The position numbers were made by a program, and so were the translations under genes. Under the pieces are notes generated by a model. That model did not search any database, was not told where the DNA came from, and saw nothing but the letters and a program-made list of their open reading frames with translations. From contig JAINUG010000015.1 of NCBI GenBank assembly GCA_029706075.1, forward strand, positions 7,834,154 through 7,898,153: DNA of 64,000 nt, given 5' to 3'. Each line of letters opens with the position of its first letter. The stretch's first letter is position 1. The stretch comes from Aldrovandia affinis. Taxonomy: Eukaryota; Chordata; Actinopteri; Notacanthiformes; Halosauridae. Positions 1 through 64,000 of this stretch are shown piece by piece.

Positions 1-1318
1 TGAGATTGTTTAAGATCATTTAAGTCATGTGACTTTATGACATTTGTCATTACATTGATCATTGTGGTTCAAGAGAGAAACTGGTGAGTTTCCTTAACAA
101 TGAAATCAAACCTTAACCATCAAATGTTCTAGAACAAATGAACATTAGAATTGTGCCATAAATTAAAGGGCAACCAAATCACATGATCTTCATGTGATTG
201 GCAAAATGTTAATGGTGGGGAGGCATGTGTGGTGAGCATTCTGGTGCAAAATGGCTGCTATTTTGATGGTGGTTGAAGTAACCCCCCACCCCCTTGACTT
301 TGAGATCATGAGATGAAAAATGCTATGTAAATGCAATCCATTGTTGTGTCTAGGATTTACAGCCATTTCAAAATTATGGCTTTTTTTCAAAAGTGGAAAA
401 AAGCACATATTTTGTCAGCTGAGCAAATGTATTGGCATGTGGCTGCCATGCTATTTGACATAGCAGCTTTTCACAATTTACATCACCCCACAAGAATCAC
501 ATGGACCATTTTACACCCTAAATAGCCAAGTGGTTCACGAGGAGCTGACATTTCAGTCTTGTACAGAAGTGTCAATGCTTATTCAAATCCAACACAGCTG
601 CTAGTCTGAGAGGCCAAGTGAGGGAATAAAATATCAAAGGCCACAACTGACTGCATATGTCAAGATAATTCTTTTTTAAACATGTAAAAGGTGGCTGTCA
701 AGCCCAAACCCTCAATTTAATTAGCACTTGGCAGCTTTAATTTTAATGTAGCATTCCATTTCAATTTAGATAGTTTGACACAATGATTATTTTTTACAAG
801 GATTACATGTTCAAATAATATATATAATATAATCAGCTAAACAGCTCATAAGTTGACATTCAAGTGTATTGCAAAAAAAAAGTCACAGGCAATTCAAAAT
901 GGTGGACAAGACTTTTTGGCAGTTAAGGCTTCAATCGAAGGTTTCCTGGTGGGAACTGGACAATATGTGAGAATTGGTTTACCCTTCCACTACATTCTAT
1001 TCATGACATGAGCATTTTCAATATTTTCACATGCCATTGTGGTCCATTGATAGTTTTTTGTTGTTGTTAGAGTTAGAGTTCATCGAGTTCTGAGGGACTC
1101 TGTAATGCTTTTTGGGAGCTAATACACATTTGTAAATTATTGATATCCTTGCCTGCATGTGTGGTTTGCTGATAGTGTAGATTGAAGATTCAAAGTGTAT
1201 CTTTGCAGTTGCAAGTTGTATTATTTTAACTCATTAGATGTAATCTAAATGTTTAAGTGGGAAAACAGAATCCTGATCTTTGAGAACAGAGATATTATTG
1301 GTACAAAAAAAAGAAGGA
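1..1318. other. AT-rich intergenic, no gene seen
   Basis: Only short chance ORFs; no recognised repeat boundary. Confidence 0.6.
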
Positions 1319-1605
1319 CATCAAGGACAGCTGAGTCGCTTCCCATCTTCCTTGTAGTCTGAAAATGCATCTCTTCAAGCTGCACCATGGTATCTTAACT
1401 CACCCACCCCCCAAAAAACTACTACTACTTGTTAAACTTGTGTTATACTTATTTCTTTCTAATTACATTCAGCTTGCTTTAGCACTAGTGTTGTATATGA
1501 CTGTTTACGTAGGGGAGTAGCGACATGTGGATGTTCTTTACCTGCTTAAGTTAAATGCACCTTCTGTAAGTCTCTTTGGATAAAAGTGTCTGCCAAATTA
1601 CTGTA
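1319..1605 (+). mobile_element. 3' end of an L2-type LINE
   Basis: Broken codons for the C-terminal RT motif TAESLPIF...HLFKLHH are followed by ~200 bp of AT-rich 3' UTR. It ends in GTAAGTCTCTTTGGATAAAA (1566-1598), the same tail seen on the L2 copy at 33.6 kb. Heavily 5'-truncated. Confidence 0.7.
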
Positions 1606-1740
1606 ATAATGTAATATAATGTAGTGTAATGTCTGGAATTGTGCAGGAAGAATATGGCAGCAATCCACGAGAAAATAAACTCACGCATAGTTGACAGAAT
1701 TAGAAAATGCTTTCTCAGACATAACCCATAAATATTCAAT

Positions 1741-2120
1741 TGGGTTCAGATCTGGTGACGGAGAAGGTTACGACTATGGATAATGTCAGTGTCATGCTCC
1801 ACAATCCATTTAACGAGCACTCATGCTCTGTGGATGGGGGCATTGTCATCTTGACTGATAGCCCTCTCTGCAAGAAAGAAATGCTTTGACATGGGGTGAA
1901 GATGATTATTCAGTGCCATTAAGTAACAATTGACATCTACCTTGCCTTCCAAAGGTATGAGTGCACCCAAGCAATGCCTTGATAATGCACTCCACACCAT
2001 TACAGAAGCACCAGAACCCTTTACTGTTAGAACACTGTTGCATTTTCTTTTTTTTTGTCCACTACCTTGATATTCAGGCACACTCCCTGGCCACCAGGTG
2101 TCAGAATTTGCACACTGCAT
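1741..2120 (-). mobile_element. Tc1/mariner-like transposase fragment
   Basis: On the minus strand the segment encodes GASVMVWSALS, GKVDVNCYLMALNNHLHP and a decayed QDDNAPIHRA, the second-Asp region of a Tc1/mariner transposase, followed by an SPDLNPIE-like stretch. Frameshifts and stops are present. A related piece lies at 25,800-25,960. Confidence 0.6.
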
Positions 2121-2239
2121 GCAAAGCAGGCTTTAATTGTGCTCCATTCCCAAGGCATATTATTCAAGCACAGCACAGTAATTTTCAGTCTGAAACTGTG
2201 ATTTCACTGCATTCAAGCTCAAGCGTATTCCACTCATGA

Positions 2240-3837
2240 CGAATCTATTTTTGTCGAATAAGTGTGATTTATACAAATTTAGATGAGTATGACTTTTTAA
2301 ACTCTTGTTGAATCCCAATGATAATGTACTCTGATTAAGCATAACTTTTTCAGGCAGTTAGTGCGCACTCAAGATGTTGCATGTGCTTCACATGTTTGTG
2401 TTCACGCTCAGGTGTGCTAAACAGTTAATCTGCTAACTAGAGCAAATAGGACGTTTCTGTCACAAATGTGACTGATTTAATTGAATTGGCAATATATTTT
2501 TTCTAGCTACTCACCATGTGTAATAAATAGAAAATGCATATGTTGGCAGTGCAACAGGGAAAACATGAAGGGGAAAGGACAACATAATCTTTAGCTCCCC
2601 AAAATAAAAAATAAAATGTTTCTCGTCATGAAAAAGAGACGGAAGAGGCAAATGGGTTGATAATACATTTAAACATTAGGAGCGTGGGTGGGGTGAATGA
2701 ATAACTTAATTCCAGTGGCTCTTGTGGGATACAATATTTGTAAATCAAGTACTGTGCAACCAAATTCCTTAAACAAAATGTAGTTTGAATATTTCATTAA
2801 AAAGTCTATATATTAAATATACAATATGCAATACCTGTAGCTACCACTATAGGCATATGTAGTTGCATTTGTTGGTGGCCTGAAACATATTATTCTACTG
2901 TGTGCCATATTTGGTATACATAATTAAGAAATGTCGGGATCACCAACACAAATAAAATATTCTGAATCATAAGTGTAGGTTCGTTTTTAAACCTTTAAAT
3001 ATCAATGCAATTTCTTTTGACCAGTTCCCTTCTGTCAAAGGATTTTTCATTGAACCCCAGAGCTATATCGTCAGGGCTGGAGTGCTCTTGGGAGGGTCTC
3101 TCTTAGCATGCAGGTCTATGGCAAAGTTCCAGATGAAATACAACATACCACAAGATCCTGATGAAGTCAAGGATTAAAAAAACAAAAAGTAAGATCACGG
3201 CTAGAACAAGGATAAAGCAACCCAGCCCTGGTCAGGCTTTTGGGTTTGATTTTTGCCAACAAGCACCTGGCACTAAGCCTCCAACATAACCTCTCTGAGC
3301 CTAGCCCAAAACGGAGGCATGACTCCACCACATGGGCTAGCCACCTGCAAGACAAAGCAGGGGGTCATTGTAATACCAGCTTGGTCTCGACTACAATATA
3401 ATGGACCTTGGCTGCTGGTTATGCTTATATGCTAAGCAGAAGAGAATTCTGTCTTCTGTTAGATAGTTAGACAGGGGCTAAATAGGAGTATTTCCAGGTC
3501 ACTCTGGGGTCCTACTGGGACTCAGCGCTCACACGGGCAGTGATGGAGATACCTGGATGGGAGGGATTTGGGGAAAATCCTCAGTTCTAAACCTGAATTC
3601 TTATTGGGTCTCTGTGCTATTCATGAATTGACCATAGCAACCATCATGATCAAACACAATGTTAATAATATGTATACTTAATATCATGGCACCTTGGGTG
3701 AGAGGTCAGTGATTAAATTCTTGTAGTTTTATTGTCAGAGCTAATGCAGTATGCTCTGGACACCCAGGTAAAAAGAGAGGCAGAGCCATGAACTGACACA
3801 ACTTAGTTAATAGAGTAGGATCTCATGCACAGAAAGT
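2240..3837. other. Intergenic, no gene seen
   Basis: AT-rich to 3.0 kb. The more GC-rich block at 3.17-3.6 kb looks repeat-like but I cannot classify it. Confidence 0.5.
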
Positions 3838-6110
3838 GATAGATTTTTTTGTTTCTAAACCACTCCAATGTATCCTTTGGGTCATTGTCCTGCTGGAATA
3901 TAAATCCCAGGTCTCTTGCAGACTGCAGCAGTTTTTCCGCAAGATTTGTCTATATCTTGCTCCACCCATTTTGCCCTCTATTTTGACATGTTTTCTATTC
4001 CCTGAAGCAGAGAAGCATCTCCATAGTATTAGGCTCCCGCCAACATGTTTCCCAGTAGGGATAGTGTTCTTGCGTTGGCCCCTCCTCCCCATTTTTTACT
4101 TTTTATTTTCTTACTTCATGGAATCAAAATGGATTTAATTGGAATTTCTCGGCACTGATCGACACAAAATACCACTATAATGGCAAATAAAAAAACAACT
4201 CTAAAGCTTTTTCTCAATTAATTACAAATAAATAACAGACAATAATTGATTATTTTTATACCCACTGAATCTGGTGTTCTGGCTAAGGTCTTGGATATCC
4301 TCTGTGAAAACAAAAGAATATGAATTTGAGACAGAAATAATTGTGTTAAAATTTTAAGCTAGAAGATTTTATGTTTGCCTTGGCAGTGGCATGGAAAGCA
4401 AGATTAAAACTGCTGCCCAGAAAAAACGTACCCAGGCTTTTATTTGGCTTTATTTTGGATCAGTGTGTTTAGCAAATACTGCAAATGAACAACCTTTATA
4501 TGTATTAATGTAGTTGTAAAGGGTTATGGCGATGGCCCCCTCCTTTGGCATTTTTCACATTTTATTTTCTTACTTCATGGAATCAAAATGGATTTAATTG
4601 GGATTTCCTGCCACTGATCAACACAAAATACTCTGTAATGTCAAATAAAAAACAACTCTACAGCTTTTTCTTAATTAATTACAAATAAAAAACAGGCAGT
4701 AATTGATTCCATAAGTATTCACCCCCTTGACTTAATACTTGGTAGAAGCAATTACAGCTGTGAGTCTCTACCAGCTTTGTACATCTGGATGCTGGAATTT
4801 TCACTCATTCTTCTTTAGAAAATTCTTCTTCTTTTTCTTGAACTCCATCAGGTAGGATGGGGTTGGTGAATGGCAATTTTAAATCTTTCCACAGATTCCA
4901 TGGGATTGAGATCTGGTCATTGACTGGGCCACTCTAGGACATTGATATTTTTGTTTTTAAACCACTTCAATGTGGCTTTTGTATACAGCTTTGGGTCATT
5001 GTCCTGTTTAAAATATAAATCCCAGGTCTCTTGCAGACTGCAGCAGGTTTTCCTCCAAGATTTGTCTATATCTTGCTCCATACATTTTGTCCTCTATTTT
5101 GACAAGTTTTCTATTCCCTGAAGCATCATGGCATCTCCATAGCATCAGGCTCCCGCCAACATGTTTCCCAGTAGGGATAGTGTTCTTGCGTTGGCCCCTC
5201 CTCCCCATTTTTACTTTTTATTTTCTTACTTCATGGAATCAAAATGTATTTAATTGGAATTTCTCGGCACTGATCGACACAAAATACCACTATAATGGCA
5301 AATAAAAAAACAACTCTAAAGCTTTTTCTCAATTAATTACAAATAAATAACAGACAATAATTGATTATTTTTATACCCACTGAATCTGGTGTTCTGGCTA
5401 AGGTCTTGGATATCCTCTGTGAAAACAAAAGAATATGAATTTGAGACAGAAATAATTGTGTTAAAATTTTAAGCTAGAAGATTTTATGTTTGCCTTGGCA
5501 GTGGCATGGAAAGCAAGATTAAAACTGCTGCCCAGAAAAAACGTACCCAGGCTTTTATTTGGCTTTATTTTGGATCAGTGTGTTTAGCAAATACTGCAAA
5601 TGAACAACCTTTATATGTATTAATGTAGTTGTAAAGGGTTATGGCGATGGCCCCCTCCTTTGGCATTTTTCACATTTTATTTTCTTACTTCATGGAATCA
5701 AAATGGATTTAATTGGGATTTCCTGCCACTGATCAACACAAAATACTCTGTAATGTCAAATAAAAAACAACTCTACAGCTTTTTCTTAATTAATTACAAA
5801 TAAAAAACAGGCAGTAATTGATTCCATAAGTATTCACCCCCTTGACTTAATACTTGGTAGAAGCAATTACAGCTGTGAGTCTCTACCAGCTTTGTACATC
5901 TGGATGCTGGAATTTTCACTCATTCTTCTTTAGAAAATTCTTCTTCTTTTTCTTGAACTCCATCAGGTAGGATGGGGTTGGTGAATGGCAATTTTTAAAT
6001 CTTTCCACAGATTCCATGGGATTGAGATCTGGTCATTGACTGGGCCACTCTAGGACATTGATATTTTTTGTTTTTAAACCACTTCAATGTGGCTTTTGCT
6101 ATACAGCTTT
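3838..6110 (-). repeat. Tandem duplication (period 1,115 bp) of Tc1-derived sequence
   Basis: Sequence at 3885-4990 recurs at 5000-6107 with a constant offset of 1,115 bp. From about 4030 onward the copies are almost identical (mainly single-base indels). The first ~150 bp are clearly more diverged. Each unit holds a 3' transposase fragment (minus strand, GKHVGGSL and [15 protein letters not shown]), two TIR-like segments in direct orientation and ~270 bp of other sequence. The fragments were not formed by simple transposition. Confidence 0.85.
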
Positions 6111-7199
6111 GGGTCATTGTCCTGTTTAAATATACAGTACATCTTCTCACAAGTCTCAGTTCTCTTGCAGACTGCAGCAGGTTTTCCTCCAAGAATTGTC
6201 TATATCTTGCTCCATACATTTTGTCCTGTATTTGGACAAGTTTTCCTGTCCCTGAAGCATCATGGTTTCTAGCATCAGGCTCCCGCCACCATGTTTCACA
6301 GTGGGGACAGTGTTCTTGGGATGATGCACGCTTTTATGCTTGTCATAAACATAACGCCTCACGTTGAGGCCAAAAAGTTCAATCATGGTTTCATCAGGAC
6401 ATAGAATCTTCCTCCACTTTGTTTGAGAGTCTACCACATGCCTTCTGGCAAACTCTAGGTGAGATTTCTTCAACAACGGTTTTCTTTTTGCCACCCTCCT
6501 ACAATGCAGATTTGTGAAGCACTTGGGCTATTGTTGTCAAATGGATAGTTCCTCCCATCTCTGCCATGGAAGACTGTTACTCCATCAGAGTTGCCACAGG
6601 CTTCTTGGTGGCCTCCCTAACAAGTGCCCTTCTCGCACAGATGCTCAGTTTTGGAGGACGGCCTGTTCTAGGCAAATTCACAGTTGTGCCATATTCTCTC
6701 TATTTGTTTATGATGGACTTAAGATTGTGGAAATCTTCTTATATCTTTCCCCTGATTGATGCTTTTGAAGAACCTTTTCTTGGATTTGCTTTGAATGTTC
6801 TTTGGTCACCATAATGAAGCTCTTGTTTGGAAATGCACTAACCAATTGTGGGACCTCTCACAGACAGATGCATTTATAATTTAAAATAATTTAAAACACC
6901 TTAATTGTGCACAGGTGGACTCCAGTCAAATAATTATGTGACCTCTGAAGACAATTGATTGCACCCGAGTTTATATAGGTGTGAATACTTATGGAATCAA
7001 TAATTGTCTGTTTTTAGTTGGTAAATAATATAGAACAAGCTTTTTTTCACTTTAATATTATTTAGTATTTTGTTTTGATCAGTAGCAAGAAATCCCAATG
7101 AAATCAATTCCATTTCCAATTTAAATTTTGATTCCACGTTGTAACCAAAAAACATTTGGGAAAGGTCCAAGGGGGTGAATACTTAATATACCCACTGTA
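5636..7199 (-). mobile_element. Degraded Tc1-like transposon with long TIRs
   Basis: The right end (CAGTGGGTATAT on the minus strand, 7188-7199) and left end (from ~5636) carry related ~200-bp inverted sequences with GGAATCAAAAT, ACTGATCAA and TTGATTCCATAAGTATTCAC blocks. Between them the minus strand encodes a decayed transposase. CPDETMIELFGLNVRRYVY (6156-6494) matches the first Asp region; the second Asp and Glu regions (5995-6219) are recognisable but broken ([10 protein letters not shown]). It is inactive. Confidence 0.8.
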
Positions 7200-9439
7200 T
7201 ATGCACAGGATAACAATAGTTTCAAATTGTACACACAACTGAACTCACCAGCGACCCCCTTTGGTCAATGGGCCACCCATGATCTGTCTATATAAAGCTG
7301 CACATGATCATGCTCAGGTCTGTGCAAGATTACTGTGTAAACTGCGGTGTGAGAAGAAGCAGTGGCTGACTAGGTGAGGATCCTTTGCAGAGTTGCGGGG
7401 CTTACTGTCTTAGATAGGGCAAGGATCTCTCCTGATTGGAGACCCTTCAATTAACCCAGGGGGACTATATCTCTTACATGGCCTGGAAAAGCATGCACAT
7501 CATCAGGGAGGGGCAGGAATTTTTGGCAGGGGAAAAGGTGCTCTGGTCCTCCTTGGTCCCTATGACCTGCACCAGGAGAAATTTGATTAATGTTGCCTAG
7601 TTCACTGAAGCATATGGTGCATATCACCAAGTATGGGGGGAGCAGTTTTTTTTCACAAAGCACAATACATACTCTCGCCTGATGGGCTGGTTTCAATACT
7701 TGTAAAAGAGATATTTTGAGAGCTAAATGCAAATCTAAATGTTGATGAATGAAACAGGTTCTGCTAAGGCATGCATAAATAGTTTGAATGCAATCCAACT
7801 CATGAACAAGAAAGATTAATATGCTAGTTTAAACTTTTCATCATTACTTTACTAATTAAACAGTATGTAGTCGCCTATAAATTGTTCAGGTTCTGAATTG
7901 GATTATTAATTGTGAGGAACCATATACAGTTAGGGGGTCTGTTTCGCAAAAGATTGTCCCTGGATTAGAATGTACGTTCAGGGAATGTTTGGCTGTTGTG
8001 ATTACCTCCACCAGGAAGTAGCAAATAATGCTGCCTCTGACTTTCTACATGTTGTGATTACTTGCATAAGATGACCAGAAACATACACACTCCATAATGT
8101 TATGACATAAGGTGGTGGCAGTAAGGAAACATGTACACTTGCACTTGCACACTGTGTGCTCCATAAGCTCTATGTATTAAACCTTATGGGGCATACAAGT
8201 ATTTTGACCTCCTCTGATAGGTTTGAAACTTTAACCAGTCCTGTGGTCTAATACGTCTGACTTGTTTTCACACAAATAGTAATGTTTCTTTAAAGTTTTG
8301 AAACTTGCGAAAGAACCATGCATAAGAAATCAAAGGGGCCATGGTAAATCAACTCAGTCGCAAACAAATTAGATTAGCCATTTTGGTGCTTGTTAATTAA
8401 GCAGTACATACTTACCTCTCATGTGCCCCAGAGCCTGAGCTTTGTAAAAAGATTGATAGATGCAATTATAAGGAAAGGTTTGTAGGAGGGGAATCAGAGG
8501 GAGGCATAGTGGGTCATATCACGTGTTTCTGTGGTGCCAGCAAGTCCCTCTCTGTGAGTTACACATCTTTCTTAGCATGGATTAGAGCTCACTCACAGTG
8601 TGTTACACAGCTTCCTCAGTGTGTTATACAGCTCTCTCAGTGTGTTACATAGCCTTCTGACAGTGTATTACACAGCTCTCTCAGTGTGAGTTACACAGTT
8701 TACTCATGCAGTGCAGTTACTGTGCCATTTTCCACCACCAAACTATATACTATTACTATATTAAGCTGATAAGTTTGTTGGTTTATATTTTATATTCAAT
8801 AAAGAAGTTTAGATTTAAATGACATATTTGCTCAATTGACTACCTAACTGTACGAGACTCAACCTGATGGAACTTGGATGACTGGTTTTGTGACAAAGAG
8901 GTACAATAGCTAAATCAGACAGCCAGCTAGAGGAGAAAGAGTCCAGCTTAGACCTGTGCAAAATGTGTGGTTTTCCGCATGTAATCTATTACCTTCCATG
9001 GTTTCATGGTTTTCATGGTTCTGTCATAGCCCTACCCAGGTCATAAAGACATTCCAAAAATAAGTTGCACTTAGTTGCACTTGATTTAAAATTTAGATTA
9101 TGATAAATTTATCAATTTAAAGAGGTTGCAGTGTCTCATTCTCAAAGCAAACTGTTCAAATATATGGGATTGCATGACAACATCACATTGGTTCAGGACA
9201 TCCTAAGAGGATGTGTGTTGTGGAGTGACAAGGGGTTCAGACTGGGATCCAGCCATTGCAAAAAATATGTGAGAAAAAATGAAAATGGCAATGGAAAGAA
9301 AGCTGTAAGAATAGCTTCCTTTCAGCTGTAAGCAGACGTAAGAACGGAAAGGAGGGACTAAAAATGTGACACTGAAAAATATTAGATTCAAATGTTCATA
9401 TTCTCACTCTACTCTTAAAAAAGTATTTAAAACATGGTT
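7200..9439. other. Intergenic, no gene seen
   Basis: A 115-aa minus-strand ORF (7451-7798) shows no recognisable domain and is taken as chance. The minisatellite at 8.5 kb is listed separately. Confidence 0.55.
8540..8700 (+). repeat. Short minisatellite
   Basis: About five imperfect units of roughly 27-31 bp built on CTCAGTGTGTTACACAGCT. No coding or regulatory role is apparent. Confidence 0.7.
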
Positions 9440-9700
9440 TAGAGGCCTCCTGGGTGGTGCATCTGGCTAAAGTCCTTGGAGCAATGATATGCGCCAGGGT
9501 TCTGGAATTGAATCCTGACCATGCTAGTGTCGACTGTGGCCAGGTGTCCTGGGCGAGCGGCGCACGATTGGCCGTAGTGTCACCCAGGGAGGGATTGAGC
9601 GCCTGCTTCCTGCCTGCGCCAGCTGCTCATGAAGTATGCGACTTCTGCGCAATGGCTACACAGCTCAGCTGGTAGTCAACAGAGTGAAAAGAACTAGCAG
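9440..9700 (+). mobile_element. Degraded tRNA-derived SINE
   Basis: The head GGCCTCCTGGGTGGTGCATCTGG contains a box A-like TGGTGCATCTGG (9455-9466). Box B is decayed (GGAATTGAATCC near 9505). The body (GGCGCACGATTGGCC, GGGAGGGATTGAGC) resembles fish tRNA-SINE bodies as I remember them. Confidence 0.6.
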
Positions 9701-12700
9701 CTGGCATAATGTGTTTAATAAGATACACACACTTGTCTATTCTCTCCAAAATTGATGGAGGACATTGCAGTGCTGGAATGGGACTACAAATACAATTGGA
9801 CATTCCAAAGTTAGTGAAAATTTTGGTAGAATTTCTTGGTTGATTTTCTCATATTCTGTTGTTTTTTTTAGTTTTTTTTGGAGGTCTGGAAATTCATTTT
9901 CATAATCACAATGAACTGGCAAACAACCTCAAACACAATACGTATTTTTGGTTTACCTGCCACTTACGATATGTTGCCTAACTGTCATTATCTCTGTGTT
10001 AAAGTGGACACTTACAAGTTACTGGCATTTCCCACTAAACAATATGATCATAAACGTTTCGCTGAGGTGTTAGTTGACTGGTAATCAATTCATTTTTTAT
10101 GTTATGGTACCTGCTCACGGACACAGTATGCTTTGGGGTGGATGCTAAGCAGGGGCGTCACTTTGTGTTGAACATTGGGGGGGCAATCCAAAAAGGTCCC
10201 TAGAAACATTTTACATGATAAGACTTAACTCTACAGCATCCTAGTGATTTCTGAGAAGTAAAACAGAGGAAATAAAATCTAATCTCATGGGCAAAAGTTA
10301 GCTTATCATTTTGTGTCAGTGCATGATTTAATTGATTTAAAGCTTGAGAACTTAGTTTGTTGTGCCAATTGCAGAGCTGTTATTGACAACATAATTCATA
10401 TTAGGCAAATAGGGTAACAGAGACTGCCACATCATCAGATGGAATACATTAAAGGCATCATAGCAAGGTGTAAATACAGATTTTTTCTCAACCCTCTTCT
10501 TATAAGGGTTTGCGACTCACATTCATAACTGCACTGTTATTACCCTGTGATCAGCTTACTACCAACAAGAAGGAGCCAGTGGAAACTGGCTCCTGTCCTG
10601 CCTCTGAGCTGTGCTGGTGCCTCATATTCTTACATTTATGAAAATGGAATGCATTTATTTATCAATATCATAGAATAGGGTGGTCATTGACTCATTCTAC
10701 ATTATTATAATTCCCAAACTTGTGTTTGACTTAAACATGGACACACACTGTAAAGCAGTTCCTATCATGTTGCAAACCAGTAACATGTCTTTGGTCAAGC
10801 GTAGATCTGTAAATTACACACTAAGCATGTTGGTATGAAGAAAATGGAAAGGATATTTTCTAACCTATGCTTTTAAGGGGGAGTTGATGAACCATAACCA
10901 TTTTTTGTTAGCCATAGTAGTCTTTATATAATGACTAATGGTAGCTAAATTAAACTTTTATTATACTTTTATTTAATGACACAATTATTTAGAGGGGGCA
11001 TCAAAACTAAAGTGGTATCAATAGATAGATAGATAGCTAAAGTTAGTGATGGTTTAGCATTCTGCGTTGGTTTAAGAGTTTAGAGTTTAACATGTTAACG
11101 TCAACTGCGTAGAGACATTGCCTTACACATTTTGTGCTGTTCTCATGTTGATTTCAGTATCAATAACGGCACAGACCATGAATACTTGAAGACTCATCCT
11201 GCTCATTGAGCTCAAGTTCAACAAGATTGCAAAACGTGCCCCCTCAGAAACAAGTTACAATACCATTGCAATGTGTGTAGTCTGTTGTTTTAACATTTTT
11301 ATTTAAAAAATTGATATAAACTTAAAAATATAGACTTAGAAAATATAAATTGCATAAAAGTTGAATGGGTATGACACATTGATATACTTCTAACATAGCT
11401 AGCACATATACAGCCTAGACTCATTAAAACATTTTTTCGAGTGGATGCATTCTCATATTCATTGCATATTGTTTTGTTTAAATATGGGCCTATTTCTCCT
11501 TATAATAGAAACATGACGCACTAAATATTTTTACTATTCGTTATTCGGGCTATTAAATTCCACATCCAGGTTTATTGTACTGTATTATGCAAGTCATTGA
11601 TTGCAGGTGTTCGCAATGAACTGCCCTGTCTCCTCAAGAGGCCCTGACCTCTTTGCTTGGAACATTAGCAACAAGGGATTGGCATCCCTGCAACAATATA
11701 TTTCAATCACATTAAATGATGCAGAATTCATTCCATGGACAAAGACCTTGATTTTTATTGACTTTTCGTTTGAATGAAATGCAAAAAGTTGAAGTCATGG
11801 AGAGCAAGCCCCGAGCTTCATAAAACCGTGGTGGTCAGATAAATCTCTCGGAGGTTGGTATGTTCTTGTACTGAAATCGGAGATACTTTACAGCTGCAAA
11901 AACAAATCCACCTATGGGACTTTAACATGCAACCTGTCTGCAGTGTACAGCTTTTGAACTTATTCTACTCTCTGTGTTCCAAACACAAACGCTCTGGACT
12001 CTGGCCCATATAATAACGTGTGTGCCAAGAAACCTGCTGGCATTCTTACACACATCACTGTCATTCCCAAAAACCCCACTGTTTTTGTCCTCGTTGAAAC
12101 TGTGAGATACTTGCTTCAGGGAGACATTTATACCAATAAACAAATAGTGAGATCAGATGGATCAGTTGTTACTGAGCTGAACTGACGAGGAGGGGTCAAA
12201 TGCACTTCACAGACCAGAAATTGATACTTATGATCCAGTCTGGACCCAGCTAATAAAACATGTTCCACAAACTGTGCCTTGTTCTCACGTCAAACAGCCA
12301 GCGCCACAAACATTGCACAAATTGCATTACTGGGAAGGAAAACAAGAACTAGATATTGTACATTCGTTTTCCATTTCGTAATAATGAAATAATGGTGCAC
12401 CAGTAAGCCAAGTCCTGGAAGATGCAAGAGCCATAAGGGCTTGATTGCTTAATTCACAAAGGTTTCAGTTTAAGGGAACCAAGGCATCATGCGATTCAAG
12501 CTGTCAGACAACGTATTTTGGGACATGTTCTTCTCACTTATGCCGATGCAGTACACACACATTACACAGCTGCTCTTTGTTCAGTCTCCATGTATGTTTT
12601 ACATATACTTTTCAACTACTGGCCATTATTGTATGTTGCTCTCTCAGTTTGTTAAACTTTGATGTCTGGGGGGTGCTTGGTCAGTTGACAAATAAACACA

Positions 12701-14602
12701 CATGCAAACACACACACACACACACACCTGTGAATCATAACGCCCAGTCTACTGTCTGAAACCCTGTGAACATTATAGGAAAGCAATCTCACACATCGCC
12801 ATGGTTTCACAAATACAAGGGGACAGTATCCGGGCAAATGTCCACAGCAATAGATATCCCACATAACAAAGCAACATGCATTCCATTGCAGCAAGTCAAG
12901 TCAAATGATTGTGAATGACTGCTCATATCACTGTCAGATGAGAGAGCAAGAGCAACGTAATCCATAGAAGTGATTGCGTATGAGAAATGAACTGTATGTC
13001 CTATGTTTCGGCAGCAATAAATGCCACTGTTTTAAGTTCATAATACAGAGCTTATAAGCTTTGTCTGAACAAGCAAGCTTATTTTCACCTGTAAATTATG
13101 TGCATGAAGACTACTGTGGCAACAAATTTCATTCAGCCAATAGAAATGTGAACTTCTTGCTATTCATTCAAATTCATGTTCTGCTGTCTTTAAACATAAT
13201 TATCAGGAATTTGTATGAATGTGAAGTAAATCTTTTCAAAGATTGGTTGATACCGTACCGTTGTTATTGTTTCAATGAGTACTTTGTCGACTGCTGTTTC
13301 AGTAGTTATGTAATTATAAGGTAAACATTTCACGAGAAAAAATATTTTCAGTCTTCAAAGAGAAAGGGGAAGACCCTCCTAAGTTTCAACTTTGCACAAA
13401 TCTTCAGCACTGCCTGTTGCTCCCTGGAACCTGGCCAGAGGTTTCAGAAGCTGGCTTTTACAGTGAGCATGTGAGCTACTGTTGTGACAAGAGGCCATAG
13501 GCTTAACAATGTGGGGGTGGGGGGGTTGGGGGCACATGTTCCTCTGAATATTCAAAACAGTCATATCTGCCCCCTTCAATCATTTGTAGATATAAAACAT
13601 TCCCTTTCGTTATGTCCTCCCCAATATTTAATATGTGGTTACACCCTTGCAAGAGGCCCTCGTCAAATTAAACAAGGTGCTGTCAGTTTTCTGCTCTCCT
13701 CTCTCCAGTGCCGAAAACAGCCACCAAACCAAGAGAAGAGTTTAGAAAGAGCACCTGTCATACCCTTACCCCAGAAAAGCCTCCCAGCATTCTTATTCTT
13801 ATTATCATTCTCATGATCCTTATTTTATTAATGTCATTAAAGTCTTCAGATGGGAAGGGTTTATTTTGAAAACTGAATGGGTGCAAAAATGGGCCAAATT
13901 ATATATTTAAGAGGTGTTCAATTTCTAAATTTCTATCCACATTTGTTTGCCAAAATGTATCTGCTATCAAACACCCATTAGATGTAGCTGTATGCAATTC
14001 ATGAAGAAGATGCTTCCCTAACTGTTGGACAGAAACAACTCCTATACCCATTCTAAAATGATTTCAGGGCTGCTACTGGTTCCTGGGAAAGCCAGATGGA
14101 AATAACAGTCTGCTGCAGAGGGACTGGACCCCCACCCGCTCACACCCCCTTCAGCTCCCCAGACTCAGGTTTGCACAGTCCAGGCTTGAAGAGGGTCTTG
14201 GCAAACGATGAAAGAAAGCAGACCCTGCACAGGAATACTTGAGCTTTGCGGCGCAAGTCTTTCCTCTATTACAGAGAGTGTTTGGAGCAGCAATACTGAG
14301 GAATAAACTTTTACGATGCCACAAGGGGCGGTGGATGCGATGAGCCATTGCAGCAGTCTTTGAAAGGAGAAAGCTTGTTGCCATTTAGTCAAGTGAGAGT
14401 CAAGGCCATGCATAGCCTTGAGAGGGATTCAAGGGCAGTCTGGAAAAGTATTCCCGGCCCTCCTTCATCATTCTTGACAGGTCAGTCATCCAAAGCACAG
14501 AGTACCCTGTCATCACCTCGTGCTCACTATGCCTGTGTGGGCTTTAGGCTGATGTAGGTTTTGCTGTCTGGTCTCACATCTGAAATTTGCCATTACGTAG
14601 CA
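9701..14602. other. Intergenic, no gene seen
   Basis: AT-rich unique sequence. CAGGGGCGTCAC near 10,152 resembles a hAT-type end but has no partner. A GATA run lies at 11,020-11,035. Confidence 0.55.
12709..12727 (+). repeat. (CA)n microsatellite
   Basis: About nine uninterrupted CA units, preceded by a broken CA run. Confidence 0.95.
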
Positions 14603-14610
14603 GTGGGGAT

Positions 14611-14982
14611 TAGGGTGACCAGATTCAAACAGTCCAAATCCAAATGCAGGACAAGCAGGAATAAATCATGGGACAGGATGAGAAATAATGAAGCGTGGGG
14701 TGTTACAGATGATATTGTTGGGGGGGTATCCTATATTATATATCCTTGATACCCTTGATATCCTTGATATATATGATATTTTGTATCCATGGAAGTTTGT
14801 ACTCTATCTAAAATACGGTAATAATCAAAATAATGAAGCGAGAAAAATTGAAAACGATGTTTGTTGACACGGAGGCGATTACATTTTTCATATCTGTTAT
14901 TATTTTACTTAAATGTGGGATGTGGGACAACAAGTCAAAATGCGGGACCGTCCCACATAATGAGGGACATCTGGAAAGCCTA
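14611..14982. mobile_element. Short non-autonomous hAT-type element with 8-bp TSD
   Basis: The ends TAGGGTGACCAGAT and the complement of TAGGCTTTCCAGAT match at 11 of 14 positions. The element is bounded by the exact 8-bp direct repeat GTGGGGAT (14603-14610 and 14983-14990). Length is 372 bp with no transposase. Both halves carry GGGAC/GTCCC blocks related to the ends. Confidence 0.82.
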
Positions 14983-14990
14983 GTGGGGAT

Positions 14991-17264
14991 GGTGTGCGGC
15001 AGCAAAAACACAGGGACATGCATGCACCCACACGGTTGTACACAAGGGGGATCATGGAGGGACTTCTTAAACTGAAAAATCCATTCTTAAACTGTCTGCA
15101 AAAAACATTCATCCCTGTTCAGCTATTACTCTCAGACAAACGTTAATACACTTAATGCATATACTCTCAGAATATTCCCTACAGCATGAGGATATAGTTT
15201 CCTCAGTCATTTCCCAAGTGTTACTGCTGGAGTATCAGAGGGTCAGCACAAGGCCCTCACTGCAATCCCCTGGGCCGCCCCAACTCTCTGATGAAAATGT
15301 GTCTGATGGCTGTACTTGACACTTGGCAGCCTCTGAATGAAACACTCTTTCTTTCTCTCGTAGCCTTTTCTCCACTCCCAGCTTATAAGGTCAAGGATTT
15401 GCTCTGCGCTTGGCCTGAGGTAACAGACGTCTGAAGCCCACCCTGGAAAACTTCAGGGAGACCATGTGTTGGAATCGGTTTTTTTTTAAGGAAGTGGTCT
15501 GCATCTTGGGTTTGTCGAAAGTCAAAAGTTCAAATCTTGTATTAAAAAACCGCTTCATCTATCAGCGCCCCCCCTCTGCAGCCTGTCCCGCTGTGAAGGG
15601 GTCAGTGTTTGGCTGAAGTCGGCCCGTTGTGGTTAGGTAGGGGGTCATCCCCCCATGGGGCTCAGGAGTGTGGTCTCTGCAGCTCTGCACACATGAAAGA
15701 TCGGCACGAAGCGGAATGTCAAAGACCAGACTCCCAAATGAACACACTGTCTGACTGGACCCTATCCCCCAAGGACCACTACTTCCCCAGACCAGTGCAA
15801 GAATGTGACCTGTTTGATAATTAATGTGAGGGCTACAAGAGACGGGAGGGTGGGGGGGCATGGGGAGTGGGGGTGGGGGGGCGGGGGCCAATGCCATCGT
15901 AAAACATCCCGTCGTTGAACACTAATGGGTCTGAAGTAGACATGAAAATGTATTGTGCTTCCAGACAGAAGCCATCGTGAATATGAACAAACATGAATCG
16001 AATAAAATATGCGCTTGTGCTTGTAAAGAAATGTATGAACATAATATCATATTGGAAAAAAAGTTGATACACAATAAAAATGTCAGCATTACAGATTAAA
16101 ATGATGAGACAGAAAAGAAATGAATCACTCAAAGTCTTTCAGAATAAGTTTGTATTTATTTATTTATTTTTCTCTCAGGAATGTAATAGTGTTATGTTTG
16201 GAAACATGGCAATGTATCAAGAGAATAAAACATCTCAAATAAAAAATAATTGCATTATCATTATTATTTTGAGAAGAAATTGAAGTGCTTAAAGAAGGTC
16301 TTCTTTATTCAACTGAAATAAGCGACAGAAGAAAAGATTTTAAAAAAATAAATAGAAAAAATGCAATATCGGGCATACAAAAACATGTACATTCATATTC
16401 TAGCAGAATTACAAGGTGCTATATCTGCAAATATAAACACTATGATTCCTGGAGTCTGTAGTAATTGACCTTAGAGAGAATATATTACAACTTGTTCAAG
16501 TGCTATGAGCAAATCTGATTTTGAATATATTACAAAAGGTTTACTGCATGTCTTTTCCCAGGTGACCATTATTAACCTTTAACTACCCATTAGGTACTAC
16601 ATTAAAACAATGGATCTTAAGGCGCAACAGTCAGTTTGCGCTACTGCCCGAAAGGCATTAGGTCAACTAAATCATGCAGAAAAAAATTAATGAAGGCAAA
16701 GCTCTGATATTAATTTCAGTTAAAATACATGTACAGTATGCAACATTGTAAGTGCTTAAGAAGAGCTAATTCTGCAACTTAAAGTTAAAGCAGAGGAGTG
16801 ACATGCCTTTTGAAGCATGAAGAGACAGAGGCAGGAAGAGTGCAGGGATTCTGAATACAACTTGATTTGTTAATAGGTTCCAATGTCCAAAAACATGTTA
16901 TTTAACCTCTTCAAGTGACCAAGCTGTTACACCATCAAAACAAATACAGCTCATCAAAGCATGACGTCAGAGCAACACGGGGGAGACTTTTACGTGTTAC
17001 TTGCATAATTTGTAAAAATTGATGTGTTCCGATTTAATTGCACATTTCCTTGTCAATAAAGTGCAGTATTTCAGATGTGTTATCAGATTCATTGGACAGG
17101 GTTCTTTGTGGGTTTTCAACTGTTGAACAATTTAACAAACAATAGTATACACAAGCTGCCGTGTATCTAAAATAAATAAAGTGAACAACAGCTAATGCAT
17201 GTGAATCTATGGCAAGTAGAGGAAAGGTATCGCAAGTAACATTTATAAACTATTACCATTGTTA
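14991..17264. other. 3' flank of wfikkn2, no other gene seen
   Basis: Contains the G-rich tract and AT-rich sequence. The first 100-150 bp beyond the stop codon are probably wfikkn2 3' UTR. Confidence 0.5.
15843..15891 (+). repeat. G-rich tract, possible G-quadruplex
   Basis: Repeated runs of three to seven G separated by 1-4 bases. It lies between gene-free stretches about 1.5 kb downstream of wfikkn2. Confidence 0.6.
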
Positions 17265-17282
17265 TTTATTCATTTATTTATT
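17265..17282 (-). terminator. Candidate poly(A) signals for wfikkn2
   Basis: Three overlapping AATAAA hexamers on the minus strand (TTTATT at 17265, 17273 and 17277 on the plus strand) lie about 130-145 bp after the wfikkn2 stop codon. The run is AT-rich, so chance occurrence is possible. Another AATAAA lies near 16300. Confidence 0.35.
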
Positions 17283-17409
17283 TCAGTTGAGGATACCCCT
17301 CAGAAACGCTTAATTAAAGCAATTAACCTTTTCAAGCACAATTTCTTTTTAAATACCTTTTGAAACAGGACAATGCAGTCAGGGTGTGTACGGCATGTCA
17401 TAGCCGGAC

Positions 17410-19576
17410 CTACTGAATGGTGGGAAACTCTTTCAAAATGTCACAGGTCTTCTTGTGGATGACCTCACGGAGCTTGCGCACGCGGCGGACGCTGGACGCA
17501 CCCACAAAGCTGTCGGGCTGCAGGACGGCCATGCCGTTGTGCACGTCCCCCATGATGATCACCTGGCCATCGGCGCTGGTAATGTTGGGGCAGGGGCAGC
17601 TCCAGTCCATGTTCAGCAGGGTCACCTCCAAGGGCTCCTTGCCGAAAAACTTGAGCCCCATCTTTTCGTCTTTCAGGATCTCCTCCACCGTGATGAGGGC
17701 GTGGCCGGAGTCTTGGTCCTCGGTCAGCTCTGTCATGTGGCCCAGGATGACGAAGTCGCTCTTGCAGAAGCTGGTCACCATTTTCTGCCGTGGCTTGCAC
17801 ATCTTGCAGTTTTGGTTCTTGGGGAAGGGGCACATGTCCTCGCAGGCCTCTTTGCTCTCAAAGTTGTTCTCGTTGCCCCCGCAGCCCCCGTAGATGAAGG
17901 ACTGGCATTGCTTCGTCACGCCACTGTATGCCCAGCGGGGCTCGTAGGCTTTGCAGGGACCCTGCAAGCTGGGCAGGCCGCAGGGGTTGGCTAACTCCAC
18001 GCCACAGGCTCGCATGCAGGACTCGTAGGTGTCAAAGTGGTTCATGTTGTTGTTGCAGTTGCCATAGGTGAAGGTGAAGCAGTTGTTCTTCTTGGCCTCG
18101 TAGTACCAGCTCAGCCTCTCCTCCCCACAGTCTCCGCTGTCTGGCATCTTCAGGCATTCCTCTGCAGGGACGAGGGTGGAATTCTTCTGGTCTTCCTTCT
18201 TGACAGGGTCCCTCTGAACCACGGAAAGGGGAAAGTGTGCATGAATGGGACCGCCTGCGTTCTTGGCAGTGCAGGTGTAGATGCCAGCGTCCTGGATCTG
18301 GGCATTGTAGATGACCAGCTGGCCGATGTTGGTGACCACCACGTTCCCGCGGACATGGTTGGGCTTCATGACAATGTTTTCCTTCCCTTCCACCTGTTTT
18401 TCCCACGTGATCTCCGGCTTGGGCCGTCCCGTCACCTCGCACAGGAAGCTGGCGGTCTCGCCCACAGACACGGACTGGTGGGCCGGGTTGCTGACCATGA
18501 CGGGTGGCTGCACGTCCATGGGCGTGGTCTCCAGGAGAGCTGTGGTGGGGCGGACAGTGGTCTCCACGGGGAGCGGGCTGGTGTTCGGCCAGGTGAGATG
18601 GTACCTGCAGGTCACCACTGACAGGGAGATGCCCTTGGAGCAGGCTTCCGCATCCATGTAGCATCTGTTGTAGTAGGTCATGCCATCTGAGGCGCAGGTG
18701 AAGTTGGGCTCCCGCTCACAGCGGTCCCGGCACTTGCACACTGGTTGCCCGTCCCAGATGTCACACTCTGAGCCCTGCTGTGTGCACATGAACTTGTCAC
18801 ATGTCGCTTCCTTGGGCATTCCCATTGGACCTTTTTTCCCTTTGACATCCATGTAGCGGGCTGCCACACAGCTCCTGTTCCCACAGACGTTGGGACAGCA
18901 CTTCTCAAAGGTCTCACACTCCTGGACGGGAGAGAAAAAACACCCCTTTTACGTCCATCCTTATGCTGTCACATAATTTATCATTAATTTTAGTGAAATT
19001 CAGCAGCTCATCAATTTCATTTTCATTCATTTTGAGAACTTGAACTTGAAAGATGCATGAACTGGAATGTTCACAGTCACAAAAATAATTGTTTCTCTAT
19101 CACAACTTTCAATTTTAATGCAGTGCTCACTGTTAAGTATCTAATAATAATTCAAATTTTTAAACAAACCTTTAGCACATATAAACTACACACATAATAT
19201 GTATAGAATATTTCACACTATATTGGATAATCACATGTCAATTATTATTACAGAATTTATGAAAAGTGCACAAATTTTTTATCCAGTGACCATTTTATTA
19301 GAGATTGCAAAATGAATGTTACCATAACTGTCCATCCTGCAACACAACAAAGAAAAGTGATGGCAGGCTGAGGCTTACCTGATCAGATTCGCACTCCCGC
19401 ATACAGGTACTCATGGCGTCCACCCACAAATTGGGGTTCATCTCGTTCGGACAGATCCCCGCGTGAGAATACACTACTCTTGGCACAGCCATGCCCTTCA
19501 CGCGGCTGTCCATGAGCAGGATAAACCACTGTCCAACAAAGAACCAGATCCAGCGTGGAAACAGCATCCACCACAT
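17410..19576 (-). CDS. wfikkn2: WFIKKN2: secreted WAP/Kazal/Ig/Kunitz/NTR multidomain inhibitor, complete, 2 exons
   Basis: Coding exons are 19379-19576 (66 codons, starts at ATG) and 17410-18921 (503 codons plus stop TAG); the 457-bp intron has GT (GTAAGC) and AG ends and is phase 0. The predicted protein is 569 aa, close to the family's usual ~570-576. In order it shows a hydrophobic N-terminal signal segment (residues ~5-25), a WAP domain (~38-88), a follistatin/Kazal module (~107-171), an Ig domain with Cys227 and Cys283, two Kunitz domains (~322-372 and ~380-430) and an NTR domain (~438-559). The second Kunitz has Lys390 at the predicted P1 site; the first has Gly, so it is unlikely to inhibit trypsin-like proteases. 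The family is known to bind myostatin (GDF8) and GDF11 and their propeptides outside the cell. Residue agreement with what I know of mammalian WFIKKN2, and the neighbours ankrd40, luc7l3 and abcc3, favour WFIKKN2 over WFIKKN1. Confidence 0.96.
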
Positions 19577-19828
19577 CTTCAGCGTTTACTGGTTTCAAAG
19601 CGGTAAGGGGAAAAAAATAAGAACGAAAAAAACTTTCTGAACCTATCCTATGTAATTTGACTTAATTGTATTTTGATGTGACGTTTAAAAATAAAAAAAT
19701 ATCTCGCTAAACGAATCGAAAAATCATCAAAAAAATCATCAAGACCTCTAGACAACGTTAGAATCAGCGGTGCTCCTTCGGTTCGATGAAGTTCAGTTCA
19801 ACTCAAGTCTTGTGCGGTTCGGTAGCAG

Positions 19829-19836
19829 TATTTATA
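19829..19836 (-). promoter_or_regulatory. TATA box of wfikkn2
   Basis: A perfect TATAAATA on the minus strand lies about 253 bp upstream of the wfikkn2 start codon. A transcription start about 25-30 bp downstream would give a 5' UTR of roughly 225 nt. The position is inferred; no transcript evidence is available. Confidence 0.5.
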
Positions 19837-22800
19837 CCCCATTACTTTCCTTTAAACTTCTAGTATACAACTACACAGGCTATTCCCCCGACCACAAAAC
19901 TCGCCCTTACGCGCAAGTGACAGTTATGAATTGCCTCTGAGTACTTGAAAGGATTTGAGACTTAAAAACACCAATCGTAAAATTGGGTTGGGACTGGCAG
20001 GACACCTGCCTGTTTCGGAATCGCAGTAACCCCCTTTTAACCCTTTGCGCGCTCAATCTTTAGCGTACAGGCTAGCAACTGGAGATATCGCACGCATTGG
20101 GATTATATATACAAAGATTTTCATTTGTATGTGCACTGTTCCTTTAATTTTTGTTTAGTTTGGTAATCCGTCTTTCTGTTATAGCTAGCGCCTGACCCTG
20201 CAGTATCCACCATCTGTATTCTTGCGCTCTCCTAACAGGTGTGATCAAATCACCTTTGGGCTGGCTTTTTAGTGAGCCCATCTGAAATGAATTGAGCTTT
20301 GTTACCAGTTCACTGCTTTCTGTTGAAGTATTGTCCAGCACGTTTTATGTGTGGATGATGGACACACATGGCAACAGCCACAGACGGTATCGGTGGCTTT
20401 GAATTAAATCAGACTAGAAAGTTACACTGAGTTCGTCACGCTCCGCTCCGACATAAAGGGAAACAATTGTAAAACATTTTTATAGTAATTTTAAATCATC
20501 TGAAACAATCTATACTTAAAACAACTGTTTAATTGAATACAAATGAAGAAAACGCCTCTGAATTATTGCATACTATTTTTGGAGGAAAATCTTGTTACCT
20601 CATTTATTGTATTTACACTTGCGTGAAAACATTAATTTGTTAAACATAAAATGAAGGTGAAATACATTGCTGTAAATAAATAAACCTAACATGCAAAATA
20701 CAAATGGTTGGTATGGGCAAAAATGCTTGCATTACAAACTCAATGCATGGACAAACACAGATGCAATAAAGGAAGTGGCTTGCACCAATCCAGTGTGGGG
20801 TACAGTGGACTTTATAGTTTCTGCAAAATCTGAACCAGAAAACTTGGCTCTGGCCAGAAAGTGTCTGTAGACAACTGAAAATAACTTAATGCTGTAATGC
20901 ATTGTAGTCCTAATAGTCCTCAGTTTGAGTTACAAATTCAGCCATTTGGAATACACAGTTTGATAAGATGAAAAATATGAATTGTCAAAATATGGTATTA
21001 AAACACTGAAATAATTTTGTCTGATTTCCCCAATGTGAAACACAGTGGGTATTTTTACAGTGATTGCACAAAATCATGCCTTGAATGATAATAATGTACC
21101 TGTAATGGATTCCAATCCTAAAATCAAATGTTACCACTTTCGCACATTCTGACAATAAGAAATACAGAAAGAGCAGTAGAAAGAAAAAACAACCCTCCCT
21201 TCAGGAATGTGTTTAATTAATTATCTCTTGTCATTTATCACGTCCAAAAAGCCCCTGAAACAACATCCTGACGGGAAAGAGTCTGACGAACCAACACCTG
21301 ACTGCTCATGACAGACGTGCCTTTTTCCAAACCCAAGAGCACAGACCTGGGGGACATTGTGCTAAAAGTACTCACATTGTCTGTCAGGGACTTGCATTAA
21401 CATGAGATGGGGCGCTGTGTGCAGCTTGTGGGTGCCCAGCCACAGAGATGTTTATAAAACTGTCTCCAGTTGAAAACAAAATCCCTCCTTTTTTTTCTAT
21501 TGCGGCTTGGACTTAATGTTCAGGGCATTTACACTAACCTAACATTTGTATCCTGAAAAAAAATGTTTTAGCTTGATTCCAAATTAAGGAACACATGGAG
21601 TGCAAAGTTCTACTGAGGACAGTTGAAAATACCTATACTTGTTGCTCCATGTAAGAGAATTGCGGCAAGTTTTTCAATGAAATTCTACTCATTATTCAAC
21701 ATACTCGTAAGCTTACATTTACCCCAACATTATATATGTCTGGTCAGTCCTGCATTTTGCAGGCTGCCATAGTCTGGTGATTCAGGGGGCATGTGTACCA
21801 GCAATGCTTTGCGTGTTCCCTTGTCTCTTCTCCCTGTCCCAGTCATGGTCTATGTATTACCCTGTCTCCCAGTTCTGGACAGGTTCCCCTGTCTATTCAG
21901 CACTACTCTATGTTCCCCCCAATTCTTCCCCTTGTCCTGGTGCTGCTCTGTGTGTTCCACCGTCTCGTCAGGCCGCCAGACTCCACAGTCACAGATCACA
22001 CGCACAGCGTGGTGGCCCGATAATTAACGAGGCTGTACCTTATTATCTTGAAAACATTAAATCGCCCTTTGCCAGGGACTTCCACATCCTGTTAGCTATT
22101 TCGTTTCAGTTTACAAGGGCCCCAGCATTCCCCCTCACCACTGGGAAGCTAAGACCTCACATTCTCTGCATAGCGTGGACATGTTGGAGTGAATGGATGT
22201 CAGAAATCGAATAACAGATCTGTGCCGAGCCCCTGCGGTGCACGCTGACTTTAACACATGTATTGTCCGCAAACAGACCTTGACTTTGACCCTCTTTGAT
22301 CACTTGCAGTCTTTTTGAACTTGCGCCAGAAAACAACAACAAGAAAAAAATCTGTCATTGTGAACATTTATTTGTTAGATTCTGTAATGTATTTTTGTTT
22401 CACAGTATGGTAAGATGATCAAACAGAAATAAAAAAATAAAAAATCGTGAATTTATAAAATAGTAAAACCCACCCCTTACATAGAATGATTCCTTTGTGG
22501 ACTTTGGCAAAAATCGACATTTCATCTTCTGATTTAATGTGTCGATCCTTCCTCCAAAACAACAGGCCATAACTGTGTCTGGTCCTTTTCTGCCACAAAA
22601 CACACTGCTTTTGAAAACATTTTTTAAATGTATGAACCCACACCATTGACCTAAAGCAAATAAAAATCATAGTTGCTTAATGTGTTGATGTGCTTAGTTC
22701 CAGACTTTTCAGTTATGATGGAGTATTAAAAACATTTTTTTTAACTTTTGAAAGAATTTATATTTCATTAAAATCCATGCAAACATCTTAACATGTCTGA

Positions 22801-23957
22801 CATCGCCTGTGTGATTAAAGGCACAAAGCTATTTTCCTTTTGTGAAATGGATTAGTGCAGCATAGACAACTTAAGTAGTAGGAGCCATAAAATTAATGTA
22901 GGTTCGGGTACTTCAATCAGTGAGTGTACTTTCTATGTTCCTTCTTCCTGCCCAATACCCACATATAGTAAGAAAGAGCTCCAAAAGCTTCAGAAAAGTC
23001 TGTGCTGATGATGGTGGTCCAAAATGTAATCTGTTTCACAGGTCGGTAATAAATGTCACAAGGTTTGTTTAGCACTGTAAATCAAGGCTGACTGAGACTT
23101 ATATGCAACTTTTACTATCATACCATATTTTCTATAAGAATTGGGCTAGAATGTCCTGACCATATTTAGGAAATTGTCTTATAGGGGGACTATATTTTCA
23201 TACTAGTTGAGTAATTTGAATAATAATTAGTGCACTTATAAGACTGGTTTGCACATTCGTAGCATGTCCAGAACTCCTGGGTTTTATTTTCTTAAAGAAG
23301 TGCCCCTGAAGGCAGTTATCTTGCCCAAGAAGTTCTTTGACCCCAAAGATTGGGAATAGGTTTAGTTTCCTTTTCCTTACAGACACCCTCTAGAAAAAAT
23401 ATAACTTAAATTCATCCATTTTCCATTTACATTGGGATGTTGCAACAAGTTTACCTTGAAGCACTACAAACAATCATTTTTATATGCAAAACAGCCACTA
23501 GTAAAAGTTCTTATCGGGAAATGTAGTATCACATGATTGGAGGAAGCCTGACACAATGCGTAGTGATGACTTGAGAGCACTTGAGAATGTTATATTTTTA
23601 ATGCAGTTAAAATGTGGGGTATCCCCCCTCCCATTTCCCAAATACATTACTGCTTATTTGGATGAATTATTTTGCATTTTCATGAAAGGACTAGTGTTTT
23701 TATAGTCGACTATCTTTATTTTTTATGAGCACAATGCTTGTTTCCTTTAGACATGTTGCTCAAAATCTAAAATTGACATTGTAAAGTTGCATAAATTCAA
23801 ACTAATGGTAACTTAGCCAACCATAAACCTCACAAGTCAAGAACAGCTGAAAAGTTACAGGATTAGAGCATTCTTTTGTCTTTTATTTTAACATCACCTT
23901 TCTTTCTCAATTTTCTTTACATTTTGGGATGGCTTACGCCTATTGTCTTGGTGCAAT
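19837..23957. other. Upstream of wfikkn2, no gene seen
   Basis: A 145-aa ORF at 21777-22214 has no recognisable domain. Probable upstream regulatory and unique sequence. Confidence 0.5.
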
Positions 23958-24282
23958 TGTAGCGGGTGAGCTCTGGTACGTGAGCATCCGCTACAGAAAA
24001 AAGTGACGTGGATAAGAGTGTGATTAGTTCCCAGAGTTAGGGACTTGAGTCTTTAGCTCAGCGAGCTAAATCGCTCTCTTGTCGCGTTGAGATCCCTCGG
24101 TTCGAAATTCGCTGCAGGTATAACCAACTCTGTTACATTGGTGCCATGACCCGGATGCTACTACTGATGGTAATCAGTCGGGCCGTGGTTGCTGCCGTAG
24201 GAGTTTCGAGGGGGAGAATGTAGCAGGTGAGCTCTGGTACGTATGTTCGAAACTCGCTGCAGGCAGAACCAACTCAGTTACA
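23958..24282 (+). mobile_element. Miniature LTR (TRIM-like) element with tRNA-like promoter in the LTR
   Basis: LTR1 (23958-24137, 180 bp) and LTR2 (24219-24282, 64 bp, lacking ~116 bp internally) both start TGTAGC and end GTTACA. Only 81 bp lie between them. That segment begins with TTGGTGCCATGACCCGGAT, which matches 16 of 18 bases of the complement of the vertebrate tRNA-His 3' end (primer-binding site), and ends with the purine run GAGGGGGAGAA directly before LTR2 (polypurine tract). LTR1 also holds TAGCTCAGCGAG (24054-24065) and GGTTCGAAAT (24099-24108), spaced like tRNA boxes A and B. Flanks CAAT/CAAC give no clear target duplication. It could instead be an internally deleted LTR retrotransposon. 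Confidence 0.7.
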
Positions 24283-25430
24283 CAACATCCTCAATCATGG
24301 CCAAACACTAGCACACTCATTCTCTGAAACCAAAGCAAAACTGCAGGACTGCGCCATTCATGCAGCTTGCTCGGTTAGACTGCAGACACACAATTTACCA
24401 CGGTAGTTGCTAGTGATAAGGTGGCAGTTATCCAGCCAACTGATACCCTTGTGCCATGTGTCATTTATGTGTCGTCATTTATGTGTACACCACTGCACTC
24501 TGCTCAGGTACCTCAGCAATGTACACCACTTGGGAGCCAATCATATTAAAAACTCCCTCTCTCCCAAAAAGTACAAGAAGTGGTTTCCTAAATTCCTGCT
24601 CAAGTGATAAAATATTATGCCTAATTTTAAATGAGAAAATAGGCTAAATAGCTAGTCATATTAAGATGACAATAAGGTCAACATTTACCCATACTGAGAG
24701 ATCAGTTTATTGTCACAATTTAGCTAAATGTTTCAATGAGTAAGCACAGCAATATCTTTAAATACATTTGAAGTTCTGACTAGTATGAGCTGCTAATCAT
24801 GTAAATTAAATCATTTACATTGTAGAAATTCCAGGGCAAAGTTGTTCATATATTGATATATGAATATAATTTGAATTTATTTTGCAATATTTATTATTTT
24901 CAATGAGTGGAAATGTGTTGAGAAGGGGATTTTGCAGAGCCATATATAAAAACAATACTGAAATCAAATGATTCTATGTTTATATTTCTTGAAAGGTCAA
25001 TGCACTGCACTGAACTCCCAAATAGAATGTGGATGAGTTCCCTTGTTTAAAACCCTACTGCACAAAGGCGTCTTACTTCTTAATCTGGGCTGGAGTCCAA
25101 TTCTTCTTGTGCAAATTCAATGTAAAAACAAGAACGCAAAACTAAACAGTTCTGCTCAAAAGCCCTTACTGCCCAGAAACTTTCTGCCCAAAATGTTACT
25201 TTGGTATTAGGTTTCCTGTCCTTGAGTCCATCTCCTCTTGAAGAGGTTAAATTCTTAAAGATAAATTATTTGTATTCAACAAAACAGTACTAGTTACTTC
25301 ATGTGCCACATTAGAGACAAATTTACTTCAGAAAAATTCTACTCGCTCTTTCATCACTGGCACATATTATTCACCTGTGGCAGTAAAACTTGAATTTGAC
25401 TATTAGGAAAATGATCCAATTATCTTAAAA

Positions 25431-25763
25431 TCAGACCACCACATGTGGTTGGTACAACCGATATGCACCATGGCACAGAACAGGGCTTCCCAACCCTGAT
25501 CCTGGAGGGCTGCAGGAAGTTTTTGTTTTTGTTTTGCTAATAAAATCAACAATCAGTTTAGACACAAGAAACCAGGTGAGGTGAGTTAACTGTAATCAGC
25601 TGCTTTAATTGTGCAATAAGTTCTGAGTAACAACGAAAACCAGAATACCCTGCCACCAGAAGTGATGCTAGGATTTGACCTTTAGGGGGGCTCAGCACTC
25701 TGAGAATGTGAGCTGTACCATGGTGCATACAGGTTGGACTGGCCACACATGGTGGTTCACCAC
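25431..25763. mobile_element. Inverted-repeat element interrupted by a hAT-like end
   Basis: Outer arms 25431-25475 and 25713-25763 are ~80% inverted repeats (ATGCACCATGG / CCATGGTGCAT; ACCACATGTGG / CCACACATGGT). Inside, 25483-25520 reads CAGGGCTTCCCAACCCTGAT and CCTGGAGGGCTGCAG, a typical fish hAT-type left end with no matching right end. Probably a nested, partly deleted pair of MITEs. Confidence 0.55.
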
Positions 25764-25799
25764 CCTAATAAGTGATTTTACATTGGGGTAAATTACATT

Positions 25800-25960
25800 G
25801 CTCCTCAACCCATTGGGCAAATACTCGTGTTCTGTGGATAGGGGTATTGTCATCTTGAAAGACACACCTAGCTACAGGAAAGAAATGCTTTGACATGGGA
25901 TGAAGATGATCACTCAGTTACTAAGTACCGACATTGACCTTGTTGGAACACTGTTGTCAC
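25800..25960 (-). mobile_element. Second copy of the 1.8-kb Tc1/mariner-like fragment
   Basis: Shares CTGTGGATRGGGGYATTGTC, GAAAGAAATGCTTTGACATG and GAAGATGATYAYTCAGT blocks with 1821-1920, so both come from one family. Shorter and more decayed; no ORF. Confidence 0.55.
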
Positions 25961-26746
25961 TACCTGTATATGAAGCAAATCATAAAACATGTAGTTTACT
26001 TATGTAAAGGCTGTTATAGATGAAACTTCAGATCAACAGTACAATGGTACAGATATTTGGAAAAAATTCAAGACAATCCTTATAAGGTGTAGTTTAAGTA
26101 TACACAGCTGTTGCAAGAGGCTGGTATGTGATACCTGATGTGTAACACCCTCCCCCCCCTCACCCGCACACATGGTTTACAGTTGTGCAACAGATTAAGA
26201 GCTGTAAACAACACCATTTATCCTCAGGATGAGATCCCTGGAAAGTCGTTGTCCTCAAATGCTCTTTGCAACAATGAATGGTCATCCTTGCCAGGTTGTT
26301 ACTGGGGAAAAAAACACAATGAGGGTGTTATTGTTCAATTTAAGCTTATTACACTGTCTGACTTTGGGGACAAAAGAGTGTGCTGGCCATGCTGGCTCAT
26401 GCAGCCAGCACATCCTAGTGATCTGATTGCCAGACCCGCGGAATGAGTGAAGCCAGGCCAATTCCAGCCAAAGGAGGCAGTCCTTGAATGGTGACAATAT
26501 TATTGAGCCAGATATCACTTTATCTGGACCGTCTCACAAAAGTAGCGGGGACAAGCTGACACATTGTACAGTGTGCAGCAACCTGTAAACCTGTAGGCTG
26601 GTGACAGTAATTCTGTTATCAACCCCCACAAAACACACTCCACTGCAAAGCCTGCACCCTTGATGAGATGTAGGGTTAATGCATTGCAGCACCCCATAGG
26701 TAGCCAGCACTACTCAGGTAGATATTTACAATTCAGTTTGTAAACC

Positions 26747-27080
26747 GCCTCCCGTGTGGTCTAGTGGTTTCAACGTCCGATGCTGGCCATGGCGACCGGG
26801 GTTCGATTCCCCGTTGCGCCAGAGGCAATTGGCTCTCCGCCCCAGGGAGGGGGGAGGGAAGCCAACACAGTTCACTGCGCACAGGAGTGGTTCTGGGGTG
26901 CTGGAATTACAGTCGACAGCACGACGAGTGCTGTCTCGGAGGAGGCAGTGCTTCGCCATTGTCACTGCCAGTCACAGGGCTATGGCAGCAAACTACGAGG
27001 GAGGGGATTGAACTAAAAATAGCGGGAGTAATTGGCTACCAAATTGGGAAAAAACTGGATAAAATCTGAAAAAATAAATG
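26747..27080 (+). mobile_element. tRNA-derived SINE (family A), full-length
   Basis: Box A TGGTCTAGTGG (26757-26767) and box B GGTTCGATTCC (26800-26810) both match the Pol III consensus. The head resembles tRNA-Glu. A ~250-bp body follows, ending GCTACCAAATTGGGAAAAAA and an A-rich tail. A second, head-less copy lies at 37,215-37,470 on the other strand. Confidence 0.85.
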
Positions 27081-30000
27081 TATTTAAAAAAAGAATTACA
27101 TGGCACACTCGTGCAAGAAAATTAAGGAAGGTAATGTGTAATTCACAATGAAATGTGTAATATTCACAATACAACATATTCGATTTATATGTCATTTTAA
27201 GAACATTATTCTTAACAATAATGATTTAAGAACTTAAGAATCTTGGATTTTTTTTTCTGTTGTGCACTCCTCTCGCAGTGTCTCCTTACATGACATTTTG
27301 AAACCAGGTAAAGATATATATCATTGCAATGAGATTTGACAGTAATAATGTAATTACGCTCATTAAAATTATTTTCATGTACATGCACTATACACTAGAA
27401 ACCAAGCAATGTGGAAAATAATGCTGACTAAATATAAATATGACCCCGTTGATCCAAGTACAAAGGCCTTTTTTCACTAATATCCTGTAGTCATGAACCT
27501 TAGCTGCAAACACTTGAAATGTCACCCACTATGGGTATGGTAAGTACTTCATCACTGCATACCCACACTGGAACTGACAACCTCCTGGAGGGGCACATGG
27601 TTCAACAGCTAAAGTACTACAGCCGAGGAACCGTATTTGGGTTAATTCACTAAGAGGCTTCCTTTTCCAGACTAATTTAACAGAAATTCAACAGCGTCCT
27701 TTGTCTGGGATGTTAATAATTATTGTGAACAAATTGGTTCACGAGATAACACATGCATCCAACAATGAAATTTTGGGGGTGCATGTGCAGGAAGGGGGCA
27801 TGGAATTAAGGGTAGGAGATGGAATTACTGTTTAGTAAATAGCAAATCACACACAGATTCGCATCAGCTGTGGAGATCTGTTGGGTGGAGCGACCACCCA
27901 GAAATAACCTACGGTAAAGGGATGTACAAGTGTCATGTTGAGGGATTGACTGAGGCTGATCCCAAGCTCTAGGCCTCTGTAGATACAATATCATCTGAAG
28001 GAGAAATGTGATCACTGTTGCTTTCAGCCTGACACCAGGCTTGTTTTCCTCTGTGTATATCAACTCACATGAGGGGTAGGGGGAGGAAATAGCATAAGAT
28101 CAGAAATTCCGCTGTGAATTATGTATTTATAGATTGGGGAAATATCCCAAGAAATTGGCTCAATCATTACCATTATTTTTGTTCAGATATGCCAATTCAA
28201 CTATTTTCTCTCTAGTTCCAAATCAAAAGACTGAAATGCTATATATACAGAACAAAAGCTTAATTAGCAAATTACTATTCTTCAAATACATGTTACTGAG
28301 TTTTTTTAATTTGTTTTTTTTTATAAAAATGAGTTTACAGTAATCTTTATCAAAGGAAAATGAAGGAGGGAACTACAAAACAGACGGACTAAAACCAAAT
28401 CATCTTTTCATGTATGATGTATATAAAGACCAACTTTTAACTATTCTATTGAAATCAACGGAATATTCACATCTTATTGAATCCACATTTTAGTGTTTGC
28501 CCGCTAACTTTTTACATTGATGGTTCAAAGCTAAATATTGTTATGGACCCATCTGCATATTAATTCAGGTTCAAGTTCAGGATATCAAGGCCTCCAGCAC
28601 TGATTGATCTGACATTTTTTAGGCAAGGAGACCATTTAAAAGTTCTGGCAAACAGAAAGCACAACACACCTCAGCATATGATTGATAGTTGAAGGAGTAG
28701 CTACAACACACTGCATTCTTTATGTCTGTCACACTGGAGACAACTCACCTCACTTGCCCCTAATAAAGACAATACCTGATATGCCTTTGCTGAACTAAAT
28801 GTTTGATTTGGAGCAGAAATGAATAAACTCTTGTCAAATGTATTTAAGTGATGATAGACAAGACCTGGGGCTATGATTGGGCAGACAATAAAAGGCTGAT
28901 TATTTTTAAGCACAAAAACATTTTGCAAACTTTAAACTGAACATAATGTTTTAAATAGCTCAAGCTTGTTTGCTGGTAATTTCCTATTCTGTGGAGGTCA
29001 TTTGAGTTTCGCTGAAGACTCTATTGAAAATATGCATGTGCATTGCCAAATCATGGCTTTAAATATGGTTAGTATGACAGCTTTCATAGAAGATAGCAGG
29101 AAATTGAGTGAGTGATTCTTTTCTGCACAATTGGGAGCTTTCCAAGTCATCCACATCATCCAATACATTAGGAACAGGACAATGGCTTTTTATCCCCCCA
29201 AAAAGTGTTTCTACAGAAATCTATCCATTTCCATCAATATGACAAGTCATTAATTGATGCAATTGTGTGTAATTGAAGGCATTCATTACAGAAGAACAGA
29301 AGAGAAGAAGAGAGTCGACTTACTCTGAACCCACCCTGGGCCTGGCTACTTCTTCCATCAAATCGCTGTTATATTGTAAATCACAAAACATATTGTTTAA
29401 ATAAACATTCTCTGGGGTCATGATCTATTGACCCAATTTGAGGATTTCTCCAACAAACACATTTTATATTGGTCTTCAACTCAGTTCTTCCAGATCTTCC
29501 TCTCTACCAGGTCTCTCTGTAGGATACATAGGCCACTGCAGGGGAACATGAGAAAACCTATAATTTTGCACTTCACTATCCAACCCTGTGGGTAAAATAC
29601 ATGTATACTTGAAAAAGATTCATTTTGGAGCGTAATCTAAACCTTAAAAGAAAAATAACTGTGTCACTCCTATCTATGTTGATAGAATGTCTATCAGTAT
29701 ACATTTTTTGAAACCATGACCCGTGTTTTGGTATTTTTAAATCCCTGGAACAATGCAGGGCAGGACTGATAAGATGAAGCTCTCTAATACTTTAATCCTG
29801 ATTATAGGCAATGGGGAATTCAATTAATTTGTTTCAAACAGGATCATGTTCAATTCACAATGAAAGTTGTCAGGATAATCTTGGACAATTCCATTATCAA
29901 CTGAGGGAAGAGGAACCTTCTCAGCAGATTGAGGTAAACGTTGTATTATAAATGCCAACCTCTAGCATGTGTACAGTAGACTACATAATAACCATACATT

Positions 30001-30990
30001 TGGGCACATTTCATCTTCATACACCAGTCTTTATCATATTCAGAGATGAATGTCTTATAATTAGCTTATTGCTTATAATTAGTTATTTTCACCTTAATCC
30101 ACAGTGTTAAGCAGAAGCAGCAGTGGTAGCTTTTAAGCAGGAAATAGGGGAGACAGTGCACTTTTAAACTAATAATTACCCTGAACCTGTTCTTATTATT
30201 GTTATAAACACCTTGCCAATTATAGTAAGGATGACTGCTGTGCCACCCATATCTACAATAACTATACAGTTAAATACAAGCACTCCATCAACACACTGGC
30301 CTGAGGACCAGGTGACTGTTTTACAACCTATAGGCCACATAGTACTACAAGAGAGAGCTAGTGTAGAGATAACTAGAGTACTAGTGTGCTGGTGTCAGAG
30401 GATAAATGTATTTCTTACCGACAACAGCTGGTTGCAAGCCAGAAAGTTTGATGGAACCCAAGGAGCCCTGTTTGATTTAAACCCATCTGACAGGACAAGG
30501 CTGGTTGTGTCCTACCATCTCAGACTCCCGGTCATAGCTGATTAATGACATAGTTGAGACTTGAACCTGCGACCATAGGGACCAGTCTGCACCCATAGGC
30601 CCAATTCAATTCTAGAAAATTTTGTTTATTTGCTCACCTGCACACTTGAGGATAGCAAGTTTGCTCATAACTCGCTATCTTCAGTTTGGGGAATCCCTTG
30701 TAAGTACCAGATGTGTTTTTCGAATGGAGTCCATGTCCACTTTATGACTAGGGCCTGGAGAAAATCACAGGTTGAAAATCTTGCATGTATTTCAGCCCTA
30801 CACTACCAAGGGGTCAATGGTGCCTCTATTTGAAGATATGTACAATTATTCAATGAATTGCGGCAATCTCAGTTAATCATACAATTACCATTTAATTAGG
30901 GTCATAAGAAGAATGAAAGCAAAATGTTTATGTCTGCTGACACTGTTCAAGAGGTGAGAAATTATATAAAATTAGCAACCTGCCCAACAG
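27081..30990. other. Intergenic, no gene seen
   Basis: AT-rich unique sequence with only short chance ORFs, the longest 110 codons at 30213-30545 without a domain signature. Confidence 0.55.
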
Positions 30991-31003
30991 TGTTAAAGAA
31001 TAT

Positions 31004-31363
31004 CCATCCATCCATCCATTATCTAAGCCGCTTATTCCTGGTCAGGGTCGCGGGGGGCTGGAGCCTATCCCAGCATGCGTTCCGGGCGAGAGGCAGGAAT
31101 ACACCCTGGACAAGTCGCCAATCCATCGCAGGGCACGCACACCATTCACTCACACACTCATACCTACGGGCAATTTAGACTCTCCAATTAGCCTAACGTG
31201 CATGTCTTTGGACTGTGGGAGGAAACCGGAGTACCCGGAGGAAACCCACGCGGACACGAGGAGAACATGCAAACTCCACACAGAAAGGCCCCCGGCCTGG
31301 ATTCGAACCCGAGACCTTCTTGCTGTGAGGCGACAGTGCTATCCACTGCACCACCGTGCCGCT
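31004..31363 (-). mobile_element. Full-length tRNA-derived SINE with 13-bp TSD
   Basis: On the minus strand the element begins GCGGCACGGTGGTGCAGTGG (box A at 31343-31353) with box B GGTTCGAATCC at 31299-31309. It ends in (GGAT)n, a tail typical of elements mobilised by CR1/L2-clade LINEs. Exact 13-bp target duplications TGTTAAAGAATAT flank it (30991-31003 and 31364-31376). The body is a very common fish repeat type (GTTTCCTCCCACAGTCCAAA). Confidence 0.9.
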
Positions 31364-32718
31364 TGTTAAAGAATATTGTAAGACAAAAAATAAAACAAGT
31401 TATTTGCAGCAGGGGCACGTAAATAAAACCAGGGGCAGCTGTGGATGTCACACTGGAAAAGTGCTCTAAAATGTGAAGTTAAATGTAATCATTGTAATTG
31501 GGTTTACTATATCTTATTTGATGATGGGTGAAAACCCTCCCCATAAGACACACTTCAATCGGCATCAACAGAATTAGTAACAACTGACAGGTAGATAAAT
31601 TAAATCATGTAGGCTCTCTGTTCTTTCTCCTTATGCTTTTTTGTTTGTTTCCCTGATTCATCTTAAACTTTTGTTTATTGTGCTTTTGTGTATTTAAAGC
31701 AATAGATCCAAATCAAAATATTTTTCTTTAACAGTACAATGTTTCCAAATAAAAGTTTCTAACAAACTTTCTGTCTACTGCGAATTCACCAAGAGGAGAG
31801 CTTGTGAGCACTGATGTTCGAAATCAATGGGAGTTTATGTACCTGCAACTACCAGGCTTGAAATTGCATGCCTAAATTACATCTCAGTAACTTCTAAACA
31901 AGATGAGCCAGCTCGAGGAAGCGCAGTTTGGAGAATTTGCTCTTGCAGAAGATCGCAAGTGATTCCGCGGTCCTGACTGATTGCGGAAGATCATTCCACC
32001 ACCGAGGGGTGAGGACAGAGAAGAGGCGAGACCGTGAGGAGCGGCTGCCGGGCGTCCGGAGGGATGGGACAGTCAGTTTGCCAGAGGAGGCGGAGCGGAG
32101 GGGTCTGGCTGGGGTGTAGGGTATGATAAATGTCTGGAGGTAAAGGGGAGCATCGGTGAGTCCGGGTGATCGCTGCGATGTGGCCTGACAAGCACAGCTG
32201 GTCATCCAGGGTCACTCCAAGACTCCTGGCAGACTGGGACGGAGATACTATGGAGCCTTCCACGGTGATTGAAGCATCAATCATCGGGGAGCCCTTCGCT
32301 GGGAGGAAGAGCAGCTCCGTTTTCCCCAGGTTCAACTACTATGACTTGAAGTACAGTATGTCAGTGCAGATCCAGAGATTCCCATCTTGATGAGAGATGA
32401 GAGCAGGATCTGGTGGTCCATGGTATCTAATGCAGCTGACAAGTTGAGGAGGAGGAGGAGGATGGAGCTAAGATATTGGGACTTGACCACTTGTAGAGGC
32501 TCAGTGATTACAAGCAGTGCAGTCTCTGTGGAGTGGCCTGCCTTGGACCTAGATTGGTTAGGATCAAGCAGATCATTCTGTAGGAGATGAGCAGACAGTT
32601 AGTTATAGACTGCCCACTCTAGTGTTTTGGAAAGGAATGGGAGGAGAGAGACAGTTTGGTAGTTAGAATTGACAGCAGGATTCAGAGAGGGTTTTTTGAG
32701 GAGCAGGATGACATGGGC

Positions 32719-32788
32719 GTCCAGGGTTACCCCAAGACTCCTGGCAGACTGGGACGTGTCTGCCAGGAGTCTTGGGGTAACCCTGGAC
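32719..32788. repeat. Perfect 31-bp inverted repeat, 8-bp spacer
   Basis: Arms 32719-32749 and 32758-32788 are exact reverse complements (CCAGGGTTACCCCAAGACTC in the left arm). Both arms derive from the L2 LGVTLD codons, as the family sequence CGTCCCAGTCTGCCAGGAGT shows. Confidence 0.95.
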
Positions 32789-33434
32789 AACCAGCTGTGC
32801 TTCTCGAGCCATATTGCAGCGATCACTCGGACCTGCCGTTTCTCCCTCCACAACATCCGGAGGATCCGACGTTCCTCACCCAAGAGGCCACTCAACTCCT
32901 GGTCCAGGCCCTGGTGATCTCACGTCTGGACTACTGCAACTCCTTGCTGGCAGGCCTTCCGGCCTGTGCCATCAAGCCACTGCAACTAGTCCAGAACGCT
33001 GCTGCTCGCCTGGTGTTCAACCAGCCGAAGTTCACCCACGTCACCCCTCTACTCTCCTCTCTGCACTGGCTCCCCATCGCAGCACGCATCAGATTCAAGT
33101 CACTGGTGCTTGCTTTTCAAGCGGCCAGAGGTACTGCTCCCCCATACCTCCAGTCACTCATCACGCCCTACACCCCGTCCAGACCTCTCCGCTCCGCCTC
33201 CGCTGGCAGACTGACTGCCCCATCCCTCCGGGCGCCTGGCAGCCGCTCTCGCGGTCTCGCTCTTCTCTGTCCTGGTCCCTCGTTGGTGGAACGACCTCCC
33301 GCAATTGGTCAGGACTGCGGAATCACTTCCAATCTTCCGCAAGAGACTCAAAACCCACCTCTTCAGACTCCACTACCCTGATCTCTGTCCATCTAGCTAA
33401 ATTGTCTTCACCACTGTCTACTTGTTCAACACTA

Positions 33435-33473
<39 letters not shown>

Positions 33474-33690
33474 TACATTTTGTAAACATTGTAAAATGTA
33501 AAATACCTTTTCCTTCCCGGTGTTACAGGTATGGTACGCAGATGCCTGCAATGATGTCTATTGCTGTATTCCTGCACTGATCTCGTGCGCTAACTGTGAT
33601 TGTTCCTACCATGTATTGATGCACATCTTGTAAGTCGCTCTGGATAAGAGTGTCTGCTAAATGCTTAAAATGTAAATGTAAAAAATGAGA
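32719..33690 (+). mobile_element. L2-type LINE 3' part nested inside the minus-strand L2
   Basis: The plus strand encodes the RT C-terminal region (LGVTLDNQLCFSSHIAAITR, ISRLDYCNSLLAGLPA, LQLVQNAAARLVF, LHWLPIAARIRFKSL) in one long ORF reaching 33381, with a frameshift near WNDLP. A 28-base A run (33443-33470) and an AT-rich 3' UTR follow, ending in GTAAGTCGCTCTGGATAAGA (33630-33663) and an A-rich end near 33690. The 5' end starts at a 31-bp palindrome. Confidence 0.85.
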
Positions 33691-35363
33691 GGGGGCATAG
33701 TTGAGGAGTTGAGGGGGGAAGGAATGTGATCGAGAGGGCAGGTGGTAGGACGGTGGGAGTGAACAAGTTGAAGGATGTCCGAGTCAGGGAGGGGTGAGAA
33801 GGAAGCGAGATGGGTGAGGGACGGTTAGGTGAGGGAAAGGATGGGGGGAAGGAGTTGCGAATGTCATTGACCTTCTTTAAAATAAGGATGCGAAGTCATC
33901 TATGGTTAGGGAGGTGGGGGAGGAGGAGGTGTGAGGAGAGAGGAAAACGTAGAGTACAGTTTGTGAGGATTAGAAGCAGAAGATTGAATCTTGGAAAAGA
34001 AAAATGCAGATTTTGAGGTTAGAGGAAAAGGTAGCCAGGAGCGTGTGGAAGTCAGTCAGGGCCACAGGGGATTTGGATTTACTCCATTTCCTTTCTGCCG
34101 CTCATAGTTTGAGTCGGTCGGCTCGAATGGAGTCAGTTAACCTGGGGTGGGGGGTCGGAGACAAGCAGGTTTAGTGGAGAGAGGACGAAGTGAATCAAAG
34201 GAGGAGGAGAGAGAGGACAGAAGGGTGGATGAGGCTTCCTCAGCAGGTAGCTGAGAGAAGGCATCAGTAGGGGGAAGGGATGATGGAACAGTAGCTGACA
34301 GGGCTGCGGGGGAGAGAGAGCGGAGGTTGCGACGGACAGAGACAGTGGGGGCAGGTGAAGAGGGTTTAGGCACAGTGGGGATGGGAGGGAAAAAGACAGA
34401 AAGCAGTGATCAGACACATGCAGAGGTGATACCACAATGTTGGGTGAGGTGTAGTTCCTAGTGAAGACCAGGTCCAATTAGTTGCTGACCTTGTGGGATT
34501 CAGCCATGGTGAAGTCAAAGGACTGAAGCAGGGGGAGAATGCGGAGGACTGAGGGGTGTCCAGCAGCAGGTTGAAGTCACCGAGGAGTAAGACAGTAGTG
34601 CCATCCTCAGTGAAGGAGCTCAAGATTTTCTCCAGGCCCTATTTTGAGAAGTGAAGTTTACATTTTTATTTATTCACATTTGTTTTCACACCCTCCAATT
34701 GAGTCTGCTCAGGACTTCAGCAAGTTAATTTGTTCAGATCTCCCATAATTCTGTGCAAACAACAGGGGATAAAAATGCATCCATAGAACGGGGAAGAATG
34801 GGGAAAATCCACTTATGAATGAATGAATTTAAACAATTATAGCTGCTTCCATCTAGGCAACTAACCACAATACCAGTTGACTTTTACCAGAATATTATTG
34901 TCAGTTTTTAATTTATTATTTATTCTACATTGGAACATTACTGACAAATATATACACACACACATATGTACCATATACAATATACTGATTATTAAGTTGG
35001 CTGCTAAATGCCCAATTGATTGAAATCGGTATGGCTGGAACGCTCTTTCCTTCCCTTTAAAAAAACCAACTAGTTTAACCAAAATATTTAACATATAGCA
35101 ACCAGACTACACACATACCTTTGATTTATGGTTGTGCATCCAGCTCATGCTTTATATACATTTGTGGTAGATACTTACTGAAATATTCTACATTTTTAGC
35201 AATTAGCGTGCTAGCTCATTGCTAATTAGCATAGCATGGTAATGATGACCAAAGCTGCTGCTGGCTAAGTGATGTCATAACTCTATTCCACACAGATTAC
35301 CATACTAACCTAACTAGCTAGTTAGCATTTGAAGACCTTAATCATCATAATTTGTTGTATTTT

Positions 35364-35720
35364 AAAGACTTAAATACTAGTTAACTATCTATCTGACTGT
35401 GTCAGCTAGCTAGCAAGCTGCAAATAGATTGTTAGCTCACCAATATATATTATCTTATATACAGATTCATGAGCACACTTCAATTGTCCAACAGTTGTAT
35501 AAATATCTCCAGTTAATTAACTAACTAACTCCCTGATTATGTTAGCTAACTGTGATAACATTAAGCTCACAATTTGAACTTGCTTAACTTATTAGCTAGG
35601 CCCTTCCTTATTAGCTCCGGTTCCCAGTTTCAGGAAAGACGTTCAGTATTTAAAGCCTTAAATACTGGTTCTTTCGCTATCTGACTATATCAGCTAGCAA
35701 GGTAGCAAGCTGTAAAAATG
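35364..35720 (+). repeat. Diverged duplication rich in AGCTAGC motifs
   Basis: The block CTTAAATACTAGTT...CTATCTGACTGTGTCAGCTAG (35364-35440) recurs imperfectly at 35648-35720, offset ~285 bp. The surrounding 35.2-35.7 kb is full of TTAGCTAAC/GCTAGC words. No ORF. Confidence 0.55.
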
Positions 35721-35867
35721 TGTAATGCCAATAAAGCAATGCCAATGACTTTATTATAATATTCTGAATAACAATACACTACCAATACATACACATGTAT
35801 AACCAAAAAGTTACTTCAGTCCTTCTTCTCCCCATCTGTCCATCCATTCCTCCCTTCATCCCTCCAC

Positions 35868-35925
35868 CCAAGTTGATGATGTCATTAAAGCCTTAATACT
35901 GCATGGCTATTATAATATTCCAAAA
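35868..35925 (+). repeat. Segment shared with sequence beside the 37.2-kb SINE
   Basis: AAGTTGATGATGTCATT and GCTATTATAAT here recur at 37469-37515 next to the truncated SINE, suggesting an older repeat family or a local duplication that the SINE entered. Confidence 0.5.
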
Positions 35926-36837
35926 TTAAATTTCATAAACTACGTTTTAAGTGAGAAGTTAAAGGTTTGATCAAAAGCCAAAAAAGATGGGATATTTGAA
36001 TTAGCATCAAAACCTTTAATTTCACATATGCACTAACAAGGTTTTCCTGCACACGGCTTTGACACCTGCTACAGTACTGTAGCTATGTTAGTTTACTGTA
36101 CTTCAAACAACATGTAGGCTACTCACCACTGGGCACAGGCAGGGTGCTTAGGATTCAAACCTTCTCTCAAACAGCCTAATTCATACCCTTAAGAGTAGGT
36201 TGTCTTTCTACATGTACACTTGATCATGTAATGGTGATTACAGATTTTTTTTAAATCCACCTAGGGCATTATTCCATTCCATGACTATAACCTATACAAC
36301 CTTTGAAGTTAATTTTAAGTAAGCTACACATCCATTCTCACCAGACCACCGAACTTCATTGACTGAGCTTTTTGTCTTACTGTAATGTGGTAGGCCTATT
36401 TTCAGTTATTTCCTTTTAGAATTATTGAGTACCACTTCTTTTGCAAACATGAATACAATGAACAGCAAGAAAAGCAACACACCATTGTTAATCTGAGCAA
36501 TTACTAATTTATTAATTTAAAGTCTCAGTTTACCACAAACTATTAGCCAACTATTTGAATGATTAGCCTCGATCAATTCAAGGCATGTCCAAGAGCAGCA
36601 TAACCGGGTCAGCTAGCACCATTGTTATTATATACCAGTGTTATATGTGGCTTTACAAACTACTAACTAGAGAGTATTAGTGCAGCTAGCTTGTTGTCTG
36701 TCCCCTTCACCATAGTAGTTGCTGGTTGCCTAGTGACAACTGCTTTTGACAGTGTTCTGGCTGGTTGGATGTGGGTGCCAAAGTTTGCCAGCATTGTCAA
36801 AAAAACCTTTAGCTCACCATTAAAAGTCAATGGGCAA

Positions 36838-37175
36838 GGGGCCTCTGATAGTGCAGCGGTCTAACGCACTCGCTTACTAGTGTGAGCTCATGGTTGCGGT
36901 TCGAAACCCGACTGTGCCAGACTGGCCCTGGCAGGGAGCCCTAATCGGGGGTGGTGTTTGGCTGTCCGCCCCAGGTGGAGGGGGGAGGGTGAACCGCCTC
37001 TGAACCGCCACAAACTTAGCTGTCTCCAGAACGTGGGTGGGCGAATTCCATCTCAAAGGAAGCGGAGTTAGCTGCCCTCAGAGAATTAGCTTGCCTCGTA
37101 GAGACGGGCAGCGAGTTCATGTGGGGAGGGCAACTAAATTGGGAGAAAAACAGGAAAAAATATATTCTGAAAAAG
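36838..37175 (+). mobile_element. tRNA-derived SINE (family C)
   Basis: Box A TAGTGCAGCGG (36849-36859) and box B GGTTCGAAACC (36898-36908) are at tRNA-like spacing. The body differs from family A, but its 3' end (AATTGGGAGAAAAACAGGA) is shared with it. Confidence 0.75.
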
Positions 37176-37214
37176 AAAGAAAAACAATTTTAAAGTCAAT
37201 AGGCATGTGCATCT

Positions 37215-37470
37215 GGAAAATTGTGATTTTTTTTAGTTTCTGATTTTATCCTGTTTTTTCTCCCAATTTGGTAGCCAATTACACCCGCTATTTTCAGGTC
37301 AATCACTCCCTCATAGTTCGCTGCCGTAGCCCTGTGACCGGTAGTGACAAAGGCGAGGTATCGTCTCTTCCGAGACGGCACTCGTTGTGCTGTCAACCGT
37401 AACTCCAGCACTCCAGAGCCACTCCTGTGCGCAGCGAACGTCTTGTCGGCTTCCCTCCCCCCTCCATCCA
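37215..37470 (-). mobile_element. SINE family A, 5'-truncated copy
   Basis: Matches the body of the 26.7-kb SINE over ~240 bp in reverse orientation (CTGCGCACAGGAGTGG, GGTCACAGGGCTA, GGCTACCAAATTGGGA). The tRNA head is missing. It lies tail to tail with the family C SINE, ~40 bp away. Confidence 0.8.
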
Positions 37471-37539
37471 AGTTGATGATGTAATTTATAACATACCACT
37501 GCAAAGCTATTATAATTCTGAATTACAATAATGTGCAAA

Positions 37540-40500
37540 TAATTTTATTAAAATGAAGTATTATATTAAAATGACTGAAAAAAACAGAAAACTCTCTCCA
37601 TATGGCCATTTCTAAGCTTTTAAAAGAAACTGAAATGGAAAAATTAAACTTTCCTTTTCTTGTGCTTTTCCAGTATTCTAATGATGCTTTATTCAGGTAC
37701 AAACAAAATACTGCAAAACTGGGATTGTAAACTTTAAAGTTAAAGCTATGATGACGATTACGGTTTCTGTGGCAGCGGGCGTTTCTTAATACGGACGTTT
37801 CCATGTACCAAGTTGTGAGGCCGTTCTATTTAAAAGTATTGCTCCTCCACTTAAAATTAGTGTTAATTCAACTGTCACTCAATTCTGCCTCCCAGGAGTG
37901 AAGGCAGCAGACAAAAATGATTTGCTATGAAGCGAACAGTAGAATAGCTACCAGATTAGATTCAATAAAGTAAAAATGAATCAACTGTTACTGTGAGATC
38001 CTAATTTTGGCAAGCTCAATATTCATGCAGAGCAATCAGAAAACAGTCACATATCAGTTTAAAGGTAAGGCATGTGCCTTCCCTGTTTCTTACTCACAGG
38101 TCACCAACCCCATTGAGCAGTGGCCTCCCCCATATCATGCACTGTAAAAGCAATATATCCCATGTATCAGGCTTCTCTCCTGTAGTTAGAGGTTTTTTTT
38201 TTTTTAAAGGAAAAAAGGATTCATTGTACCAGAAGCTATACTTTTAAAAAATTATGAAAGAAGCAGATGAAATGTATTGCCACAGATATCCCATGGGAAA
38301 GACATTGACAAAGCAAAAAAAAGAGACAAGCAATAGAATAACAATGTTGGCTTTGTTTTAATACATGGAACTTCTTGCTTTGTCACCACTTGGAATATAT
38401 GAGTTGTTTTTTACCCCCTCCGCCACAGCATCAAATGATCAGGGAGGGAGGAAGCCAAACCCAGTCATATTTCATGTGGCTTGCCTACAGGGAGAAACAT
38501 TACTTAGCATCCTGGCACCCCGGACTCATCCATCCTCTACTGGGACATCACCTGTCAGACTAGTAGGGAGGGGAATCGGGGGGGTAGCTGCTGCTCCCGG
38601 CATAATGAAAGAACAACACACAGTCATGGTAGGAAAACAGCGCTGGAAAATGCAGACAACACGCCGTCCCCGAAATCCTACCGCAGAGCGTGAGGCATCT
38701 TGCTGCGAGGTGTCTGAGAATAAACTTGTCTCCCATCAGGAAGTCTGCTGCGCTGCCAATGTTTGTCACTCTCTGGGAACCACATGGCAGGGAATCTTTC
38801 AAATCTGTCCATTTATCAAAACCCTTGGCCCAATCGAACGAGTCATGACTAAACTGATCGCTGTTGATACAAAGAATAAAAATAGCTACAACGTCTCATC
38901 AGAAATCAATTTAATGATTGTGGTGTTGGCACTCTCTTGAGCAATTCATTTCATGACATGCAGGACATTTTAAGTTAATGTTTGTAATAATTGCAGTTAA
39001 TAGCTGTTACAAAGAGACATGCTTTTTTACCTTTTTAAAACACATTTTAATTATATAGTAATAAAAAATATCCTTCTAACAGTTTACACGATGCCCTCAG
39101 TGCTGAATATACTTGAGGCTCATAAATATGTATTTCACCTTTTCTGACTACATCAAAGCATTAAAATATCTTGCTCTAAACATACCAGTAAAGCAAGATG
39201 GCAGTGATTCAGGAATTGCCCGTTCCAAAATGTCAACGCGTTCCTTGACTGGAATGTTTACTGAATGAATGGTAGGATGAAACCGGAGTGAACTGTGACT
39301 AAAATACCCCCTCTTGTGGCGTGCCACAAAAACAATGAATGCGTTTGAAAATATCTCAAACTGAAAACAACCACTGTCAGTCACTACAAATAATGTGCAG
39401 ATAAAAACGGACCAAGAAGCTCAGTAACATAGTTATCTCCCATGCTTTATTAAAGAACAGCGACAGGTCTTCGGTATTAATACAGGTTAAAAAGTGCCTA
39501 AGTATTTATCAAATTACATAAGACATATAAAAATATCACTCTGAATGCATAGGTTAAGTCAAGCTGTACTCCATAAAGAATGTTAACAATTAGTACACTG
39601 TTAGTTCCTCTGAACCAGTCAGATCACTTGTGTAAAAAGTGTAACTCGGACTGGAGACACGAGTGTGTCTTTACAGAAGAGCGCAGCACTCACAAGTTTA
39701 GACTTCTCTCCAACCACTCAGGTGGGGCCACATCAGACATGAACCCCAAACTTGCAGTGATCGTTTTAAGCAAAATACTCCAAACATTTCACTCATAGAG
39801 CTAGCATTGTCTTACTTGGTTTGCTTCAATTCTGTCATATACCCCACGTGTAATAAAGCAAGGAAGACAGCAAATAAAAACATAATTTATCCATTACTCG
39901 CACAGTCACTACTTCCACAAGGTCAATTTGCCTCCTGTGCTGCATTCATTTCAGAATTGTCAGCTGCACATGTGTAACCATTGCTTGCTCTATGTTTACC
40001 GCAAGTCTAGAATGATTGTTAATTAATGTATATAAACTTAAGTTCTGCATTAAATGGGTTACATTACACCTAGATTTACCAGGATTCAACTGTTATGGGT
40101 AAAGAGAAATTTCATAGGGCAGCTGAATTATTTTTTTAATCAAATTTATAGCTATGATGACCATATATCATTTTGGCTAAAAACTTGATGTTCAAGAAAA
40201 TTCCTTTGCAAGCAAAGAAGTGGGCCCATACAAATGGGGGTTTGACACCAGAAATTTAGCCACCAGCAACTGCAACCAAGAATTTTAAAATACAGGATGG
40301 AAATCACGTATGTTAGAAGTGAGTGTTAATTTTATACAAGCAAAAAAATGAACACTCCACAGTCTAAAACATATTCGAAATAAAATCTTGACGAACCTAA
40401 TTAGCCTCCAGCCCCACATTTCAGTTTATCAACTTGTTATGTATGCCTTTCAACATTGTTAATCTGTGTCATTAGAGTATATATCGTAGCAATTTAGCCA

Positions 40501-41157
40501 ACAAGAATGTTAAGTAACATTAGCCACATAAATAAGTCAAAAAAGTCCAGATGTTCAAAAATAGAAATATGCTTATTAAACCTGAGAGCCAAAGGGGCAT
40601 CATGAAAATGTTTCTTCCTCTATAATTAATAGATAATGCAATATCGCATGTGCTTCAAACCAATACCTTTATACCCAATGTAAATCATAAATTATTTTCA
40701 TGGAAGTCCCATAAACATGGAAAAAGGTTAAACAAACAATGTCTGCTGGATTATATTCTCTATTGCAAAAGGGATCTTGCATTGAGACTGACTATTCTGA
40801 GGCTACAAGACAGATATATTTACATAGTTTGCCTGTGTTCACTGTATTTATTTGCCCAAAATCAAAATCCTTTCACCTTTCAGCTTAAAAAAGAACATTA
40901 TTACTCATACTAGGAAATCAATTACCAGAATTTTATGTCTACCAATGAATTTTATGTCAATGGCACAGGTTTTGTGAATTTGAAATTAAACCAATTTCTG
41001 TCTAGCTGCAACCGTAAGTGAATTATGTATGTATTTGAATGGACATATTCCCTTACATACACTATACCCATTCATTCACATATGCTAGCACTTTCCCTCA
41101 GTGTATGCAAATCGACTTCTGGGAGGGGGAAATTTCCATTTCAAATTGAGTACAAAA

Positions 41158-41218
<61 letters not shown>

Positions 41219-41953
41219 CCTTATAGCATTGAAATATGGATTTAAATTGACAAAGATTTTCTGGATTACAGTGCACGGATGCAAAACTGGTCATTCAAAA
41301 TGTGACCAAAATATGTCTACTTTCAAATGCATGTTTTACAATGTTTGGTTGTTGGCCACAAAAATCTGGCCCTGATGTAATGAAATATCCAAAACAAAAA
41401 AGTTCCATCTGTTATATTTTAGAGAACGTCAGCCTTCAAATCCCCATCGATTTGCACTGAGAAAGCCATCGCTCTACTTTTGCATTACAAAAGCAGTGAA
41501 TCAGGGACATTAAAATTCAATCCCTCTCCCAGAGAGGTGGGTTTGAAAACGAATTCTGTTGAAAGCAAACTGTACTGTAGTCCGCACTCCTCAGGTAGAA
41601 CCTTTGCTAATATACTTTTTAATTGTCATTTGGCAAGCTGCGAGGATATTTCTAGATGCACATTAACAAACAAGCTTACAATTGTTGACATTTAGCATTA
41701 GGTATGCAGGGATATAACGTGACTTGATAGTCCTAATATGGCTCTGGGTCACACACACATACGATAAAGAGCATGCACAAAACATAATTTGGTTGCAACT
41801 CCTGTTTTTGTGTTTTGGCTGTCCCATTTTGAGAGACACGGTCATAAGAATGATTTGATTCTGAGGGGTGTATTTGCATGTTGGGAACTGCAGCATTTAA
41901 TCACATTTTTTACATCTTGTATCACACCCAGGTGGTACCTTGGTGTGATGAAA
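37540..41953. other. Intergenic, no supported gene
   Basis: Holds a 191-codon ORF at 38365-38940 of unlikely composition and the (TA)24 repeat. Otherwise AT-rich unique sequence. Confidence 0.5.
41161..41208 (+). repeat. (TA)24 microsatellite
   Basis: 48 uninterrupted bases of TA. Apparent open frames here are only repeats of Tyr-Ile codons. Confidence 0.98.
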
Positions 41954-41955
41954 TA

Positions 41956-43532
41956 CAAACCCCAATTCCAAAGAAGTTGGGACATTGTATAAAACGTAAA
42001 TAAAACAGAATGTGATAATTTGCTAATCCTTTTTTGACATTTTCAATTGAATACAGCACAAAGACAATATATTTAATGTTTTACCTTATCAACTTAATAG
42101 ATTTTTGTAAATATATGCTTATTCTGAATTTGATGCCAACAACACATTTCAAAACAATTGGGACAGAGGCAACAAAAGTAGGAATGGTCAAAAAACATCT
42201 GCTTGGAACATTCCACAGGCAAACAGGTTAATTGGAAACAGGTGAGTGTCATGATTGGGTATAAAAGGAGCATCCCCGAAAGGCTCAGTCGTTCACAAGC
42301 AAGGATGGGGCGAGGTTCACCACTTTGTGAACAACTGCGTGGGCAAATAGTCCAACAGTTGAAGAACAATGTTTCTCAACATACAATTGCAAGGAATTTA
42401 GGGATTTCACCATCTACAGTCCATAATATCATCAAAAGATTCAGAGAATCCGGAGAAATCTCTGCACGTAAGCAGCAAGGCCGAAAACCAACATTGAATG
42501 CCTGTGACCTTCGATGCCTCAGGTGGCACTGCATTAAAAACCGATATCATTCTGTAAAGGATATTACCACGTGGGCTCGGGAACACTTCGGAAAACCATT
42601 GTCAGTAAACACAGTTTGTCGCTACATCTACAAATGCAAGTTAAAACTCTACCATGCAAAGCGAAAGCCATATATCAACAACACCCAGAAACGCTGCCGG
42701 CTTCTCTGGGCCTGAGCTCATCTGAGATGGACTGACGCAAAGTGTGCTGTGGTCTGATGAGTCCACATTTCAAATTGTTTTTGGACGTCGTGTCCTCCGG
42801 GCTAAAGAGGAAAAGGACCATCCAGATTGTTATCAGCACAAAGTTCAAAAGCCAGCATCTGTGATGATATGGGGGTGTGTTAGTGCCCATGGCATGGGTA
42901 ACTTGCACATCTGTGAAGGCACCATTAACGCTGAAAGGTACATACAGGTTTTGGAGCAACATATGCTGCCATCCAATCAACGTCTTTTTCAGGGACGTCC
43001 CTGCTTATTTCAGCAAGACAATGCCAAGCCACATTCTGCACGTGTTACAACAGTGTGGCTTCGTAGTAAACGTGTGCGGGTACTAGACTGGCCTGCCTGC
43101 AGTCCAGACCTGTCTCCCATTGAAAATGTGTGGCGCATTATGAAGCGCAATATACGACAATGGAGACCCCCGGCTGTTGAGCAACTGAAGTCGTACATCG
43201 AGCAAGAATGGGAAAAGATTCTGCCTACAAAACTTCAACAATTAGTGTCCTCAGTTCCCAAACGCTTACAGAGTGTTGTTAAAAGGAAAGGTGATGTAAC
43301 ACAGTGGTAAACATGCCCCTGTCCCAGTTTTTTTGGAACGTGTTGCAGGCATCAAATTCAAAATGAGTGAATATTTGCAAAAAAACAATAAAGTTTATCA
43401 GTTTGAACATTAAATATCTTGTCTTTGTAGTGTATTCAATTGAATATAGGTCGAAAAGGATTTGCAAATCATTGTATTGTGTTTTTATTTATGTTTCATA
43501 CAGTGTCCCAACTTCTTTGGAATTGGGGTTTG
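41956..43532 (+). mobile_element. Nearly complete Tc1-family transposon (IR/DR type), 1,577 bp
   Basis: Ends are CAAACCCCAATTCC and its complement, flanked by TA target duplications (41954-41955, 43533-43534). Terminal inverted repeats are long (~216 bp; 41956-42171 and 43316-43532). Each carries a second inner copy of the AAGTTGGGAC-like motif (42143-42166, 43320-43343), the IR/DR layout known from Sleeping Beauty-type elements. Inside is a broken transposase gene. Confidence 0.93.
42305..43310 (+). pseudogene. Tc1 transposase, inactivated by a stop and a frameshift
   Basis: The likely start is the ATG at 42305 (MGRGSPLCEQ). Residues ~25-50 form the helix-turn-helix (HTIARNLGISPSTVHNIIKRF region). 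The first frame stops at 42713-42715 (TGA right after RLLWA, consistent with CpG decay of an Arg codon). A deletion of several bases about 40 bp later shifts the frame. The second open part (42744-43310) has the catalytic domain: SDES (first Asp), QQDNAKPH (second Asp) and IENVW (Glu), with exactly 34 residues between the last two, the DD34E signature of Tc1. Few other lesions are visible, so the copy is fairly young but not autonomous. Confidence 0.9.
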
Positions 43533-43554
43533 TAAATAGGTTAGAATTCCAAAG

Positions 43555-43630
43555 GCATAGGGGCCCCCGGGTTGCACAACCGGTAAAAGCACTGTACTCT
43601 AGTCCCAAGTGCACTGTACTCTAGTATCAC
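43555..43630 (+). repeat. SINE head-like fragment with small tandem repeat
   Basis: GGGGCCCCCGGGTTGCACAA followed by GGTAAAAGCACTG resembles the head of the 9.4-kb SINE. GCACTGTACTCTAGT occurs twice 23 bp apart. Too short to classify firmly. Confidence 0.4.
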
Positions 43631-43985
43631 CAAATGTATGGTACAAACTGAATTCATAAATTCTTGTTTTAGTCATCTCGTTTCTATAGCGGAGGGAAGT
43701 AAGTGGGAAAACCTTTCAAACTCATTTTAATTTTTACTCTATTTGACACTTTACCCAGTTGCACAGCAGGCCAGACTCTTAAACCCTCTCCACATCCAGC
43801 CAAATATAGGCACCGAGACACCATTGCTGTTTCTTTCCCTAAAAGATGGGCCAGAACAGTGGGCCAATGCTGACATGGCCTGTCCTTTACTGAATCTGCT
43901 CTGTGTGAAGAAAACAAAAACACCCTGGAAGGCAGTGAAGCAGCTTTCTTGCTCTCATCTTCATAATCCAGTGTTAAATAACAAC

Positions 43986-44005
43986 AAAAAAAAAAAAAAA
44001 AAAAA
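43986..44005 (+). repeat. A20 homopolymer
   Basis: Twenty A residues. A second run of 19 A lies at 44108-44126, next to a candidate ankrd40 poly(A) hexamer on the minus strand (ATTAAA, 44101-44106). Confidence 0.95.
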
Positions 44006-44526
44006 GATTTATGTGAAATGTTAAGATAAGTATGGAAGACAATGTGGTGATTGTGCTTTTCACATAAAGCTGGGATCAATCGGTACAATTTAAAATTCAG
44101 TTTAATGAAAAAAAAAAAAAAAAAAAGGACTATTTATAATACAAGGCTCAGTCTGCTTATGATTCTATTTCAGTGGCTATATATAACCCAGAAAATGTGA
44201 TATCTGAAATAGTTAATGTGCTTACATTATCTTTTGGATAGTGAATTGAAAACACTGCCTATACCTTTTGTGCCATGGCGTTTACTTCACACAGAAGCTC
44301 AAATAATCCTCATGTTGCACCCTCCAGATCTCTGATTGGCTCAGCATTTAAAGGGTCATTGCACAACAAAATTCCAAATGTAGAATCTCAGAAAACTTCA
44401 CACTACGCCCATCCACAACCAACAGGTATTGCACACCTGGCAGATGTTAAGAGCCAACCGTCTCGTTGTCTATAATGGGCTAGATGTGTCAGGTCTCCAC
44501 GCAGTGCGAATGGCCTTCACCTCTGC

Positions 44527-47500
44527 CTAATAGGTGAGTTTGGAGGCTTTCATGTTGTAGCATGGTCTGTCTGTCAGGCTGCCCAGACCTCCAGCAGACA
44601 ACAGGCTCTCTTCCTTCTCCAGCACCACCTCCAGCTCTTGAAAGTCCTGTAGCCTGGCCACATCTTTGTCCTAAGGATAAAAAAAAAATCTAAAAGTCAA
44701 TAAATACCAACTAGTACACCATGTACACCCCATATACCTTTAAGGCTTTTGGAATCACTCAGATGTTGATTCCATTCCCTTTTTGTAATCAACATAAAAG
44801 AGAAATGAGTTTTCAAATTTTTTTCTAAAAACAAGACCCCACTGTACTGCTGACCGATCTCTCCTGGAACATGCACTGCATTCTGGTATGGTGAACATAA
44901 CCAGTTAGAGCATGATATCCCGATAAGGCCAATTGAATATGCTGCAGAGGCCGATGAGTGAGGGGGGATACATTCATGACTGATTTATCATTTTAATAAA
45001 TCATGCATTTTACAAACAAATTCAAAGGGTGGTAGTGTAATCTAAAATATTGAGTGATGCCAGTAAATACATTTATACTACAGCTTGTATTCTGCCGTGT
45101 AGGAGCCACACAGGGGCCATACCGTGCTACTATTTTTAAATAAAGCAAAAAAAAGAAAAGAAAAGGGTCCACATTATAGATACACTTGATTCTTTCCCTC
45201 CTGCCACAACTGGAACAGAGAGTGTGCGCACACACACACACACACGCACACACGCACGCACGCACGCACGCACACACACGTCAGTAGAAATACCAATTAA
45301 CTTAGATGCAGAGGTCTGTGGGAGGAAACAGAGACAGGGTCCATGCAGGCATAAAGAGCATAAAAAGTCCAGACAGGACAAGATTCAAACCACTGATTAA
45401 AAACCACTACACCCCCCTGAACTAGATATTAAGCCAATAAAAAAAAATCGAACTCCATACGCCATTTTTAGATGATATTTGGAGCTACAATATGTGACAT
45501 GGTCTTTGGTGAGACTTGAACTGTAAAGAAGAGAATAAATTGCTGATAGGTATTTCACCAAATAAATAACATTATTAAAAAAGGAGCCTTTTCTGAGGAA
45601 CTAAAAATGTGAGGAAGGAAGCTTTAACATAAAGCCCAGCTGGCCCTGTGGAAACAAAGAAAGCATGGGCGGAGATCCTTGCCTTCCTCAGCATGGTGTT
45701 GGGCAGCTTGCGGATCTTCTCCACATGGTCTGAGCTGATGCCCAGCTCTCGACAGCACACCCTGAGAAGCGAACGGTAGGTCAGCTCCTGCCGGTCAAGC
45801 TCCACCTCGATGAAGTCATTTTCTCTGGCATTAGGTTTCTGGATGCGCACCTTCAGAACCAGCTCTGAAACCGAAGGGATAAGCCACACATTTTAATGGG
45901 AAGACCGTTGCAACTTTACCTGTGCATGGTTCAAATAACACAATTTATAGTCTTGAATTGGTTAATTTAAGAAGTATCACTAAGAGCACAACTGTTTGCA
46001 TTCTTAGATGCAACTTTTTCATTCACTCCTAAAATCTCTCCTCAAAAGATACAATGGATTTTTTCAAATCCAGAAATCATGTGGAAAGTCTGATGTAAAG
46101 GCAAAGGGGCTCACTAATCTGAGCTTAAATATATGCAGTAGAGATAATATCCAGGTAAACTGAGCATAAATCATGCAGTTCAAATCACACTTAAGATGGT
46201 CAGTTGCCATATTTTTCCAGATCATATAATTATCACCAAATTATGTTTTTACATGTTAAAGGAATTTCGGGAGCCAACAAAAATATTAAAAAGGACCCTC
46301 CATCTTGCTCACAAAGTCAGGTAATGACTTACTGAATCAGATCAGGCAAGGGTGTGACCCATTTTACATCCCAAAGTGGGTTACAAATCAAGCTGAGACA
46401 AATAGGAAAATTTACTTCTGCCAAAATGTGCCAATGTGTCAAAGTTGACAGAAAGATCTGGGGCAAATACAGTGAGAAGGCAAATTGTGATGCATAACTT
46501 TGATGCAAGTGTAAGCATTTTTAACCTTTTTTCTTTTTTGTATAACGCTCAAATAAATGAGTAATTTAATTGTCAACTCTGTTTAAAGCATTCCCTCTTC
46601 CACCTTTTTTTGTGTGCCTTCATCACTGTAGTTTCACTCACCATTACACAACATTTAATTTGAATGGCTGAACGTGTGAGCACAGACAACATTATGCCTC
46701 ACCTTGCACGTTGACTGGGAATGTGCTAGTGAAGAAGAAAGGCTGGAAGGCAGGCACAGACATGCCAGCCTGATTTGTGTTCAGCTGCTGCGGAACAGAC
46801 GGTTGTCTGCCGACGGTGGGCTTGTCCACATGGGAGCTGGAACTCCCATTGGAGGAGGGAAGAGATGAGCACACCGGCTCACTCTGAGCTACTGTTTGGG
46901 CATACTCTCTGTGATTGGAGTGGTGGATCTCTGAGAGTGTTCCATTGACAGCACCCTGAGGGTTTAGCGGTAGGCCATTCTGCTCTGGCACTGGGATATA
47001 GGCAGCCTGTCGGTGCTCCTCTGTGTCATCAAATGAGCTCGGCTCCTGCTTATTTGGTTGTGAAGGGGCTGGGGAGGTGGCTGGCTCACAGTGAGGCTCC
47101 TGGTCCACTGTGCCATTTCTGGAAATGTGGGACTGCAGGATTAAGTCTTTTGTATCCGTCTTTACATATGGGAACTGTGGGTTTGACAGATAATTTGGGA
47201 TAATTGGCAACTCTGGCTCTTTTACCTCAGGAACATCTTCTTCTTCCACTGTGAATACATAAAAAAATTATCATTTGTAGCCAAGTCGGTGATCTCTCAT
47301 CTGTCATTTAGTATTTTCATTAGGCTTATGGTTACTGACTTCGTATAGCCCTCAAAAAACAAGTGATAAAAAAGGACAAAAAGCCGAACACCTCAGTATT
47401 TGTAAAATATCTTACGATCAATGTGGCTTTCCGATACCACCCGAGCCCTTATATTTCAGTGAAGACAGGATCTCTTGTGTCTAGAACTAGTCATGGTTCT

Positions 47501-48619
47501 ACCAGTGAGTGTTGATTGTGAGGGGCTAAAGGTGTTTGGAACCCCTACTGAAAATAGTGACTCTTGTGTAAACTGATGTAAAACCTAATGTAAACCGAGT
47601 CATTTTTATTGGTTGAAAAAAATTAAAGACGGTAAGCATGCACACAATTTTACAACGAATTAAAGGATTGACAACTGCATTACAAAGAAAAAATACGGAT
47701 TGCTTCTGGAAGACTTAAATGTCCAAAAGTTGTTTGTTTTAGTAGCAGATGCAGATATAGATATAATATAGGCAAACCTCCAAGTAGTCTTCTGATATCG
47801 GGCTTAGAGGTTAGCTGGACAGCTAATTCTTCTTTTGAAGTGAGGATTTCTTTGTCAGCTCCGGAATGAAGAAGGTAGGCCACAATCTCTCCATGATTTC
47901 TCTTACATGCCCAATGCAAACATGTCCTAGTTGAGAAACAAAATTGAATAAGCCTGCTTTTCACTACACATATAACTTACACAAATTATTTATAACATAG
48001 AATCAACATAATACACATAACCATGTTTGGTATCAAAAGCAGAATGTCACTAGAATAGTTCATAATCGTGAGTAAGACCCATTACTCTTAACAATAACCA
48101 AATAGATCAAGTGGTGTTCACATTAGGAACTGAAGGGTTGATATCAACAAATGAATTGATGGTACGAGAAAAATCCAGATTAAAAGTTAGCTTAACGACT
48201 TCAATATCTGCTTAATTAATGCAAATTAAAAAGTGAAACGAAGCTCTACATTAATAGTCTTCCGTACCATTTTGTTCAGAAATCACGCAATATCTATAAT
48301 GTAGCTAGTTAATTGGATAACCACTGGGCAGCATAATATATAGCAACAAAGCAAGTATTAGCTACCCTAGCGAAGTATGTTCGCTTGCTTACGAACGATG
48401 GAATAACGTCGATTAAATTGCTACTTTAGATATTATCTGACCCATTGCTAACTCGATAGCTAACAACAAATAGCTTTACACGTACCATCCATTAATTTCG
48501 TTTTGCGAGTTGATATTAACTCCACTCTCCACTAAAATCCGTACTTCATCAATGTCTCCGATAGCAGATGCTTCTCTCAACCGCTCCTGTAATTCTTTGT
48601 CCAGAGATAATGTTGACAT
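44527..48619 (-). CDS. ankrd40: ANKRD40: ankyrin repeat domain protein 40, complete, 5 exons
   Basis: Coding exons are 48486-48619, 47778-47926, 46703-47248, 45683-45864 and 44527-44670 (stop TAG at 44527-44529). The phases join without error to give 384 aa. Exons 1-2 encode the ankyrin repeats (residues ~1-94; the second contains the TCLHWACKRNH core and GADKEIL). Exon 3 encodes a Pro/Ser-rich low-complexity linker (~95-276) ending in the conserved AFQPFFFT block. Exons 4-5 encode the conserved C-terminal domain (RENDFIEVELDRQELTY, then DKDVARLQDFQELE) and the family's ending ASKLTY. Mammalian ANKRD40 is ~368 aa, so the length fits. The start has purines around -3. Intron 4 uses a GC donor. 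The gene diverges from luc7l3. Its molecular function is poorly known, and I infer none beyond protein-protein contact through the ankyrin repeats. Confidence 0.95.
44671..45682 (-). other. GC-AG intron of ankrd40 (intron 4)
   Basis: The exon 4/intron boundary reads AAG|GCAAGG on the minus strand and the acceptor reads TTATCCTTAG|GACAAAG. No GT donor nearby keeps the conserved LRK-DKDVARLQ join. AAG|GCAAG is the usual form of the minor GC-AG class. The intron also holds a CA/CG microsatellite. Confidence 0.8.
45229..45280 (+). repeat. CA/CG compound microsatellite in ankrd40 intron 4
   Basis: (CA)n merges into (CGCA)n and back to (CA)n. Confidence 0.95.
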
Positions 48620-49951
48620 TTCTGTCAATATGTGGCTTCATAAGCAACAATGGTAATTTGTTTACAATGTTTTCTCTCTGTGACAATACGGCGAACTACA
48701 CCTTCAGCTAGCTAGAAATAGCTGCAATGTAGCTGCTAACTTGCTATGTGGACACGTTCGAAGATAGCAAGCTAGGTAGTTAGCTAGCTAGCCAGCCGAT
48801 GTCTCCATACACACATACAACACGTTTAAAGTTAGCGAGCCAACTGATTAAAAACGAATCATCTTTAAGTACCCTGAAGTTTCAAAAAATTGTAGCTAAC
48901 TAGCTAGTTGAAATTCCAACTTTTGAGATGCCGTTAATTTGAAGCTTGTTTTAATGCTATTGGGGTTTTTTTACCGACAAGCTAGTATGCTAGCCAGGGT
49001 CCTTTGCGGCGGTTCAACTAGCGCTACTCCTCCCCACTGATTTAGCTCGGTAGCACTAGCTACTACTCTATATTAGCGACTGTACTGGGTAAAGGGATTC
49101 TTCTACATAAACGGCGTTGATGCCACTTGGAGGCTCATTGCAGGTGCGCAGTATGGCCCACGGTTTTGGAAACGTCATCATGGAAGGCCTTTGTTATTAT
49201 ATCATACTCTTAATGGTAATGACAGGTATAATGTGAAGCGTAAAGGTAATTTGAATCGTAGCACAAAGTTTTAACTATTCCCATATCTTATTGAAATTGC
49301 CAGTACTCTTTACACACCTTTTCCCCAAAACCATGGTGGCATAGCTATGTTTTAGAGCCTCAAGACATGGCAACCGTAGGCGTCATTTCAGACCCCAACC
49401 CAGATCCAAAATTGACAACGTCCTTTAATGTAACAATGCCGAAAGGTTTAATTATGTTCATACCCACAACTTTCGAGTTGAAGAAGCACAAGTTACGTAA
49501 TATTTTTCTTCTCTTATAAACTGTAAGTAGTTAAATGGCTAGATAAATAGCTGATAGCTACTTGCCATGTCGACTAAATGGCTTCTTTCCCAATTATGGC
49601 TGATATTTTACAGAAATCATGTTTATACTTTTTTACTGTCTTGCTGTGGTAGTTTAGATTCTTGAATGAACGGAACAATCTATTAGCCTACATCTGTCTA
49701 GTGTGTATAAATATATTATTGTGCACTATAAATCCAATTTTTAATATGTCTTTATCAATTTGAATGTTATACCCCTGCTTAACCCCTGTCACCTGTGATG
49801 TTTCTACTGGTACTCACCTCCACTGATCTATATAGCCTAACTACAGTGCATTAGGTAAAATAATTTAAACCAGCCTGTTGTGTTCACATGCACCTATTAA
49901 ATTGAATGGAAGGGTGCTAACTGCACCAAATCAGCTGATTTTTGTGATTGT
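48620..49951. promoter_or_regulatory. 5' flank of ankrd40
   Basis: The ankrd40 promoter must lie here. The first ~150 bp upstream of the ATG carry no TATA box; GCTAGC/TAGCTA words are frequent. No ORF. The exact start site cannot be read from sequence. Confidence 0.35.
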
Positions 49952-50104
49952 GGTTCTGTGTGGCTCAGTAGGTAGAGCATGGTGCTGACAGCACTTGGGT
50001 TGTGGGTTCAGTTCCCACTGGGACCACATATATTGAAAAATGTATGCATTCAGTACTGTAAGTCGCTTTGGATAAAAGCATCAGCTAAATGGCATATATA
50101 TATA
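49952..50104 (+). mobile_element. Short tRNA-derived SINE with an L2-like tail
   Basis: The tRNA-like head is GTGGCTCAGTAGGTAGAGCA (box A), with a weaker box B GGGTTCAGTTCC. It is joined to the tail GTAAGTCGCTTTGGATAAAA (50058-50090) and a short (TA)n. The tail matches the 3' end of the L2 LINEs at 1.57 kb and 33.63 kb. Confidence 0.8.
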
Positions 50105-51332
50105 TTTGTCTGGTAAGCAGAGCGTTTTTTCCACTTTTGCCCTGTGGAATGTTAGCACATGTGAAGGCATGCAGTGCAGGTCCTGGTACAACACTGGGAT
50201 ATTGTGAGAGCTTAACTACAGTATATGTGATTGAAACAGCTAGTGGAAGGTCTCTTCACCAAGTTTCCTCATGCACCCCAACTCCCTCATCTCATTTGCT
50301 TATATCTCAGTCACAAACTGCCTCTGAAGGGCAGCAACAAGTGCCTGGATTTTTTGTATTGTGCTGCTCCACAATCTTGCTTCATAATGATGATACTGCG
50401 AAAATTCTCTTCAGCAGTACAATACGATTTAGTCAAAGACTGCTTATTAAAAGAATTCCACATAGATGTGAGTAGAAGGCTAGCCAAGATCAAATATTTC
50501 AGCTGACCTTTCCATCAACCAGGAAACCCTTTCCCTACAGTGTTGTGTATTGGGTTCAGGAATTCCTATTGGAGGTGATATGTCAGGACTTAACAGGTCT
50601 GTCATATACATTGTGAATTTGGAAAAACGAAGAGATCAATTAAATAATGAAAATGGAAGTTAAGAATAACACAACATTGATCCATTGGGTGGTCGAAATT
50701 TATGGCATTCCATGTGAGCTTTAGGGTTGCGTGGATTGGTTAATATGTTGTCATTTAGGTTTACATAAAAACATAGGATAATGACAACAAATATCATCCA
50801 TTATAAGGCCTTAATATTTATATTTCGTAACTATTTTAATTTGTTGCTGAGCATTTGTCATTTCATTTAACATGAAGATCCATTTGTTTTTAGACAGACA
50901 TCTTATCATAAATCATTGGGAGTATGTGTTCACTATTCATAAAAATCAAAGACATATGTTGATATGTGATGGTTTTTGTGCCTGGCCTTGCCATCCAGAT
51001 CATCTGAGCTCACAGTTGATTACTCATCAGTTGATTTGGGTTTGGCAAAGCCAGGCAGGCCCTTTTCCATCATCCCCTCTCCTCCCTCTCATTTTATAAC
51101 TCTTTCTAACAACAATGTAAAGAAGATTAATAAAGATTCCATATCCTTTTATGCACTTCCAGCTTCAGTTTTATAATTACTTGAATATTTCCTCCTTAGT
51201 TTATCTATTAGCCTGTCTTGTTCCAGACCACACACACACGCACCTTCCTTTATTAAAGTGGCTAAAGGACAAGACTGCCTCCCTAGTGTTCTTATAGACA
51301 CTCCATGGCGACGGCCACCCCTACCTAAACCT

Positions 51333-51681
51333 CTAGTCACCTACAAACAATTTTCTAACACTCTTAACTGCCCATTGCTCTAACCTTGAAGATCCTGGCT
51401 GGGAGGACTGCTCTGGGGATTGATCTGGATTCTGTGGAGGAGTGGTTAAGTTCCCCAGTGCTTCTGTCCTGTCCTTGCTTCTTTTGTAAGCTGCTCTCCA
51501 CATTTTACGCTTCTGCCGTTGTTCTCTTTTACTTAAGTCATTGATTCTTTTTTTTCCCGGCCTCTACATTCTTTCTCCATCTCTGGCATTCACTCTGCAG
51601 GTATTTCTCCCTTCTTTCAGGATCAGCTTTTAGGCGTGCCCGATACTGTCTCTGCCTTTCTGCTGCTGTTGTTGGTGCCAT
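51333..51681 (-). pseudogene. Frameshifted basic, coiled-coil-like ORF of unknown function
   Basis: The ATG at 51679-51681 opens MAPTTAAERQRQYRARLKAD, rich in Arg/Lys/Glu. The frame is lost in an A-rich run near 51545. Shifting by one base, the reading continues INDLSKREQRQKRKMWRAAY and then a Pro/Gln/Ser-rich part to a TAG at 51333-51335, giving about 115 codons in total. I recall similar RQRxYRAR...DPxxRxxYLxxxRxRW proteins recurring in fish genomes, but I cannot name the family or say whether it is a gene or part of a transposon. No splice signals are evident. A CA microsatellite lies just upstream. Confidence 0.45.
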
Positions 51682-51781
51682 CACGGACTCACAGATGTCT
51701 ATAGATGTCCGGATATAGACCCTTTTTGTCCAATGACACACACACACACACAGCAACATGAACATTACAATTAACATGTAT

Positions 51782-52894
51782 GTGGGATAGGAATGTTGAA
51801 AAAGTTCAATAATTCATTTAACTAATTGGATAACTTCAAAACCAGTGTTAAAATCACAACCCTGTCACAAATCTCACAACCCTGTTACGATCAAACATGT
51901 AACGGGGTTGAGTGTGACAGGGTTGAGATTTTTGCACAAAATGGCTGCTACTCCACATGTGGTGAATACCAGGAGAGCACATGGCATGCATGAGATTAAG
52001 AAATCATCTATATTTTTTAAATAACAAAGATCATTTTCACAAGTAATAGTTTTCTATCTTTTTTTCATGTGACGGTGTTGAGTCATTATGCTTGACTACC
52101 ATAATATTACAAGATAAATGACTCAAAATATAGTAAAGATAGTATAAGGTAGCTACTTGCCTGTTTCTGATGTTATGTTTTTCAAAATACTTAAATGTTG
52201 TCACTTCCTGTTGTACGTGCTTATAGGGATCGAACCATTATTTTTGTGGGGGGAGAATGCTCCGTGTAACGGGGTTGAGGGGTTACTGAGGTACAGAACT
52301 AAATAATGTTATTTTAATGAATAATTATTCATTTATTTTTAAATCAATCATTACCAGCATAAAAGCACAAATAGATGTTTATGTTCATAGAAAAAAGTAT
52401 GGACTTTTTACTAATTTTGTTCGTCATATCACAAATTCATTTTCATGGAAGGCCACGAGGGACATGTCAAAATACATGGTGTCAACTGGAAAAAAAACCA
52501 TAATGCATAATTTTAAAATAACATTTATGCAATGTTTTTACACTTTATTAAAGGGGACATTTCAACTGAAATAAAAAGCTTTTCAAAATAAATTTTTGTG
52601 ACTGAATAGATCAAAGACACTTTTTTTACATCATTTATTACATCAGATTGACCATCGCAATCTGAGTTTATTTTAACCTCTATCTCATTAACACAGTAAT
52701 GCTACGAATTATAAAACGAAACACAGATCTGCGAGAACCAATTAAAACCCGAGGCATCGGTGGTTCTTTATACAGGATTCAGGACAGCATACATTGTACT
52801 ACGTACTCTCCACCATTTTGTTGCTGAAATCGGAACAACTACAAAAAGGCAAAACACCAGAAGGGAGCACTGCTTACTCTTGAGCTGGTCTAAC
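51782..52894. promoter_or_regulatory. 5' flank of luc7l3
   Basis: AT-rich, with the inverted CAACCCTGT array at its left. The 5' UTR probably occupies the last 100-200 bp before 52895. No TATA box at a sensible distance. Confidence 0.35.
51853..51926. repeat. Inverted array of CAACCCTGT / ACRGGGTTGAG motifs
   Basis: CACAACCCTGT occurs twice (51856, 51875) and is followed by its inverted form (AACGGGGTTGAG at 51901, GACAGGGTTGAG at 51916). Further single copies lie near 52072 and 52267. The arrangement can fold into a hairpin and may be an end of the element that carries the ORF at 51.3-51.7 kb. Confidence 0.6.
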
Positions 52895-55800
52895 ATGATT
52901 TCTGCAGCCCAATTACTCGACGAGCTAATGGGCCGAGATAGAAACTTGGCACCTGACGATAAACGAAGTAATGTTCGATGGGATCATGAAACCGTAAGTT
53001 GTTTGCCCTTTTTAGTTCATGGATAACAGTTAGCTGGTGTGGGGGTATAAAGCGCTAGTTCGATCATATTTGAATAGCAAACACTGCATCGCTGTAACCC
53101 AGATAGCTATATCTTATTTCATGCCAGATAGTTAACAGCAGTTTCATAACATAACAGACGGTTTCATGAGTAACATTTATAAAAATCTACCGTCAGTGCC
53201 CTCCATGTCTTGTAGTAATAACTTAGTCCTAGCAATCCAAGCTGCATTGACACCACACAGGCCAAGAAAACGGACGGATGATGCCCAATGCTGTAGTCAA
53301 ATCGGCTAACGGAGTTAGTGACAGTTGCCAACGGTAGAACGATCGCCGAGAAACAATGTAAAACATGGCTAGCTAGATAGCGAAGTAACAAAATAACTGG
53401 AAATGATAAATTAGCGTTTAGCTGTATAGTATTGACCTTAAGTTAGTTAAATTAGCATGCTGTCGTCTGGTCTGTGTGCAACTGTCATACATTTCCAATA
53501 ACATTCCATTAGCCAGCCATGTTGGGCTTTATACAATTTCAAGCTATAGATTTGAGCAGATTAGGAGAAAGTATGTTTTCAGTACCGCAAGTGTAACGTT
53601 GGTAGTAATTTTGCTAACGTGACCTGTTAGATATATTCAAGGTAGACAGCTTGCTAATAAACTGCAGTAATATAGGTTGTGAAAACGAGTAGTTGAATTA
53701 CCCTTATCTTAGCTAATTGTGCTAGGCTAACATAGCTAGCTAGCTATTCTTTATAGTGATTTGCTATACTGTTATAGCCTTCTAAAGCTAATGCTCGCTA
53801 TCTAGCTAGCTAAGATTAACCAAGGTAACTATGTACTATTATCACTGTAAAATTATGTTACTTAAAGCGAATAGGCTAATGGCGAATTGCCTTCCGTTAA
53901 AATGCATTGAGAAAAACGCTTTAATGCATTTTCTCTAGTGCCGTAACCACCTGCGTTCCCAGTCATATATTTGGGAAAACAAATATGATATTGGGGCTAA
54001 CCATTGTCTACATAGAAATAGTAAAACAAAACAAAACGTTTTTAGTTTTAAAATTATAATTGCGCATTTTAAATGACCCACAACAGATAAATATAAAGTG
54101 ACCACAAATCAAAGTGAATTTTTTTTTCATACGGGAAATGGTAAATGTTATGTTTTAAAATAAATAAATAAAACATTAAACTATGCAGCCTTTTGAAAAT
54201 GGGAAATTCTACATTGCATCTTAATTTGAGAACGGATTATATATATTTTTTAAATAGCCTACTCGTTTTCAAGTCTTAAGTCATGAATCATGATTTTTGT
54301 GTTTATTTATGACTTTGTAAGCCAAGTAGCTATAAGAACAATTTGGATGATTTTCCATATTACATCATTGCCAGCTGGGTTCTTTGCAATTACAAATAAA
54401 AGCACTGTTGTCCTGTTCACACAGTTTGAATATGGGTAGTATTCTGCCACAGGATAACCAACTCTGCACTGTTGTTATTATGGAACCGTTTACTATCTTG
54501 AATGAAGGTCAGGATGGGAGTAATTAGAAAACTGGAAATCTGTGACATTCTGCCTATTGAACAACGTTATTCCACGAACACACAAGGCAATGTAATTTAT
54601 TACATTTATTTTGGAGTACTAGTTATATGCACATGGGTGAAACACAGGCGTACTGTACAAATGCAGAATGGTGTTTTCAGTCAGACCCAAAGACCAAGCT
54701 CCAACCTGTAAAATCAAAAGATAGACTTCATGATTGGATAATATCATATTGTAAGACGGTTTACATTGTATGACACCCCAGTGTGATAACCCTATTTAGC
54801 CACAGAAAATGTAACACACAAGTAGTGTTTAAAACATTTAACTTGTGTCAATTGAGGTAGAAGACAAATAGTAGGTTATTTATTTCTAGCACATGCACAT
54901 TATAGACTACTTATGGTTTATTTAACCATGTACTGTGTTTGACCTTCATTTACTTTTTTAATTTAATTTAATTTTTACTTTTCTTCTTTCTTCCTAACCC
55001 CCCATGTAGGTTTGCAAATATTACCTGTGTGGATTTTGTCCTGCAGAATTATTTACAAATACCCGATCTGACTTGGGTAAGTTAATTTTTGTTTTGATTC
55101 ATTCTTCTGCTACCTAGTTAGCTAGTGAAAACAATAAAGTGTTAAGGGAAGTTCAGTGTGGTACTTTAGAACAGTGCTTCTGAATGCATGTCCTGGGGGA
55201 CACCTGTGTGTGCTGGCTTTTGTTCTAACCATAGTTGTAACAGCATAATGGTGCTTGTCTGTTAAAGGATGGTTTACCTTCTTAAGGCCATATTAAGCCA
55301 GAAATAGTTATGCATGTCATGAAGAATACTAAATGTTCCATATTCACATCCCAAGACTTAATCAGTCAGGTAAACTAATGCTTCCATTTTCTACAATATG
55401 TATGGCAATTAATTCCTCTAGAAAGAGGTTACAATTGATTAAATAATAGACTGACAGGTGAAATCAGTGTGGTCATAATTGCTGAAAGTGTGGAGACCTG
55501 ATCACTGAAACTAAACCATTTGTTGAAAACGAAGAATTCAAAGACAAAGTAAATGGCAATGGGCCAAACCTGTATTGTGTTATTAATTTTAACAAAAAAG
55601 GAATTAAATCATTGATATTGGCTGTAACAAAACCCAGCATACACAGGGGTCCCCCAGGACCGGGATTGAGAACCACTGCTTTAGAATCCCAATATTTGTT
55701 GTCACAATATGAGTTGATTAATTTACCCTATAACTGGATGGTATATAAAATGTGGATTTGAATAGATTTTCTCTTTTTAGGACCATGTGAAAAAATCCAT

Positions 55801-58779
55801 GATGAAAATTTGAGGAAGCAGTAAGTCACTTTTATTAGTGTTATAATTGTTAATACAGTTAAGCTATTGCCGCTTTTATAATCATTTTTTGCTAATATGT
55901 AGGTATGAGAAGAGCTCTCGTTTCATGAAGGAGGGGTATGAGAGGGACTTTCTGCGGTACCTGCAGAGTTTGCTTGCGGAAGTGGAGCGACGGATCCGCA
56001 GGGGCCATGCAAGGCTGGCTCTATCACAAGCCCAGCAAAACTCCGGAGTGAGTATCTTTCTCAGTCTCCACTTCTACATCAATTTTACATGTATGAGGGC
56101 CGAGGGTTGATGGCAAATACCAGTAATTGTTACAGGCTTTGGTTAAAGGCCAAATTGCCCTTGTTGTTCTCATTGTTGCTGGAGCTACTCGTTTTCTAGT
56201 TGTCAGATGTGCTCTGAACATAACTCTTGACAGTTTTTCAAAGTGTTTTTCAAGTCAACCCAGCACATTTGTAAGGGACATCAAACTGATCTATAATGTA
56301 ATATATCTGACCTGTAAATGTGTTAAATGTTTCATTATTCGATAATCATCCCCACAGCACATCACCAAAAATGTTACATTGCATTTTTTTAGGTCATAGG
56401 TCATCATGACCAATTAAGTCAAACATGGAATAATACTTCCTTATGCAAGGCATATATGTTGTGAAAATAAGAAATGCATGATGTGTTATACAAAAACAAC
56501 AAGAGTAAAACAACATTTGCAGGTGTAGTTTGTGCTTCAGACAATCGAGTAACCTCCGCAGGACAACCCTACAACCTTCTTTAACGACTGGAAGGTTAAT
56601 TAATTAAATACAGCATGGATATGTTGTGCATGTATTGATCAGGTTTGTTTAACAGGCTCCGGCGCCACCCGGAAAGAATGAAGAGAAGATTCAAGTGCTA
56701 ACGGAGAAAATCGAGGAGCTTGTACTACAGGTGCAGTATTTCATTGGAATGGTTTGACTGTTGCGTTAGCTAGTTCAGACCATCAGTGTGTGATGTGTAC
56801 CAGTGCTCAGAGGGAAACGTGTGTTCAGTACTGTTCTTGCATTTGATGTTCTGTGCAGATCGAGGAGCTGGGTTCTGAGGGCAGGGTGGAGGAGGCCCAG
56901 GGCATGATGAAGCTTGTCGAGCAGCTGAAGGACGACAGAGAGCTGCTCAGCTCCACAACATCTGTGAGTAGCTTCTTTTAATGGAGTACTTGTAATATAC
57001 TACTTCAAAGCCATACACTCACTGCTTCTTGAGAGTACAACGATATAAGTTCAAGTTTTTATTTTTATAATAATAACATTATAATTTATAGTGGAATATA
57101 ATAATAGAATATTTTAAGTGGGGAAAAATGGTTAGGTAGTTGAAACATGACATGAATTAACAGCTTACACCAAGAAATGTGTTCCATTTGCTCGTTTTAA
57201 ATACGTTTTAAGGGAATAAAATCCATTTGGTCCCTACTTGATGACGGTTTAAAAAAAAATGTCCTCGACTTTAATGGGAGTGTTTTATTAATTATTTCTT
57301 TAACTGATTTCAGACTATTGAGAACTTTGCGGCTCAAGAGAAACAGATGGAGGTTTGTGAGGTGTGTGGGGCGTTCCTCATAGTGGGTGATGCCCAGTCC
57401 AGAGTGGACGATCACTTGATGGGCAAGCAGCACATGGGATATGCCAAAATCAAGTCCACTGTGGAAGAGCTGAAAGTGAGTGTTCTGGCGGCCTTTCTTT
57501 GTTGCTTTTGTGTAGAATATGATAAAACATCTTCAAAGACTTGTTAAAGCCCAGTGATGTTTTTCCAGCACAGCTGGTGATATTACAAAGAAGAACACAC
57601 CACAGGTGCAGGTGTTGTAATCGTCAGCAGCTGGTAAATAACCCAGCGATGTTATCTTTGGCTTGTAAGGCTGAATTCTAGGGTTGTTTACCTCTGCTCA
57701 CCAGGAGAAACTGCACCGGCGATCAGAGGAACCAGAGAGAGACGACCAAGGGAAGAAGGAGAGAGAGGAGAGGGAGCGAGAGAGGGAGGAGAGAGAGAAG
57801 AAGAGGCGGAAAGAGGAGGAAGAGAAGGAGAAGGAGAGGGAAAAGGAGCGAGAGAGAGAGCGAGAGAGGGAGAAGGAGCGTGACCGGGAGAGGGAGAGGG
57901 AGCGGGAGAGGGAACGCGAACGCGAGCGTGACCGTGACCGACGTGGCCGGCGCAGCCACTCTGGCAGCCGCCACTCCAGCAGAACGTCGGAGCGGAAGAG
58001 GAGCCGGTCCAGGGAGCGCAGGAGGTCCAGGAGCAAGGAGAGGGACAGGAAGCGTACCAGGTAGAGCTTTGAGGAAATGTTAGCCCTTATGAAGCCTCTG
58101 AGTAGCTAATCTGAAGTTGTCATTTGTCTAAGCACTACATGTAATATTTGCCTAATTTGTAATGCAGCAGTCATTTTTGGTAGTGTATTTGGTAGTTTAT
58201 TCTTTGGTCTACTCTGTGCGAGTATGACGTCTAGTAGCAGCCGTGTGGTGCTGACAGCGGTTAATGTTGGTGTAGGAGCCGGGACAGAGAAAAGCGGCGC
58301 AGCCGGGACCGGTCGGAGCGGAAGCACCGCTCACGGAGCCGGGAGAGGCGGAGGCCCCGCAGCTCGGACCACAAGACCCACAGGCACCGGAGCCACAGCA
58401 GGGAGCGCAGAGACAGGGAGGGGAGATCCAGAGACAAAGGTGAGAGGACCTGCCGCTACACCGCTCAATCATTTCAAACGCTCTTACAGTGCTGTACCCT
58501 AATGATAAAGTGGCCCAACAGAGGCAATGTTGGTGACTCTTCGATCTTACCGTTGCAACCACTGTCCTGTGTGTAAGTGTTCTGCAATATTAACCCGGAT
58601 GATTAAATGCATCTCCAGACCGTAAGGATGTGGATGAGAAGAGCAGCAAGAAAGGGAGCGACGATGAGAAGCCCAGCAAGGTTTCCAAATCTGGGCAAAT
58701 GGAAGCGGAGGCTCCCAAGGCCGAATTGAATGGCACCAGTGAAGACATGCATTCTGAAGGTGACACTCAGTCCAATTAA
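52895..58779 (+). CDS. luc7l3: LUC7L3 (CROP): U1 snRNP-associated splicing factor, complete, 10 exons
   Basis: Coding exons are 52895-52993, 55010-55076, 55781-55820, 55903-56047, 56656-56730, 56859-56963, 57314-57475, 57705-58060, 58276-58439 and 58619-58779. All introns are GT-AG and phases agree, giving 457 aa (human ~432). The start MISAAQLLDELMGRDRN is the invariant family N-terminus. A CCCH zinc finger (C35, C43, C58, H62), a coiled region (~95-175) and a second C2H2-type finger (C192, C195, H211, H217) form the LUC7 domain, which family knowledge links to U1 snRNP and 5' splice-site choice. From ~232 the protein is Glu/Arg/Lys-rich and then Arg/Ser-rich, ending in the conserved NGTSEDMHSEGDTQSN. 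The Glu-Arg run in exon 8 is longer and more repetitive than I recall for mammals. Introns 2 and 5 are long; intron 2 carries a hAT-type MITE. Confidence 0.97.
55172..55678. mobile_element. Non-autonomous hAT-type element in luc7l3 intron 2
   Basis: The element starts CAGTGCTTCTGAA and ends with the complement of CAGTGGTTCTCAA. Imperfect terminal inverted repeats extend ~60 bp (both arms hold TCCTGGGGGAC). It is flanked by the exact 8-bp target duplication CTTTAGAA (55164-55171 and 55679-55686). The 8-bp duplication and CAGNGGTTCTCAA ends are the hallmark of hAT/Charlie-type transposons. There is no transposase ORF. Confidence 0.88.
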
Positions 58780-60957
58780 AATGATCTGATAGGACCTCAG
58801 ATCAGGCCCAGGTAAGTGTAACCTCCTGTCTGACTTGGGTCCCTCCCCCCCCCCCTTCCTTTCCTTTTTTTTTTTTTTTTACCCCCCGCCCTTCCTGTGT
58901 TTGATTTTTCCCGTTTTTCACAGTGCAGTGTAAGTATGCACGGAAGAAGATGGATCTAGACAGATGAAGAAAATAGAAACAAACACAAACCGAGAGGAAA
59001 AACCAGTGTAGTCCTGCAAAACGTGCTGGAGGTACTTCGTTTTGTATCAGCTGTATATGCATTTACTTTACTTTGGAGAACAAATTATAAGCCAGATTCG
59101 TCAAGTAGAGTTCAGACTTGCCTCTGCCTGTGCTGTAGGTGAAACACAAATGTTTATTAAAGCACACTATTTGTGACTGATAAAATCAGTACATAACTTT
59201 GTCTCCATTTTATATCTATATATATTACATAGCTCATAAATCATTGACCTATATTTAACGAAACATTTTTTTTTCCTAGATCTCGTATTTAACCTTTCCC
59301 TTTCCACAGTGATTGAAGCGCATGAAAGGATCTTTGTTTTTACTTTGTTTGTGAATGCAGACTGTTAGTCTTTTTTTCCTCCCAATGACAAGGATGCTTG
59401 CCGTTCTGTGCTTCATTACCTTGCATTCTAATGCAGTTTGCTCTGAAAGTCAAGAGCCAATAGCATTGGGATGGTGGAAGTGTAGGGTTAATGAAATATT
59501 GCAGCTGACTTCCATACCTCACACAGCGTTGGTGTTGTGAGCGACCCATGAAAAGCCAAATTAAAAATCAAGGATACTGTCAAACTGTGCAGGTACTCAC
59601 CCCAGGTACTCCTTTCTCTACCAACATCAATGTTTGAATGCTGTTGCCTGTATAAACCTTTTTTAAAAAGCTTGCTGTTGTGTATTTTTTGTTTCATAGA
59701 CTTAAAGATCTTTATTCCATTTAACTTTTTTTTCTCTGTGTACTTAACTGGTGATTCAGTCAGACAGCAAAGAGGTTCGCATTGTCAGAAAATGAAGGCA
59801 GTGGTTTTTTTGTTGCACAGCATTTGCCATTTATTTCAGCTCGAAGTAAATGGATGTTGTGGCACAATGGCAGAAACTGCCTTAATTTCACCTTGAGAGG
59901 AAAGGTCAAACCACCTTGCCCTTTGAGTGAATCGCCCTCTTACTTGTAAACTCATTATCACCATATGTTTGTATAAACGGTGAACAGCAAAGTTGGTTAT
60001 AATTTCAAGGCCATATCAGAAACCTCTTATAACAGCTACCATGTCTTAAAACCTTAATCTATGCCTTATGTTTTTAGAACTACCCGCTAATGACTGGTTG
60101 TGATATGTATGCATTTTCTCCAGTGCTGACTGGAGAATACATATTCGTGCTGGAGAAATACAGAGCAGTGTGAAATGACCCAACACTTATTATATATGGT
60201 ACCTCAGAACCTCACCTGATTTAAGTAATGGTGAATAATTGGAAAGTCTAAACTGATAGATTGCTTTTAGGGGCGACCAGCATATTGATTTGTACACGCT
60301 GATTAGCTTGAAGTATATAAGAAACATGTTTAATTTATAAGGTGTCCTAATTATTGGTGAAGGGTTCTAGGGTTGAGTAATACAGTGTCTTGCATTTTTT
60401 GTGCTGTTATCTGATGCCACAGAAAGTGTGGGTGTCCTGTACTAATGGGGTGCTCTTTGAACGTTTGTACACATTAGGGGATGCCATGAGGAGCAAGACC
60501 TGAAGATTGCCTGTCCTGAACCTGCTATTCCGCTGCTTAAAACAAGGTGAACCAGAGATGTAATGCCCTAAAAACAACAACAACAAAAAACCCAAATGTA
60601 AAATAGATATTGCCCCTTTCTGCTCATTTTCAGGACTGCTCATCCTTATACATATTTTGTCCATAATTTATACTACACGCACTCAGAGTACATTCAATTG
60701 TGTAAGTTCTGTTAACATTTAGTAACAAGAAATACAAATATTGTACTTGTGGCTTGTTTGGTTTGTAATTTCAGGTTTTACTGCACATTTCCCCCCTGGT
60801 ATAAGAGTTTGTGGAAACATTTTGTACAGTGTGATGAATGAAAACCTAAATTCCCGAATTTATTTTACCAGTTCCAATTTCTGCCCTTTTGTGCAAGGTG
60901 TATTCATAGACGTAAGGATCACTTCTAGCTTTAAGAAGTTTTGTTCTGATCGGATTA
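58780..60957 (+). other. Probable luc7l3 3' UTR
   Basis: This stretch has no supported ORF or recognised repeat. It contains a C9/T-rich tract (58847-58880) soon after the stop codon and is otherwise AT-rich unique sequence running to the AATAAA signals. Assignment as 3' UTR rests on position and strand only. Confidence 0.5.
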
Positions 60958-60995
60958 AATAAAACCTGTATATTTTGTGTTACGCTGCAAATAAA
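60958..60995 (+). terminator. Poly(A) signals ending the luc7l3 3' UTR
   Basis: Two AATAAA hexamers (60958-60963 and 60990-60995) are followed by a GT-rich stretch near 61010-61030. They would give a 3' UTR of about 2.2 kb after the stop at 58779. No stronger signal is seen earlier, but shorter forms are possible. abcc3 converges from the other side, its stop codon lying about 480 bp away. Confidence 0.6.
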
Positions 60996-61137
60996 AAGTT
61001 GAAGTCTGAAGTCTTCCCTGGTGTCATTGTACCATTTGAGGTGAATATAACATTTTTACATCTTTTACATTGCCTGACAACAGTCATGGAATTTTTTGGG
61101 AAAATGGATATGGAAAAATAACTGATACATCGAAAGT

Positions 61138-61155
61138 TTTTTTTTTTTTTTTTTT
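61138..61155 (+). repeat. Poly-T tract between luc7l3 and abcc3
   Basis: About 18 T residues in the interval between the two convergent 3' ends. Confidence 0.95.
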
Positions 61156-61486
61156 ATAAAGACTTCATACTCAAATTTTGGTAGTATAATTCAAGTTTGT
61201 ACAGATTTGGTTCACAAATGAATCACATTGTATTTGAACAGAATTTTCCCTAAAGAAAAACATTAATAATACAGTACAAAAGAAAAGAAAGGAACTTAAA
61301 TAACAGTACAAAAATATGTTTAGCTCATCATGAACTACATTGAAATTACAGTGGCATAGTTCTTACAAAAAAAACAACAAAAAGATTTAGGCTGCAGGTA
61401 ACTGCTCCATATAAAAGGACACATTCTCACTGGCTTTCTAGGTTATGGGAAGGCACTGTTGGCTTTGTACAGATTATCATGGAGTA

Positions 61487-63610
<2,124 letters not shown>

Positions 63611-64000
63611 TTACTTAAGTGGCAGGCAGAGGTTATTATCAATCCACATCATGAGTTCATTCATCGTTATTTTCTTTTTCAGGATTTTCTTTTGTCATGC
63701 AAACAGTATAGCAGATAATAGGGTCCCACTCACAGATGAACTCAGTAATAATTATTGAATAGAGAAACACTGTCTGTGCAATTACATTTCAGTGAACACA
63801 ATGTGAAAACTATCTTGACTAAATTGAATGGGTCTAGTGTAGTAAGGCAGGTCTGCTGCAGGGGGTGATATCACCTTTTATACTCGACTTTGACACGCTC
63901 GCCAACGTCTGACATCGCTGAACTCTGCTACACTAGCACAATAATCCATCAGTTGTATTATTTAGAATACTGACATGAAATTCAAAATTCCACCACATTC

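Follow-up and report, generated by a model that had tools for sequence, protein, structure and literature searches.

A probable Helenus-like TRIM in a fish genome and fused insertions that suggest its co-packaging with three Ty3/Gypsy families

The window, that is, the whole stretch of 64,000 nucleotides of Aldrovandia affinis DNA that was analysed, contains at 23958-24282 a first LTR of 180 bp (LTR1), an 81-bp interior and a heavily deleted second LTR (LTR2; Table 1). Direct repeats at 23958-23981 and 24219-24242, which are 96% alike, represent the 5' ends of the two LTRs, and those at 24100-24137 and 24245-24282, which are 89% alike, their 3' ends, giving 24 + 38 bp in common with 5 differences. 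An earlier, sequence-only reading had described two repeats around 81 bp that hold a tRNA-His primer-binding site and a polypurine tract, all of which are indeed present. It had also stated that LTR2 lacks the tRNA-like part; this is correct for box A, which lies within the approximately 115 bp that are missing, but a box-B-like stretch has been retained. The four bases on either side of the element, CAAT and CAAC, match at three positions and look like a decayed 4-bp target duplication.

Table 1. Features of the element in the window (positions are those of the window)
Feature	Position	Strand	Remark
Putative left target duplication copy, CAAT	23954..23957	+	vs CAAC, 3/4 alike
LTR1, 180 bp, TGTAGCGG...GTTACA	23958..24137	+	other copies read ~177 bp
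5' LTR hairpin, TGTAGCGG...CCGCTACA	23958..23995	+	strong fold, covariation at chance
Box-A-like TAGCTCAGCGAG	24054..24065	+	11/12
Box-B-like GGTTCGAAATT	24099..24109	+	9/11; 45 nt past box A, start-to-start
Interior, 81 bp, non-coding	24138..24218	+	
tRNA-His primer-binding site TGGTGCCATGACCCGGAT	24139..24156	+	17/18 vs four tRNA-His genes from same genome
Interior stem-loop	24161..24180	+	one mismatched pair in window copy
Polypurine tract GAGGGGGAGAA	24208..24218	+	directly before TG of LTR2
LTR2, 64 bp, internal deletion	24219..24282	+	LTR positions about 25-142 gone
Putative right target duplication copy, CAAC	24283..24286	+	

The element lies about 5 kb upstream of a 511-residue open frame on the minus strand (17410-18945) with Kazal, Ig, two Kunitz and NTR domains, which we take to be a WFIKKN-type gene. 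Further along the plus strand, a Tc1/mariner-type transposase occupies two adjacent frames at 42182-43310, HTH then DDE_3. A tRNA-Val-like head placed directly before a UnaL2 LINE tail forms a SINE at 49952-50098 (+), and a second UnaL2 tail is found at 33617-33670 (+).

A search of the genome from which the window comes (1,222,302,279 bases, 1.22 Gb) showed the family to be repeated genome-wide, with at least 86 matches to the whole element (40 of 3098 candidate places scored). Most of the other copies read are built as LTR 177 bp, interior 81 bp and LTR 177 bp, and some are truncated. A search with the LTR only, which carries no bias toward the interior, returned at least 73 LTRs (40 of 3335 candidates scored) in 38 clusters of same-strand matches within 15 kb, 29 of them with two or more LTRs and 9 with a single one. 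Among the matches listed, successive LTR starts are consistently separated by 251 to 259 bp (177 + 81) in 27 of the 29 multi-LTR clusters, including one of three LTRs with one spacing of 251 bp (C147). The two remaining clusters are a 448-bp case, in which about 190 bp are inserted in the interior, and the fusion on C2088 described below. These counts are lower bounds, and the sample is skewed to query-like copies. Genome-wide, at least 207 exact occurrences of the LTR end joined to the primer site were counted, against none of the reversed control.

In 48 loci read, both outer ends are present for 34 units, of which 27 carry an exact 4-bp duplication; this count omits L025, L042 and L043, which repeat array L009, L028 and L027, respectively (L025 was also omitted from the interior survey and from the survey of boxes and signals in 59 LTRs). 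The 27 exact duplications tend toward the palindrome YATR, with C in 16 and T in 6 at the first position, A in 14 at the second, T in 14 at the third, and G in 15 and A in 9 at the fourth. An exact duplication flanks seven of the eight single LTRs fetched, out of nine in all. LTR pairs are identical in 9 of 35 cases, with a median difference of 1.7%. From the LTR spacing, the exact 4-bp duplications and the identical LTR pairs, it follows that the family is a real, recently mobile TRIM. Its 177-81-177 layout combines two short LTRs (<1000 bp), a non-coding interior, a primer site and a polypurine tract, and many copies share the 81-bp interior, the LTR length and the duplications, which the sequence-only reading had set as a test of a TRIM family. 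We file the element as Helenus-like and not as a new kind, likening it by described features and not by sequence to named families.

Some copies form arrays. Six LTRs and five interiors lie inside one pair of CATG duplications in L009, three LTRs lie inside CACG duplications in L027, and a further three make up L031, which has no exact duplication. The L031 array faces, on the opposite strand, a stump of the LTR of Gypsy family A (positions 1-90; family described below) that is joined with a 3-bp overlap to Helenus interior positions 1-31 (L031:267-381).

The assessment of the promoter depends on the spacing of the two boxes. Taken alone, the box-A-like and box-B-like stretches of the window LTR are equalled in 14% and 21%, respectively, of 2000 mononucleotide shuffles; as a pair at the tRNA-like distance, they are equalled in 0.75% of 2000 (0.45% of shuffles for the L005 LTR). 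TAGCT and GGTTC are present in the family, and the YGG of box A occurs in some copies only (TAGCTCGG) and is absent from the window copy. LTR comparisons used chosen sets of 21 and 14 LTRs; across the 14, conservation values were 0.057 for box B, 0.117 for box A and 0.108 for the whole LTR, box B alone being better conserved. Alignment speaks little for a tRNA origin: the LTR matched two tRNA sequences at near-chance level (21 to 161 of 500 shuffles as good). Rfam gave no tRNA match at E<=10 in three loci (L001, L005 and L022), and ARAGORN, run on three LTRs, found nothing at first and made implausible calls in a permissive run. The first 73 or so bases of the L005 LTR align weakly with the head of the tRNA-Val SINE of the window (equalled by 21 of 500 shuffles; six such tests were made), and the 5' part of this LTR is perhaps a second worn tRNA-like unit. 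We consider it likely that the LTR carries a tRNA-like Pol III promoter. The comparison with the Pol III-type promoter of Cassandra, made in the sequence-only reading, is plausible; the tRNA likeness is weak outside the two boxes.

Alternatively, the family might be a Pol II TRIM, transcribed from a TATAAG/TGACGT stretch upstream of the tRNA-like part, with boxes A and B as relics or products of chance. TATAAG is present in 39 of 59 LTRs (in L005 about 43 bp before box A) and would suit Pol II too, and the low similarity to tRNAs in Rfam and in the alignments agrees with this view. Moreover, 57 of the 59 LTRs have no TTTT, so that it is not evident where Pol III would stop in the 3' LTR. Against it, neither AATAAA nor ATTAAA occurs in any of the 59 Helenus-like LTRs (AATAAA is found in the LTRs of the Gypsy families described below, by eye in A, in 2 of 2 for B and in 2 of 3 for C). 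In addition, the window copy and the older LTRs that were compared have GATAAG in place of TATAAG, yet they moved. On balance, transcription by Pol II seems rather unlikely, and we continue with the Pol III promoter as the preferred reading.

The primer-binding site of the window copy scores 16 of 18 against the textbook complement of tRNA-His, which is also the figure first reported for it. A tRNA-His probe matched 13 places in the same genome, and the four that were fetched are tRNA-His (gtg) genes according to ARAGORN. They end in ATCCGGGTCACGGCA, and the perfect primer site is thus TGGTGCCGTGACCCGGAT. Measured against this host sequence the window copy improves to 17 of 18, and other copies often reach 18 of 18, or 17 of 18 with CTC for CCC. 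Behind the primer site, an 8-bp stem keeps its pairing in 97% of cells across copies (27 of 35 interiors used in the alignment). Covariation score, paired cells and doubly changed cells were matched by few shuffles (1, 1 and 6 of 500, respectively), and the counts of changed pairs and of pair types were not above shuffles (314 and 399 of 500 as high). The signal comes mainly from one pair, and copy relatedness alone can account for those measures that exceed the shuffles. Conceivably, the stem may serve as a packaging or dimerisation signal. The 5' LTR hairpin was rejected as a conserved RNA structure, as it folds well (z -3.9 and -4.4) yet covaries at chance level.

Possible helpers came into view at a locus (L042) where a foreign LTR end with AATAAA, ...CTGCTACA, takes the place of the Helenus LTR before the interior; this end belongs to a family designated A. 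The LTRs of family A measure about 1043 bp and are 99.2 to 99.7% alike within three copies; its full primer site is TGGTGCCGTGACTCGGAT and its polypurine tract AGGGGGGAGTA. By eye, two of the three copies have exact duplications (CTTT in C657, CTTA in C1795) and one has none (C873). Pfam identified protease, RNase H and integrase in successive pieces of one copy, and RT was found on A-like pieces by tblastn from family C. Family C has an LTR of about 365 bp, with RT, RNase H and integrase in pieces (Pfam) and a protease found by tblastn from A; the copy at C2036 has CAAA on one side and is damaged at its 3' end. Its own leader, TTGGTGCCGTTCGAC, has only the 10 nt TTGGTGCCGT in common with Helenus, and its primer may therefore not be tRNA-His. 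Family B has an LTR of about 517 bp and shares 15 nt, TGGTGCCGTGACTCG, with Helenus at the primer site (presumed autonomous B); PR-RT pieces at C2056 are 49.6% identical to A and 52.5% to C. The order protease-RT-RNase H-integrase places A and C among Ty3/Gypsy elements, and B is assigned to them through the PR-RT similarity to both.

Helenus has little in common with the helpers beyond the primer site (or part of it), the polypurine tract and the LTR tips, to which may be added the 4-bp duplication shared with those A copies that show one. Descent of the Helenus interior from a Gypsy leader was considered and rejected, the two having just one 11-mer in common, with family C; shuffles did as well in 0 to 10 of 500 cases for C (seven copies) and in 170 of 500 for A. 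Likewise rejected as a source of the interior was a group of loci termed B(ii), in which an LTR of family B is followed by interior positions 1-71 (12 loci read, among them C1130, L059 and L098). Of the 16 leaders fetched behind LTR-B matches, 11 contain interior positions 2-71 with no Helenus LTR. The flanks of L059 and L111 (the two compared) are alike, and in C1130, the single copy followed beyond this point, the sequence behind belongs to a minisatellite-rich repeat and gave no helper-protein match. We therefore regard B(ii) as a single fusion embedded in a larger repeat and exclude it from the fusion count.

At several loci, a Helenus interior and LTR are joined to the LTR of one of the three Ty3/Gypsy families, at the primer-binding site in each locus read. 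In the smaller units the order is Gypsy LTR - primer site - interior - Helenus LTR, one of them (L070) with two interiors and two Helenus LTRs. Exact duplications flank the fusions with family C at C557 (TGTA), C1947 (TAAG) and C1470 (CTGG) and those with family B at C224 (CACA) and C1513 (CTGC). Two large units (7.9 and 9.6 kb) follow the scheme Helenus LTR - Gypsy interior - Gypsy LTR - Helenus interior - Helenus LTR. The one at C2088:37042-46683 reads Helenus LTR - A interior - A LTR - Helenus interior - LTR - interior - LTR between TATG and TATG, has the A leader after the primer site (98.9% over 281 bp) and, where its interior was read, contains stretches of A-like RT, RNase H and integrase. 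Its A LTR (L139) is split by a TTAA-flanked insertion, presumably piggyBac-like. The other, at C335:7639388-7647241, has the same order with interior and LTR of family C, lies between CAGA and CAGA, and carries a Helenus LTR of older type. Scored by eye, exact 4-bp duplications are thus present in 7 of the 8 fused units with both outer ends readable, the exception being the family B fusion at C735 (TGTA vs GTAG, no duplication). Three further fused loci miss an end (L061, where a Helenus LTR is followed by the C leader, L060 and C1829). The exact C-junction pattern occurs at 5 places and its control at none; another junction pattern, with 42 places, mixes B(ii) and ordinary A copies. The longest stretch shared by the partners at the junctions lies in the primer site and amounts to 18 nt for A, 15 nt for B and 10 nt for C.

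Matching duplications at the outer ends indicate one integration per fused unit, following the criterion of Sabot and Schulman (PMC1950507). As an element with a 5' Gypsy LTR and a 3' Helenus LTR would hardly be able to copy itself, the small fused units probably represent separate events. The exact duplications around seven of the eight fused units suggest that these units reflect co-packaging and template switching. In the cycle that we envisage, Pol III would transcribe the element from boxes A and B of the 5' LTR, the RNA would enter Ty3/Gypsy particles, where tRNA-His would prime cDNA copying, and the integrase of the helper would insert the product. The simplest account of the fusions would be that both RNAs are physically present in one particle and that the growing cDNA switches template at the primer site; a further round through the R region could give rise to the arrays.

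Fused units might also have formed after integration, by ordinary recombination of neighbouring or nested insertions with no template switching in a particle, and recombination between LTRs is indeed described as able to build tandem LTR arrays (PMC7215508). Such recombination should, however, leave no matching outer duplications, as argued in PMC1950507, whereas 7 of the 8 units have them, and the shared stretches are short for homologous recombination. We regard this origin as improbable. It is far less credible still that a gag-pol element of the usual kind, bearing these LTRs, gave rise to the window copy by deletion. At two loci a Gypsy interior is indeed enclosed by Helenus LTRs, but these interiors come from two different families, and the LTR of the respective family is retained within the unit; elsewhere in the LTR-only search the LTR spacing is that of the short element, apart from the 448-bp insertion case and the C2088 fusion. 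No set of loci with Helenus LTRs around one common gag-pol interior was seen (40 of 3335 candidates scored); apart from the two fused units, the multi-kb gag-pol interior that the sequence-only reading had named as evidence against a TRIM was not found. Finally, a tRNA SINE with a chance second repeat, as boxes A and B might have implied, can practically be dismissed given the two complete LTRs, 4-bp duplications, primer site, polypurine tract and solo LTRs, and the same features in the copies read contradict the sharing of a SINE-like part alone.

In conclusion, we are fairly confident that the element in the window is a decayed Helenus-type TRIM of about 435 bp, non-coding, with a probable tRNA-like internal promoter in its LTR, and presumably moved by Ty3/Gypsy particles in a cycle such as we infer above. 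The observation made on the single copy is confirmed, and its interpretation is partly supported. More tentatively, it is possible that one Pol III-promoted, non-coding TRIM lineage acts as a satellite that promiscuously exploits three or more Ty3/Gypsy families. Packaging would then occur via the start of the primer site, the polypurine tract, the LTR tips and perhaps the interior stem-loop, and reverse transcription across packaged RNAs would give Helenus-bounded units with a helper interior. The fused insertions suggest that several Gypsy families can mobilise in trans an element with no LTR homology to them, provided that it has the primer site, polypurine tract and LTR tips. TRIMs have no proteins of their own, and their autonomous mover is often unknown, as is stated for the partner of Cassandra (PMC7215508). 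Fused insertions can indicate helpers straight from genome sequence and can be searched for in any assembly. Among the titles and abstracts listed from openly licensed papers on TRIMs and Helenus, none reports TRIM-helper fusions in animals, and the use of such fusions as evidence of helpers seems to be new.

The plan of the element, initially taken as rarely described in fish and as a possible hybrid of SINE and LTR biology, is less novel than that, the kind having already been named Helenus (Kojima 2024, PMC10886601). Helenus is described there as a TRIM with tRNA-like sequence in its LTR (TRGCY and YGG of box A, GGTTC of box B) and is known from fish, e.g., as zebrafish LTR-11_DR. It makes 4-bp duplications in animals, uses tRNA-His, -Leu or -Lys as primers in vertebrates, and in zebrafish amounts to thousands of LTRs, with tandem arrays (PMC10886601). 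The present family is similar in its box A/B-like LTR stretches, 4-bp duplications, tRNA-His primer site and tandem arrays, and Pol III transcription, for which the term TRIMp3 is proposed, is an inference in that description too. On animal helpers, similarity of the primer site to Gypsy is offered there as evidence, whereas the present family is tied to three Gypsy families by fused insertions. The family is also reminiscent of Cassandra of plants, a TRIM with a Pol III-type promoter in its LTR and long tandem arrays (PMC7215508). The Cassandra LTR, however, carries 5S rRNA sequence, and in L001, L005 and L022 Rfam gave neither a 5S rRNA match nor a ribozyme match up to E=10, the hammerhead ribozyme being a feature of retrozymes. 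As in the template-switching complexes of plants (Sabot and Schulman 2007, PMC1950507), the fused units resemble concatenated cDNA of two RNAs inside one pair of duplications. Those complexes combine two copies of related LTR elements, whereas here a non-coding TRIM and unrelated Gypsy families are joined at the primer site.
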